From assembly GCF_000735355.1 (NCBI RefSeq), contig NZ_JMPI01000073.1, forward strand, positions 1 through 64,000: 64,000 bases of DNA, read 5' to 3'. Within the stretch, counting starts at the first letter, position 1. Every line of letters begins with the position of its first letter. Below the pieces are notes generated by a model that made no database searches, was not told the DNA's origin, and saw nothing but the letters and a program-made list of their open reading frames with translations. Below, piece by piece: positions 1-64,000 of this stretch. The stretch is from Buttiauxella agrestis ATCC 33320 (lineage in GTDB: Bacteria; Pseudomonadota; Gammaproteobacteria; Enterobacterales; Enterobacteriaceae). The position numbers and the translations under genes were made by a program.

Positions 1-269
1 AAACCGACACCCAGCAACACACCCGCCGCCATGGTGACTTTGCGGACACCAAAGCGTTCCTGCAATTTGCCCGCAACAGAGGAGGAAATCGCCAGACCCA
101 GGCTTAATAAACCGAAGGAGAACGCGACCTGGCTGATTGGCTCATCCAGTTTTTGCGAAAGCGCGCTGTTAAACAGGCTCCAGGTATAAACGGAACCCAG
201 GGCAAACTGGGTAATGATGGTGCCGATCAGAGTTAACCAGCGAGTACGGTTGTAAGAGGCATTATTCAT
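1..269 (-). CDS. yhjX: MFS transporter YhjX, N-terminal part (runs off window)
   Basis: Only the first 89 or so codons are present; the rest lies beyond the left edge. The ATG is at 269. The translation begins MNNASYNRTRWLTLIGTI and continues into two membrane segments with an MFS loop containing KLQERFGVRK, which matches E. coli YhjX, a member of the oxalate/formate antiporter branch of the major facilitator superfamily. In E. coli it is induced by pyruvate through the YpdA/YpdB two-component system. The order yhjX-yhjY-tag-yiaC-bisC-yiaD is the same as in E. coli, which supports the assignment. The transported substrate is not established. Confidence 0.85.
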   Translation of the reverse strand, partial: MNNASYNRTRWLTLIGTIITQFALGSVYTWSLFNSALSQKLDEPISQVAFSFGLLSLGLAISSSVAGKLQERFGVRKVTMAAGVLLGVG

Positions 270-348
270 GGCAGATGTCCGCAAAATTTAAGAGAAATCT
301 TCTGCTGCCAAGAGTAACGAAGTGCATTTTATTCCAGGAGAAAAAGGC

Positions 349-379
349 ATGAGTTGCACTCAAGCCGGAATGAAATGCA
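349..379 (-). promoter_or_regulatory. Putative YpdB response-regulator box upstream of yhjX
   Basis: Read on the minus strand, TGCATTTCAT is followed 11 bases later by TGCAACTCAT. The published YpdB target in the E. coli yhjX promoter is a direct repeat of GGCATTTCAT spaced by 11 bases, so spacing is exact and the halves differ at one and three positions. It lies about 80 bases upstream of the yhjX start, in the right orientation. The match is by eye. Confidence 0.6.
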
Positions 380-507
380 TCTGAGAGGGTATGAATGACC
401 TGGACGGGGATTGAACAAGCCGTTTTGTTAGTGATTACTATCAACCTGATGCCCGTAAACATTGAGCATTAGATGTTAAATATACAGGTTCAAGGTTAAA
501 TTAATGA

Positions 508-1224
508 TCAGAAACGGGCACTCACACCCACATTATAAATATAGGCTTCGCCGGTGGCTAAACCTTCCGCTTGTGACATAGAAGCAAACGCTGCCATATT
601 TTTACCAATCGGCATATCCGCCCCCACAGTCACATCCATCCAGCTCGCATCCTGTCCGTTTGCAACGTTAGATCGCATCCCGGACTGCGCTTTCCACTGA
701 TTTTCACCATATTGATGGTTGTAACTGAGCTGTGCCCACGGGCGCAGATAACCCACCGATGAATCTACCCGCCAGCCCACAGTAGAAACGCTGGCATGCC
801 AGAGTTGATCGGTAAATTGCGCAGCAACGGCGGAGTCGCCATATTCGTTATAAATCCCGGTAGACGAGCCATCCCAACGATATTTTGCCGTCGGCCCGGT
901 GGTTATTTTTCCAGGCAAAGAGATATTCCAGCCGATACCCAAATGTGAGCTATCAGCGTTAACACTGTCGTTACCAGAAACGAGCATCAGCCCCTCCTGG
1001 TTTTGGGAGGTAAATGAAGAATTAATCCTTTCTGCGAGAATATCGTTATAACTTGGTTGGTGATTACTGTCCCAGGTATAACGATCCTGCGCTTCGCCTG
1101 AAGTTTCTTCGGCGACATACTCTTGTTGCCAGGCAAATACATTCGTAGCATAGGGCAGGCAACACAAAACCAGCACCGTGGAGAAAGTGACACGGCGACC
1201 ACTGCGTTTAAAGTTTTTATTCAT
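508..1224 (-). CDS. yhjY: Outer-membrane autotransporter-type beta-barrel protein YhjY
   Basis: 238 residues, close to E. coli YhjY. There is a signal peptide (basic MNKNFKRSGRR, hydrophobic stretch, cleavage near NVFA-W at about residue 31). The remainder is rich in alternating polar/aromatic strands and ends in a terminal phenylalanine (VGVSARF), the usual C-terminal signature of an outer-membrane barrel. The family is annotated as autotransporter beta-domain/lipase-like, but no passenger or GDSL catalytic block is visible in this short protein, so enzymatic activity should not be assumed. It lies between yhjX and the divergent tag, as in E. coli. Confidence 0.8.
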   Translation of the reverse strand: MNKNFKRSGRRVTFSTVLVLCCLPYATNVFAWQQEYVAEETSGEAQDRYTWDSNHQPSYNDILAERINSSFTSQNQEGLMLVSGNDSVNADSSHLGIGWNISLPGKITTGPTAKYRWDGSSTGIYNEYGDSAVAAQFTDQLWHASVSTVGWRVDSSVGYLRPWAQLSYNHQYGENQWKAQSGMRSNVANGQDASWMDVTVGADMPIGKNMAAFASMSQAEGLATGEAYIYNVGVSARF

Positions 1225-1364
1225 TAAAGCGACTCCAGGAAAGAGCCAAATCCGGCGATATTTTTTTGTGTTTTTGGCGGGCTTGCGGATAGCCCTGAAT
1301 TAACTATTGTCTCTTTATCTGGCACGTCAAGTTGGCACGAGAAATTTCATCAAAGGAGACACAT

Positions 1365-1928
1365 ATGTTGCGTTGTGGATGGGTATCCCAGGACCCGCTC
1401 TATATTGCGTACCACGATAAGGAATGGGGCGTGCCGGTGACTGACGGTCAACACCTTTTCGAGATGATTTGCCTTGAAGGGCAACAGGCCGGTTTGTCCT
1501 GGATTACCGTGTTGAAAAAGCGTGAAAACTATCGTCGGTGCTTTAAGAATTTCGACCCGCAGGCCGTGGCATTACTGCAACCGGAAGATGTCGATGTATT
1601 AGTACAAGACGCGGGAATTATTCGCCATCGAGGGAAAATTGAAGCCATCATCAATAACGCAAAAGCGTACCTGGCGATGGAAGCCAACGGCGAGAAATTC
1701 CCGGAGTTCGTCTGGTCATTTGTCGATAATCAGACGCAAGTGACGAAAGCCGCAACGTTGGGTGAGATTCCAGCCATGACTCCCGCTTCCGACGCGCTGT
1801 CAAAAGCGCTGAAAAAACGCGGCTTCAAGTTTGTCGGCTCGACGATTTGCTACTCGTTTATGCAGGCTTGCGGATTGGTTAACGATCATGTCACCACCTG
1901 CTTCTGCCATCCTGATAATCTCAAATGA
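1365..1928 (+). CDS. tag: DNA-3-methyladenine glycosylase I
   Basis: 187 residues, the same length as E. coli Tag. It excises 3-methyladenine from alkylated DNA, starting base excision repair. The N-terminus MLRCGWVSQDPLYIAYHD carries the zinc ligands Cys4 and His17, and the C-terminal NDHVTTC supplies the second His/Cys pair spaced by four. The FEMICLEGQQAGLSW block around residues 35-50 is the conserved base-pocket region. The ATG at 1365 follows AAAGGAGA at the right distance; an upstream TTG at 1332 in the same frame has no such site. Its stop overlaps the yiaC start (ATGA), so the two are co-translated. Confidence 0.97.
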   Translation: MLRCGWVSQDPLYIAYHDKEWGVPVTDGQHLFEMICLEGQQAGLSWITVLKKRENYRRCFKNFDPQAVALLQPEDVDVLVQDAGIIRHRGKIEAIINNAKAYLAMEANGEKFPEFVWSFVDNQTQVTKAATLGEIPAMTPASDALSKALKKRGFKFVGSTICYSFMQACGLVNDHVTTCFCHPDNLK

Positions 1929-2365
1929 TTCGCCGCTTACAGCCAGATGAAATGGATGAACTGATTGAAATCTGGCTTGCCAGCACTATTCAGGCTCATC
2001 CCTTTATTAGCGAAAACTACTGGCACGAAAGTGAGTCCATCGTGCGCAACGTATATATCCCGCAATCTGAAACCTGGGTTTATCAGCATCAGGACAAAAT
2101 GGTGGGATTTATTAGCGTGCTGGATTCACTGTTTATCGGCGCGCTGTTTGTCAGCGAACCTTTTATTGGCAAGGGAATGGGTCAGTCGTTGATGGAACAC
2201 GTCAAAGAGATTTACCCCTCACTGAGCCTCGAGGTTTACCAGAAGAATCAGCGGGCGGTGCATTTTTACCATCGCCAGGGCTTTCGCATTGAAGAAAGCG
2301 CCTGGCAAAATGAAACGCGCCACCCGACGTGGATTATGAGCTGGCAGGAGGAGAAAACGCAGTAA
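1925..2365 (+). CDS. yiaC: GNAT-family N-acetyltransferase YiaC
   Basis: 146 residues with the GNAT fold signature: the acetyl-CoA loop is [14 protein letters not shown] near residues 80-93, followed by the [16 protein letters not shown] motif. E. coli YiaC is a protein-lysine acetyltransferase, so the same role is inferred here. The start overlaps tag by four bases. The last 32 bases overlap the 3' end of the convergent bisC gene. Confidence 0.9.
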
Positions 2366-4664
2366 CCTCCGGCACCGGGCCGAGATATTTTTCGGCCCAT
2401 ACCAGCGAGGAGTTCGCCGCACAGCCATTTGCCAGCCGCGACGTCGGAATATCCAGCGTCAGCACGTTAACCGCTCCGTTCTTACACAGCTTCCGGTCAT
2501 CTAAATCCGGCCAGGCACCTTCGTGTATACAGACGACGCCAGGTTTAATGCCGTCCGTCACCAGCGCCCCCACCAACACCTGCCCTCGGGCATTCCAGAC
2601 CCGCACCAAATCGCCATCAGCAATACCACGCGCCGCGGCATCTTGCGGATGCAGCGTTAACGGCTCACGCCCGGCGATGGCGTATTTGTCACGCAACGCT
2701 GCGTAGTTAAGCTGGCTATGCAGACGGTGCGCCGGGTGAGAAGAAAGCAGTTGAAGCTGGCCTGCTTCAGCATTGCCTTGCCATTCGTCCGGAGCAAGCC
2801 AGGTCGGATGCGGCGGGCAATCGGCGTAACCAAAACTGGCGATTCGTTCAGAATAAATTTCGATTTTCCCGCTCGGCGTTTTTAATGGATTCGCCTGCGG
2901 ATCGCGCGTGAAATCAGCAAAACGAATAAAACCGGCATTCTTTTCACTTTCCGGCATTTCTATCAGTTGGTTACTTTCCCAGAACGTTTTAAAGTCCGGT
3001 AATTCCACCTGCTGCGCCGCACCGCGTTTGCGGGCGATTTCATAGCACTCTTCCAGCCATTGCAGCTCGGTTTTACTTTCAGTGAAACGCGCCTCGCCGC
3101 CCTCTTCCCACAATGCGCTCAGTGCCGCAAAAACGTCGAAATCGTTACGCGCTTCACCCTGCGGGGCAACCACCTGCTTCATCGGCACCAGATGCTGATT
3201 GCTGTAATCGCCGGTCATCGTTAAATCATTGCGTTCAAACGATGTGGTGATCGGTAGGACAATATCGGCGTGCTTTGCCGCCGCCGTCCAGAAGCATTCG
3301 GAAATCACCACCAGTTCCGGTTTCTGCCAGGCTTTTATCAGGCGGTTTGTGTCCTGGTGATGGGTGAAATTACCGCCGCCAGCCCACCACAACATGCGGA
3401 TATCCGGGAAGATTTTCTGTTGCCCGTTGTGCTGATACTCACCACCGGGGTTTTCCAGCGCTTCTACTATTCGCGCCACCGGGATTTTTTCTACGGCATC
3501 GGCTCCATTTGCCACGGTCCCCTGCAAAGACCCTAACACCGCCGCGCGCCGCGTTGGATTGCCGCCATTCGCAAAATGATAGGACAGGCCAAAACCGCCG
3601 CCAGGCGTGCCAATCTGCCCAAGCATCGCCGCGAGCGTCACCAGCATCCAGTGTTTTTGCTCACCGTATTGCTGGCGCTGCATGCCCCAGCCGGACATCA
3701 GTATGGTGCGGTTTTTGCTAAACAACTGCGCCAGATATTCGATAGTTTTCGCAGGCACGCCGCAAATTTCTGCCGCCCAGGTTGCTGTTTTCGGTTGGCC
3801 GTCTGATTCGCCCATCAGATAAGCAGCGAATTTGTCGTAACCATGCGTACAACGCGCCAGGAACTCTGTGTCGTGCCAGCCGTGTCTCACCAGCGTATGC
3901 GCGATACCCAGCATCAGCGCCACATCAGTCCCCATATTCGGGGCAATCCACTGGGCATTTTCGCCGAAGAAATCCACCGTTTCCGAGCGCATCGGGTCAA
4001 TGGCGATCACCGTTTTGCCGCTGTTTTTCAGTTGCTCGAAAAACTTCACGCCTTGTTCGTCACTGGCGTTCCACGCAATCTTCAACGTGTTGAGCGGATT
4101 AGCGCTCCAGAGCACCACCACGTCGCTATGTTCAAGCACTAACGGCCAACTGGTTTGCTGCTGATAAACTTCATTGGAGCCAACCACATACGGCATGATC
4201 ACCTGCGCAGCGCCCGTTGAATAATCTCCCAGATGCCCGGTGTAGCCACCTGCAAGACTCATATAGCGCTGCAACAGCGTCGCCGCTTTATGGAACACGC
4301 CATTGGATCGCCAGCCGTAAGAACCCGCAAAAATAGACGCTGCGCCATAATTGGCACGAATACGTTGGTGCTGCTGGTGAATCAGTTGCAGCGCCTCATC
4401 CCAGCTAATCCGCACATATTCATCGTCGCCACGCACACCTTGTGGGGCATCAGGCGAGGCAAGAAAACCTTTTCGCGCCATGGGAAATTGCACACGGGCT
4501 TTGCTGTGGACCTGATCCGGAACGGCGCTTTGCAATGAGTTTTCGTGGCCGGTTTCCAGTGCGCCGATGGATGTGAGCACACGCTCTCCGTCAGTTTCGA
4601 CGAGCATCGGCCCCCAATGGGCGGCGGTCAGGATTTTCTTGTTTGATGAGAGTGTATTAGCCAA
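2334..4664 (-). CDS. bisC: Biotin sulfoxide reductase (molybdopterin enzyme)
   Basis: 776 residues against 777 in E. coli. It reduces biotin-d-sulfoxide, and methionine sulfoxide in some bacteria, using a bis-MGD molybdenum cofactor in the cytoplasm. The SYGWRSNG motif holds the serine molybdenum ligand at residue 120. There is no N-terminal 4Fe-4S cysteine cluster and no Tat signal, as expected for BisC. I chose the TTG at 4664: AAGGGGAG lies six bases upstream and the start MANTLSS aligns with E. coli MANSSS. An in-frame ATG at 4715 would add 17 residues with no ribosome site. The gene is convergent with yiaC and overlaps it by 32 bases. Confidence 0.95.
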
Positions 4665-4830
4665 TTCAGGCTCCCCTTGTCGCAGGTAGTGGGCAGGTGG
4701 CGGCCTGATGGCCACTCAATATTTAGTTTACAAATTCAGACGACTCTATAGAAATTTCTACACATTCACACTGCATAATCAACCGCCGCCGATCATGCGG
4801 TTGAGTTATTAAATTCACAAAGGAAATGAG

Positions 4831-5493
4831 ATGAAAAAACGCGTCATGATGATTGCCGCCATTGTTTGCGGCACGTTAGCAGTTTCTGGTTGTACGACCA
4901 ACCCTTACACCGGCGAACGTGAAGCAGGGAAATCAGGTATTGGAGCAGGCATCGGCTCGCTGGTTGGGGCTGGCGTAGGCGTACTTTCCTCATCCAAGAA
5001 AGATCGCGGCAAAGGCGCACTGATTGGTGCCGCTGCGGGTGCAGCTTTAGGTGGTGGCGTGGGTTACTACATGGATGTGCAGGAAGCTAAACTTCGCGAC
5101 AAAATGCAAGGAACAGGCGTAAGTGTGACGCGTAATGGCGACAATATCGTGCTGAACATGCCAAATAATGTGACCTTTGATAGCAGCAGCGCGACGCTGA
5201 AACCAGCTGGTGCAAATACTTTAACCGGCGTGGCAATGGTACTGAAAGAGTATCCAAAAACTGCGGTTAACGTTGTGGGTTACACCGACAGCACCGGCAG
5301 CCAGGAGCTGAATATGAAGCTCTCACAGCAACGTGCAGATGGCGTGGGTAGCGCGCTTATCACGCAAGGCGTGGCCGCAAACCGTGTGCGTACCACAGGG
5401 GCTGGCCCGGCAAATCCAATCGCCAGCAACAGCACAGCTGAAGGCAAAGCACAGAACCGCCGCGTAGAAATTACGCTTAGCCCGCTGTCTTAA
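4831..5493 (+). CDS. yiaD: OmpA-family lipoprotein YiaD
   Basis: 220 residues, one more than E. coli YiaD. A lipoprotein signal ends in LAVSGC, with the lipidated cysteine at 21. Residues about 25-85 are a Gly-rich region of the Gly-zipper/Rick_17kDa type; residues about 105-215 form an OmpA-like peptidoglycan-binding domain with the GYTDSTG, LSQQRADGV and NRRVEI motifs. It is expected in the outer membrane contacting peptidoglycan. In E. coli yiaD can suppress a bamB defect. In E. coli ghrB follows; here two unrelated genes do, so synteny breaks at this point. Confidence 0.93.
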   Translation: MKKRVMMIAAIVCGTLAVSGCTTNPYTGEREAGKSGIGAGIGSLVGAGVGVLSSSKKDRGKGALIGAAAGAALGGGVGYYMDVQEAKLRDKMQGTGVSVTRNGDNIVLNMPNNVTFDSSSATLKPAGANTLTGVAMVLKEYPKTAVNVVGYTDSTGSQELNMKLSQQRADGVGSALITQGVAANRVRTTGAGPANPIASNSTAEGKAQNRRVEITLSPLS

Positions 5494-5503
5494 TCGGCTT
5501 TAA

Positions 5504-5537
5504 TTCGCCCGGGCGCTGTGCCGGGGCGAAATATTTT
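5504..5537. terminator. Hairpin between convergent yiaD and the 5550 gene
   Basis: The arms TTCGCCC and GGGCGAA flank a GC-rich loop that can pair further, followed by ATATTTT on the plus strand. It sits just after the yiaD stop and just before the stop of the opposing gene, so it probably ends transcription of yiaD. The T-run is short. Confidence 0.5.
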
Positions 5538-5549
5538 GTACCCAGGCAT

Positions 5550-6167
5550 TTACATCGGCGGTGTCAGCCCGTCTTTACCCGCAGAAACACCGCGCACCAC
5601 GACCTGCCCTTTGTCGTCTTTTGTCACGTGCAGCACCACTTTTGTACCCGGTTGCAGCAATTTGCGATCGCCCGGGGCAATCAAAACCACAGGCACATCG
5701 TCTGGCACGATAACCTTTTTCTCCTGATCCTTAACCTTCACTGTCATCGTCCGACCCTGACTATTCACCAGCTTACCTACGGTGCCGTTAGTCATGGTGT
5801 TCACATTCCCATCCGCAGATTCAAAGGGATTAAATCCTTCGCCTGAGCCACGCAAACTGGGTGCAAAAACATGGACTTCCAGAGCCTTAAGCGTGCCATC
5901 CGCCTGTTGCACAGCGGCAGTGCCTATAAAGCTATCAGGCTTGATATCACTGATTTTCGCCTCGCTGACGCTATTTACTTTGGTTTCATCTGTTAGCGCG
6001 ACGTCGAGCTTGTCGCCCTGGCGCGTGGTGATTTTGAGCGTATTCCCCTCCACCGCGTCGATGGTGCCGCGTACGGGCCTGATGACATTTTCAGACCCAG
6101 CGGCCATGACTCCGGCACTCAGCAGTAGTGCACTGAGCAGCAAAGCGGAAAAACAAGGCTTAATCAT
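5550..6167 (-). CDS. Periplasmic protein of unknown function (DUF5666-like repeats)
   Basis: 205 residues. A clear Sec signal peptide covers the first 22 or so residues (MIKPCFSALLLSALLLSAGVMAA). The rest is made of short beta-strand repeats of the type RGTIDAVEGNTLKITTRQGDKLDVALTDETKV, with a second copy GTVGKLVNSQGRTMTVKVKDQEKKV near residue 125. This is the pattern of small OB-like DUF5666 domains. No catalytic motif or metal site is evident. I do not recognise a named gene. Pairing with the 6367 lipoprotein is possible but they are divergent. Function unknown. Confidence 0.65.
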   Translation of the reverse strand: MIKPCFSALLLSALLLSAGVMAAGSENVIRPVRGTIDAVEGNTLKITTRQGDKLDVALTDETKVNSVSEAKISDIKPDSFIGTAAVQQADGTLKALEVHVFAPSLRGSGEGFNPFESADGNVNTMTNGTVGKLVNSQGRTMTVKVKDQEKKVIVPDDVPVVLIAPGDRKLLQPGTKVVLHVTKDDKGQVVVRGVSAGKDGLTPPM

Positions 6168-6366
6168 GTTTCTCTCCAGTATTCAGTTCATGAATTATTA
6201 GCATGCTTATTAAGGGTAATTCGCAAATGAAAACCGGTGAGGAAAGTGGCTTGAAAGAGTGTGTTTAAACATTTCGCCGAATCGTGTGGCGGCAGACAGT
6301 CGCAGCTAAACTATCCATGATACGCTGCGTGAATTCGTTATTCATCGTGCTGGTTCAGGAAGAGAT

Positions 6367-6669
6367 ATGGCTTATAAATACGCTTTGATATTGCTTATCC
6401 CGCTCGCCATTATGGGTTGCTCATCGACTGATACGTCAGGCTATGACGGGCATAAAACCCTTAGCCCGACCGAGACCAACGAGGCATTAATCATGCGCTC
6501 GCAATATCCGGATCACTATTATGGCCGTGAGAATTTAACAACGGAGCAGCGCAGAGAGATAAGCGAACAAATGCGCGCTGACAGACTCGAAGCCCGCGGG
6601 CGACGTGATAACAGCACCGACAGCGGCGATGGCTTCGGGCAGTCGGTTCCACAAGGGTTTTATAACTAA
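6367..6669 (+). CDS. Small predicted lipoprotein of unknown function
   Basis: 100 residues. The lipobox LAIMGC places the lipidated cysteine at 18, followed by Ser-Ser, which favours outer-membrane sorting. The mature part is hydrophilic and charged, with a predicted helix NLTTEQRREISEQMRADRLE and a Gly/Ser-rich tail. An AGGAAGAG sequence lies just upstream of the ATG. No family recognised. It is divergent from the 5550 gene and upstream of the IstR locus. Confidence 0.65.
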   Translation: MAYKYALILLIPLAIMGCSSTDTSGYDGHKTLSPTETNEALIMRSQYPDHYYGRENLTTEQRREISEQMRADRLEARGRRDNSTDSGDGFGQSVPQGFYN

Positions 6670-6689
6670 GTAAATTTCATATCTTATAA

Positions 6690-6773
6690 AAACAAAAAAC
6701 CCCGCTGGTGAGGCGAGGTCTTTTGTTTTTACTGCTAGTGCTTTTACTGCTTCGCACATCTAGTAACTTCAAC
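6690..6773 (-). ncRNA. istR: IstR-1-like antisense RNA against the tisB mRNA
   Basis: On the minus strand a strong promoter reads TTGCAC (6808-6803), a 17-base spacer, then TATATT (6785-6780). About seven bases on, transcription would begin near 6773 and end at a hairpin (arms 6699-6705 and 6713-6719) followed by TTTTTTGTTTTT, giving an RNA of about 80 bases; E. coli IstR-1 is 75. Its first 20 bases are complementary, with one mismatch and one G-U pair, to 7009-7028 in the tisB leader. In E. coli IstR-1 blocks the ribosome standby site of tisB mRNA in just this way. The LexA box and tisB next door support it. The transcription start is inferred. Confidence 0.8.
6699..6719 (-). terminator. Rho-independent terminator of the IstR-like RNA
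   Basis: On the minus strand ACCTCGC pairs with GCGGGGT (one G-T pair) around a seven-base loop, followed directly by TTTTTTGTTTTT. Read on the plus strand the stem has a C-A mismatch, so the minus orientation is the better one. Confidence 0.8.
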
Positions 6774-6779
6774 CTCCAA

Positions 6780-6808
6780 AATATACGACGAAACCTTCGG
6801 CGGTGCAA
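6780..6808 (-). promoter_or_regulatory. Sigma-70 promoter of the IstR-like RNA
   Basis: TTGCAC and TATATT spaced by 17 bases on the minus strand, upstream of the predicted RNA start at about 6773. Confidence 0.7.
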
Positions 6809-6876
6809 ATACTTGCTGCTATTGTGAGCAATCAATAAAAATGTCACTTGCGAAGCTGTTCGCATTTTCACCCTTT

Positions 6877-6896
6877 TACTGTTTATTTATACAGTA
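6877..6896 (+). promoter_or_regulatory. LexA operator (SOS box) for tisB
   Basis: TACTG, ten A/T bases, then CAGTA: a near-ideal SOS box with the core CTGT-N8-ACAG. It lies about 205 bases upstream of the tisB start, the same arrangement as in E. coli, where LexA represses tisAB until DNA damage. Confidence 0.92.
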
Positions 6897-6898
6897 AA

Positions 6899-7018
6899 AT
6901 GGATATACTGAGTGTGTTGAATGTGATGTGCTCTGAGGCCGCAAACCGCCGCGCAATTCAAGTCCTGGCTGAAACGGGTGGTGCCGTCAGTGCCTTAACC
7001 TCAGAGGAGCGCATCTAG
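6899..7018 (+). CDS. tisA-like leader ORF in the tisB transcript (possibly untranslated)
   Basis: 39 codons from the ATG at 6899, starting MDILSVLNVM and ending at a TAG at 7016-7018 inside the IstR target. It begins three bases after the LexA box, so it is at or near the 5' end of the mRNA. In E. coli the equivalent ORF, tisA, is not needed for toxicity and appears not to be translated. There is no Shine-Dalgarno sequence. Listed because it occupies the leader, not because translation is likely. Confidence 0.25.
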   Translation: MDILSVLNVMCSEAANRRAIQVLAETGGAVSALTSEERI

Positions 7019-7028
7019 TAACCTCAAC
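7009..7028 (+). promoter_or_regulatory. IstR target (ribosome standby region) in the tisB leader
   Basis: GCGCATCTAGTAACCTCAAC repeats 18 of 20 bases of the sequence at 6754-6773 in the IstR gene, in direct orientation. Because IstR is transcribed from the other strand, this makes the two RNAs complementary. It lies about 70 bases upstream of the tisB ATG. Confidence 0.75.
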
Positions 7029-7100
7029 AAATTCAGCAGGCTACAGGCAGCGGAAAGGCTCGTCGGCTGAAAGTGCTCCTGACTACAGGAGAAAAAGCGT

Positions 7101-7190
7101 ATGGGCTTGATGGGACTGGCTATTTTGTTTCTGAAACTCATGGTTGCGTTACTGCAACTGCTTGAAGTCGCCATGAAATACTTTAAGTAA
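7101..7190 (+). CDS. tisB: SOS-induced small membrane toxin TisB
   Basis: 29 residues: starts MGLMGLAILFLKLMVALLQ and ends EVAMKYFK. It has the same length, the same single amphipathic membrane helix and the same -LKYLK-like end as E. coli TisB. TisB inserts in the inner membrane, lowers the proton motive force and promotes persistence after DNA damage. A strong AGGAGA lies ten bases upstream of the ATG. A perfect terminator follows. It sits upstream of emrD, its E. coli position. It is too short for most gene callers. Confidence 0.92.
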   Translation: MGLMGLAILFLKLMVALLQLLEVAMKYFK

Positions 7191-7212
7191 TTCCTGGCCT
7201 TCAAGTCGCACC

Positions 7213-7241
7213 AAAGGGAGGCGGGAAACCGCCTCCCTTTT
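7213..7241. terminator. Strong bidirectional terminator after tisB
   Basis: AAAGGGAGGCGG and CCGCCTCCCTTT form a perfect 12-base stem around a GAAA tetraloop, with A and T runs on both sides. It ends tisB and, read the other way, the DUF6404-like gene whose stop codon it touches. Confidence 0.95.
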
Positions 7242-7587
7242 ATAAATCTTTCCAGGCGGGCAATCTGTAATACCAACGACTTAAGGCGTAATACACGGTC
7301 ATTATTAAACCGAACGTGATTCCTGCCGACACTATTTTCAACAATATACTTCCAGCAGTATCTCCATCATTTCGCCATTGAAGAAACCACATAATCCCCC
7401 CCCACAGCACGCCGAAGTAGAGGCTGAAGTTCAGGAAAGTCATGTAAAAAGGAACAAAATGTGGAGGCCGACACCTGAAATTAAAACGCCAGAGCAAATT
7501 GACATAGGGTGGGGCATAAGTGCTTTTCCACATCCCTGTTTTGGCAAGTAATTTGAGCGCACGTTGTTTCTTCGTTTCAAAATCCAT
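7240..7587 (-). CDS. DUF6404-like membrane protein
   Basis: 115 residues from the ATG at 7587 (MDFETKKQRALKLLAKTGMW). An AGGGGA lies nine bases upstream; a TTG twelve codons earlier has no better site. The N-terminal part is a charged helix, followed by a WRFNFRCRPPHFVPFY segment and two hydrophobic stretches near residues 50-70 and 80-103. I recognise it as the DUF6404 family, whose function is unknown. It is convergent with tisB and shares its terminator. Confidence 0.65.
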   Translation of the reverse strand: MDFETKKQRALKLLAKTGMWKSTYAPPYVNLLWRFNFRCRPPHFVPFYMTFLNFSLYFGVLWGGIMWFLQWRNDGDTAGSILLKIVSAGITFGLIMTVYYALSRWYYRLPAWKDL

Positions 7588-7810
7588 TCCAACATATCCC
7601 CTGATAATAGTTTTTAACTTCAAGGATATATCTCGTCATCGGATGACACTGAGGCTCATCCCTCATTTCTGGCAACAAAAATTGCCGTTGAGGCTTTACA
7701 GGCTGCCATTTTATCTCTGGTTCAAAAGGTGTCAGGCCATAGGGCTTCATGGTCTTTGTGTGGTAGATTCCTCTCGATTTTTTGGCGCAGTCAGTTTTAT
7801 AAACTGACAA
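7577..7810 (-). CDS. Possible small hypothetical protein upstream of the DUF6404-like gene
   Basis: 77 residues, overlapping the next gene's start by 11 bases in another frame. It contains YGLTPFEPEIKWQPVKPQ and no membrane or secretion signal. No family recognised. An internal ATG (MKPYGLTPFEPEI) at 7750 is an alternative start. It is kept at low confidence because nothing else explains the gap and the two ORFs would form a translationally coupled pair. Confidence 0.35.
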   Translation of the reverse strand: MSVYKTDCAKKSRGIYHTKTMKPYGLTPFEPEIKWQPVKPQRQFLLPEMRDEPQCHPMTRYILEVKNYYQGICWNGF

Positions 7811-7843
7811 TTAGCATCTACACCCCAAATAACACCTGAGAAA

Positions 7844-9028
7844 ATGAAAAAGTTAGCCAATATTCACCTTCTGATGATGTTGATTCTGTTGGTTGCTGTC
7901 GGACAAATGACGCAAACCATTTATATCCCCTCAATTCCCGATATGGCTCGCGATTTTGGCGTGCGCAGCGGCGCAATCCAGCAGGTGATGGCGGCTTATT
8001 TGCTGACCTATGGCTTATCACAACTTGTCTATGGGCCAATTTCAGACCGTATTGGCCGACGCCCGGTCATTCTTACCGGCATGAGCATTTTCATCCTCGC
8101 CACCCTGTGGGCGCTGTTTACAACAAATTTAACCGCGTTAGTGATTGCCAGTGCGCTGCAGGGAATGGGGACGGGCGTTGCGGGCGTGATGGCGCGGACC
8201 ATGCCACGTGACCTTTACGAAGGTGCATCGCTTCGCTCTGCTAACAGTTTGTTGAATATGGGGATTCTGGTTAGCCCACTCATGGCTCCGGTGATTGGCG
8301 GAATGCTTGACTCCGTGTGGGGGTGGCGCGCTTGCTACGGTTTCCTGCTGGTGCTGTGCATGATTGTGGCGTTCTGCATGCTGCGCTGGCTGCCGGAAAC
8401 GCGCCCAGTTCAGGAAAAACCGCAACGGCTGATGGCGAGCTATAAAACGCTGCTCGGCAGCGGTTCATTTAATTGTTATTTGCTGATGCTGGTCGGTGGT
8501 CTTGCCGGTGTTGCGGTATTTGAAGCCTGCTCTGGCGTGTTGATGGGCGGTGTTTTGGGGCTTAACGGCTTGGTGGTGAGTATTCTGTTCATTCTGCCGA
8601 TTCCTGCTGCCTTTTTTGGCTCCTGGTATGCCGGGCGGCAAAACGCGCGTTTTTCATCGCTGATGTGGCAGGCGGTTTTAAGCTGCCTGTTTGCTGGCAT
8701 CCTGATGTGGATCCCAGGCTGGCTGGGCGTGATGAATATCTGGACGCTGTTGGTGCCAGCCGCGCTGTTTTTCTTCGGCGCAGGTATGTTATTCCCGCTG
8801 GCGACCAGCGGTGCAATGGAGCCGTTCCCGTTCCTGGCAGGCACCGCAGGGGCGCTTGTGGGCGGGCTGCAAAATATTGGATCAGGCGCAATGGCGTGGT
8901 TTTCAGCGTTGCTGCCACAAACCGGGCAATTCAGCCTCGGCATGTTAATGACCGCGATGGGCGTGATGATTCTGTTCTGCTGGTTGCCGCTGGCGCATCG
9001 TTTTCAGCAGCATGGGGAAACGGTGTAA
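7844..9028 (+). CDS. emrD: Multidrug efflux MFS transporter EmrD
   Basis: 394 residues, as in E. coli. A 12-helix major-facilitator drug:proton antiporter of the inner membrane that exports hydrophobic uncouplers. The family motif GPISDRIGRRPVIL is present near residues 65-78, and GTGVAGVMARTMPRDLYE near residue 107-124 is typical of EmrD. The start lies downstream of tisB as in E. coli. A perfect hairpin (9013-9037) encloses the stop codon but has no T-run. Confidence 0.96.
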   Translation: MKKLANIHLLMMLILLVAVGQMTQTIYIPSIPDMARDFGVRSGAIQQVMAAYLLTYGLSQLVYGPISDRIGRRPVILTGMSIFILATLWALFTTNLTALVIASALQGMGTGVAGVMARTMPRDLYEGASLRSANSLLNMGILVSPLMAPVIGGMLDSVWGWRACYGFLLVLCMIVAFCMLRWLPETRPVQEKPQRLMASYKTLLGSGSFNCYLLMLVGGLAGVAVFEACSGVLMGGVLGLNGLVVSILFILPIPAAFFGSWYAGRQNARFSSLMWQAVLSCLFAGILMWIPGWLGVMNIWTLLVPAALFFFGAGMLFPLATSGAMEPFPFLAGTAGALVGGLQNIGSGAMAWFSALLPQTGQFSLGMLMTAMGVMILFCWLPLAHRFQQHGETV

Positions 9029-9046
9029 GTTTCCCCATACCCGAAA

Positions 9047-9778
9047 TTAAAGCACTTTACTCAAGAACTCTTTGGTGCGCGGGTTGGTCGGGTTACTGAA
9101 CAGTTGCGACGGCGGCCCCTGCTCCTGAATCACGCCCTGATCGATAAACACCACGCGGTCGGCAACCTCACGGGCAAAGCCCATTTCGTGGGTGACGATA
9201 ACCATCGTCATCCCTTCCAGCGCCAGCTGTTTCATGACTGCCAGCACTTCGCCCACCAGTTCAGGGTCGAGTGCTGAAGTTGGCTCATCAAACAAAATGA
9301 TCGACGGCTCCATCGCCAGCGCACGCGCAATCGCCACACGTTGCTGTTGCCCACCGGAAAGGCTTGACGGCCAGGCATCAATCTTGTCTATCAACCCCAC
9401 CTTTTGCAGCAGCTTTTCGGCGCGTGATACCGCTTCGGCTTTCGACAAACCTTTTAGCGAGATCGGCGCCATCGTCAGGTTTTCCAGCACCGTCATATGT
9501 GGGAACAGGTTAAAACGCTGGAAGACCATGCCAACGCCAGAGCGCAGCGTATTCAGGTTGGTTTTCGGGTCATGAACCGCGTAACCGTTGACCACGACTT
9601 CACCGCCGTCTGGTTTTTCCAGCGCGTTCAGACAACGCAGGAAAGTACTTTTCCCGGAACCGGATGGACCAATGACGCACACCACTTCTTGCGGCGCGAT
9701 ATCACATGAAATGCCGCGCAGCACATGGGTTTTGCCAAACTGTTTCTGCAAGTCTTTAACGTGAATCACTTTTGCCAA
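9047..9778 (-). CDS. Polar/basic amino-acid ABC transporter ATPase
   Basis: 243 residues, the usual length for the GlnQ/HisP/ArtP family. Walker [10 protein letters not shown] (37-45), [15 protein letters not shown] signature, Walker [13 protein letters not shown] and the H-loop THEMGFA are all present. It powers uptake through the permease encoded just upstream, with which it overlaps by 23 bases. The three genes (binding protein, permease, ATPase) read in that order on the minus strand. Not present at this place in E. coli. Specificity cannot be read from the ATPase. Confidence 0.92.
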
Positions 9779-10520
9779 ACCTCTTTTCCATGTGTTGCAC
9801 CATCAGCGAAAGCAGGAACGTCAGAACCCAATAAACTAATGAAATTGTCAGATATGGTTCCCAATAAGTCGCATAAGCGCCAGAAACAGTACGCGCTGCA
9901 TAAGCCAGATCGGCCAGACCAATCGCTGAAGCCAGTGAAGAATCCTTCACGATAGCGATAGCGTTATTGCCCAACGGCGGCAGGATGCGGCGGAACGCCT
10001 GCGGCAAAATCACTTTGCGCATCGTTTTTCCCCAGCCCATTCCCAGCGCACGTGACGCTTCCATCTGGCCTTTGTCGATTGACTGAATACCGGCGCGGAA
10101 AATTTCCGAAACGTAAGCTCCCGCGTTCAGCGTAATCGCCACCACACACGAAAGAAACGCGCCGTATTCCGAGCGCAGCATGCGTGCGAAATCCACCGAC
10201 ATCAGTCCGCTGGTCACTAACATGCCGTCACGCGGGTTAATAAACAGCGGCACCAGCGCAAAATGAACCACCATGATTTGCACAAACAATGGCGTGCCAC
10301 GGAAAGCGCTCACATAAACGCGCACTGGCCACTGCACGGCGTAACGCAGCACGTGTTTCCACGGGCCATCTTCGGCGTGCGCCATGCGGCCTAGCCCAAG
10401 CAACAAGCCCCAGGTGGTGCCTAAAATAACGCAGATGATGGTGCACTTGATGGTCATGATCGCACCTTGCATAAATAGCGGCGCGTATTCTGAGATTATC
10501 TCCCAGCGAAATCCGGTCAT
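9756..10520 (-). CDS. Polar/basic amino-acid ABC transporter permease
   Basis: 254 residues, HisM/GlnP-type inner-membrane permease. The N-terminal half has TM segments near residues 15-40 and 85-105; the EAA loop reads [29 protein letters not shown] with the conserved G at the centre. It presumably forms a homodimer because only one permease gene is present. An ERIC element of 127 bases separates it from the binding-protein gene upstream. Confidence 0.92.
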
Positions 10521-10556
10521 ACCTGTCCTTGTTGGGGCCGAAACGGCCTCAAGTCA

Positions 10557-10683
10557 TATACCCATTATCCTTCAAGCTGCAGGGGTGTTGGCTGCGCTCC
10601 TTCGCCCCAGTCACTTACTCAAGTAAGCTCCTGGGGACTTACTCTCTTGCCGCCTGGCTGCAACTCGAATGCTAACGGGTATA
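10557..10683. repeat. ERIC (IRU) element 1
   Basis: 127 bases, the standard full length. The central palindrome contains CCCCAGTCACTTACT and AAGTAAGCTCCTGGGG, the two classic ERIC primer regions. Ends read TATACCC and GGGTATA. It lies inside an operon, between binding-protein and permease genes, so it is transcribed and can form a long hairpin in the mRNA. Confidence 0.95.
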
Positions 10684-10688
10684 ACAAA

Positions 10689-11468
10689 TTATTCAGCGGG
10701 GAGGGTTGGAACGTTGCTATCAAACCACGTGGAATAGATTTTTGCGTAAGTCCCATCGGCAACGATTTTCTTCAGGCCGGAGTTAATTTTACCCAACAAC
10801 TCCTGGTTATCTTTTGCGACCGCGATACCGAAATACTGGCGTTCAAATTTGTCGTCTTTAACGGCTTTCAAGGCTTTTTCCGGGTGAGATTTGATGTAGT
10901 ACTTCACCACACCAACGTCACCAACAGCCGCGTCGATGCCGTCTTCAGCCAGCTCTTGCAGCATCAATGGCGTGTTATCAAAACGTTTGATGTCGGTGCT
11001 GTTTTTACCCAACGTGTCGGACACTACGGTATCGCCCGCACTGGAGTTCACCACGCCAACTTTCTTACCTTTGAGCGCGTTAACAGAATCCACTTTGGAG
11101 TCGTTCGGCACCACGATGGATTGCTCTGCCGGGAAGTAAGGCGCGGAGAAATCGACCATTGCTTTACGCTTGTCGGTGATGGTGATGCCGGAAATAATAA
11201 TGTCGCGATCGCCAGAATTCAGGGTGGCGAAAATACCTTCCCACGGCGTGTTAACCAGTTTGATATCAAAGCCTTCCACTTTTGCGATGGCCTTGATGAT
11301 GTCGATATCGAAGCCTTCCAGTTGCTTCTGGCTGTTTTCAAATTCAAATGGACGGTAAGTGCCGCCAGAGCCGACCACATAAGTCTGCTGCGCGGCGTAG
11401 GCGGAAGTGAGAACGGTGGAAACCATGCACCCGGCTAAAAGAACTGACTTGGCAAACATCCTTAACAT
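10689..11468 (-). CDS. Amino-acid ABC transporter periplasmic binding protein
   Basis: 259 residues. A Sec signal peptide occupies about residues 1-25 (ending TSAYA-AQQ). The mature protein is a family-3 solute-binding protein: GTYRPFEFEN near residue 36, LEGFDIDIIKAIAK, and DIIISGITITDKRKAMVDFSAPY near residue 92-112. These match the binding proteins annotated for basic amino acids in Firmicutes and enterobacteria. The ARG-box-like site upstream favours arginine, lysine or ornithine; that is inference. Confidence 0.9.
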   Translation of the reverse strand: MLRMFAKSVLLAGCMVSTVLTSAYAAQQTYVVGSGGTYRPFEFENSQKQLEGFDIDIIKAIAKVEGFDIKLVNTPWEGIFATLNSGDRDIIISGITITDKRKAMVDFSAPYFPAEQSIVVPNDSKVDSVNALKGKKVGVVNSSAGDTVVSDTLGKNSTDIKRFDNTPLMLQELAEDGIDAAVGDVGVVKYYIKSHPEKALKAVKDDKFERQYFGIAVAKDNQELLGKINSGLKKIVADGTYAKIYSTWFDSNVPTLPAE

Positions 11469-11501
11469 GTGACGCTCCTGACGAATTATTTATGCATTTA
11501 A

Positions 11502-11519
11502 TTTGCATAAAAATACATA
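11502..11519. promoter_or_regulatory. Putative ArgR operator (ARG box) upstream of the ABC operon
   Basis: TTTGCATAAAAATACATA fits the 18-base ARG-box consensus (WNTGAATWWWWATTCANW) with two departures. A poorer copy with one extra central base overlaps 11481-11499, the position expected for the second box of a pair. It lies 34 bases upstream of the start codon, typical for ArgR-repressed transport genes such as artJ and hisJ. Confidence 0.5.
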
Positions 11520-11756
11520 ACTTAACGAAATGCATCAACCAATAATTGCAGGTGTAATTCTGAATCAGCCCGCTAAAGACAGGTAACCTGGTAAAAAGTG
11601 CCGTTTCCACCAGGACAATGGCACAGCCGTACAAATCAACGTGAGGTAATTCACAGCCGCTTGTTGTCTTGCCAGAGATATGTTTACGCCTCGATATACT
11701 CGCCAGACCTCTTATCCAGCTTTATCAGAAAAAATAATGAAGTAGCGGAGAATATG

Positions 11757-13028
11757 ATGAGTCAACTGGCTACCAGTAATGTCCATCGCGATAGCGGCAG
11801 TATGCTGATTTGGGTGCTGCTGTTGATACTTGGCGGTGTGTTGTTTTTCTTTTCATTAGACAGGCAGATTGTTTCGATTCTAAAAACCACATTGATGCAT
11901 GAACTCAGCCTGAGTAATACCGATTACTCAATACTGATCAGCGCATTTATGATCCCTTATACCTTGATGTACTTCATCGTTGGCGGCATCGTTGACCGTT
12001 TTGGCAGCCGTTATGTGTTGAGCGCGCTGATGGTCGTGATGTCAATTGCCACGCTGATTACCGGCATGTCTACTTCGCTTAACGGTCTGATCGCCGGGCG
12101 AGTATTGCTGGGGCTGGCAGAGTCCGGCATTGTCCCGGCCTTAACACTCGCAGTTTTTACCTGGTTTAAGGCAGAAAAACGCGCCTTTGCCTTCCAACTC
12201 ACCAATATCATCCAGTCCCTTGGCCTGATTCTAGCCCCGCCATTTGTCGCCTGGGTAACGCTATCCACAGGCTGGCGCTGGGCATTCTTTATTCCGGCAA
12301 TCGCAGGAGTCGTTGTTGGGCTGATGTGGTTTTATTCCAGCCGCCGTACGCCAGCCGCTGTAGAAGAAGTCCCCCACGAAAACTCGGCGAACGTGCCACT
12401 TTTGCAGCGTTACAAAATGGTGCTGACCTCAAAACCCATTTGGGCGCTACTCATAGCCCGCTTACTCACCGACCCGTTCTGGTTCTTTTATCAGTATTGG
12501 CAGGTTGGGTTTATGCAGGAAAAGATTGGTATGACGCTGGCACAGGTTGGCAAAATGATGTGGTTCCCGCCGCTGGTAGCTGTGTTTGGTGTGCTGGCAG
12601 CGTGCTGGATGTCGGACAGATTAGTCGCTCGCGGAATGAGTTCCACACGCGCAAGGCTCACCATTATCTGGTCAGTGACTTGTTTGTCGCCTCTCGTTTT
12701 CCTGCTGCCTTCAATGACGAATCCGTATGCTGCGGTGGCCATCATGACGATCATTAACTTCATGTGTACAGCCTGGCTGAGCATGGCGACCATTATGATG
12801 GGCGGCCTTGCCCCACGCATTGCCATTGCTACCGCTATCGGGGTGATGAGCGCGTTAGGAGGTGTCACCTCCATTATTTTCAACGGCTTTGTCGGCACGA
12901 TTATCGACCATTTCGGCTATTCGCTACCGGTGTATATCGGGGCAACTTTGCATCCCATCGGCGCGATTGTGCTGGCCGTTTATTTTCTGCGTAACAAACA
13001 ACATTTATCCCTTCAGGAGAGTCTGTGA
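11757..13028 (+). CDS. MFS transporter, anion:cation symporter (sugar-acid) type
   Basis: 423 residues from the second of two adjacent ATGs; GGAG lies six bases upstream of it and only three from the first. Twelve membrane segments. DRFGSRYVLSALMV near residue 80 and LAESGIVPALTLAVFTWF near residue 122 are typical of the ACS family that carries hexuronates, galactonate and related acids (E. coli ExuT, DgoT, RhmT). Its stop overlaps the start of the BNR protein by one base (TGATG), so the pair is one operon. Substrate not known; see the linked finding. Confidence 0.85.
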   Translation: MSQLATSNVHRDSGSMLIWVLLLILGGVLFFFSLDRQIVSILKTTLMHELSLSNTDYSILISAFMIPYTLMYFIVGGIVDRFGSRYVLSALMVVMSIATLITGMSTSLNGLIAGRVLLGLAESGIVPALTLAVFTWFKAEKRAFAFQLTNIIQSLGLILAPPFVAWVTLSTGWRWAFFIPAIAGVVVGLMWFYSSRRTPAAVEEVPHENSANVPLLQRYKMVLTSKPIWALLIARLLTDPFWFFYQYWQVGFMQEKIGMTLAQVGKMMWFPPLVAVFGVLAACWMSDRLVARGMSSTRARLTIIWSVTCLSPLVFLLPSMTNPYAAVAIMTIINFMCTAWLSMATIMMGGLAPRIAIATAIGVMSALGGVTSIIFNGFVGTIIDHFGYSLPVYIGATLHPIGAIVLAVYFLRNKQHLSLQESL

Positions 13029-14320
13029 TGCCATGTCTCACCTCAGTAACGCCAGGCAAAGCCTGTGCCGATTTCACCGTTTTGTTTTGCCTAATGAACC
13101 ATGGAAACCAACAGTTTGCCGCCTGGTATGATGAAAATCATCGCCTTACCGTGGGAAACCGGGCACTGCCTGATGGCAACTGGACACAGTTTCAACCAGA
13201 AGGGTTTTGGATAGACGAACGAAAGCGCCCTGCGCATTTCACCGATTTTGATTCCCACAATTATCTGACCATGGCGATAGATAGTGCCGGGTTTATACAC
13301 CTGGCTGGCAATATGCATGTTGACCCGCTGATCTATTTTCGCTCAGAGAAACCACTGGATATTACGTCGCTACGTTGCGTTCCACACATGGTTGGTGACC
13401 GGGAAAACCGCACCACTTACCCCGTATTTTTTAAAGATAATCAGGGGCGCTTGCTGTTCCGCTATCGCGATGGGTGTAGCGGCAATGGTGATGATATTTA
13501 TAACGTCTATCAGCCTCAAACACAGCAGTGGACGCGTTTATTAGACACGCCACTGCTTAACGGAGAAGGCGCACGCAACGGTTATGCTCGCCAGCCAGTA
13601 CAAGGCCCTGACAACTACTGGCATATGGTATGGATGTGGCGCGAATCACCTCATTGTGAAACCAACAATAATCTCTCTTATGCACGCAGCCGCGACTTGA
13701 TCCATTGGGAAAAATCAGACGGTACACCGTTGGCATTGCCCATATCACGTTGCAGTGGCGAAATTGTGGATAATGCCGGTATCGGCGACGGGCTGATTAA
13801 TATGGTTCAGGAAGTCGGTTTTGATAATCAGGGCCGGGTAGTGCTGATTTTCCATCGCTATGATGCAGCCGGCCATTCCCAGGCCTGGCTCGCAAGGCCG
13901 GACGACAAATGCCACTGGCAAAAAGAGCAGCTAAGCCAATGGACATTTCGCTGGGATTTCAGCGGCGGCGGCTCGATTCCGCCAGATATCACGCTTTCAG
14001 CACCACGAGCCGTAGGCAATGAAATGCTGGAGGTCGAGTGGACGTCGCTGTGGACCGGTAAGGGTATCTGGATTATCGACGAAGAGAATTTACGTATAGT
14101 GGAAACCAAACCGCTGGAAAGTCTGATACCGGAAGCGTTCTGGCGACCTCATCAAGAAACGCATCCCGATGCCGAAGTTCAGATTATGGCTGCATTAAAC
14201 AGCGATTATTCACCGCAATCGCGTTACTGGCTGCGTTGGGAAGCATTGCCGATTTTCCGCGATGTACCACATGATACGGTGACAAAGCCCACTGAGCTGG
14301 AAGTGCTGGAGTTAACGTAA
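13028..14320 (+). CDS. BNR-repeat (BNR_4-type) beta-propeller protein, possible glycosidase or lyase
   Basis: 430 residues, no signal peptide, so cytoplasmic. Repeated propeller-blade sequences are visible: AIDSAGFIHLAGNMHVDPLIYFRS, YPVFFKDNQGRLLFRYRDG, DNYWHMVWMWRESPH and YARSRDLIHWEKS. This pattern fits the BNR_4 family (PF15892), which includes ulvan lyases (PL24/PL25) and GH145 rhamnosidases acting on rhamnose-glucuronate linkages. AGGAGA lies eight bases before the ATG. Coupled to the sugar-acid transporter upstream and next to an AraC regulator, it is likely to cleave an imported oligosaccharide. The actual reaction is not known. Confidence 0.75.
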   Translation: MPCLTSVTPGKACADFTVLFCLMNHGNQQFAAWYDENHRLTVGNRALPDGNWTQFQPEGFWIDERKRPAHFTDFDSHNYLTMAIDSAGFIHLAGNMHVDPLIYFRSEKPLDITSLRCVPHMVGDRENRTTYPVFFKDNQGRLLFRYRDGCSGNGDDIYNVYQPQTQQWTRLLDTPLLNGEGARNGYARQPVQGPDNYWHMVWMWRESPHCETNNNLSYARSRDLIHWEKSDGTPLALPISRCSGEIVDNAGIGDGLINMVQEVGFDNQGRVVLIFHRYDAAGHSQAWLARPDDKCHWQKEQLSQWTFRWDFSGGGSIPPDITLSAPRAVGNEMLEVEWTSLWTGKGIWIIDEENLRIVETKPLESLIPEAFWRPHQETHPDAEVQIMAALNSDYSPQSRYWLRWEALPIFRDVPHDTVTKPTELEVLELT

Positions 14321-14327
14321 GGTCAGC

Positions 14328-15140
14328 CTACCGACACTGATTCGGCGATATCCCAAACTGCTTGCGGAAGCTTCTGGAAAAGTGACTGATATCGCTGAAA
14401 CCGCACTTACCTGCCACATCCCCCACGCTTTGGTCTGAAAAACGCAGCCAATACTTTGCCTGTAACAGACGCAATAACGAAAGGTATTGCTGCGGCGAGA
14501 TGCCCGTGTATTGCACAAATGCACGCTGCAAAGTACGACGCGCCATACCAAACTGTTGGCAAAGTTGGTCGATATCTAGCGACTGCGCATAATGGCTATT
14601 CAAATAAATAATCATCTGACTGAGGCGGTCATCACTTGAGTGGAAATCCTGTGTTTTATAACGCCACTGGCGTAGCGTATGCAGCACTTCAAGAAAAATC
14701 ATCTCTTTGTGGCTCTCTGCCATCAATTTATCGTCGAATTGCAGTTCTTTAAAACTCCCCAAGCGCTCAATGATGCGCAGCATGATGCGGTTATCAATTT
14801 GCCAGACATGGCTTTCCTCAGTGTCAGGTAGCAAATGTGCGATGTTTTTTAGCACATTGAATTGGTCACGACCGAGATATAGAAAATTGATTTGCTTTAG
14901 ATCTTTCATCGCCTCAAACAGATGATAATCCTGGCGATTAAGGTAACAGAGCATGCCGGAAGTCAGTAAATAAGGCTTCTCATTACAAACATGTATCCCA
15001 CTGCCACTTTCAACCAAAAATAGCTCACTATATTCGTGAGTATGCTCAAGACTGATGCTGCTTTCCGGTTGCCAAAAATGGAACATCACCTTTTCCAGCG
15101 GATGGTGAAAATGGGTGTCACGGGGAAGAATCAGTGGCAT
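14328..15140 (-). CDS. AraC-family transcriptional regulator (cupin + HTH)
   Basis: 270 residues. N-terminal cupin-like sensor (EHTHEYSELFLVESGSG near residues 32-48), C-terminal double helix-turn-helix (residues about 170-270) with RRTLQRAFVQYTGISPQQYL and VGDVAGKCGFSDISHFSRSFRKQFG. The architecture resembles RhaS/RhaR. It is convergent with the BNR gene, seven bases between stops, and probably controls the MFS-BNR operon. The inducer is unknown. Confidence 0.85.
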   Translation of the reverse strand: MPLILPRDTHFHHPLEKVMFHFWQPESSISLEHTHEYSELFLVESGSGIHVCNEKPYLLTSGMLCYLNRQDYHLFEAMKDLKQINFLYLGRDQFNVLKNIAHLLPDTEESHVWQIDNRIMLRIIERLGSFKELQFDDKLMAESHKEMIFLEVLHTLRQWRYKTQDFHSSDDRLSQMIIYLNSHYAQSLDIDQLCQQFGMARRTLQRAFVQYTGISPQQYLSLLRLLQAKYWLRFSDQSVGDVAGKCGFSDISHFSRSFRKQFGISPNQCR

Positions 15141-15235
15141 GTCTACCTCACCAGTTTTCAGGAGAAGCAGGCAGAATTATCATGTCTGGCAGCGCATTAC
15201 CTTCGCGTCATTGCCACCCAGCATCAATCTAAAAA

Positions 15236-15493
15236 TCAAACTTGTGACTGCATCCACTGAATAAACGCTTCAATTTTAGGCCACTGCCGCCCAGGAAGTG
15301 TGGTGGCGTAGTAATGCTGATGGCATTTCAGGATCATGTCTCCAAATGGGGCCACCAGCTCGCCCTTGTCGATACGTTTTTGCACCAGTCTTTTCCGTCC
15401 CATTGCCACGCCCACCTGGTTCACAGCGGCAATCACCGCTAAGTCTGAGCGGTCAAAACCAATGCCAGAAGAAGGCGGTAAATCAACGGAGAT
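15236..15493 (-). pseudogene. dsdC: dsdC remnant (C-terminal ~85 residues of the D-serine activator)
   Basis: The minus strand reads GFDRSDLAVIAAVNQVGVAM, then GELVAPFGDMILKCHQHYY and the end EAFIQWMQSQV, the C-terminus of DsdC, the LysR-type activator of dsdXA. DsdC is a little over 300 residues; here the DNA-binding domain and most of the effector domain are missing. Homology stops at about 15493, where dsdX sequence begins on the other strand. It is therefore a deletion remnant and cannot bind DNA. Confidence 0.85.
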
Positions 15494-16078
15494 ATGGCGA
15501 AAAGCGGTACGTTGTATACGCTGCTGGAGTTTATCGGCAACCCGATTACCGCCATGTTTATTGCGGTGTTTGTCGCCTATTACGTGCTTGGGATACGCCA
15601 GCATATCGGGATGAGCAAACTCCTGACGCATACCGAAAATGGCTTTGCTTCTATTGCCAATATTTTGCTGATTATCGGTGCGGGTGGTGCGTTTAACGCG
15701 ATTCTGAAAACCAGTGGCCTGGCTGATTCACTGGCGGTATTGCTGTCGAATTTGCATATGCACCCGATTTTGCTGGCCTGGCTGGTCGCGCTAATTCTGC
15801 ATGCGGCTGTCGGCTCGGCAACGGTCGCCATGATGGGAGCTACCGCGATTGTCGCCCCGATGCTGCCGCTTTATCCCAACGTTAGCCCGGAGATTATCAC
15901 CATTGCTATCGGTGCCGGCGCGATTGGTTGCACCATCGTGACTGATTCGCTGTTCTGGCTGGTGAAACAGTATTGCGGCGCGACACTCAACGAAACATTC
16001 AAATACTATACAACGGCGACTTTTATCGCCTCTGTGTTGGCACTGGGCGCAACGTTCCTGCTTTCCTTTATCATTTAA
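15494..16078 (+). pseudogene. dsdX: dsdX remnant (C-terminal 194 residues of the D-serine permease)
   Basis: The reading frame starts at MAKSGTLYTLLEFIGNP and continues to FLLSFII, matching the last 194 of 445 residues of E. coli DsdX (GntP family). The first 250 or so residues, containing about half the membrane helices, are absent. An ATG with GGAG only two bases upstream happens to lie at the junction, so a truncated product is conceivable but should not transport. It stays in the normal order ahead of dsdA. Confidence 0.88.
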
Positions 16079-16096
16079 GCGCAAAGAGATTGTCTT

Positions 16097-17425
16097 ATGA
16101 AAAACGCTGAAATAAACACATTGATTCAACAGTTTCCCCTGGTTCGCGATTTAGTTGCGCTGCAAGAAACACGCTGGTTTAACCCGCAAACCACCACGCT
16201 TGCCGAAGGCTTGCCGTACGTCGGTCTGACGGCTGAAGATATTCAGGATGCGCACGCCCGTCTGACGCGTTTCGCACCTTATCTGTCGCAGGCGTTTCCA
16301 GAAACAGCCGCCACCAACGGGATTATCGAATCAGAAATGGTGGCGATTCCGGCGATGCAAAAGCGCCTGGAGAAAGAGTTTAAGCAGGTGATTGGCGGCC
16401 AGATGTGGCTCAAAAAAGACAGTCATCTGCCGATTTCAGGTTCGATCAAAGCGCGTGGCGGGATTTATGAAGTTCTGACTCACGCCGAAAAACTGGCGAT
16501 TGCAGCCGGGTTGCTGACCACCGAAGACGATTACAGCAAGCTATTGACGGCTGAATTTAAAGAATTTTTCAGCAAATACAGCATTGCCGTGGGTTCAACC
16601 GGCAACCTGGGGTTATCCATCGGAATAATGAGCGCGCGCATTGGTTTTAACGTCACCGTGCATATGTCTGCCGACGCCCGCGCCTGGAAGAAAGCCAAAT
16701 TGCGCAGCCACGGCGTGACGGTTGTGGAGTACGAAGAAGATTACGGTGTCGCCGTTGAACAAGGTCGTAAAGCCGCTGAATCCGACCCGAATTGTTTCTT
16801 TATCGACGACGAAAACTCGCGCACATTATTCCTCGGCTATTCGGTTGCTGGCCAGCGCTTGAAAGACCAGTTCGCGCAGCTCGGACGCGTTGTGGATGAA
16901 CAGCATCCGCTGTTTGTTTATCTGCCGTGCGGTGTAGGCGGCGGCCCTGGCGGCGTAGCATTTGGTCTGAAAATGGCGTTCGGCGATCACGTTCACTGCA
17001 TTTTCGCCGAGCCGACTCACTCGCCATGCATGCTGCTGGGCGTTTACACCGGCCTGCATGACACAATTTCCGTGCAGGATTTAGGCATTGATAATGTTAC
17101 TGCCGCAGATGGCCTGGCGGTGGGGCGTGCATCCGGTTTTGTCGGGCGTGCGATGCAGCGCTTGCTCGACGGTTTCTATACTCTTGAAGATCAGACGATG
17201 TATACGCTACTCGGCTGGCTTGCAGATGAAGAGAATATTCGCCTTGAGCCTTCCGCATTAGCAGGAATGCCTGGCCCGCTGCACATCAGTGCGGATACGG
17301 CTTACCATCAGATGCACGGTTTCACCGCTGAACAGCTACAAAACGCCACGCATATCGTTTGGGCGACGGGCGGTGGCATGGTGCCAGAAGCAGAGATGGC
17401 GCAGTATCTGGCAAAAGCGAAGTAA
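16097..17425 (+). CDS. dsdA: D-serine ammonia-lyase (D-serine dehydratase)
   Basis: 442 residues, identical in length to E. coli DsdA. A PLP enzyme turning D-serine into pyruvate and ammonia. The catalytic lysine is K118 in [10 protein letters not shown]; the PLP phosphate loop is [11 protein letters not shown] near residues 168-178 and [15 protein letters not shown] near residue 277-291. The gene is intact, but its activator gene and the dsdC-dsdX promoter region are deleted, so normal D-serine induction is probably lost. It lies 18 bases after the dsdX remnant. Confidence 0.96.
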
Positions 17426-17432
17426 TTACAGA

Positions 17433-17503
17433 GCCCTCACCCCCAGGTGAGGGAGAAAACCGAACAGTTCCCTCTCCCTGTGGGAGAGGGTTAGGGTGAG
17501 GGC
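17433..17503. repeat. Palindromic repeat between convergent dsdA and aglB, likely terminator
   Basis: The outer arms GCCCTCACCC and GGGTGAGGGC pair over 70 bases. Two inner hairpins also exist: CCCTCACC/GGTGAGGG (17434-17453) and CCCTCTCCC/GGGAGAGGG (17470-17490). Similar GC-rich palindromes are common between genes in enterobacteria. It can act as a terminator for both genes. Confidence 0.7.
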
Positions 17504-17521
17504 GACCCACACCCTACTAAC

Positions 17522-20463
<2,942 letters not shown>

Positions 20464-20610
20464 TTTTAAATCCTCACGTAACAACCTGTAGGGTAAATGG
20501 CCTTATTTTTTAACGCTGGCCTGAGACTGAGAGTAGGGAGACGCAGGTGACTTATCGTTGCCCGTCGCACCGATTCGTGATCGCTTTCATAGTTTTTATT
20601 TGGTGTAAGT

Positions 20611-20638
20611 TGTCTACTTTTTGATTAATAACTAGACA
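20611..20638. promoter_or_regulatory. Possible operator of the GntR regulator between aglA and yidP
   Basis: The inverted half-sites TGTCTA and TAGACA stand 16 bases apart in the AT-rich gap between the divergent aglA and yidP genes. TTGTCTA/TAGACAA-type sites are bound by HutC-subfamily GntR regulators such as TreR. The wide spacing makes this tentative. Confidence 0.35.
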
Positions 20639-20759
20639 CAGTGATTTTTCCTTTCTAATTCATTAGGTGAATGCGAAATTAAAATCATTTAAATCAAATA
20701 ATTGATTAATGGAACGAGGGTTTATTAAGCCCAGCGCGAAGTCATTAAGAGGTCTACAG

Positions 20760-21467
20760 GTGATCTACAAATCTATCGCTGACAGGTTACGCATCCGGCT
20801 TAATTCAGCGGATTACAATATTGGCAGCCCATTGCCTTCTGAAAAGCGTCTGGCGAGCGAGTTCGGCGTATCAAGAATGACTTTACGCAAGGCTATAGAT
20901 TTACTGGTGAGCTGGGGGTTAGTTGTGCGCCGCCACGGCAGCGGCACCTACGTGGCGAATAAAGACGTTCACCACGAAACCAGCAACCTGACGGGTTTTA
21001 TTGAGGTGATGCGCAACCAGGGCAAAGAGGTGGTGAGTAATGTGCTGGAGTTTCTGATAATGCCCGCACCGCCCGCCATCGCCAGTCAGTTGCGCATTAA
21101 TATTGATGAACGGATCTATTTCTCGCGCCGGGTGCGCTCGGTAGATGGCAAACCGCTGATGGTAGAAGACAGCTATATGCCGTTGAAATTATTCCGTAAT
21201 TTGTCCATCGCACATCTGGAAGGTTCAAAATTCAGTTATATCGAGGATGAGTGCCACATTATCGTGTGCGGTAACTATGAAAGCCTGACGCCAGTATTAG
21301 CAGACAAGAAGATGGCGAAATTGCTCAACATTGATGAGCTAACTCCCATTCTGCGTATCACATCGCTGTCATATAGCGACAGCGGTGACTATGTGAATTA
21401 TTCCGTAATGTTCCGCAATGCCAGCGAATACCAGGTGGATTACCATTTACGCCGGGTACACCTGTAA
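20760..21467 (+). CDS. yidP: GntR/HutC-family regulator YidP
   Basis: 235 residues from the GTG at 20760, which has AAGAGG seven bases upstream and gives MIYKSIADRLRIRLNS as in E. coli YidP. The ATG at 20709 would add 17 residues with no ribosome site. N-terminal winged helix (PLPSEKRLASEFGVSRMTLRKAID), C-terminal UTRA effector domain from about residue 85 (ISRRVR-type SRRVRSVDGKPLMVEDSYMP). It is divergent from aglAB, which it likely represses until a phosphorylated alpha-glucoside binds. Confidence 0.9.
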   Translation: MIYKSIADRLRIRLNSADYNIGSPLPSEKRLASEFGVSRMTLRKAIDLLVSWGLVVRRHGSGTYVANKDVHHETSNLTGFIEVMRNQGKEVVSNVLEFLIMPAPPAIASQLRINIDERIYFSRRVRSVDGKPLMVEDSYMPLKLFRNLSIAHLEGSKFSYIEDECHIIVCGNYESLTPVLADKKMAKLLNIDELTPILRITSLSYSDSGDYVNYSVMFRNASEYQVDYHLRRVHL

Positions 21468-21486
21468 GCGCTGGCATTCATCGTCA

Positions 21487-23142
21487 TTACATCCAGAACA
21501 GCACGGCCAGAAGCTGCGGCGTGATAATGCGCAGGAACATCACCAACGGATAAACCGTGGCGTAAGAAAGTGCTGCGGCACCACTGGTCGCGTGCAAACC
21601 GTTTGCGAAGGCCAGAGCGGGCGGATCGGTCATCGAACCGGCCAGCATGCCGCACAGCGTCAGGTAATTCATTTTGGCGAGGAGCCGGGCAACCAACGCC
21701 GTGACCAGTAGCGGAATTCCGGTAATCAGAATGCCGTAGCCAATCCAGCTCACACCGTCACCATGCAGCAAGGTGCCGATAAAATCACCGCCAGATTTTA
21801 AACCGACGACCGCCAGAAATAGCACAATCCCCAATTCCCGCAGCGCCAGATTCGCACTCGGCGGCATAAACCAATACAGCTTGCCGATGCTTCCGATTCT
21901 CCCCAGGATAATTGCCATAATCAGCGGCCCGCCCGCTAATCCGAGACGCAGTGCAACCGGGAAGCCCGGAATAAACAGCGGGATAGATCCGAGCAGCACG
22001 CCAAGCCCAATACCGATAAACACCGGCAGCATTTGCACCTGCTGGAGTTTTTGCTGCGCGTTCCCCACCTCTGCCGCCACCGCCTCTATGGATTCCGGAC
22101 GGCCCACCAGATTGAGGATATCGCCAAATTGCAGGCTGGCATTGCTGCTGGCAACCAGCTCGACGCCCGCACGATTCAGGCGTGAAATCACCACGTCATA
22201 CTTTTGTTTTAAATGCAGGTCGCGGATTTTCTTGCCGAGCACTTTCTCGTTCGTCACCACCACGCGCTCCACACGTAAATCAGTGCCACGTGTGGAAAGT
22301 GAGGTATCCACCTGCTGGCCAATCACCAGCAATGCGGAGTGCAGATCTTTTTCCTGGCCGACCAGGTGCAATAAATCTCCGGTTTGAATGATGGTGCCAG
22401 GCGCCGGAACCATCAGCAATTCACCGCGTTTCAGGCGCGAGCAGATAATGGTGTCGCTATTGAGTACCGGAACATCCTGAATCGGTAATCCGTTGAGATT
22501 CGGGTTGGCAACGCAGATATTCATCGTCTGGAGTTGTGCGTGATATTGCCCTGAGCTGCTATCAAAACGCTGCGCTTCTTGATCGACATTGATGCGAAAA
22601 GCCATACGAATGAGCCACATGGTGAGCAAAATTCCGCAAATGCCGAAGGGATAGGCCATCGCGTAGCTCATCCCCATTTTATCCACCAACTCCGCAGGTG
22701 TGCCGAGATCGGTCAGAATTTGCTGGCCCGCACCGAGTGCCGGAGTATTCGTTACCGCACCCGAGAAAATCCCAAGCACCACCGGTAACGGAACATCGAA
22801 AATTTTATAGATGAGTGCCGTAACCAGCGCGCCAATCACCACAATGAGCAGTGCAAAGAGATTAAGACGCAGGCCGGAAACCCGTAATGACGAGAAGAAA
22901 CCTGGCCCCACTTGAATGCCGATGGTGTAAACGAAAAGAATCAGGCCAAATTCTTGAATGAAATGAAGCATATCGCCATTCAGGTTTACTCCCGCCTGAT
23001 TGATAAAATGGCCGACGATAATCCCGCCGAACAACACACCTCCGATGCCAAACCCAACGCCGCGAATTTTGATGTTACCAATCCACAAGCCCACGACTGC
23101 GACCAATGCCAACATACTGACGGTTAACGCTATTCCACTCAT
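21487..23142 (-). CDS. yidE: Putative transporter YidE (AAE family, two RCK_C domains)
   Basis: 551 residues (553 in E. coli). Membrane segments fill residues 1-190 and 370-551; between them are two regulator-of-K+-conductance C-type domains, seen at [30 protein letters not shown] and [46 protein letters not shown] and [13 protein letters not shown] are the two conserved half-repeats of the aspartate:alanine exchanger family. Substrate unknown. Confidence 0.93.
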
Positions 23143-23227
23143 TTAAGAATTCCCTGTGAATAACATTATTGTTAACAAGGATTCTGGCAGAGAGGCAGGG
23201 GAGTTAATGGGGTGCAGAGCACAAAAA

Positions 23228-23248
23228 AGGCCCCATAAAATGGGGCCT
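23228..23248 (-). terminator. Terminator of ibpAB
   Basis: On the minus strand AGGCCCCAT and ATGGGGCCT form a nine-base stem around a TTT loop, followed by TTTTTTGTG. It lies about 20 bases beyond the ibpB stop. Confidence 0.9.
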
Positions 23249-23267
23249 CAAAAGGGGATTACTACTA

Positions 23268-23696
23268 TTAACTATTAAGCGCCGGGCGTTCACTGATGGC
23301 GATGCGTTTCGGTGCGACTTCTTCCGGAATTTCGCGTACCAGGTCGATGTGCAGCAGACCGTTGGTAAAGGTCGCGCCGGAAACTTTCATGTATTCCGCG
23401 AGGGTGAAGCTCAGGTTAAATGGCTGAGTCACTAACCCCTGATGCAGCCAGGTGGTCTCTTTTTCAGATTTTACCGGCGTCCCTTTTACATGCAGACGCG
23501 TGCCTTCCAGCTCGATTTCGAGATCTTCCTGGCGGAACCCTGCCAGCGCAAGCGTAATGCGGTAATGGTTGTCATCGCCTTTTTCAATATTGTAAGGCGG
23601 GAATGTCTGACCTTCGCTGCTGGTTTGTAAGGCGTTAGCCAATTTGTCAAAACCGATCCATTGACGCAGCAGAGGTGATAAATCGTAGTTACGCAT
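23268..23696 (-). CDS. ibpB: Small heat-shock protein IbpB
   Basis: 142 residues, as in E. coli. An Hsp20/alpha-crystallin chaperone that binds aggregates with IbpA and hands clients to DnaK/Clp[20 protein letters not shown] is the N-terminal arm; the alpha-crystallin domain spans about 35-125 with the [19 protein letters not shown] strands; PKRIAI is the C-terminal anchor of the IxI type. AAGGAGA precedes the start and is held in a ROSE-like hairpin. An ERIC element separates it from ibpA. Confidence 0.96.
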
Positions 23697-23703
23697 AGTT
23701 ATT

Positions 23704-23721
23704 CTCCTTCTATGAAGCGAG
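23704..23721 (-). promoter_or_regulatory. ROSE-like RNA thermometer hairpin at the ibpB ribosome site
   Basis: On the minus strand CTC-G-CTTC-ATA-GAAG-GAG folds into a hairpin in which the AAGGAG ribosome site pairs with the upstream arm, leaving a single bulged G. This is the core layout of ROSE thermometers. Confidence 0.6.
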
Positions 23722-23722
23722 T

Positions 23723-23849
23723 TTTACCCATCGCCCTTCAAGATTCAGGGTTGTTGGCTGCTCTCGTTCACCCGAATCGCTTACTTTAGTAAGCTCATCG
23801 GGATTCATTCGATTGCCGCCTACCTGCATCATGAAGTTGCTCGGGTATG
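23723..23849. repeat. ERIC element 2, between ibpA and ibpB
   Basis: About 127 bases with ends TTACCC and GGGTAT and the core CGCTTACTTTAGTAAGC. It starts two bases upstream of the ibpB thermometer hairpin and lies within the ibpAB transcript. Confidence 0.88.
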
Positions 23850-23924
23850 AGCCTTAGGCTCCCTGTCGGCAAGCCTAAGTCTGGTTAAATTTTTGGTGTG
23901 GGCCGCTTAATGCGACCCGCAGAA

Positions 23925-24338
23925 TTAATTGATCTCGATACGGCGCGGTTTCATCGCTTCCGGAATCACGCGTTCCAGGTCGATGTACAGCAGGCCGTTA
24001 ACCAGATTAGCGCCACGAATGTGGATGTTTTCGGCTAACTGGAATTTGCGTTCGAAGTTGCGTTCAGCAATCCCCTGATACAGGTAAGTGCGCTCTGGCT
24101 GTGGGTCTGCATGCGCGCCTTTTACTACCAGCAGGTTATCCTGGGCTGTGATTTCCAGCTCGCTTTCCGCGAAACCGGCAACAGCAATGGCAATGCGATA
24201 GTTGTTTTCATCAACCAATTCAACATTGTATGGAGGATAGCCGCCGTTGCTCTGACCCTGGTTGTTTTCCAGCAGGTTGAACAGACGATCAAACCCGATT
24301 GCAGAACGGTAGAGCGGGGATAAGTCGAAATTACGCAT
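23925..24338 (-). CDS. ibpA: Small heat-shock protein IbpA
   Basis: 137 residues, as in E. coli. Hsp20-family chaperone. [19 protein letters not shown], the alpha-crystallin domain ([20 protein letters not shown]) and the C-terminal PRRIEIN anchor are all present. It is first in the ibpAB operon. A sigma-32 promoter and a ROSE hairpin lie upstream, so both transcription and translation rise with heat. Confidence 0.97.
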
Positions 24339-24347
24339 AAATTAAAA

Positions 24348-24365
24348 CTCCTGATAATCAGCGAG
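24348..24365 (-). promoter_or_regulatory. ROSE RNA thermometer hairpin at the ibpA ribosome site
   Basis: On the minus strand CTC-G-CTGAT-T-ATCAG-GAG pairs the AGGAG ribosome site with a bulged G in the opposite arm, ten bases before the ATG. The E. coli ibpA ROSE element has the same hairpin. The remaining leader (24366-24440) would form the other ROSE stems. Confidence 0.8.
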
Positions 24366-24444
24366 AATCAAACATTGCCTTCCATCATGGACAGGCTTCA
24401 GGAACCCAGTACCCTTACGGCGTACTGTTATTGGCTACATTCCT

Positions 24445-24474
24445 AAAATCGGTCCTTATCTACGCTTTTCAAGG
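24445..24474 (-). promoter_or_regulatory. Sigma-32 heat-shock promoter of ibpAB
   Basis: Minus strand: CCTTGAAA, then 14 bases, then CCGATTTT. This fits the RpoH consensus CTTGAAA/CCCCATNT with the usual spacing and stands about 105 bases upstream of ibpA, leaving room for the ROSE leader. The rest of the 24475-24655 gap shows nothing else clear. Confidence 0.8.
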
Positions 24475-24655
24475 GTACAAAAGGAAATTTTTTGCGACAT
24501 TAGCTGTCAGTACATAGACTCCTTGTGGAGTAAACAAGATTAATCTGCGATAGCCGCCACAGAGTGGCAACCGCACAGTTTTTATTCTCTGTATGGGTGA
24601 TATAACCCAATGCAGCCAGGCCGGAAATGGCCCTTATTAACGAAAATTAACAGTG

Positions 24656-24976
24656 ATGATGAAAAGTTATCTTCCAACAATAATTCTGGGCAGCGGGCTT
24701 CTGACAGTCAGTGGATGTTCAAGTGTTATGACTCACACAGGTGGGCAAGAGGGAACCTATCCCGGCACTCGCGCAAGCTACGAAATGCTGACTGACAGCG
24801 AAACGAGCTGGGGATACAAGCCATTTGTCGCGCTCGATATGCCATTTACCGCAGTAGCGGATACCGTGTTGTTACCGTGGGATCTGTTCCGTGAAGATAA
24901 ATCACTAAAATCCAGGGTTGAAGCGAGCGAGAGCAAGAACCTGGCGACCAATTCTGTGATCCCGCCCGTTCAGTAA
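24656..24976 (+). CDS. yidQ: YidQ family lipoprotein
   Basis: 106 residues. Lipobox LTVSGC with the cysteine at about residue 20, then SSVMTHTGGQEGTYPGTRASYE, the signature of YidQ (DUF1375). ALDMPFTAVADTVLLPWDLFR is the second conserved block. A GTG and two ATGs stand in a row at 24653-24661, so the exact start is uncertain by a codon or two. Outer-membrane location is likely. Function unknown. Its stop abuts the stop of the convergent yidR. Confidence 0.88.
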   Translation: MMKSYLPTIILGSGLLTVSGCSSVMTHTGGQEGTYPGTRASYEMLTDSETSWGYKPFVALDMPFTAVADTVLLPWDLFREDKSLKSRVEASESKNLATNSVIPPVQ

Positions 24977-26242
24977 TTAAAGCCCTGTTTGGGTCATAAA
25001 TAGCTGGCGGAAGCCGTCGACATCTTGCATCCACGCAACCTGTTTCCCATCGGGTGAAAACACCACCGCATCCGCTGATGGCTCGTTGCCATTTGGCGGC
25101 GTGAGCGGTGTAATGGCACCATTATTCACATCGCACAATACAATCCGATTGTTCTGCACAAAGCCCATAGCCCGCCCTGACGGGTGCCAGTTAAACGCCG
25201 ACTGAATGTCATCTTTACCCTGCGTAAGCTGGCGTGGCTCCCCGCCGTTGGGTGAAACCAGAAACATCTGCACCACACCTGAATCGTCACGCATCAAAAA
25301 TGCCAGCAAACTGCCATCCGGGGAGCTTCTCACCCAATGCCGTGGCTGCGGGGTTAAACCGGGATAGCAGTGCTGGTGAGTAAACGTAAGGCGACGTTGC
25401 TGCACACCCGCAGGTGGCGCAGGAAGCGTAGTTTGCGTGCCTTCAATCGGCTCATCACCCGCAATAAAATACGCCTCTTTGTTCTCGGGCAAATCAACGA
25501 TAAACAGCTCTGGCACTTTGTCGCCGCTTTCTGAAAGCGTATCGCCGATAAACGCCAGCGCCCAGCGCTGTTGGTCTCCATCTGCTTTACGGTAGCCATT
25601 ATTGCCTACCCAACCTTCTTCGTAAGCACGGTTTATGTCATCACTGCCTGCCTGTGGCGTGGATGTCGTGCGGCTAACCAACACGCAATAATGGCTGCCG
25701 TCATATTCACGAGGATGTTGCTTCGCGGGTGTCACAGGCCCGTAAGGCAGCGCAATGCCGACGTTACGCAAATCTTGCGCCGCGTCGTATTCATGCATGA
25801 CGTGGTCGTTATAGGTGAAGCTCAGGCGTGAACCATCGTGGCTCCAGACATGAACATGACTGCCGCCGCGCAGTGCGCCTTTGGTAAAGGGTGGGGTGAT
25901 ATCCATTGCGTCGAGATTGGTTGCCATCCCGTTTTCGACCACCACGCCACGGCGGTGATGGAAATCGTACTGCCAGGTTTCATCAGGATTTTCGGGGCCG
26001 TGGATAAAAACATAACGCTCAGGTTGCTGCGGATTTACCGTCACTACGCCAACATGCGCACCCAGTGATGCCCGGTACACAACCTGCACTTCGCCGGTAT
26101 TGATATTAACGCGCTCAATGGTTTCGCTGGTAAACGACGCGCCAGAAGGGCGCACATCAAACACCAGATATTGGCTATCTGGAGTCCAGGTATGGGTGTT
26201 GGTGAGTTGATGATGACGAGATGCAAAAGTGAGTTGTTTCAT
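24977..26242 (-). CDS. yidR: YidR, DUF3748 beta-propeller protein
   Basis: 421 residues (415 in E. coli). It contains TolB/WD40-like blade motifs such as HTWTPDSQYLVFDVRPSG, WSHDGSRLSFTYNDH, SSPDGSLLAFLMRDD and VVFSPDGKQVAWMQD. No signal peptide is visible, so it is probably cytoplasmic. Function unknown. TAA stops of yidQ and yidR are directly adjacent with no intergenic base. Confidence 0.9.
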   Translation of the reverse strand: MKQLTFASRHHQLTNTHTWTPDSQYLVFDVRPSGASFTSETIERVNINTGEVQVVYRASLGAHVGVVTVNPQQPERYVFIHGPENPDETWQYDFHHRRGVVVENGMATNLDAMDITPPFTKGALRGGSHVHVWSHDGSRLSFTYNDHVMHEYDAAQDLRNVGIALPYGPVTPAKQHPREYDGSHYCVLVSRTTSTPQAGSDDINRAYEEGWVGNNGYRKADGDQQRWALAFIGDTLSESGDKVPELFIVDLPENKEAYFIAGDEPIEGTQTTLPAPPAGVQQRRLTFTHQHCYPGLTPQPRHWVRSSPDGSLLAFLMRDDSGVVQMFLVSPNGGEPRQLTQGKDDIQSAFNWHPSGRAMGFVQNNRIVLCDVNNGAITPLTPPNGNEPSADAVVFSPDGKQVAWMQDVDGFRQLFMTQTGL

Positions 26243-26311
26243 GTCGTTATCCAGACAATGACATCAAAGAGAGAAGAGTACAGTACACATAGATACTGGC
26301 CGCAGCAAAAC

Positions 26312-26327
26312 TTCACGCTGACTTCAT
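26312..26327 (+). promoter_or_regulatory. Putative CreB box upstream of cbrA
   Basis: TTCAC, six bases, TTCAT: one mismatch from the CreB tag TTCAC-N6-TTCAC. It lies 47 bases upstream of the cbrA ATG. cbrA is a known CreBC-regulated gene in E. coli. Confidence 0.65.
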
Positions 26328-26373
26328 ATTCGTTTTGTACATTGCCGTTCATTCTCTACCTGAGGCAAAGACA

Positions 26374-27474
26374 ATGGAACATTTCGACGTAGCAATTATT
26401 GGATTAGGGCCCGCAGGCTCAGCGCTGGCACGGCAATTAGCCGGATCGAAGCGTGTGATTGCACTAGATAAAAAACACCAGCATGGCACTGATGGATTCA
26501 CCAAACCCTGCGGTGGACTACTGGCACCGGACGCCCAACGCTCATTTATTCGTGACGGTATAACCCTGCCAGTCGAGGTCATCGCCAACCCGCAAATTTT
26601 TAGCGTCAAGACGGTCGATGTGGAGACATCACTCACTCGCAACTACCAGCGTAGCTATATCAACATCAATCGCCACGCATTTGATTTATGGATGAAATCG
26701 CTTATTCCTGATGACGTTGTGGTTCACCATGACAGTCTGTGCCAGAAAATCTGGCGTGAAGAGGGTAAATGGCAGGTGGTTTTTCACAGCGATGGCCAAA
26801 AACAGCACGTTACCGCTGATTATCTCGTCGGTGCCGACGGGGCTAATTCTCTGGTTCATCGCCACCTGTATCCCGATCATCAGATTCGCAAATACGTCGC
26901 CATTCAGCAGTGGTTTGTAGAACAGCACCCCGCGCCGTTTTACTCATGTATTTTTGATAATGACGTAACGAATTGTTATTCCTGGAGTATCAGTAAAGAC
27001 GGCTATTTTATCTTTGGTGGCGCGTATCCAATGAAAGAGGGACAGCAACGCTTTGAAAGTCTGAAAGAAAAGATGGCCGCATTCCATTTCCGATTCGGAG
27101 AAAAGGTAAAAAGTGAAAAATGCACCGTACTATTTCCATCGCGATGGGCAGATTTTATTTGCGGGAAAGAAAATGCGTTTTTGATTGGCGAGGCGGCAGG
27201 TTTTATCAGCGCAAGTTCACTCGAAGGAATTAGCTATGCGCTCGACAGTGCAGAGATCCTTAATTCAGTGCTGAAGAACAAAGCAGAGGATCCCAACGAT
27301 GCGTACTGGCGCGCAACAAGGAAACTACGCATTAAACTCTACGGCAAAATCATCAAAAGCCGGTGCTTAACCGCTCCGGGATTAAGAAAATTGCTGATGC
27401 AGAGCAACGTTGCGCATATCCCGCTAAACATAAATGAGCCCACCTGCCGGGATTACACAACGGAAAATCTGTGA
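26374..27474 (+). CDS. cbrA: FAD-dependent oxidoreductase CbrA (CreBC regulon)
   Basis: 366 residues from [19 protein letters not shown]. coli CbrA has 354. The dinucleotide loop GLGPAGSA is at residues 10-17, the DxxGADGA-type motif [12 protein letters not shown] near residue 150, and the [18 protein letters not shown] flavin loop near residue 270. It belongs to the geranylgeranyl-reductase-like flavoproteins. In E. coli overexpression gives tolerance to colicin E2; its substrate is unknown. I chose the ATG at 26374, not the upstream one at 26335, because of GAGG and the family start. Confidence 0.9.
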
Positions 27475-27494
27475 TGCAAGATATTAGAAGTTTC

Positions 27495-27520
27495 ACCCTG
27501 AAGCGTTGACGCCTCAGGGT
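27495..27520. terminator. Hairpin between convergent cbrA and dgoT
   Basis: ACCCTGA and TCAGGGT arms with an inner GCGT/ACGC extension. T-runs on either side are weak, so it may be a Rho-dependent or partial terminator. Confidence 0.45.
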
Positions 27521-27536
27521 AAATGCCTGGAGATTT

Positions 27537-28829
27537 TTATCCCACCCTTTCTACTTTACCCACCAACAGGATGTAGGAGAGTGCGCCAAGCAGCGCCACA
27601 GCAGAGATATAAACCAGCGCTGGGGCGAAACCGTAGCCCTGCGCAAGGTAGCCGACAACCAGCGGAACGGTGATCCCGCCCAGGCCGCCAACAAAGTTGA
27701 ATACTCCGCCGGTCAGACCAATCAGGCGCATCGGTGCCAGCGACGAAACTAGCGACCAGGTGATTGAAGCAAAGCCGTTACCAAAGAAGGCGATGGCCAT
27801 TAGCGTCATAATCCACACCGGATCATTGGTGTAGTTCGCGCCCATAATGCAGGTGGAGATCAGCAAGCCGCAGATGATTGGCGTTTTGCGCGCAATCCCC
27901 AGTGAATAGCCTTTGCGAACCAGCCTGTCAGCCACCCAGCCCGAAAGCAGCACGCCAAAGAAGGCGGCCAGGAATGGAACGGTAGTCATAAACCCGGCTT
28001 TCAGCGCAGTAATGCCTTTTTCTTGCGTGAGGTAATTCGGGAACCAGGTCAGGAAAAACCACAGCGTGGACGTGACCGCAAACTGGCCAAGATAAACGCC
28101 AACCAGTTTGCGATGGAATACCAGTTTCCAGTCGGCTGCGGTCATAGGAATGCGGGATTTTTTCTCGGTTGGCGCATCGCCATCGACCAGGCCACCGCCA
28201 TCACGAATATAATCCAGTTCAGCCTGATTGATGCCTTTGCTGGCACGCGGTGACTGATAAACCTTAATCCAGATAAATGACCAGATGATGCCTACGCCAC
28301 CGGTGATAATAAACACCCAGTGCCAGCTCAGCATTTCCTGAATCCAGATAAGCAACGGCGTGAGGAATGCCAGCCCGACGAACTGGCCAGAAGTATAAAA
28401 ACCTACCGCAGACGCACGCTCATGTTCCGGGAACCAACTGGTTACCATGCGGTTGTTCGTCGGAAATGCAGGGGCTTCAAAAATACCGGTAATCGCACGC
28501 AGGCCAATTAACGACATTAATCCGGTAGCAAAACCCTGGAATAACGTTGCGACAGACCAACCGAAAATCGCAATAAAATAGGTCATGCGCGAGCCGACGC
28601 GGTCAAGGAACCAGCCGCCAGGAATCTGGCATAAAGTATAAAGCCAGGCAAAAGCCGAGAAGATATAACCCATCTGGGTTTTGGTAATACCAAATTCTTC
28701 CTGAATATGGGCAGAGGCTACGGCCAGATTAGCGCGGTCGACATAACAAATAACCACGGTAATAAAGATCATAATAAGCGTCACATAACGACGACGCGTA
28801 GGTTTTGTAGCGGTTACAGAAATATCCAT
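27537..28829 (-). CDS. dgoT: D-galactonate transporter DgoT
   Basis: 430 residues, as in E. coli; the ATG at 28829 follows GGAGA and gives [16 protein letters not shown] 12-helix H+ symporter of the anion:cation symporter family. [20 protein letters not shown] and [15 protein letters not shown] are almost unchanged from E. coli. Last gene of dgoRKADT. It imports D-galactonate for the modified De Ley-Doudoroff pathway. Confidence 0.97.
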
Positions 28830-28940
28830 CGTGTTCTGTCTCCAGAATTTGGGCATGGCAATACCAGCCACCATGCCCTGTTATATACAGAGGGTGTTTT
28901 ATATTTATTGGGGTATTACAGGTGGTTTATAAAATAACCC

Positions 28941-30089
28941 TCACCATTCGGCAATTGAACCATCTTCGTAACGCCATAAAGGGTTGCGCCAGTCGGCTAC
29001 ATTTTTACTGCGTTCAATGACTTTTTCTTCATCAATTTCTACACCAAGGCCTGGTTTCATTAATGGCATAAAGTGACCGCCATCCATTTTGAAATCGTCT
29101 TTGTTTTTTACGAAGTCGAGTAATTCCGCACCTTTGTTGTAATGAATCCCCATGCTTTGTTCCTGGAACACCGCGTTGCGGGACACAAAGTCGATGTGCA
29201 AACATGCAGCCAGTGCGATTGGGCCAAGCGGGCAATGTGGAGCCAGTGAAACGTCATAAGCTTCAGCCATACCGGCAATTTTGTAGCACTCGGTGATACC
29301 ACCAGCATGAGAAAGATCGGGTTGCAGAATCGCCAGTCCGCCGGCTTCCAGTACGCGTTTGAACTCAAAGCGCGAGAACATACGTTCGCCTGCGGCGATT
29401 GGAATGTGGGTTTGTGCCGCAAGACGCGGATAGTATTCTGCTTGCTCGGCAAGAACCGGTTCTTCAATAAACAGCGGGCGATATTGCTCTAATTCTTTAA
29501 TTAATACTTTCGCCATCGGCGCACTGACACGGCCATGGAAATCCAGACCAAATTCAATTTCATTGCCAAAGGCTTCGCGAATTTGTGCAACGGTATTAAC
29601 AGCGGCATCAATTTTACGGGAGTTATCAATAATTCCCATTTCTTCACAGCCATTTAATTTAAAGGTATCAAAGCCAATTTTCCGCAATGCGGAAATACCT
29701 TCAATCACTTCTGATGGACGATCGCCACCGACCCAGCTATAGGCTTTAATTTTATCGCGAACCAATCCACCCATTAATTGCCAGACTGGTGCATTTAATA
29801 CTTTACCTTTTATATCCCACAACGCCTGGTCAATACCGGCAATTGCGCTCATCAGAATAGGGCCACCACGATAAAAACCGCCGCGATACATCACTTGCCA
29901 CAAATCATTAATACGCGCAGGATCCTGTCCAATCAGCATTTCACTTAATTCATGAACGGCTGCCTCAACGCTTTTTGCCCGGCCTTCAATAACCGGCTCG
30001 CCCCAGCCGACAATACCTTCATCGGTTTCAATTTTCAGGAACATCCAGCGCGGGGGTAATCGATAAGTGGTTAATTTAGTAATTTTCAT
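28941..30089 (-). CDS. dgoD: D-galactonate dehydratase
   Basis: 382 residues, as in E. coli. Enolase-superfamily enzyme of the mandelate-racemase subgroup that turns D-galactonate into 2-keto-3-deoxygalactonate. The Mg ligands lie in GLDFHGR, IEEP and AAGERMFSR, and the catalytic His in [10 protein letters not shown]. It overlaps dgoA by four bases. Confidence 0.97.
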
Positions 30090-30706
30090 GGCTGCACAGC
30101 CTCCTTGTACGCTTTAACAAATGCTTTCGCCTTCTCAGTTGTACGCTTAACAGATTGACCCGCACGGTATAAATCGCTGCCAAGACCTGCTCCAGCGCAG
30201 CCCGCTTTTAGCCATTGCACCAGGTTTTCAGGCGTCACACCACCAACCGCAAACACGGGTACTTCTGGCGGCAGCACGGCTTTAAGCGCTTTGATGTAGT
30301 CCGGGCCAAAAGAGGAAGAAGGGAAGATTTTCAGCGCCTGAGCGCCCGCATCCAACGCGGTAAACGCTTCTGAGGCGGTGGCACAACCGGCGCAGACCGT
30401 CATTCCGCTGGCGACGGCACGGCGAATAACTTCCGGCTGCGTATTCGGTGTGACAACCAGTTTGCCGCCCATCTCAGCCAGCTCATTGACCTGATCGGGT
30501 TTCAAAACGGTCCCTGCGCCAATCAGTGCGCGATGCCCAAATTCTGCAACCATTGCGCGAATACTTTGCTGCCAGTCTGGTGAATTCATCGGGATTTCTA
30601 TCGCATCAAATCCCGCACCCAGCAACGCGGCAACATGTGCGTGTGCTTCGTCCGGTGTAATACCGCGCAAAATAGCGATGAGCGGTAGATTAGTTTGCCA
30701 CTGCAT
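30086..30706 (-). CDS. dgoA: 2-dehydro-3-deoxy-6-phosphogalactonate aldolase
   Basis: 206 residues. Class I KDPG-type aldolase; splits 2-keto-3-deoxy-6-phosphogalactonate into pyruvate and glyceraldehyde-3-phosphate. The Schiff-base lysine is in QALKIFPSS, and GGVTPENL is the phosphate loop. The ATG at 30706 has AAGGAG eight bases upstream; the TTG two codons earlier is too close to it. The start lies inside the end of dgoK (17-base overlap). Confidence 0.95.
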
Positions 30707-31574
30707 TTGCAATACTCCTTATTCCTGCCTGGAATGCATTGTCACCATCCAGCACTTTCGCCTGGTAACCCAGCAACTCAAGTGCTTTGATATAGCGCTG
30801 GCTCAGGGATGGATTAGCAACAATGGTGACAGGCTGTTGAGTGTCCGGAGCGTACAGACGAGTCATCGCCGCCACTTCGTTACCAATCAACAACCCGGAA
30901 AGAAATTCGCTGACTTCGCTACGCGGCAGTTCACCCAACACATGGGCAGCCCGTATTTCAAAAAGTCGTGGCAACAAATCGCTATCGTTGATACCGCGAT
31001 GCAGCCCGGCCTCGAAGGCTTCGCGACTGGTTTGTTGCTCAGGCAGGCCTGCGCCAATTAAGGAGTGGTTCAGCAGAATATGATGCAGCTCACCGGTCAT
31101 CACGGTGCGGAAATCCTGCACCGTTTCGTTATCCGCATGAACCCATTTGCAGTGCGTTCCCGGCATGATGTAGAGCGACGACGGGCCTAGAGTTCGCGCC
31201 CCGAGAAGCTGGGTTTCTTCACCACGCATCACGTTGCAGTTGCCGTCGCTCTGGACACAAAGGCCGGGAATGATCCAGACGTTATCCAGCACCGGGGTCA
31301 GTTGCTGGCTTAAATCAGAAAACCGCGCCGGACACGGCAAGTAAGGGGCTATTTTCCACCCGGCATTGCTGCCTACCATCCCGGCCATCAAAACTGGCGT
31401 AGTTTTTTCACGCCATCCCTGGGTGACTTCATCGAACACCGCTTCTGGGGTTTTACCGTTCAGGCGCGTAACGCCTGCGGTGGTCTGGCGACTATCAATG
31501 CAAATTCCGTCCTGGTAATGCCAGGCGCGCAGGTTAGTCGAACCCCAGTCAATAGCGATGTAGCGTGATGTCAT
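30690..31574 (-). CDS. dgoK: 2-dehydro-3-deoxygalactonokinase
   Basis: 294 residues (292 in E. coli). It phosphorylates 2-keto-3-deoxygalactonate. The ATP-binding phosphate-1 loop IDWGSTNLRAW is at residues 8-18, and MPGTHCKWVH near residue 137-146 is characteristic of the family. It overlaps dgoR by four bases. Confidence 0.95.
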   Translation of the reverse strand: MTSRYIAIDWGSTNLRAWHYQDGICIDSRQTTAGVTRLNGKTPEAVFDEVTQGWREKTTPVLMAGMVGSNAGWKIAPYLPCPARFSDLSQQLTPVLDNVWIIPGLCVQSDGNCNVMRGEETQLLGARTLGPSSLYIMPGTHCKWVHADNETVQDFRTVMTGELHHILLNHSLIGAGLPEQQTSREAFEAGLHRGINDSDLLPRLFEIRAAHVLGELPRSEVSEFLSGLLIGNEVAAMTRLYAPDTQQPVTIVANPSLSQRYIKALELLGYQAKVLDGDNAFQAGIRSIANAVAN

Positions 31575-32254
31575 GTGATTTCCTTTAGTCGTTTGGTGGA
31601 GCTGGCAATCATTGTCAGCGCCGCTTTTTCTGCCGCCTCTCTATCCTGATGACGAATCGCATCGAATAGCGCTTTATGTTCCTGAAGCGTTTGCGGCATG
31701 TTGGCTTCATCACCCATCCAGGTGCGTTCGAAAACCGCACGCTGGAGCGAGCTTATTGCGATACTTAACTGCTGCAGCACCGGGTTATGCACTGATTCCA
31801 GCACCGCTTCGTGGTAACGAATATCGGCTTCGTTGAACGCATCACGATCCTGGTTATTCGCCACCATGTCGTTGAGTGCGCCTTCGATACGCGCCAGGTC
31901 ATTTGATGTAGCCCGTTCTGCGGCCCAGCGTGCGATGGCGGGTTCGACCAGGTTTCTCACTTCGCTCATGGCGCTAATCAGACGCGGGTCGTAGTCGTTT
32001 TCCAGCACCCACTGCAACACTTCGGTATCAAGGTAATTCCACTGGTTACGCGGCTGCACAAAAGCGCCGCGATAACGCTTCATTTCAACTAAGCGCTTCG
32101 CCATTAAGGAGCGAAAAACTTCGCGGATAATGTTGCGTGAGGTTTCGAACTCCTCACATAAGTCCGCTTCTGACGGTAATGCAGCACCCGGGGTGTACTT
32201 GCCGCCGACAATCTGTTTGCCCAACGTCACGATGATGCGATCGGTCTTAGTCAT
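31571..32254 (-). CDS. dgoR: GntR/FadR-family repressor of D-galactonate catabolism
   Basis: 227 residues. Winged helix LPSEADLCEEFETSRNIIREVFRSL near residues 25-49; the C-terminal all-helical FCD domain carries the metal/effector residues. It represses the dgo operon and responds to D-galactonate in E. coli. First gene of the operon, downstream of a 12-base perfect inverted repeat at 32364-32393. Confidence 0.95.
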   Translation of the reverse strand: MTKTDRIIVTLGKQIVGGKYTPGAALPSEADLCEEFETSRNIIREVFRSLMAKRLVEMKRYRGAFVQPRNQWNYLDTEVLQWVLENDYDPRLISAMSEVRNLVEPAIARWAAERATSNDLARIEGALNDMVANNQDRDAFNEADIRYHEAVLESVHNPVLQQLSIAISSLQRAVFERTWMGDEANMPQTLQEHKALFDAIRHQDREAAEKAALTMIASSTKRLKEIT

Positions 32255-32363
32255 GGTTTGCCCTGTTCAACATAGGTTTTAACCACATTTTACCGCGATC
32301 GCTGAAAAACACCGCTATTTTGAAGTACCAACGTCATTCAGATTATTCTTCTGATGTTCGTAA

Positions 32364-32393
32364 TGTAGTACAACACAGATATGTTGTACTACA
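32364..32393. promoter_or_regulatory. DgoR operator
   Basis: TGTAGTACAACA, six bases, TGTTGTACTACA: a perfect inverted repeat about 110 bases upstream of dgoR. TTGTACTACAA-type palindromes are the expected sites for FadR-branch GntR regulators. No other gene is nearby on this strand, so it is assigned to DgoR. Confidence 0.8.
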
Positions 32394-32495
32394 ATTTGGA
32401 TCACAAAACAGACAATCAATAGATATAAAATATGTGGAAGGATCGTGTTGTTACATTGAAGGGGAACTGAGATGGGGTATTTGAGGGTCGAGAAA

Positions 32496-32518
32496 CCCCG
32501 GCTGAGTTATTGCCGGGG
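32496..32518 (-). terminator. Terminator of yidA
   Basis: CCCCGGC and GCCGGGG enclose a nine-base loop; on the minus strand TTTCTCG follows. It stands 16 bases past the yidA stop. Confidence 0.7.
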
Positions 32519-32533
32519 CTTAAGGCTTAAATG

Positions 32534-33352
32534 TTATCGATCGTTCAGAACAAACTTCTCAATCGCATACGCAACGCCATCATCGAGATTCGATTTTGTG
32601 ACGAAGTTGCTGACTTCTTTCACTTTATCAATGGCGTTTTCCATCGCCACACCGATACCCGCGTATTCCAGCATCGCGATGTCGTTTTCCTGATCGCCCA
32701 GCGTCATCACTTCTTCTTGCTTGATGCCCAAAGATTCCGCCAGCGCTTTCACGCCTGTGCCTTTGTTAACGCGTTTGTCGAGGATCTCAAGGAAATAAGG
32801 CGAGCTTTTCAGCAATGTATAACGCTCATACACATCGGCTGGAATTTTAGCGATGGCTTTATCCAGAATCGCTGGCTCGTCGATCATCATCACTTTCAGG
32901 TACGCGCCGTTTTTATCCATGTTTTCTGGCTCGCTGAATACCAGCGGGATATTGGCGACAAAGGATTCATGAACGGTGTAGTAGCTGATATCGCGGTTCG
33001 CGGTGTACAGCGTGTGTCTGTCCAACGCGTGGAAGTGGGAACCGACTTCGCGGGAAAGCTGTTCCAGGTAGCGATAGTCGTCATAACTCAGCGCGGTTTG
33101 CGCCACGGTGCTGCCATCGTTGGCCTTCTGAACTAATGCACCGTTATAGGTAATGCAGTAGTCATTCGGTTTATCCATATGCAGCTCTTTGAGATAGCTC
33201 TCAACACCTGCAAAAGGACGTCCGGTACACAAAACAACGTTGACGCCGCGTTCGCGCGCGCTGGCGATGGCTGCTTTAACGGCTGGAGAAATGGTGTGGT
33301 CTGGCAGCAACAGTGTGCCGTCCATATCAATAGCAATGAGTTTTATAGGCAT
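32534..33352 (-). CDS. yidA: HAD-type sugar phosphatase YidA
   Basis: 272 residues (270 in E. coli). Cof-type HAD phosphatase, Mg-dependent, acting on small sugar phosphates such as erythrose-4-phosphate. Nucleophile and acid are D9 and D11 in IDMDGTLL; motif II is CTGRP; motif III/IV is K-KGTGVKAL and MTLGDQENDIAML. The position between dgo and yidB is as in E. coli. Confidence 0.96.
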   Translation of the reverse strand: MPIKLIAIDMDGTLLLPDHTISPAVKAAIASARERGVNVVLCTGRPFAGVESYLKELHMDKPNDYCITYNGALVQKANDGSTVAQTALSYDDYRYLEQLSREVGSHFHALDRHTLYTANRDISYYTVHESFVANIPLVFSEPENMDKNGAYLKVMMIDEPAILDKAIAKIPADVYERYTLLKSSPYFLEILDKRVNKGTGVKALAESLGIKQEEVMTLGDQENDIAMLEYAGIGVAMENAIDKVKEVSNFVTKSNLDDGVAYAIEKFVLNDR

Positions 33353-33455
33353 AGGATTTTCTGAGGTAATGAGTTTATCTCATGCTAACGCGATTAAGCC
33401 TGCAAAAATAGCGCTACGTTACGGGTGAAAAAGGTCCGTTTTTTGGATGAAAAAA

Positions 33456-33478
33456 ACGCCACCCGTAAAGAGTGGCGT
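33456..33478 (-). terminator. Terminator beyond yidB
   Basis: Minus strand ACGCCAC, nine-base loop, GTGGCGT then TTTTTTTC. It is presumably the yidB terminator, now separated from the gene by ERIC element 3. Confidence 0.85.
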
Positions 33479-33479
33479 A

Positions 33480-33604
<125 letters not shown>

Positions 33605-33606
<2 letters not shown>

Positions 33607-33994
33607 AGCTAAAGAATTTATCCTTCAGCATATGGAATCCTTTGGTCAGCAAATCTTCATCGTGAGCCACTTCACCTGCTGGCGATAAAGTATCGACAAT
33701 TTTCGGGAACTGCTCTGCCAGCAGCTGAGATGCGCTTCCCACATCAATCCCGAGTTTTTCAGCCAGGCCGCTAATTGCAGGCGTGCCCAATACATCTTGT
33801 ATTTGCTCCGGGCTAACGCTTTGATTATGTGCGCCACTCAGCCATGAAGTAACCACATCTGAAAAACCTTTTTCGCGAAACCGCTCCAGAATTGCCTGAA
33901 TGCCGCCTTGTTCATTTATCCATGTAAGGATGACTTTGAATTTACCTGCATCGCCACCCCCCATCATGCCAGTAACTTGATCGAATAAACCCAT
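33605..33994 (-). CDS. yidB: YidB, DUF937 family protein
   Basis: 129 residues from MGLFDQVTGMMGG; E. coli YidB has 132. The DUF937 core holds the Gly-rich N-terminus, EQGGIQAILERFREKG and the SVSPEQIQDVLG motif. Cytoplasmic, function unknown. GAGGA lies eight bases before the ATG at 33994; an in-frame start at 34012 is less likely. Confidence 0.93.
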
Positions 33995-34120
33995 GACCGT
34001 GTCCTCTTGCATTCACGAAGTGTGTACTTGAAGTGTAGTCACTCAGGGGGATTAACACGGGAAAATAGAGGCAAGGTGAGGGAAATGGTTGGTGGACAGA
34101 AGCCCACCAACAGGTACAGA

Positions 34121-37637
<3,517 letters not shown>

Positions 37638-38738
37638 CTACAGTCTCATTGGCATGACGACATAGGCCGCAGCCTGAGAAGCTGCATCTTCAATTTGCAC
37701 GCTGGAAACAGAGTCAGTCAGCAAAATGCGTACGTTCTCGCACTTCAGTGCGTTTAGTACATCAAGCACGTAACTGACGTTAAAGCCGATTTCCATATCT
37801 GTGCCGTCATAAGTGACGTCCAGAATTTCTTCGGCTTCTTCCTGCTCCGGGTTGTTAGCGGTGATTTTCAACTGATTGGCAATCACTTGCAGACGAACGC
37901 CACGGAACTTCTCATTCGACAAAATCGCCGCACGTGAAAATGCTTGTTTCAGCAAATCACAGCTGGCATCGAGATGTTTATCCGGGTTCTTCGGCAATAC
38001 GCGGCGATAATCTGGGAAACGGCCATCAACCAGCTTAGAAGTGAAGATAAAGTCGCCGACGTGAGCACGAATGTTGTTGCTACCAATTTGAATGCGCAGC
38101 GGTGAATCACCGCCGTCGAGCATACGCATCAGCTCAATCACGCCTTTACGCGGCACGATCACCGAATGGTTAGGCAGAGACTGACCGACCGGCATTGAAC
38201 ACACAGCCAGGCGGTGACCATCGGTCGCCACGGTGCGTAACTCTTCGCCTTCGGTTTCAAACAACATGCCGTTCAAATAGTAACGAACGTCCTGATGCGC
38301 CATAGAAAACTGCGTGGCTTCAATCAGGCGTTTCATGGTCGCTTGCGGGAGCGTGAATTCTACTTCGCTCTGCCAGTCGTCCAGGTTCGGGAAATCCGCC
38401 GCAGGCAGCGTTGAAAGCGAGAAACGGCTACGCCCGGAGCGCACCAACATGCGGTCGCCCTCAAGCTGAACAGCGATTTCTGCACCTTCCGGCAAACCAC
38501 GACAGATATCGAAAAATTTACGCGCAGGAACGGTTGTAGCACCCGGCTCATGCGGTTGCACCAATGCGACACGCGCGACCATCTCCATTTCCAGGTCAGT
38601 GCCTGTTAATGAAAGAGTCCCTTCCGCGACTTGCAACAGCAGGTTGCCGAGAATCGGTAACGTCGGACGGCCACCTAAGGGGCCACTCACCTGTTGCAGC
38701 GGTTTTAATAAAGTTTCACGTTCAACGGTAAATTTCAT
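37638..38738 (-). CDS. dnaN: DNA polymerase III beta sliding clamp
   Basis: 366 residues, as in E. coli. Three repeated clamp domains; the start MKFTVERETLLKPLQQVSGPLG and the end YVVMPMRL (the cleft that binds polymerases) are conserved. It lies four bases after dnaA and directly before recF in the dnaA-dnaN-recF-gyrB series. Confidence 0.99.
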   Translation of the reverse strand: MKFTVERETLLKPLQQVSGPLGGRPTLPILGNLLLQVAEGTLSLTGTDLEMEMVARVALVQPHEPGATTVPARKFFDICRGLPEGAEIAVQLEGDRMLVRSGRSRFSLSTLPAADFPNLDDWQSEVEFTLPQATMKRLIEATQFSMAHQDVRYYLNGMLFETEGEELRTVATDGHRLAVCSMPVGQSLPNHSVIVPRKGVIELMRMLDGGDSPLRIQIGSNNIRAHVGDFIFTSKLVDGRFPDYRRVLPKNPDKHLDASCDLLKQAFSRAAILSNEKFRGVRLQVIANQLKITANNPEQEEAEEILDVTYDGTDMEIGFNVSYVLDVLNALKCENVRILLTDSVSSVQIEDAASQAAAYVVMPMRL

Positions 38739-38742
38739 AGCG

Positions 38743-40131
38743 TCACGAAGATAATGTTCTGATTAAGTTGGAGAAATCTTCTTTGATGTCGTGGCTTTCT
38801 TCACGCAACTGCTCAATCTTACGGCAGGCGTGCAGAACCGTAGTATGGTCGCGGCCACCAAAGGCATCGCCGATTTCTGGCAAGCTATGGTTAGTCAGTT
38901 CCTTCGCCAGCGCCATCGCCATTTGACGTGGACGGGCAACCGAGCGAGAACGACGCTTGGACAACAGGTCAGCAATCTTTATTTTATAGTACTCGGCCAC
39001 CGTCTTTTGGATATTGTCGATGGTAACGAGTTTTTCTTGCAGCGCCAGCAAGTCACGCAGCGCTTCACGCACGAAGTCGATGGTTATCGCCCGGCCAGTA
39101 AAGTTGGCATTGGCGATAACACGGTTCAGTGCTCCTTCAAGCTCACGCACGTTAGAACGTAAACGCTTGGCAATAAAGAAAGCCACTTCACCCGGCAGAC
39201 GAATGTCATTCTCGTCAGCTTTTTTCATCAGGATCGCAACGCGAGTTTCCAGTTCCGGCGGTTCAATCGCTACCGTCAGTCCCCAACCGAAACGAGATTT
39301 CAGACGATCTTCAACACCGTTGATCTCTTTTGGATAACGATCCGAAGTCAGAATGATCTGTTGATTACCTTCAAGCAGGGCGTTGAAGGTGTGGAAGAAT
39401 TCTTCTTGTGAGCGCTCTTTATTAGCAAAGAATTGAATGTCATCAATCAGCAGCGCATCAACAGAACGGTAGTAACGTTTGAACTCTTCAATAGCGTTGT
39501 TTTGCAGTGCTTTTACCATGTCCTGAACGAAACGCTCAGAGTGCATGTACACCACTTTTGCATTCGGTTTGCGAGCAATAATACCGTTGCCAACAGCATG
39601 CAAAAGGTGCGTTTTACCTAAACCCGTGCCGCCATAAAGGAATAGAGGGTTATATGCGCCGCCTGGGTTATCAGCCACCTGACGTGCCGCCGCGCGAGCC
39701 AATTGGTTCGACTTACCTTCAACGAAGTTATCAAAGGTATGTTTCACGTTGACGTTAGAACGATAAGAGTGTTCAGCCGGAGCAGGGAGGTTATCCCAGC
39801 TTGGGCGAATTTGATTCGTTGGACGTGCAATGTGCACATGCGCCGGAGCAGTAGTAACAGTCTGCTGATTCAGCGTTTGACTGACCGGTTTGCTACCAAC
39901 TTCAAAACGCAGGACAGGGGCATCATTACCGCAAAAATCATTGAGCAAGCCATTGATGTTATTGAGGTACTTGTCTCTCACCCAATCGAGTACAAAACGG
40001 TTTGGCGCATACAGGGCCAGCGTGTTATCGCTCAGTTCCGCCTGTAGGGGGCGTATCCACATACTGAATTCTGTGGCTGGTAACTCATCCTGCAATCGGG
40101 CAAGACACTGCTGCCAAAGCGAAAGTGACAC
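38743..40131 (-). CDS. dnaA: Chromosomal replication initiator DnaA
   Basis: 462 residues, five fewer than E. coli, all lost from the variable linker (about residues 87-130). Domain I 1-86; AAA+ with Walker [10 protein letters not shown] near residue 167 and Walker B LLIDDIQ; the box-binding C-terminal helix-turn-helix has the signature [14 protein letters not shown]. The GTG at 40131 follows GGAG by six bases and gives [16 protein letters not shown] as in E. coli; the GTG four codons upstream overlaps the ribosome site itself. Confidence 0.98.
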
Positions 40132-40358
40132 GGCGGACTCCACTCGAACAAAGTCGATAAAATGACGAAGACTGAAAGTTTATATTCATGATTGTTGACA
40201 CACGCCGACTCTTCCTCAACGGAACCCCGGTACGGGAAGCGTGCGAACCGCTATCTGCGGTTTACCCCAGGGTGAACGCTAAAGGATCACGATCGGGACC
40301 GCGGATCATAGCCTAAAGTGCGCCAGAGATCTTCTGTTTCTCACAGTTTCTTCCCGAT

Positions 40359-40367
40359 TTATCCACA
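40359..40367 (+). promoter_or_regulatory. DnaA box in the dnaA promoter region
   Basis: A perfect TTATCCACA about 230 bases upstream of dnaA. In E. coli the same site between the two dnaA promoters mediates autorepression. The surrounding 40290-40510 stretch is rich in GATC Dam sites, as in E. coli. No origin-type box cluster or AT-rich unwinding element is present. Confidence 0.85.
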
Positions 40368-40498
40368 GGGTTGTTTTGTGGAGTGTAAGTGTAAACGATC
40401 CTGCTAAACGCGTAGCGCATAACATTCCTATATTGGAAAATTTAATGACTCGCGCACAAAATCAGCTTATCTGATCTAAGGAAGATCCCAGTCGATCC

Positions 40499-40526
40499 TT
40501 GCGCTTTAATGGGGACGCCGTATAAT
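40499..40526 (+). promoter_or_regulatory. Upstream rpmH promoter
   Basis: TTGCGC, 16 bases, TATAAT on the plus strand, about 235 bases before rpmH. Confidence 0.65.
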
Positions 40527-40626
40527 TCCCCACCCGTCGCGTGTCACCACGGCTTTATTTTGGTCAGATCCTGGTCGTTTCAGGGGTCAAAAAGCGAATT
40601 AAGGCACGGGAAATAAGGAAAGAGAA

Positions 40627-40655
40627 TTGACTCCGGAGTGTACAATTATTACAAT
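40627..40655 (+). promoter_or_regulatory. Main rpmH-rnpA promoter
   Basis: TTGACT, 17 bases, TACAAT, about 100 bases upstream of rpmH. A near-consensus sigma-70 promoter, expected for a ribosomal-protein operon. Confidence 0.8.
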
Positions 40656-40746
40656 CCGGCCTCTTTAATCAGCCACACTGAGGCGTAAGTCATTTGCAGT
40701 TTCTGCAAGGCTCTTCGCTAACCCAGTGAAATTTATCCAAGTTTAG

Positions 40747-40899
<153 letters not shown>

Positions 40900-40916
40900 T
40901 AAAAGCTAACCCCTGA

Positions 40917-41276
40917 GTGGTTAAGCTCGCATTTCCCAGGGAGTTACGCTTGTTAACTCCCACTCATTTCACTTTCGTCTTCCAGCAGCCTCAACGGGCT
41001 GGCACGCCGCAAATCACCATCCTCGGCCGCCTAAATTCGCTGGGGCATCCCCGCATCGGTCTTACAGTCGCTAAGAAAAACGTTAAACGTGCACACGAAC
41101 GCAATCGGATTAAACGTCTGACGCGTGAGAGTTTCCGTTTGCGTCAGCACGAACTCCCGCCAATGGATTTCGTGGTAGTGGCTAAGAAAGGGGTTGCAGA
41201 CCTGGATAACCGGGCTTTATCGGAAGCATTGGAAAAGTTATGGCGCCGTCACTGTCGCCTGTCTCCCGGCTCCTGA
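40917..41276 (+). CDS. rnpA: Ribonuclease P protein component
   Basis: 119 residues, as in E. coli. Basic protein that binds the M1 RNA to mature tRNA 5' ends. It starts at GTG ([15 protein letters not shown]) and contains the RNR motif [19 protein letters not shown] near residue 57-75. It lies 17 bases after rpmH, and its end overlaps yidD by 37 bases. Confidence 0.98.
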
Positions 41277-41497
41277 TAGGCCTGATTAGGGTCTATCAGC
41301 GCCTGATAAGTCCGCTTCTCGGGCCGCATTGTCGTTTTACTCCAACCTGTTCTCACTACGGAATTGAGGCATTGCGCAGGTTTGGGGTATTAAAAGGCAG
41401 TTGGTTGACAGTGAAACGCGTATTAAAATGCCACCCTTTGAACCCCGGTGGAGACGATCCCGTCCCACCTGGACCTTTTGATACCAGAGAACACTAA
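41240..41497 (+). CDS. yidD: Membrane protein insertion efficiency factor YidD
   Basis: 85 residues, as in E. coli. It holds the family signature [20 protein letters not shown] with its conserved cysteines and the [11 protein letters not shown] block. It is membrane-associated and assists YidC. It overlaps rnpA and is three bases from yidC. Confidence 0.97.
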
Positions 41498-41499
41498 CG

Positions 41500-43146
41500 A
41501 TGGATTCGCAACGCAATCTCTTTCTCATCGCTTTGTTGTTCGTGTCTTTCATGATCTGGCAAGCCTGGGAGCAGGACCACGCTCCTAAACCTCAGGTACA
41601 GCAGACCACGCAGACTACGACCACCGCAGCAGGTAACGCCGCAAGCCAGGGTGTGCCGACCAGTGGCCAGGGGAAAATCATCACGGTTAAGACTGACGTC
41701 CTTGAGCTTTCCATCAACACCCGTGGTGGTGATGTTGAGCAGGCACAGTTACTGACCTACCCGAAAGAGCTCAAATCCAATGAGCCGTTCCAGTTACTGG
41801 AAACCACGCCAGAGTTTATCTACCAGGCACAAAGCGGCCTGACTGGTCGTGACGGCCCGGATAACCCGGCTAATGGCGATCGTCCTCTGTATAACGTTGA
41901 AAGCGACAGCTTCGTCTTGCCGGAAGGCCAGAACGAGTTGGTGATTCCAATGACTTATACCGATGCGGCTGGCAACACCTTTACTAAGTCCTTCACTCTG
42001 AAACGCGGCGAGTTCGCGGTAAGCGTGGATTACAACGTGAAGAACGCCGGTGAGAAACCGCTGGAACTGGCTACTTTTGGTCAGCTGAAGCAGTCCATCA
42101 ATTTGCCGTCCCACCGCGATACCGGAAGCAGCAACTTTGCGTTGCATACTTTCCGCGGTGCAGCGTACTCAACTCCAGATGCGAAATACGAAAAATATAA
42201 ATTCGATAAAATCGCAGACGGTGAAAACCTGAACGTTAACGCCAGCAATGGTTGGGTAGCGATGTTGCAGCAGTACTTCGCAACTGCGTGGGTTCCACGT
42301 AATCAGGGTACAAACAACTTCTATACCACCAAACTGAGCAATGATGTGGCGGCGATTGGTTATAAATCTGCTCCGCAACTGGTTCAGCCAGGCCAAACAG
42401 CTCAACTGGGCAGCACCCTGTGGGTTGGCCCGGAAATTCAGGACAAAATGGCAGCCGTTGCGCCACACCTTGACCTGACCGTGGATTATGGTTGGTTGTG
42501 GTTTATTTCTCAGCCGCTGTTCAAATTGTTGAAATTCCTGCACAGCTTCATCGGTAACTGGGGCTTCTCCATTATCGTAATCACCTTTATCGTTCGTGGC
42601 ATCATGTACCCGCTGACTAAAGCGCAGTACACCTCCATGGCGAAAATGCGTATGTTGCAGCCTAAACTGGCAGCCATGCGTGAACGTATTGGTGACGATA
42701 AACAGCGTCAGAGCCAGGAAATGATGGCCCTGTATAAAGCTGAGAAGGTCAACCCGTTGGGTGGCTGTCTGCCTCTGGTTATCCAGATGCCAATCTTCCT
42801 GGCGTTGTACTACATGCTGATGGGTTCTGTGGAACTGCGCCATGCGCCGTTCGCACTGTGGATTCATGACTTGTCTGCACAAGACCCGTACTACATCCTG
42901 CCGATCCTGATGGGCTTGACGATGTTCTTCATTCAGAAGATGTCGCCGACCACCGTGACCGACCCGATGCAGCAGAAGATCATGACCTTTATGCCGGTCA
43001 TCTTCACGGTGTTCTTCCTGTGGTTCCCGTCAGGCCTGGTACTGTACTATATCGTCAGTAACACAGTGACCATCATCCAGCAGCAGCTGATTTATCGCGG
43101 TCTTGAAAAGCGTGGCTTACACAGCCGCGATAAGAAAAAGACCTGA
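41500..43146 (+). CDS. yidC: Membrane protein insertase YidC
   Basis: 548 residues, as in E. coli. First membrane segment at about 6-24, large periplasmic domain about 60-340, then the conserved five-helix insertase core ([45 protein letters not shown]). The catalytic arginine is in [11 protein letters not shown]. Inserts proteins into the inner membrane alone or with SecYEG. Confidence 0.99.
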
Positions 43147-43169
43147 TAGCGATTGAGCTAGTTGTAACG

Positions 43170-43197
43170 AAAGGCGGTCATTTGACCGCCTTTTTTA
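43170..43197 (+). terminator. Terminator after yidC
   Basis: AAAGGCGGTCA and TGACCGCCTTT form an 11-base stem with a very short loop, then TTTTATTT. Confidence 0.93.
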
Positions 43198-43206
43198 TTT
43201 CGTAGA

Positions 43207-43230
43207 GTGGATAAGCGAAGCGCCATCCAC
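43207..43230. repeat. REP-like palindrome upstream of mnmE
   Basis: GTGGATAAGCGAAGCGCCATCCAC has the inverted arms and central bulge of enterobacterial REP elements. Single copy here. Confidence 0.7.
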
Positions 43231-43253
43231 CAATCAAAAACGAAGGGACAGTA

Positions 43254-44618
43254 ATGAGCCATAACGAGACAATCGTTGCCCAGGCGACACCGCCGGGACG
43301 TGGTGGGGTCGGTATCCTGCGCGTCTCAGGCCGTCAAGCGAGTGAAGTCGCACAAGCGATTCTGGGCAAACTCCCTAAGCCACGCTACGCCGATTATCTG
43401 CCATTTCGTGATACGGATGGCAGCGTTCTGGATCAAGGCATCGCACTGTGGTTCCCAGGCCCAAATTCCTTCACCGGTGAAGACGTGCTGGAACTTCAGG
43501 GTCACGGCGGCCCGGTTATCCTCGATCTGCTGTTAAAACGTATTCTGGCGCTTCCAGGGCTGCGAATCGCAAGGCCGGGTGAGTTCTCCGAGCGGGCGTT
43601 CCTGAATGACAAACTGGATTTGGCACAGGCCGAGGCGATTGCCGACCTGATTGATGCCAGCTCAGAACAAGCGGCGCGTTCAGCGTTAAATTCGTTACAG
43701 GGTGCATTCTCGGCAAAAGTAAACCATCTGGTTGAAGCGCTGACTCATCTGCGAATTTACGTTGAAGCGGCGATTGATTTCCCGGATGAAGAAATTGATT
43801 TCCTTTCTGACGGCAAAATTGAAGCACAACTGAATCAAGTTATTGGCGATCTGGACGCGGTTCGCGCCGAAGCACGCCAGGGCAGTTTGCTGCGAGAAGG
43901 CATGAAAGTCGTGATTGCCGGACGTCCTAACGCCGGAAAATCAAGTCTGCTGAACGCTCTGGCCGGGCGTGAAGCCGCGATTGTGACGGATATTGCCGGA
44001 ACCACTCGTGACGTATTGCGCGAACATATCCACATCGACGGCATGCCGCTGCATATCATCGATACCGCAGGTCTTCGTGAAGCCAGCGACGAAGTTGAGC
44101 GTATCGGCATCGAACGTGCGTGGAATGAGATTGAACAAGCGGACCGCGTGCTGTTTATGGTTGACGGAACCACAACCGACGCGACCGACCCGGCAGATAT
44201 TTGGCCAGACTTTATTGCACGCTTACCGGCCCGTTTGCCGATTACCGTGGTGCGCAACAAAGCGGACGTAACAGGTGAAACGCTGGGCCTGAGCGATGTG
44301 AATGGTCACTCACTTGTACGCCTGTCTGCGCGTACCGGTGAAGGTGTAGATGTGCTGCGCGATCATCTAAAACAGAGCATGGGCTTTGAAACCAATATGG
44401 AAGGCGGCTTCCTGGCGCGTCGTCGCCACTTGCAAGCGCTGGAACAGGCGGCAGACCATCTGCAACAAGGCAAAGCGCAGCTGCTGGGTGCGTGGGCCGG
44501 GGAATTGCTGGCTGAAGAATTACGTCTTTCTCAGCAAAGCCTGAGTGAAATCACCGGCGAATTTACCTCGGATGATTTGCTCGGACGCATTTTCTCAAGC
44601 TTCTGTATCGGCAAGTAA
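43254..44618 (+). CDS. mnmE: tRNA modification GTPase MnmE
   Basis: 454 residues, as in E. coli. With MnmG it makes the 5-carboxymethylaminomethyl group on wobble uridine 34. N-terminal THF-binding domain (1-118), helical domain, inserted Ras-like G domain (G1 GRPNAGKSS near 223-231, G3 DTAGLRE, G4 RNKAD) and the invariant C-terminal CIGK. Confidence 0.98.
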
Positions 44619-44651
44619 GCTAAAAGCTGATTAGTACGTGAACGTTCACTA

Positions 44652-44680
44652 ACCCGTATTAACGACATGTTAATACGGGT
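44652..44680. terminator. Bidirectional terminator after mnmE
   Basis: ACCCGTATTAAC and GTTAATACGGGT form a perfect 12-base stem, with TTTTTATT following on the plus strand. It also covers the 3' end of the convergent LysR gene. Confidence 0.9.
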
Positions 44681-45596
44681 TTTTATTATCTATTCTTGCC
44701 GTACCGCTCGTGATTTCTACCTGCAACCAGGTTTCAAAAGCCTCTAATGCCTGATCGTTGATTCCCGAAACGGTTGGCTTCACAAGACAAAACTTTTTGC
44801 TCAGGCTTTCTGATTCCGGCCAGGGCGCCACCAGCAAACCATCCTGAAGCTCTTTTTCAACGTACATCCGTGGCACCAGCGCAACACCCTGTCCCGTGAT
44901 TGCAGCAGCGATAGCCATTTCATGCAGGTCGTAGCGGTCGCCTTGAGAAGGGTTATCAAGAACAATTCCATTTTGCCGGGCATAGTGATGCCATGCTTCC
45001 GGATTCTGCCGCCGATGGATACGCGGCAGCCCGTTCAGTTGTTGCGCTATATCTTCGTTTGTCAGCAATGTCGGATGGCACACCGGTATCAAACGCTCCT
45101 CAAGCAGAAAACTGACGTTCATGCCCGCCCATCCAGGATGTTCAAAATGAATGGCGGCATCAAAACCACTTCCAGCAAGAATAAACGGGTCGCTTCGGGC
45201 GGCAATATTCAGTGTGATATCCGGATGCAAGGATCTGAAACCATTCAAACGAGGAATAAGCCAGCGGCTTGAAAAAGTGGGGAGAACGGCAAGTTCCAGG
45301 CTTTGCCCTCCTTCGTGAATACCGCAAATGTACTGGGTATCTCTTTCCAGTCGTTCAAGCATTTCGCGAACATGATGTGAATAGCGAACCCCCACAGGAT
45401 TAAGTTTTACCCGGTTCCCTACGCGGTCAAAGAGTTTACAGCTGAGTAGCGATTCAAGGCGCGCTATCTGGCGACTGATAGCGCCTTCCGTTAGCGACAA
45501 CTCCTCGGCTGCCCTGGCAAAATTACCGTGTCTTGCCGCTGACTCGAAAGCCAGCAATGAAGCGCTGCTGGGAAGCTTTCTGCGCATTAGAGCCAT
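44670..45596 (-). CDS. LysR-family regulator (GcvA-like)
   Basis: 308 residues. N-terminal winged helix (ARHGNFARAAEELSLTEGAISRQIARLE) and a type-2 periplasmic-binding effector domain from about residue 95. LysR members of the GcvA branch share the PRIHRRQNPEAWHHYA motif. It does not match YidZ, which occupies a nearby slot in E. coli. It is divergent from a metallo-hydrolase gene that it probably regulates. Confidence 0.85.
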   Translation of the reverse strand: MALMRRKLPSSASLLAFESAARHGNFARAAEELSLTEGAISRQIARLESLLSCKLFDRVGNRVKLNPVGVRYSHHVREMLERLERDTQYICGIHEGGQSLELAVLPTFSSRWLIPRLNGFRSLHPDITLNIAARSDPFILAGSGFDAAIHFEHPGWAGMNVSFLLEERLIPVCHPTLLTNEDIAQQLNGLPRIHRRQNPEAWHHYARQNGIVLDNPSQGDRYDLHEMAIAAAITGQGVALVPRMYVEKELQDGLLVAPWPESESLSKKFCLVKPTVSGINDQALEAFETWLQVEITSGTARIDNKNPY

Positions 45597-45737
45597 CCTA
45601 TTCGTGCAGGTTCAGTGACAAAATGTCATTGATGGGTGAAATAGTATCGTTATAAGAGCCTGATTTAAGCCTTTAAGATGACGGAAAGTCATCGCGCAAG
45701 TCTAGTGTTTCCCGTCATTCATCTTGAGGTAACCGTC

Positions 45738-46595
45738 ATGAACCAGCCCACTTTTTTCTCCCGTCAGATTGGTGACTTTCTGGTTACCGCCGTCAGTGAC
45801 GGAAATATGGCAGCCAGTCTGGATTTGCTATCAGGTATTGGAAAACCGGCGGCAGAGGCAATTCAGCATAGCGCGGGTGTTGATGAACCCGGCATTATCC
45901 ACATCAATTGCTACCTGATACGTGGCCGTGGGCGCACTATGCTGGTTGATAGCGGTACGGGAGGGTTGAACAACGCGGGAGGTAGGCTCAGCCAAAACCT
46001 GCGTGCCGCCGGAGTTTCTCCTGACGACATCGACACACTCTTAATAACGCATTGCCACCCCGACCATATCGGCGGCTTGCTCGATGACCAGGGGCTTGTG
46101 GTATATAAAAATGCGCGACTCTATCTACATGCTCTTGAAGCTGAATACTGGCGAGACGATCATCATTTCAACGAAGCCAGCGAGCGAGGACAGCGTAATT
46201 TTTTGCTCGCCCGCCGCGTACTTGATGCCTATGCATCCAGGCTGCACATTATTTCCGAAGATGAGATAACAGAAGGCATTCGCCCGGTTTGGCTCCCTGG
46301 CCATACGCCGGGCCACACGGGTTTTCAGATTGATTCAACGGAAACGAGTTTGCTTATCTGGGGCGATGTGGTTCATTTTCCCCATATACAGTCAGCTCAC
46401 CCGGCAGTTTCCATTATGTTTGATTGCAACTCTGCTCAGGCTGAACAAACCCGCGCAGAAATTCTGCGACACGTCGCCCGAGAAAACCTGCTCGTCGCGG
46501 GAATGCATTTTGGAACACAAGGATTTGCCTATATCCATCCCTCTGAGTCGGGCTACAGCATCAAATACACGCAGGCTGGGCTGGCGGATGATTAA
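45738..46595 (+). CDS. MBL-fold metallo-hydrolase
   Basis: 285 residues from MNQPTFFSRQIGDFLV, with GAGG upstream. The zinc motif is HCHPDH at residues 105-110, with GHTPGHTG and GDVVHF supplying later ligands. This resembles quorum-quenching lactonase-like and related hydrolases, but substrate cannot be read. It is divergent from the LysR gene (141-base gap), so the two likely form a regulator-target pair. An in-frame ATG at 45678 is an alternative start. Confidence 0.82.
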   Translation: MNQPTFFSRQIGDFLVTAVSDGNMAASLDLLSGIGKPAAEAIQHSAGVDEPGIIHINCYLIRGRGRTMLVDSGTGGLNNAGGRLSQNLRAAGVSPDDIDTLLITHCHPDHIGGLLDDQGLVVYKNARLYLHALEAEYWRDDHHFNEASERGQRNFLLARRVLDAYASRLHIISEDEITEGIRPVWLPGHTPGHTGFQIDSTETSLLIWGDVVHFPHIQSAHPAVSIMFDCNSAQAEQTRAEILRHVARENLLVAGMHFGTQGFAYIHPSESGYSIKYTQAGLADD

Positions 46596-46728
46596 AACCC
46601 AAATATTCATGACGTTGATCATTTGCTAAGGTTTTGATCGTTTTTTATCCATGCCGGGCCGTGCGTTTCATTACCAAAAAACCTACAATCAAAAACAGAG
46701 TAAATTGCCTGGTATCAAGGAGAGACAA

Positions 46729-47457
46729 ATGGCAACGCATTTTGCAAGATGGACGATTAACCCGAAATACCCCTTTTCGAGCCGGCTGAATGACGAATGT
46801 CATGATCACGCCCTCAACATGCCAGAACACCGCCGTTCACGATTTTTAGCCTCCCGCAGTTTGTTGGCTGAATTGCTTTATATGCTGTATGGCATTCAAC
46901 AATTACCAAAGATCGTCACTACCGCTGCTGGACGCCCGCACTTTGCCGACTCTTCGCTAACGGATTTCAGCATTGCCTACGCCGGAAACAAAGTCGGGGT
47001 GTTGATCACGACCGAAGGCCGTTGTGGGCTGGATATCGAGATAAATCAGTCGTTCGGCAATCTACCTTCTATCGCGTCAGCTTCGACGTTTCGCAGCAAC
47101 GAATCCATCTGGATAAATAACCAAAAAAATCCGGGTGAGGCGAAAGCGCAACTGCGCACGTTGCATCAAAGCGCTTTTAAGCTGACGGGGCGCGAAGAAA
47201 GTTTGCAGCTTCTGCCGGGTGCCGGGCGCATACGAGTGAGTGACCAGACTGAAATAGAAGCGATTAGCGACGTAGAAGGGTTACTGATTTGGGGTTGTGT
47301 GGTTTCACCTGCCATCGAAAAACTGAGTTTGTGGGAGTTTGAAAGCCCGCAAAACTGGCATAGTCTGTGGGATGTTAAATCTCGTTACCGGGACCCTGAC
47401 GGCAGTATTATTCGCTTAACCAGTATGTCGTCCGAAAAAGCGTTATATCAAAACTAA
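46729..47457 (+). CDS. yieE: Putative 4'-phosphopantetheinyl transferase YieE
   Basis: 242 residues from MATHFARWTINPKYP, with AAGGAGAG well placed. EntD/Sfp-like fold: GRPHF near residue 68, FSIAYAGNKVGV, and the Mg-binding GLDIEIN with D102 and E104. The later W-x-x-KE block of active enzymes is not evident; the equivalent region reads LHQSAFKLTG. It is followed by chrR as in E. coli (yieE-yieF). Target carrier protein unknown. Confidence 0.85.
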   Translation: MATHFARWTINPKYPFSSRLNDECHDHALNMPEHRRSRFLASRSLLAELLYMLYGIQQLPKIVTTAAGRPHFADSSLTDFSIAYAGNKVGVLITTEGRCGLDIEINQSFGNLPSIASASTFRSNESIWINNQKNPGEAKAQLRTLHQSAFKLTGREESLQLLPGAGRIRVSDQTEIEAISDVEGLLIWGCVVSPAIEKLSLWEFESPQNWHSLWDVKSRYRDPDGSIIRLTSMSSEKALYQN

Positions 47458-47491
47458 TCTTTCCAGAACGTCCTGACACCAAGGAGTATGC

Positions 47492-48058
47492 ATGTCCGAC
47501 ACGTTAAAGATTGTCACGTTATTAGGTAGCCTTCGACAGGGTTCATTCAACGCCATGGTTGCCCGCACATTGCCTCGCATCGCCCCGGCAGGGATGAGCA
47601 TTGACGCATTACCGTCGATTAAAGACATTCCGTTGTATGACGCCGATAAGCAGCAAGAAGAGGGGTTCCCGGCAACTGTGGAAGCCATTGCCGAGCAGAT
47701 TCGCGCCGCAGATGGCGTGGTGATCGTGACGCCGGAATATAACTATTCGGTGCCGGGTGGGTTGAAGAACGCTATCGACTGGCTGTCACGCTTGCCGGAA
47801 CAGCCGCTGGCGGGTAAACCGGTGCTGATCCAAACCAGTTCAATGGGCGCGATTGGCGGCGCGCGCTGCCAGTATCATCTGCGCCAGATTCTGGTGTTCT
47901 TAGATGCGATGGTGATGAACAAGCCCGAATTTATGGGTGGCGTGATTCAGAATAAAGTGGATGCGCAAACGGGCGAAGTGGTGGATCAAAGCACACTTGA
48001 TCATCTGACCGGGCAGCTCACCGCATTTGGCGATTATATTCAGCGCGTGAAAAGCTAA
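47492..48058 (+). CDS. chrR: NAD(P)H-dependent FMN quinone/chromate reductase
   Basis: 188 residues, as in E. coli YieF/ChrR. Flavodoxin-like: [16 protein letters not shown] binds FMN phosphate; [21 protein letters not shown] is the hallmark of the family. It reduces quinones and chromate by two-electron or mixed transfer and limits oxidative stress. Its stop overlaps the stop of the convergent ramR by four bases (CTAA). Confidence 0.96.
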
Positions 48059-48627
48059 TTCGCTAAAGCACGCCACATCGTCTCAAAACCTAGCGCTTTA
48101 AAATCGCCAGCTCGTTCCGGTTCGCGGCTGGCGAACTCCATCGTCGTCTCTGCCAGTGAAGAAAAAATAGCGTCGCTAAATGCGCGATAAGGCCCGCAGC
48201 TGAAGGCTTTTAAGATCGATTGCGAGCAAATTTCGTGTAATTCCGGGAACAACTCCGCCACTTTCTGCTTGGTTTCTTCGTCAATTTTATCGCTTACAGC
48301 GAGCTGGCGAATCGCGCGATGCGCCTGCGGATTAGCAATCGCCCAGTCGATGTAACTGTTCCAGATATAGCGGGTGTATTCCTTCGGTTCCTTCAACGTG
48401 CGGTCGAGATTCGCCTGCATCGCCAACAGTAAACCTTGCTTCAAATGTAGATAAAGCTCGTTGAGCAAATCATCCTTCGTGGCGAAATAGCGAAACAGCG
48501 TGCCTTCTGCAACCCCTGCGGCGCGGGCGATCTGCGCGGTAGACGCCACGATACCCGACTGGCCAATGGCGATAGTCGCCGCTTCCAGTAACGCTAGTTT
48601 TTTATCTTCACTCTTCGGACGAGCCAC
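48055..48627 (-). CDS. ramR: TetR-family repressor RamR
   Basis: 190 residues, starting [19 protein letters not shown]-terminal helix-turn-helix ([27 protein letters not shown]) close to Klebsiella and Salmonella RamR; the effector domain retains FIWNSYI-like [14 protein letters not shown] and the ETTMEFA block. RamR represses ramA and is released by bile acids and various drugs. The divergent promoter carries its palindromic site. Confidence 0.93.
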
Positions 48628-48715
48628 AACGATTAACCCTCAAAATTAACGAAAGCGAATTGAATCACGCGAGCTACGCCACTGCAACGCTGAATGTCAG
48701 CGATTGAAAAGCATC

Positions 48716-48762
48716 TTGACGCAGGTCACTCTGTACCTATAATGAGTGCTTACTCACTCATT
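48716..48762 (+). promoter_or_regulatory. romA-ramA promoter with RamR operator
   Basis: TTGACG (48716-48721), 16 bases, TATAAT (48738-48743). Overlapping the -10 is AATGAGTG, six bases, CACTCATT (48741-48762), a perfect inverted repeat equal to the known RamR site ATGAGTG-N6-CACTCAT. Binding here would block both romA-ramA and ramR. Confidence 0.92.
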
Positions 48763-48816
48763 ATCAAGTTTTGTTAGCAACGTTCCAGTGGATGGGGCGT
48801 ACATGCGGGCCAGGAT

Positions 48817-49932
48817 ATGAAACGTCTCTCCATTTGCGCGGTTATTATTATGTTGATTGCTACAGCAGCCAGTTTGCCTTTTGTCCTGAATGCCGGGTTT
48901 GGCCAGGCTCCGCAGGGAGAAGGTCTAAGTTTAGTCGAACGCTCTGCAAACTATGTTGACGGGCAATTTCACAACCAGGTTCCCACGCAGGGTTATACCG
49001 GGCAGAAAAGTAAGCTCGCCGCATGGTGGGGGTTTTTAACCACGCGAACTGAAAACGCGCGCCCGCAACAACCGTTACCGTTGGTGAAAACCGATCTGGC
49101 GAGCCTGCCGATTGAGCAGGACACGATGGTCTGGCTCGGCCACTCTTCTTGGTATATCCAGCTGGCCGGGAAACGCATTCTTATCGATCCCGTTTTCAGC
49201 CGCTATGCCGCCCCCTTTTCATTTCTGAATAAAGCATTTCCCGGTGATTACCCGTGGACGGCTGAGTCGATGCCAGAAATCGACCTGCTGATTATTTCCC
49301 ACGACCACTACGATCATCTGGATTACGCCACCATCAAGGCGCTGAAACCTAAAATCCGCCAGATAATCACGCCGCTTGGCGTCGGTTCGCATCTGCGCTA
49401 TTGGGGAGTAAATAGCGACATCATTCAGGAAAAAGACTGGAACCAGTCAGTAAAAGTTTCGAATGAGCTAACCGTTCATGTGCTTCCAGCTCGACATTTT
49501 TCTGGCCGTACATTCAAGAGCAACCAGACGCTATGGGCGAGTTTTATGTTCGTGACCGATGAACAAAAAATCTATTACAGCGGCGATACCGGCTACGGGC
49601 CGCATTTCAAAGCGATTGGCGAACAGTTTGGATCAGTGGATATCGCGATTATGGAAAATGGCCAGTACGACGAGGACTGGAACAATATTCATATGATGCC
49701 AAAAGAAACCGCGCAGGCCGCTGTTGATTTGAATGCTCGTGCGATTTTACCGGGACATGCGGGCCGCTTTGTACTGGCAAAACATACCTGGGATGCACCG
49801 TACAAAAGCCTGGCGCAAGCCAGTCTCGGCAAAAATTTCCGTTTGTTAACACCAAAGCAGGGCGAGCCTGTTCGGGTGAATGACAGCGCACAACAATTTA
49901 GTGCCTGGTGGGAATCTACCAGTGCCATGTAA
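48817..49932 (+). CDS. romA: RomA, MBL-fold (NAPE-PLD-like) metallo-hydrolase
   Basis: 371 residues. An N-terminal hydrophobic stretch (8-25) looks like a signal anchor. Metallo-beta-lactamase motif HDHYDH at 162-167, GDTGYG and GHAGRF later. It belongs to the UlaG/NAPE-PLD-like group. In Enterobacter and Klebsiella romA lies directly upstream of ramA in the same transcript; overexpression was linked to reduced outer-membrane porin. Reaction unknown. Confidence 0.88.
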   Translation: MKRLSICAVIIMLIATAASLPFVLNAGFGQAPQGEGLSLVERSANYVDGQFHNQVPTQGYTGQKSKLAAWWGFLTTRTENARPQQPLPLVKTDLASLPIEQDTMVWLGHSSWYIQLAGKRILIDPVFSRYAAPFSFLNKAFPGDYPWTAESMPEIDLLIISHDHYDHLDYATIKALKPKIRQIITPLGVGSHLRYWGVNSDIIQEKDWNQSVKVSNELTVHVLPARHFSGRTFKSNQTLWASFMFVTDEQKIYYSGDTGYGPHFKAIGEQFGSVDIAIMENGQYDEDWNNIHMMPKETAQAAVDLNARAILPGHAGRFVLAKHTWDAPYKSLAQASLGKNFRLLTPKQGEPVRVNDSAQQFSAWWESTSAM

Positions 49933-49953
49933 GCAAAAAGCGCGGGGGGACGA

Positions 49954-50295
49954 ATGACTATTTCAGCTCAGGTTATCGACACAATTGTTGAATGGATTGA
50001 CGACAATTTACACCAGCCATTACGCATAGATGATATTGCCTTACATGCGGGTTATTCGAAGTGGCACTTGCAGCGTTTGTTTATGCAGTATAAAGGCGAG
50101 CCCCTCGGGAAATACATTCGCGACCGCAAACTGTTGCTGGCTGCGCGTGATTTACGCGATACCGATAACAAGGTTTACGATATTAGTCTGAAGTATGGTT
50201 TTGATTCGCAGCAGACGTTTACGCGGATATTTACGCGCACATTTCATCAGCCGCCGGGCAGGTATCGCAGAGAGAATCATTCGTTGAACGGGTAA
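49954..50295 (+). CDS. ramA: AraC/XylS-family multidrug-resistance activator RamA
   Basis: 113 residues, starting MTISAQVIDTIVEWIDDNLH, nearly identical to Klebsiella RamA. Two helix-turn-helix motifs as in MarA/SoxS (YSKWHLQRLFMQYKGEPLGKYI and YGFDSQQTFTRIFTRTFHQPP), no effector domain. It activates acrAB-tolC and micF and so raises resistance to many drugs. It is 21 bases after romA in the same transcript. Confidence 0.96.
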   Translation: MTISAQVIDTIVEWIDDNLHQPLRIDDIALHAGYSKWHLQRLFMQYKGEPLGKYIRDRKLLLAARDLRDTDNKVYDISLKYGFDSQQTFTRIFTRTFHQPPGRYRRENHSLNG

Positions 50296-50302
50296 TAAGT
50301 AG

Positions 50303-50328
50303 GCCGGATAAGCGAAGCGTTATCCGGC
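50303..50328. repeat. REP-like palindrome between ramA and adeP
   Basis: GCCGGATAAGCGAAGCGTTATCCGGC: perfect eight-base outer arms, typical REP. It sits between convergent genes. Confidence 0.85.
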
Positions 50329-50336
50329 ACAATCTA

Positions 50337-51674
50337 TTAGTGTGCGTCGATAAACACGATTTTAAGCACAAACATCAGCGCCACGACAATCACGCATGGG
50401 CTGATTTCACGCCAGCGACCGGTGCCGAGTTTCATCACGCAATATGAGATGAAGCCCAGTGCGATACCTTCGGTGATGGAGAAGCTAAATGGCATCATGA
50501 CCGCGGTAATAAACGCCGGAACTGCTTCTGTCAGGTCATCCCACTTCACGCGCGACAGGCTGGATGTCATCAGCACGCCAACGTAAATCAGAGCGCCTGC
50601 TGCCGCATATGCCGGAACCATGCCCGCCAATGGTGACAGGAAGATAACCAGCAAGAACAGCAAGCCCACGATCACCGCCGTCAGGCCAGTACGCCCGCCA
50701 ACAGACACGCCAGAAGAACTCTCGATATAGGCGGTAACAGAAGATGTTCCGATAAACGCGCCCGCAACAGAGGAGACGCTATCAACGTACAGCGCCTGCT
50801 TCATGCGTGGGAATTTCCCTTTTTCGTCGGCAAGGCCTGCTTTATCCGTTACGCCAATCAGCGTGCCAGAGGAGTCAAACAGGTTAACCAGCATAAAGGA
50901 GAAGATAACCCCTGCCAGGCCAATATTCAGAGAACCCGCTAAATCTACCTGGCCGACAACGGACAGCACGCTTGGTGGCGCAGAAACGATACCGTGGTAT
51001 TGCACATCGCCCATCATCCAACCCAGCAATGTGGTCACCACGATGGATACCAGCACAGCAGCGTGGATGTTTCGCGAAGCCAGAATAGCGATGATAAAGA
51101 AGCCCAGCGCGCCCAGCAGAACGCTGTGCGAAGTCAGGTTGCCGATGGTCACTAACGTATCTTTGTTAGCCACGATAATCCCGGCGTTTTTGAGGCCCAT
51201 CATTCCGATGAACAGCCCGATACCGCTGGTGATACCGACACGCAAACTCACTGGAATATTGGCAATCATCCAGTAACGCACGCGGAAAATAGTCAGCAAC
51301 AGTAAACCGACTGCACCCCAGAAAATGGCGCCCATTCCGACTTGCCAGGAAATCCCCATCGCGCCAACCACCACAAAGGCGAAGAACGCATTCAGGCCCA
51401 TGGCCGGAGCCAGTGCAACTGGCAGGTTGGCGAAAATACCCATCAGGATGCTACCTAATGCGGCAATCAAACAGGTGGTGACGAAAACGGCCTGGGTATC
51501 CATACCAGCGGCGCCAAGGATCTGCGGGTTGACGAAAACGATATACACCATCGTCAGGAAGGTCGTGAGACCGGCGATCACTTCAGTGCGGGCCGTGGTG
51601 CCGTGTTCGCGCAGTTTAAACACGCGCTCGAGCAGCCCCGGATTTGCGGCCGGAGTAGATTGTGGTTGGCTCAT
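50337..51674 (-). CDS. adeP: Adenine permease AdeP (PurP)
   Basis: 445 residues, as in E. coli, from the ATG at 51674. NCS2/AzgA-like purine:H+ symporter with about 13 membrane segments. TVIAGLTTFLTMVYI-type start AEVIAG..., NPQILGAAGMD, ALAPAMGLNAFFAF and GTSSVTAYIESSSGVSVGGRTGLTA are conserved. A PurR-like site is upstream. Confidence 0.96.
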   Translation of the reverse strand: MSQPQSTPAANPGLLERVFKLREHGTTARTEVIAGLTTFLTMVYIVFVNPQILGAAGMDTQAVFVTTCLIAALGSILMGIFANLPVALAPAMGLNAFFAFVVVGAMGISWQVGMGAIFWGAVGLLLLTIFRVRYWMIANIPVSLRVGITSGIGLFIGMMGLKNAGIIVANKDTLVTIGNLTSHSVLLGALGFFIIAILASRNIHAAVLVSIVVTTLLGWMMGDVQYHGIVSAPPSVLSVVGQVDLAGSLNIGLAGVIFSFMLVNLFDSSGTLIGVTDKAGLADEKGKFPRMKQALYVDSVSSVAGAFIGTSSVTAYIESSSGVSVGGRTGLTAVIVGLLFLLVIFLSPLAGMVPAYAAAGALIYVGVLMTSSLSRVKWDDLTEAVPAFITAVMMPFSFSITEGIALGFISYCVMKLGTGRWREISPCVIVVALMFVLKIVFIDAH

Positions 51675-51779
51675 TAGTCTTAATTCCGAACATTGAGAGG
51701 GAAAATCCGTCGCTATCCTATACCAAAAATTACAAAACATGGTGACCCGGCGCAGTTTTTTTTCATTGAATTTTCTTAT

Positions 51780-51795
51780 ACGGCAACGATTGCGT
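51780..51795. promoter_or_regulatory. Putative PurR operator between adeP and yieH
   Basis: ACGGCAACGATTGCGT matches 13 of 16 positions of the PurR consensus ACGCAAACGTTTGCGT, keeping the central CAA-CG-TTGC. It lies 106 bases upstream of adeP, a purine transporter gene, which fits. By-eye match. Confidence 0.5.
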
Positions 51796-51854
51796 GCCGC
51801 AAAAATTGCGCAAATTGGGTAAGATGCATGTTCATCTTAATAAATGGAGGCAGT

Positions 51855-52520
51855 ATGTCCCGGATAGATGCGGTGTTCTTCGACTGCGATGGCACGCTGG
51901 TTGATAGTGAGGTTATTTGCTCCAAAGCCTACGTGCATATGTTTGCGCAATACGGCATCGAGCTTGCGCTTGAGGAGGTTCACAAGACCTTCAAAGGGAT
52001 CAAACTCTACGAGATAATCGACACGATCAATGCCCAACATGGAGTGAATTTGCCAAAAGAGGAACTGGAGCCGATTTATCGCGCCGAAGTTTCACGGCTA
52101 TTCGACAGCGAACTGGTGGAGATTGAAGGTGCCGCAGCCTTAGTCGATCAAATCAAGGTGCCGATGTGTATTGTCTCCAATGGCCCGGTCAGCAAGATGA
52201 ATCATTCGCTGGGCAAAACCGGAATGCTCCACCATTTCCCGGACAAACTGTTTAGCGGCTACGATATTCAGCTGTGGAAACCAGACCCGGCACTGATGTT
52301 CCACGCCGCCGATGCCATGGGTGTTGATGTTAAAAACTGTGTGCTGGTGGATGATTCGATGGCGGGTGCGCAATCAGGAATAGCCGCAGGCATGGAAGTT
52401 TTCTATTTTTGTGCCGACCCGCATAACAAGCCGATTGATCATCCGAAAGTGACGACGTTTACCGATTTAGCGCAGTTGCCGGAATTATGGCGTGCGCGAG
52501 GTTGGAATATTACGGTTTAA
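51855..52520 (+). CDS. yieH: HAD phosphatase YieH (6-phosphogluconate phosphatase)
   Basis: 221 residues, as in E. coli, from the ATG at 51855 after TGGAGG. Beta-phosphoglucomutase-like HAD with D10 and D12 in FFDCDGTLVDSE, SNGP as motif II and KPDPALMFHAA/VLVDDSMAG as motifs III-IV. E. coli YieH hydrolyses 6-phosphogluconate. Confidence 0.95.
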   Translation: MSRIDAVFFDCDGTLVDSEVICSKAYVHMFAQYGIELALEEVHKTFKGIKLYEIIDTINAQHGVNLPKEELEPIYRAEVSRLFDSELVEIEGAAALVDQIKVPMCIVSNGPVSKMNHSLGKTGMLHHFPDKLFSGYDIQLWKPDPALMFHAADAMGVDVKNCVLVDDSMAGAQSGIAAGMEVFYFCADPHNKPIDHPKVTTFTDLAQLPELWRARGWNITV

Positions 52521-52527
52521 CGAAAAT

Positions 52528-52552
52528 GGCGGATGGCACAAGCTTATCCGCC
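52528..52552. repeat. REP-like palindrome after yieH
   Basis: GGCGGATGGCACAAGCTTATCCGCC, inverted arms with REP-type central imperfections. Between convergent yieH and the LacI gene. Confidence 0.75.
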
Positions 52553-52559
52553 GAATGAC

Positions 52560-53594
52560 TCAGGTACTTTGGCGTAACTCTATCTGATAGCTGAAAAGCT
52601 CGACCCGCGATTCATCTAACTCATCATCACGCTCATCATTGAGCAATTCAATCAGCAGTTTACCCGCTTCTTTGCCCATCTTTTTATAATCGATGCGAAT
52701 AGAGGTCAGTGTTGGGTGCGTTTGATCGCAGCTGTCTGAACCATCGAGGCAGGCGATGGCAATATTACCTGGGATTTTTAGCAGACGACGCTGACACTCA
52801 AACATTATCCCTAACGCAATGTCTTCATGGCTGCAAATCACCGCATCGAGTTCCGGCTGGCGCTGGAGTATTTCAGTCAATGCGTAGCGGCCAAACTGTA
52901 GGCTGGCGGCATCGGGCGTGGTAATAACCTGATCGGAATTCTGGTAGCGACTGAGCATGGCTTTATGCCAGCCATTAAGCTGCTGGCGCTGCAGACGGTT
53001 ATCCATGTGCGCACCAATAAAACCAATATTCTTATATCCCTGATCCAACAGGTGTTCCGTCAGTTTATGCGCCGCCTCAAAAAATGACGCTTCGAGGGAA
53101 ATTGACGCCTGGCTAAACGGGGAACCCACCACATTAATCGTTGGAACATTCGCCTTTTCGAGAGTTTGATACGTTTTTTCAGCCAGTTGCGAGCCAAAGA
53201 TAACCAACGCGGCAGGATTGCTTTGCAGCAACGTCATCAATATTTCAGCTTCTTTATTTTTGTTATGTTCATGGCAGCCAAGTAGCAGCTGAAATTCGTT
53301 TTTATTCAGCACCTGCTGTAGCGACTGCATAAAGCGGGAACTGGCTTTGTCGGTCAAAGAAGGAATGAGTACAGCGACGGTATCACTGTGTCCGGACGCC
53401 AGCGCGCCCGCTGCCCGATTAGGGATATAACCCAGCGCTTCCACCGCTTGTTCTATCTTCTCTCGCAGCTTATCAGAAACCTGATCAGGCGTTCTCAGCG
53501 CGCGGGAAACGGTCATGGTTCCGACGCCCGCAAAATTGGCGACTTCTTGCAGTGTGACTCGCCCGGTACCTCGGCGCTTACGCGTTTTTTCCAT
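52560..53594 (-). CDS. LacI-family repressor (GntR/IdnR-like)
   Basis: 344 residues. N-terminal HTH VTLQEVANFAGVGTMTVSRALR with hinge ALGYIPNRAAGALAS; effector domain from about 65. The RVTLxEVA-type start and GVGTMTVSRALR resemble GntR/IdnR (gluconate) regulators. It is divergent from the ascorbate-type PTS genes; three copies of its likely site lie between. Inducer unknown. Confidence 0.88.
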   Translation of the reverse strand: MEKTRKRRGTGRVTLQEVANFAGVGTMTVSRALRTPDQVSDKLREKIEQAVEALGYIPNRAAGALASGHSDTVAVLIPSLTDKASSRFMQSLQQVLNKNEFQLLLGCHEHNKNKEAEILMTLLQSNPAALVIFGSQLAEKTYQTLEKANVPTINVVGSPFSQASISLEASFFEAAHKLTEHLLDQGYKNIGFIGAHMDNRLQRQQLNGWHKAMLSRYQNSDQVITTPDAASLQFGRYALTEILQRQPELDAVICSHEDIALGIMFECQRRLLKIPGNIAIACLDGSDSCDQTHPTLTSIRIDYKKMGKEAGKLLIELLNDERDDELDESRVELFSYQIELRQST

Positions 53595-53739
53595 TAGGCC
53601 TCTCCGGGCAACTACAACTCACTGTTTTCATTATTTTTATTTCACCGTCTATCGGTCAAGCAATTGAACACGTTAGCAAAAACCCTTACGCATTGTATAT
53701 GCCGGAACTGGATATAGCCAAAGTCGGAGCCGGGATAAA

Positions 53740-53787
53740 TGATAGCGCTATCACAAACCTTGATAGCGCTATCAGGTAGCGCTATCA
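53740..53787. promoter_or_regulatory. Three tandem LacI-family operators
   Basis: TGATAGCGCTATCA occurs at 53740-53753 and again at 53761-53774, both perfect palindromes; a third copy at 53774-53787 has one complete half (TAGCGCTATCA) and one degraded half. Centres of the first two are 21 bases apart, two DNA turns. They lie in the gap between the LacI gene and the PTS EIIA gene. Confidence 0.88.
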
Positions 53788-53864
53788 AATGCGACAACCA
53801 TCACATTAATTGATACATAAAATATCTACTCTCCTGTTAATTATCATCGGGAGTTATCAGACGC

Positions 53865-54308
53865 ATGTTAAAAAATCTATTAACCGCAGAGGTCATTCAG
53901 GTCGTTGAGCAGGCTAAAGACTGGCGCGACGCCGTAGCTATTTCGTGTCACCCGTTGATTGAAAACGGCTCGATTGAACCACGTTATGTCGAAGCTATTT
54001 ATCGCTCGCATGAAGCTATCGGCCCGTATTACGTGGTAGGTCCAGGCATTGCGATGCCACATGCGCGTCCAGAAGAGGGCGCAAATAAACTGGCGCTGGC
54101 GCTGACCCTGATTACCTCAGGCGTGAATTTTGATGCCGATGAAAACGATCCGGTAAAACTGTTGATTGTGTTGGCCGCAACCGACAGCACCAGCCACATC
54201 GAAGCGATTTCTCAGCTCGCTCAGCTATTCGATAACGAACAAGACATTCAGGCCATTTTGACGGCCAAAACATCGCAAGACATTTTGTCCGTCATTGCGC
54301 GCTATTAG
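53865..54308 (+). CDS. PTS EIIA component (fructose/mannitol/ascorbate type)
   Basis: 147 residues. EIIA type 2 fold with the phospho-histidine H66 in GPGIAMPHARPEEG. First gene of a three-gene PTS with separate A, B and C proteins. Its TAG stop includes the first base of the MITE-like element that follows, so the original stop was probably TAA. Confidence 0.9.
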   Translation: MLKNLLTAEVIQVVEQAKDWRDAVAISCHPLIENGSIEPRYVEAIYRSHEAIGPYYVVGPGIAMPHARPEEGANKLALALTLITSGVNFDADENDPVKLLIVLAATDSTSHIEAISQLAQLFDNEQDIQAILTAKTSQDILSVIARY

Positions 54309-54450
54309 AGCCTGCCCAGTAGGCGTAATTGTTGCAGACCGTTTGGGATCGGACTGCGCGGAAAAACCGCAGCGTACACGTAGTACGTGAGGATTTTGAG
54401 CACAGCCCAAGACCAAACGAACAAATAAAATAGCCTAATGGGATAGGCTC
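54308..54450. mobile_element. MITE-like palindromic element inserted between EIIA and EIIB
   Basis: 143 bases with imperfect inverted ends GAGCCTGCCCAGTAGGC and GAGCCTATCCCATTAGGC (right end read in reverse complement). It is flanked by TTA on both sides, as expected for a 3-bp target duplication. The middle holds an inner palindrome CACGTAGTACGTG. No ORF. Without it and one TTA, the EIIA frame reads into TAA and EIIB follows about 20 bases later. I do not know a name for this family. Confidence 0.8.
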
Positions 54451-54468
54451 TTAATCCAGGGGAAAATT

Positions 54469-54756
54469 ATGAAAATCACAGTGGTATGCGGTAACGGTTT
54501 AGGCACCAGTCTGATGATGGAAATGAGCATTAAAACCATCCTGAAAGATCTCGGCGTGAGCGCGGATGTTGACCATGTTGATCTTGGTTCAGCCAAAGGT
54601 ACGCCTAGCGATATTTTTGTCGGCACCAAAGACATTGCCGAGCAATTAGTCGCACAGTCCGTCGGCGGCAAAATCGTCGCACTGGACAATATGATCGATA
54701 AGAAAGCCATGAAAGAACGTTTGTCCGTGGCATTAACCGAGTTAGGCGCACTGTAA
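54469..54756 (+). CDS. PTS EIIB component (UlaB/lactose-type Rossmann)
   Basis: 95 residues. The phosphocysteine is C7 in VVCGNGLGTSLM, the signature of EIIB type 2/UlaB. It transfers phosphate from EIIA to the sugar carried by the next gene's product. CAGGGG precedes the ATG. Now about 160 bases from EIIA because of the insertion. Confidence 0.92.
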   Translation: MKITVVCGNGLGTSLMMEMSIKTILKDLGVSADVDHVDLGSAKGTPSDIFVGTKDIAEQLVAQSVGGKIVALDNMIDKKAMKERLSVALTELGAL

Positions 54757-54768
54757 GCAGGGGTCGAT

Positions 54769-56025
54769 ATGGATTTCTTTCGTTTTTTGATGAGCGATGT
54801 GCTTTCCGAACCGGCAGTGCTGGTTGGTTTAATCGCTTTGATTGGTTTGATTGCACAGAAAAAACCGGTCACAGAATGTATCAAAGGCACCGTCAAAACC
54901 ATTATGGGTTTTGTGATTTTAGGTGCCGGTGCTGGCCTGGTCGTGTCTTCGCTGGGTGATTTCGCCAATATATTCCAGCACGCCTTTGGTATTCAGGGCG
55001 TGGTGCCGAACAACGAAGCTATTGTTTCCGTCGCACAAAAAAGCTTCGGTAAAGAGATGGCGATGATCATGTTCTTCGCCATGGTTATCAACATCTTGAT
55101 TGCCCGCTTCACGCCATGGAAATTTATCTTCCTGACCGGTCATCACACGTTGTTTATGTCGATGATGGTGGCGGTGATTCTGGCAACGGCTGGCATGACT
55201 GGCGTAACGCTGATTGCTGTTGGCTCGCTGGTTGTCGGTGTGGCGATGGTCTTTTTCCCGGCCATTGCACACCCTTACATGAAGCAAGTTACCGGTTCTG
55301 ACGACGTGGCAATCGGCCACTTCTCGACATTATCTTATGTGTTGGCGGGTTTCATCGGCAGCAAATTTGGTAATAAAGAACACTCGACTGAAGACATGAA
55401 TGTGCCGAAAAGTCTGCTGTTCTTGCGTGATACACCAGTCGCTATCTCCTTTACCATGAGCATTATCTTCCTCGTGACGTGCCTGTTTGCGGGCGCTGAC
55501 GTGGTGAAAGAGCTGAGCGGTGGTAAAAACTGGTTCATGTTCTCAATCATGCAATCCATTACCTTTGCGGCTGGCGTGTACATCATTCTGCAAGGTGTGC
55601 GCATGGTAATTGCGGAAATCGTTCCAGCGTTCAAAGGTATTTCCGACAAGTTGGTGCCGAACGCGAAGCCAGCGCTCGATTGCCCGGTCGTGTTCCCGTA
55701 TGCACCTAATGCTGTACTGGTTGGCTTCCTGAGCAGCTTTGCGGCAGGTTTAATCGGTATGTTCGCGCTGTATCTGCTGAACATGACCGTGATTATCCCA
55801 GGCGTGGTGCCGCACTTCTTCGTCGGTGCAGCCGCTGGCGTATTCGGTAACGCAACCGGTGGGCGTCGTGGCGCGATTCTGGGGGCGTTTGCGCAGGGCT
55901 TGCTGATTACCTTCCTGCCAGTGTTCTTGCTGCCAGTGCTGGGCGATATCGGTTTTGCTAACACCACTTTCAGTGATGCCGACTTTGGTGCGCTGGGGAT
56001 TCTGTTAGGGATTATCGTTCGCTAA
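54769..56025 (+). CDS. PTS EIIC component, ascorbate (UlaA/SgaT) family
   Basis: 418 residues, about 11 membrane segments. It carries FVILGAGAGLVVSSLG, NEAIVSVAQKSFGKEMAMIMFFAMVINILIARFTPWKFIFLTGHH and GNATGGRRGA, typical of the SgaT/UlaA EIIC family. It is shorter than E. coli UlaA (465). The LacI-type regulator and the lack of ula catabolic genes suggest a substrate other than ascorbate, such as a pentitol or sugar acid. Confidence 0.9.
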   Translation: MDFFRFLMSDVLSEPAVLVGLIALIGLIAQKKPVTECIKGTVKTIMGFVILGAGAGLVVSSLGDFANIFQHAFGIQGVVPNNEAIVSVAQKSFGKEMAMIMFFAMVINILIARFTPWKFIFLTGHHTLFMSMMVAVILATAGMTGVTLIAVGSLVVGVAMVFFPAIAHPYMKQVTGSDDVAIGHFSTLSYVLAGFIGSKFGNKEHSTEDMNVPKSLLFLRDTPVAISFTMSIIFLVTCLFAGADVVKELSGGKNWFMFSIMQSITFAAGVYIILQGVRMVIAEIVPAFKGISDKLVPNAKPALDCPVVFPYAPNAVLVGFLSSFAAGLIGMFALYLLNMTVIIPGVVPHFFVGAAAGVFGNATGGRRGAILGAFAQGLLITFLPVFLLPVLGDIGFANTTFSDADFGALGILLGIIVR

Positions 56026-56052
56026 TCTTTGAGTTAACAAATCAGTAGTAGA

Positions 56053-56087
56053 AAAGGTTCACGCTAATTTGCGGTGAACCTTTTTTT
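56053..56087 (+). terminator. Terminator of the PTS operon
   Basis: AAAGGTTCAC and GTGAACCTTT with an 11-base loop, then TTTT. Strong. Confidence 0.93.
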
Positions 56088-56197
56088 ATGTCATTCCACC
56101 CTGGAATATAAATTCCGCTTACCATTTTCAGACATACATGCCTTTATTGAATGGGCAATCGTTGTAATCTTTATACTTTGTATTCATAAGGATTTGA

Positions 56198-57367
56198 ATG
56201 ATGTCTGTTTATCATGTCTCCACCAGAATAAGTTCGAATGTACCTGCAAGTGAAATTCTTTATGATTTGTGTATTTATCGGATGGATTCGGAAAAAAGAA
56301 AACATTCCATTGTGGATGTAAAGCAACAAGCGCTTCTCACTAATTATGAAACACAATCTCATGCAACAGAAAACATCAGCGAACCCATTTCAACCATTTA
56401 TATTATGGAGGTAATGCTTTACCGGAAAACCATGCTTAAAACTTTATGCGTTTCACCTCAACCATTCACAAAAATGTATACGTTAGAAGAGTTCGCATCA
56501 GGTAAAGCCTGGTCATCGATTAAGCGTGAAAACCCCTGTTATTTTCAATCGACGGGAATGACGAAGCTTGAAAGTAAAGGGGATAATATTGCCGTTATAA
56601 ACATATCCAGACCGGAACGGCCTTTTATTGCAAAGGATTATCCGATTGGCAGTTCGCAGGATCCTTTTGAAAAAACACTTATCGAGCAGCAAATAACCAG
56701 ACGATTTAATCAGGTTGATTACCCAAACCAGTTCAATGCGAGTTTGTGTGGCCCTGCGGCATTTTTTTACTGCCTGCAGAAAGATCGGCCCGATGTGTAT
56801 ACACAAGCTGCACAGGAGTTGTGGAGAATTGGGAAAACTAAAATTGGTCAGCTTGAGATAACGCCGAGTGATGGTTGCCGTCATCCGACGGGTCATTTAT
56901 ATGGTGATATATCTGGCCTCGACTGGATGACACTTGCCGGGCTGAGAGACTCGGAAAATAAAGTGTTGAGTTTTGACAACCTCGATTCTCCACTGGCCGG
57001 TATAACATTATGGGGCACACTGACAGAATGGTTTGAGAAAGCGGGATATGAAAAAGTATTCAGTAACGTCGGAATAACCCAAGCAAGAATTCAGGGGGTT
57101 AATGAATTAAATGAATATATACAGAAAGGTTATAAAGTGGTTTCACTTATTAATGACAGTTTATTAAAGGGTAGTTCATCTGAACGAACAACATACCCTA
57201 CGCATTGGATTGTCTGGGATGGGCCAGTAACACAGGCAACTGATAGAACTGTGCATTTGAAATTATTTTCCTGGGGGTATATGTCTGATCAGATAAAACC
57301 AGGAAATGACATTTTCTTTTTCATTAAAAGATTTTTTGGAGGGGTGGTTTTTAAACCACTAAAATAA
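56198..57367 (+). CDS. Papain-like cysteine-protease-fold protein, candidate secreted toxin
   Basis: 389 residues, no signal peptide, no membrane helix. The first 170 residues are not recognised. From about 175 there is a Cys/His hydrolase-like region: NASLCGPAAFFYCL with C184 at the start of a helix, and THWIVWDGP with H336 and an acidic residue at 341. This is the order and context of papain-like, C39- or NlpC-type enzymes. The unit is AT-rich and lies between core genes. Two bases after it is a lipoprotein gene, the layout of a periplasm-acting effector and its immunity protein. AAGGA precedes two adjacent ATGs. No VgrG, PAAR or Rhs part is present. Function inferred only. Confidence 0.6.
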   Translation: MMSVYHVSTRISSNVPASEILYDLCIYRMDSEKRKHSIVDVKQQALLTNYETQSHATENISEPISTIYIMEVMLYRKTMLKTLCVSPQPFTKMYTLEEFASGKAWSSIKRENPCYFQSTGMTKLESKGDNIAVINISRPERPFIAKDYPIGSSQDPFEKTLIEQQITRRFNQVDYPNQFNASLCGPAAFFYCLQKDRPDVYTQAAQELWRIGKTKIGQLEITPSDGCRHPTGHLYGDISGLDWMTLAGLRDSENKVLSFDNLDSPLAGITLWGTLTEWFEKAGYEKVFSNVGITQARIQGVNELNEYIQKGYKVVSLINDSLLKGSSSERTTYPTHWIVWDGPVTQATDRTVHLKLFSWGYMSDQIKPGNDIFFFIKRFFGGVVFKPLK

Positions 57368-57369
57368 AA

Positions 57370-57792
57370 ATGTCAAAGCTGCACTTGATTTTTGTTCCAT
57401 GTTTTTTTTGCTTATCTGCATGTACTTTTTTAAGCCCAAAAGCAGAGTTCATTCCTGAAAATGAAGTATTAAAACAAGCAACGGTGAATACTCCATATCG
57501 TTTTAAAATTGATATTCTTGGAGGGCCTGTTTTTAGAGGAGTAGATAGAAAGGCTGGATCTATTATACCTGCTGATTCTGGTATTTCAGTACGCTACTGC
57601 CAATTACCTGAGGAAGAAATAAAAGATATGAAGCCGATGGATAGTAATAATTATAACTGTGTAGAGTTATACGGCACCCCAACAAAACCGGGACTACTGA
57701 AAATCAACATCAGCAGCGGCATGTATGGGCATATGTTCGCACCTGGCAGTTATTTCAGTAAAGACTATACGTTGACAGTGGTTAACCCCTGA
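57370..57792 (+). CDS. Small lipoprotein, candidate immunity protein
   Basis: 140 residues. Lipobox FCLSAC with the cysteine at 18. The mature domain is about 120 residues, beta-rich with several cysteines (RYCQLPEEE, NYNCVELYG), ending SKDYTLTVVNP. Stop of the upstream gene and start here are two bases apart, so they are co-expressed. Size and lipid anchor fit a periplasmic immunity protein. No family recognised. Confidence 0.55.
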   Translation: MSKLHLIFVPCFFCLSACTFLSPKAEFIPENEVLKQATVNTPYRFKIDILGGPVFRGVDRKAGSIIPADSGISVRYCQLPEEEIKDMKPMDSNNYNCVELYGTPTKPGLLKINISSGMYGHMFAPGSYFSKDYTLTVVNP

Positions 57793-57809
57793 ATATAGCT
57801 CTTATCCAG

Positions 57810-57832
57810 CCCTCTCCCGAAGTGAGAGAGGG
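57810..57832. terminator. Hairpin between the lipoprotein gene and phoU
   Basis: CCCTCTC and GAGAGGG arms. Similar to the GC-rich palindrome at 17470-17490. No clear T-run. Confidence 0.45.
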
Positions 57833-57840
57833 CCGATAAA

Positions 57841-58566
57841 TCACTCTTTCGGGTCTTTACCCGCCAGCAGTTTATCCAGTTCGTCGCCGCCGACATGACG
57901 GAAGTCCTGCCCTTTAACGAAGTAGAAAATAAACTCGCAGATGTTCTGGCAACGGTCGCCGATACGCTCGATAGAACGCGCACAGAACAGCGCAGTCAAC
58001 ACGCTTGGAATAGTGCGCGAGTCTTCCATCATATAAGTCATCAACTGACGCACGATGCCTTCATATTCCTGGTCAACTTTCTTATCTTCGCGATAAATAC
58101 GCACCGCCTCGTCGAGATCCATACGCGCAAACGCATCCAGTACGTCATGCAGCATTTGCACGGTGTGACGGCCTAATGACTCGAGGCTAACCAGCAGCGG
58201 CTGGTGCTGGTGGGAGAATTTCTCCAGCGCCGTGCGGCAGATTTTATCCGCGACATCACCGATACGTTCCAGCTCAGAAATCGTTTTGATGATAGCCATC
58301 ACCAGGCGCAGGTCGCTGGCGGTTGGCTGCCGTTTAGCGATGATGCGCACGCAGGCTTCATCGATCGCCACTTCCATCATGTTAACTTTCTGGTCGCCTT
58401 CGATGACGCGCTTTGCCAGCTCGCCATCTTGATTGTGCATGGCAGTGATCGCATCAGAAAGCTGTTGCTCCACCAGCCCACCCATGGTCATGACCTGGGT
58501 GCGGATATATTCCAGCTCGGCGTTAAACTGGCCGGAAATGTGTTTGTTGAGATTGAGGCTATCCAT
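57841..58566 (-). CDS. phoU: Phosphate signalling protein PhoU
   Basis: 241 residues, as in E. coli. Two three-helix bundles with metal-binding E/D motifs ([14 protein letters not shown] and [14 protein letters not shown]). It links the Pst transporter to PhoR so that the Pho regulon stays off when phosphate is plentiful. Last gene of pstSCAB-phoU. Confidence 0.98.
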
Positions 58567-58580
58567 TGTATTCTCCCGGA

Positions 58581-61254
<2,674 letters not shown>

Positions 61255-61289
61255 TTACTCTTTAAGTTTAAATACATTTCTTACAACAT

Positions 61290-61362
61290 GTCGGATGTCG
61301 CTTACGCTAATCCGACCTACGAAAAGCAGTTGTAAGGCGGATAAGCATTCACGCCATCCGCC
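61290..61362. repeat. Pair of REP palindromes (BIME) between pstS and pstC
   Basis: GTCGGATGTCGCTTACGCTAATCCGAC-type palindrome at 61290-61315 and GGCGGATAAGC...GCCATCCGCC at 61337-61362, about 20 bases apart. Such elements reduce downstream mRNA level and explain higher pstS than pstC expression in E. coli. Confidence 0.88.
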
Positions 61363-61373
61363 ATTTTCATTAA

Positions 61374-62414
61374 TTAATAAAGCGCCTTACCGGAGCTGTC
61401 TTTCACGTTGGTCTTCCATGCTGCACGAACTTGTTCAACCACAGCGTCTGGCAGGGCAGCGTAATCCAGGTCACTCGCCTGTTTTGCACCGTCTTTGTAA
61501 GCCCAGTCGAAGAACTTCAGCACTTCAGCGCCTTGCTCTGGGTTTTTCTGCTCTTTGTGAACCAGAATGAAGGTGGTAGACGTGATTGGCCAAGCGCTGT
61601 CACCTTTCTGATTTGTCAGATCCTGAGCGAATGATTTGCTCCAGTCTGCACCTTTTGCAGCATTTGCAAAGTTCTCTTCAGAAGGCGCTACTGGCTTACC
61701 ATCAGCTGAAACCAGTTTGGTATAAGCGAGGTTGTTTTGCTTAGCGTAAGCGTATTCAACATAACCGATTGAACCTGGCAGACGCTGAACAAACGCGGCG
61801 ATACCGTCGTTGCCTTTACCGCCCAGACCCGTCGGCCAGTTTACCGTTGAGCCTGCACCGATTTTAGTTTTCCACTCTTCGTTCACTTTCGCCAGGTAGC
61901 TGGTGAAGACGAAGGAAGTACCGGAACCGTCAGCACGACGCACAACCGCAATATTCTGCTGTGGCAGTTTCATGCCTGGGTTGAGTTTAGCGATAGCTTC
62001 GTCATCCCATTTTTTGATTTTACCCAGGTAGATGTCACCCAGGGTTTTACCGTCGAGCACCAGCTCGCCGGATTTCACGCCTGGCAAGTTGACCGCCAGA
62101 ACAACACCGCCGATGACAGTCGGGAACTGGAACAAACCTTCTTGTTGCAGCTTTTCATCAGACAATGGCGCGTCAGATGCGCCGAAATCCACGGTGTGAG
62201 CAATAATTTGTTTAACGCCACCGGAGGAGCCGATACCCTGGTAATTCACTTTGTTACCAGTTGATTTATTGTAAGTATCTGCCCATTTGGCATACACCGG
62301 CGCAGGGAAGGTTGCACCAGCGCCAGTCAGGCTTGCAGCAGCAAACGCGCCGAAAGCACTCAGGGATAAGGTCGCGGCGACAACAGTTGCGACAGTGGTA
62401 CGCATAACTTTCAT
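61374..62414 (-). CDS. pstS: Phosphate-binding periplasmic protein PstS
   Basis: 346 residues, as in E. coli. Signal peptide 1-25 ([22 protein letters not shown]). The mature protein starts [18 protein letters not shown]; phosphate contacts lie in [20 protein letters not shown] and [12 protein letters not shown]. First gene of the operon, driven by the double Pho box. Confidence 0.98.
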
Positions 62415-62482
62415 AATGTCTCCTGCAGAGGTGAACGTAAATCGTTGTTTAGTGGTTGCAGGATAGAAAATAGGACAGTTTG

Positions 62483-62522
62483 GTGACATTTAAATGTACG
62501 AATTATGACAGTTTTATGACAG
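62483..62522 (-). promoter_or_regulatory. Two tandem Pho boxes upstream of pstS
   Basis: Minus strand: CTGTCATAAAACTGTCAT (62522-62505), almost the consensus, then a second box TCGTACATTTAAATGTCA (62501-62484). PhoB binds the same double site in E. coli pstS. It stands about 70-110 bases before the ATG. Confidence 0.93.
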
Positions 62523-62554
62523 GCCGCTTTGGGGCATATTTCCAGCTGTCATAC

Positions 62555-63310
62555 TCAGGATTCTGAGTGTTCAATTCGTTTCAGTAGCTCGTCCTGTTCG
62601 TCGCGGCTCAGGTAGCGCGATTCCCCCAGCGGTAGCCCTTCCAGATGGATATTCATAATGCGGATACGTTCAAGTCGGGTCACTTCATAGCCGAAATATT
62701 TGCACATTCGGCGAATCTGGCGATTCAATCCCTGAACTAAAGTAATACGAAATATCTGGTCCGATTCTTTCGTCGCCTTACATGGTTTTGTCACCGTACC
62801 CAGTATAGGAACACCCGCGCATAAACCCGTAATAAACTCCTCAGTCACCGGCTTATTGACGCTAACCACATACTCTTTTTCGTGATTGTTGCCCGCGCGC
62901 AGAATTTTATTAACCACATCACCGTGATTGGTCAGCAAAATGAGCCCCTGCGAATCTTTATCCAGACGCCCTATCGGGGAAATACGTTGGTCGCCGTTAA
63001 TAAGAGCGCTGATATTCCCTCGCACGCTCTTTTTCATCGTGGTGATGATGCCAACAGGCTTATTCAACGCGATCAACACCAGGCCGTTGTCATCTCTCGG
63101 CTCAATAAGCTGGTCATTCACTTTCACCACATCGCCAGCCAAGACTTGAGCACCAAAACCGACCTGCCTGCCGTTAATAAAAACACAGCCCTGTTCGACG
63201 TAGCGATCGGCTTCACGGCGAGAGCAGATACCGCTATCGCTAATGTATTTATTAATTCGTACCGGGGAATCGATGGGCATTTTACGGCGCGTCTCATTCA
63301 TATTTTGCAT
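62555..63310 (-). CDS. RluF/RsuA-family 23S rRNA pseudouridine synthase
   Basis: About 251 residues from the ATG at 63310; ATGs at 63301 and 63280 are alternatives. S4 RNA-binding domain [25 protein letters not shown], then the catalytic aspartate in [15 protein letters not shown], and [23 protein letters not shown]. Closest to E. coli RluF (U2604), but without its long basic tail and far from the E. coli rluF locus; it may be a paralogue. Separated from pstS by the Pho boxes' region. Confidence 0.85.
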
Positions 63311-63599
63311 AATTACCATCAACTCATTACTTAAAGAAATGTGACGCACGTCACATACATTACCCGTTAGGGGTAGATTACACACAAAAAATTGAGATTA
63401 ATCACAAATAAAAGTGAAACACAGGTTCATTATCAACGAATAGTGTGATCTACATAACAAAAACAAGTCCAGGATGGGCCAAACCAGAATCCTCGACGTC
63501 TTCTGAAGCGCCGCTGATTTTTATCTCCTCTGAATTATTTATTTGCCTGCTGCCTTGCAGCGGTCAGGCCACTTATTGCTTGTAAAACGGGGAATCATT

Positions 63600-64000
63600 A
63601 TGCGCAAAACAGGCCACAAGCGCTGGTTTATGCTGTCACTGGTGACATTAGGCACCATTCTTTGCTATTTAACCCGAAATACTATTTCTGCCGCAGCGCC
63701 AACATTACAGAGCGATCTGCACATTACCACCCAGCAATATTCTTACATTATTGCGACATTCTCGGCCTGCTACACCATTGCACAACCTATTGCCGGTTAT
63801 CTGCTTGATACATTGGGTACAAAGGTGGGTTACACCATTTTCGGCCTGATGTGGGGCGTGTTCTGCATTGGCGCGTCATTCGCGACTGGCTGGAAAGGTC
63901 TGGCAATGTTCCGTGGCCTCGGCGGTTTCGCTGAAAGTGCGATGATACCTGCTGGTTTGAAATCAGTAACTGAATGGTTCCCGGATACTGAACGTTCGGT
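63600..64000 (+). CDS. MFS transporter, hexuronate (ExuT-like) family, N-terminal part (runs off window)
   Basis: The first 133 codons are present. ATG at 63600 after GGGGAA. The protein begins MRKTGHKRWFMLSLVTLGTI and includes LCYLTRNTISAAAPTLQSDL and GYLLDTLGTKVGYTIFG; MIPAGLKSVTEWFPDTERS is the ACS-family motif that closely matches E. coli ExuT. It is therefore likely a hexuronate or related sugar-acid importer. The rest lies beyond the right edge. Confidence 0.85.
   Translation, partial: MRKTGHKRWFMLSLVTLGTILCYLTRNTISAAAPTLQSDLHITTQQYSYIIATFSACYTIAQPIAGYLLDTLGTKVGYTIFGLMWGVFCIGASFATGWKGLAMFRGLGGFAESAMIPAGLKSVTEWFPDTERS

Follow-up and report, generated by a model that had tools for sequence, protein, structure and literature searches.

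Can a small antitoxin RNA and its target alter the sequence by which they recognise each other without releasing the toxin? Among SOS type I systems, none has been studied as thoroughly as the tisB/istR-1 pair, and the question is raised by a related locus near the start of the window (the whole stretch of 64,000 nucleotides of Buttiauxella DNA analysed here). Comparison of its sequence with those of related loci indicates that it is very probably a chromosomal, SOS-controlled TisB/IstR-1-type type I system, belonging to a lineage in which the centre of the antitoxin-target duplex appears to be drifting while the two partners change in step.

Elements of the locus

The features on which this reading is based are the following (coordinates are those of the window).

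6694-6724, minus strand: Rho-independent terminator ending the antitoxin, with its stem at 6714-6699 (a 12-bp hairpin when folded)
6694-6773, minus strand: IstR-1-like antitoxin RNA of about 80 nt, start inferred; its recognition segment is 5' GUUGAAGUUACUAGAUGUGC
6754-6773, plus strand: antitoxin copy of the 20-nt recognition repeat, GCACATCTAGTAACTTCAAC, identical to 7009-7028 at 18 of 20 positions
6780-6808, minus strand: predicted antitoxin promoter from sequence, -35 TTGCAC (6808-6803), 17-nt spacer, -10 TATATT (6785-6780); similar consensus match
6877-6896, plus strand: LexA (SOS) box TACTGTTTATTTATACAGTA, identical to the E. coli tisB box (locus L139)
6904-6909, plus strand: predicted tisB promoter -10, TATACT, from sequence
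6962-7001, plus strand: 5' leader module GTCCTGGCTGAAACGGGTGGTGCCGTCAGTGCCTTAACC, counterpart by conservation of the E. coli standby/pseudoknot element (role from PMC7708055)
7009-7028, plus strand: antitoxin target and putative ribosome standby site GCGCATCTAGTAACCTCAAC, at +95 (repeat, fold)
7076-7091, plus strand: predicted hairpin CUCCUG/CAGGAG sequestering the tisB Shine-Dalgarno sequence (fold)
7101-7190, plus strand: tisB, 29 aa, MGLMGLAILFLKLMVALLQLLEVAMKYFK (PF13939, 29.1 bits, cut-off 25)
7216-7241, plus strand: tisB terminator GGGAGGCGG-GAAA-CCGCCTCCC-TTTT, conserved in relatives
7240-7623, minus strand: DUF6404 gene lying between tisB and emrD; only some Buttiauxella have it
7844-9028, plus strand: emrD, conserved neighbour (NF008654, 641 bits, cut-off 479), also beside E. 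coli tisB

The original prediction, made from the letters of the window, had proposed a 29-residue TisB-like peptide with a ribosome site. The open reading frame is preceded by AGGAG at 7087-7091, and it scores above the gathering threshold of the Pfam family TisB_toxin, which bears the proposal out. It misses the equivalog cut-off of NCBIfam TIGR04459 (35.4 against 38, in a full-length match over residues 1-29) and that of NF011340 (31.5 against 53); judged by NCBIfam scores, the predicted window TisB is a diverged one. E. coli TisB requires K12, Q19 and at least one of K26 and K29, and D5 is dispensable (PMC11449926); K12, Q19, K26 and K29 are all kept in the window, and position 5 is G5. 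The gene is present in a single copy in the window's genome, and its proposed terminator is indeed in place.

The LexA box, described earlier as perfect, agrees letter for letter with that of E. coli tisB. The active tisB mRNA of E. coli begins at +42; it carries a 5' pseudoknot and a sequestered ribosome-binding site, and IstR-1 pairs with its single-stranded standby region, from +93 to +116 (PMC7708055). When E. coli numbering is transferred to the window through CCUGGCUG, which matches C50, C51, G54, C55 and G57 (PMC7708055), the tisB transcript would start at about 6915, which places the target at +95, the distance common to the lineage and E. coli L139. The aligned canonical genera and Dryocola share a near-identical leader module GTCCTGGCTGAAACGGGTGGTGCCGTCAG, which is two bases shorter in a paralogue. 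Folding predicts an unpaired probability of 0.00-0.02 for the Shine-Dalgarno sequence in all loci folded, together with only moderate accessibility of the target in the processed mRNA form (0.58 unpaired, in a fold that omits pseudoknots).

The start of the divergent antitoxin was placed from promoter spacing and from the GUUGA conserved at the 5' end in relatives, and the resulting RNA folds at -22.0 kcal/mol. A segment containing its -10 element, AATATACGACG, is invariant in 14 of 14 aligned Buttiauxella and Dryocola loci, and the terminator is near-invariant among the loci aligned. The Rfam istR model (RF01400) gives 41.5-149 bits on seven canonical loci (E. coli, 149.1) and rejects the window antitoxin (12.4 bits, E-value 8.1, gathering score 45); scans of two Buttiauxella loci and a single Dryocola-genus locus returned no match to it. 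With istR and TIGR04459 both scoring below threshold, the proposal that ordinary gene calling would miss the locus is plausible. The antitoxin is named IstR-1-like by its position, 5' end, predicted promoter and pairing, and not by the Rfam model. Two other Rfam identities were rejected: OrzO-P (RF02083) reaches 37.4 bits, below its gathering score of 60 and mostly through the terminator hairpin, and a weak match to the Thr leader is due to the terminator. The window's only Rfam match at gathering level is AsdA (RF02674, 78.8 bits), an antisense RNA of dnaA mRNA, at 39556-39636 on the plus strand.

The arrangement had been attributed to the E. coli IstR-1/tisB type, and this attribution is upheld by the shared 29-aa TisB, identical LexA box, emrD neighbour, conserved 5' leader module, sequestered Shine-Dalgarno sequence and target at +95, as well as by a divergent antitoxin of about 75-80 nt with a GUUGA start and its own promoter and terminator. 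Unlike E. coli IstR, the window antitoxin has no middle hairpin (GCGG-ACCA-CCGC), the element with the ACCA loop being replaced in the window lineage, and the terminator loop differs. The promoter of IstR-2, a second RNA of the E. coli system that is controlled by LexA (-35 TGGACA, -10 GATACT/CATACT), a motif recognisable in most canonical loci on the minus strand just beyond the LexA box and missing from the paralogues, was absent from the window and from the other Buttiauxella and Dryocola loci scanned. The stretch of leader from target to Shine-Dalgarno sequence is also about 30 nt shorter than its E. coli counterpart. The zor/orz system of E. coli O157 likewise combines a 29-aa membrane toxin with a divergent antitoxin RNA, and the resemblance of the terminators accounts for most of the OrzO-P score given above; the toxin sequence and LexA box of the window, however, point to TisB.

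Pairing between antitoxin and target

A small RNA carrying an 18/20 repeat of the mRNA leader at its 5' end had been proposed, and the two copies, 255 bp apart, turn out to form the sole direct repeat of at least 14 nt within 6650-7260. Dinucleotide shuffling, repeated 2000 times, gave a mean best 20-mer match of 13.5 and a value of 18 only once; such a repeat is rare for the window alone and beyond chance when 14 distinct homologous pairs are counted. The calculated duplex comprises 18 Watson-Crick pairs and one G-U pair out of 20 (-27.3 kcal/mol), with one internal A-C mismatch. Co-folding of the whole window RNAs yields a gain of -20.3 kcal/mol for the cognate antitoxin against -7.6 kcal/mol for that of E. 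coli, values that are illustrative only, as pseudoknots are omitted from the model. Both departures from identity had been ascribed to drift of the mRNA target, an assignment that stands for one of them. Position 3 varies only among targets (A or G), so the G of the window arose on the target side, where it still allows G-U pairing. The C that the window target has at position 15 also occurs in B. brennerae, B. gaviniae, B. agrestis and genome G374, and no species but that of the window has its antitoxin base there, so here the antitoxin side has changed; five of the 14 pairs are unpaired at this position, the loosest in the helix.

The recognition core hardly varies across roughly two dozen genera, and most canonical genera conform to the 20-mer GCACACTGTGTTA-Y-G-(T/C)CAAC with little deviation. 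Buttiauxella, Dryocola and Pantoea invariably retain the ends GC.C and TCAAC but differ in the 11-nt centre, 5 to 8 of the 11 central positions departing from the canonical core. The 14 distinct antitoxin/target pairs (Buttiauxella, Dryocola and three Pantoea) contain 11 antitoxin alleles, and the pairing has been preserved to an extent that makes the suggestion of natural co-variation, offered earlier from the window alone, both right and stronger than a single locus could reveal. In controls that leave shared ancestry in, 97.5% of the 280 duplex cells are paired (85.4% when shuffled; 0 of 500 shuffles), nine of the 20 base pairs have changed on both sides (5.5 shuffled; 0 of 500 shuffles), both-side cells number 39 (11.6 shuffled; 0 of 500), and sliding the partners by one to three columns leaves at most 42% of cells paired. 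Permutation of the partners gives a mean of 85 and a maximum of 114 core Watson-Crick matches in 20,000 trials, against 130 of 154 observed. Since some alleles are common to several species, independent events are fewer than rows; one antitoxin allele is common to B. brennerae, B. gaviniae and B. agrestis, which are not one clade in the emrD tree, a sharing that could stem from recombination or tree error.

The direction of the differences is also informative. Transitions between cognate copies preserve G-U pairing in 19 of 20 cases, and in nine of the 10 distinct site-changes to which the test is limited, counting C/T and A/G changes that leave G-U in a minus-strand reading of the antitoxin; this direction also supports the minus-strand assignment of the antitoxin. 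Each cognate duplex of the lineage contains 0-3 G-U pairs and 0-1 mismatches, in keeping with the weaker constraint that had been suspected.

Rates of change distinguish the lineage from its relatives. Among the Buttiauxella and Dryocola loci, the mean difference is 0.38 at emrD third codon positions, 0.37 in the antitoxin core and 0.49 in the target core, whereas in eight canonical emrD/tisB loci the corresponding values are 0.44, 0.11 and 0.04; the lineage core therefore changes about as fast as third positions, and the target about tenfold faster than elsewhere. Calculated energies are -27 to -34 kcal/mol for cognate duplexes and -10 to -16 kcal/mol for an E. coli-type antitoxin on lineage targets, and an antitoxin paired with the target of another allele mostly gives a far weaker duplex than the cognate combination. 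Two exceptions, the G396 antitoxin on the B. izardii target (-29.3 kcal/mol) and the G394 antitoxin on Dryocola-genus targets (about -25 to -28 kcal/mol), mean that the pairs are only partly separate.

Distribution, losses and rival explanations

A published account restricts TisB to Enterobacteriaceae (PMC11449926). In the family sample, PF13939 is found in 78 of 392 genomes and 25 of 154 genera, and the tisB locus is present in 11 of 12 Buttiauxella and three of six Dryocola-genus genomes. When named genomes were scanned with a TisB alignment, eight Buttiauxella loci came first, followed by Dryocola boscaweniae, Enterobacter sp. R1(2018), which is grouped in the same genus as Dryocola, and three Pantoea; a plasmid search with TisB returned only canonical copies of less than 60% identity, several of them in chromosome-sized records. 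Among the Buttiauxella compared, the DUF6404 gene occurs at the locus only in the window, B. brennerae, B. agrestis and G317. On the other side, a lipoprotein-like 100-aa ORF (6367-6669, plus strand) adjoins the antitoxin terminator and is conserved in Buttiauxella and Dryocola; no family match at cut-off was found for it.

Several genomes carry partial or altered versions. In the Buttiauxella genome G317 (locus L142), tisB and nearly all of the antitoxin gene are deleted and the antitoxin terminator remains beside DUF6404 and emrD, and in G065 of the Dryocola genus (L141, approximately 1450-1660) the antitoxin promoter and terminator are kept and tisB is deleted, leaving an orphan antitoxin comparable to the orz that E. 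coli carries as an orphan. G388 has a decayed second tisB with an in-frame stop at codon 19 (L188, C8:40585-40671), about 9 kb from the intact copy and directly preceded by an antitoxin-type terminator. In Pantoea ananatis (G146, L138/L148), the stretch between the repeats is deleted and one repeat is left about 90 nt upstream of tisB; as the deletion took the LexA box and both promoters, this tisB is without its regulation. Pantoea allii (L136/L165) has an intact tisB/antitoxin pair with no recognisable LexA box, which may lie outside SOS control. Three genomes, G338 (L108), G306 (L109) and G747 (L189), possess a second TisB-like locus (e.g., MSGMEWGILFLQLAVAILQLLDAYLKFGN) as well as a canonical tisB. 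In these second peptides Q replaces the essential K12, and the loci have their own, different recognition core, with LexA-like boxes at L108 and L109 and a CTGT..ACAG site at L189. Cross-pairing, computed for two of these genomes, yields -6 to -10 kcal/mol where cognates yield -29 to -34 kcal/mol, which in these calculations shows that cores predicted to be distinct enough for separate function coexist in one cell.

The likeness of the two repeats could in principle reflect concerted evolution, with gene conversion or slippage at the DNA level, and not selection on RNA pairing, keeping them alike. The copies are direct repeats at a short distance, recombination at them is seen in P. ananatis, and the copies of P. 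stewartii are identical. Cognate copies, however, usually differ at one to three core positions, DNA conversion does not predict the G-U-preserving bias, and the flanks beyond the 20-nt repeats are not homogenised, so that this explanation appears improbable. Relaxed selection on a locus heading for loss, with the present match as a residue, would agree with the absence of the IstR-2 promoter and with the loss in G317, the lone antitoxin of G065 and the pseudogene copy of G388, but it is very unlikely given that the ORF, LexA box and terminators are intact in 11 of 12 Buttiauxella and that pairing is kept while the sequence diverges at third-codon-position speed. That the antitoxin core follows targets other than tisB is scarcely plausible: its co-variation is with the tisB leader, at nine of 20 positions, and a seed with multiple targets would be expected to stay conserved.

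Proposed working and significance

The reading preferred here is that of an SOS-controlled TisB/IstR-1-type system whose antitoxin and target co-evolve. As the 5' module, the sequestered Shine-Dalgarno sequence and the TisB residues are kept, we infer for the window the working known from E. coli, namely SOS induction, mRNA processing, standby blocking, membrane toxicity and persistence. LexA would keep tisB off until DNA damage, upon which a leader-bearing tisB mRNA would be made with its Shine-Dalgarno sequence locked in the hairpin. Ribosomes would have to load at the upstream standby region (about +95), near the conserved 5' structure, and a constitutive antitoxin RNA, pairing with this region through its first 20 nt, would block their loading, so TisB would be made only when tisB mRNA outruns the antitoxin. 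The toxin would then depolarise the membrane and favour dormancy. Constraint on the 11-nt duplex centre would have been lifted in Buttiauxella, Dryocola and a few Pantoea, and this centre would have drifted, antitoxin and target changing in step through G-U intermediates towards largely species-specific pairs. The duplex has fairly probably become a freely drifting lock-and-key, in which many antitoxins would fail to silence a sister species' toxin. The constraint may have been released by loss of the IstR-2 promoter and of the IstR body, and we hypothesise such a link between the missing promoter and middle hairpin and the freed core.

A TisB/IstR-type SOS system is in itself already known. 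In the literature searched, which covers few subscription journals, no earlier report was found of TisB in Buttiauxella or Pantoea, nor any relevant report of co-evolution between antitoxin and target in type I systems, which hints weakly that the co-variation in this lineage is new. The type I system timP/timR, which undergoes no mRNA processing, also displays base-pair co-variation in its mRNA among enterobacteria (PMC11228461); there it concerns a pseudoknot within the mRNA (PMC11228461), whereas in the window lineage it links antitoxin and target.

In practical terms, the locus shows why Rfam and NCBI models overlook such systems. The recognition sequence is near-constant in E. coli and most of its relatives, and the lineage thus offers a natural series of changed, matched pairs, including partly paired intermediates, beside a frozen control group of canonical genera. 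It becomes possible to ask what froze the core in other genera and whether the constraint comes from IstR-2 or from the IstR hairpin, and to examine how a small RNA, together with the one target known for it, shifts specificity without releasing the toxin.
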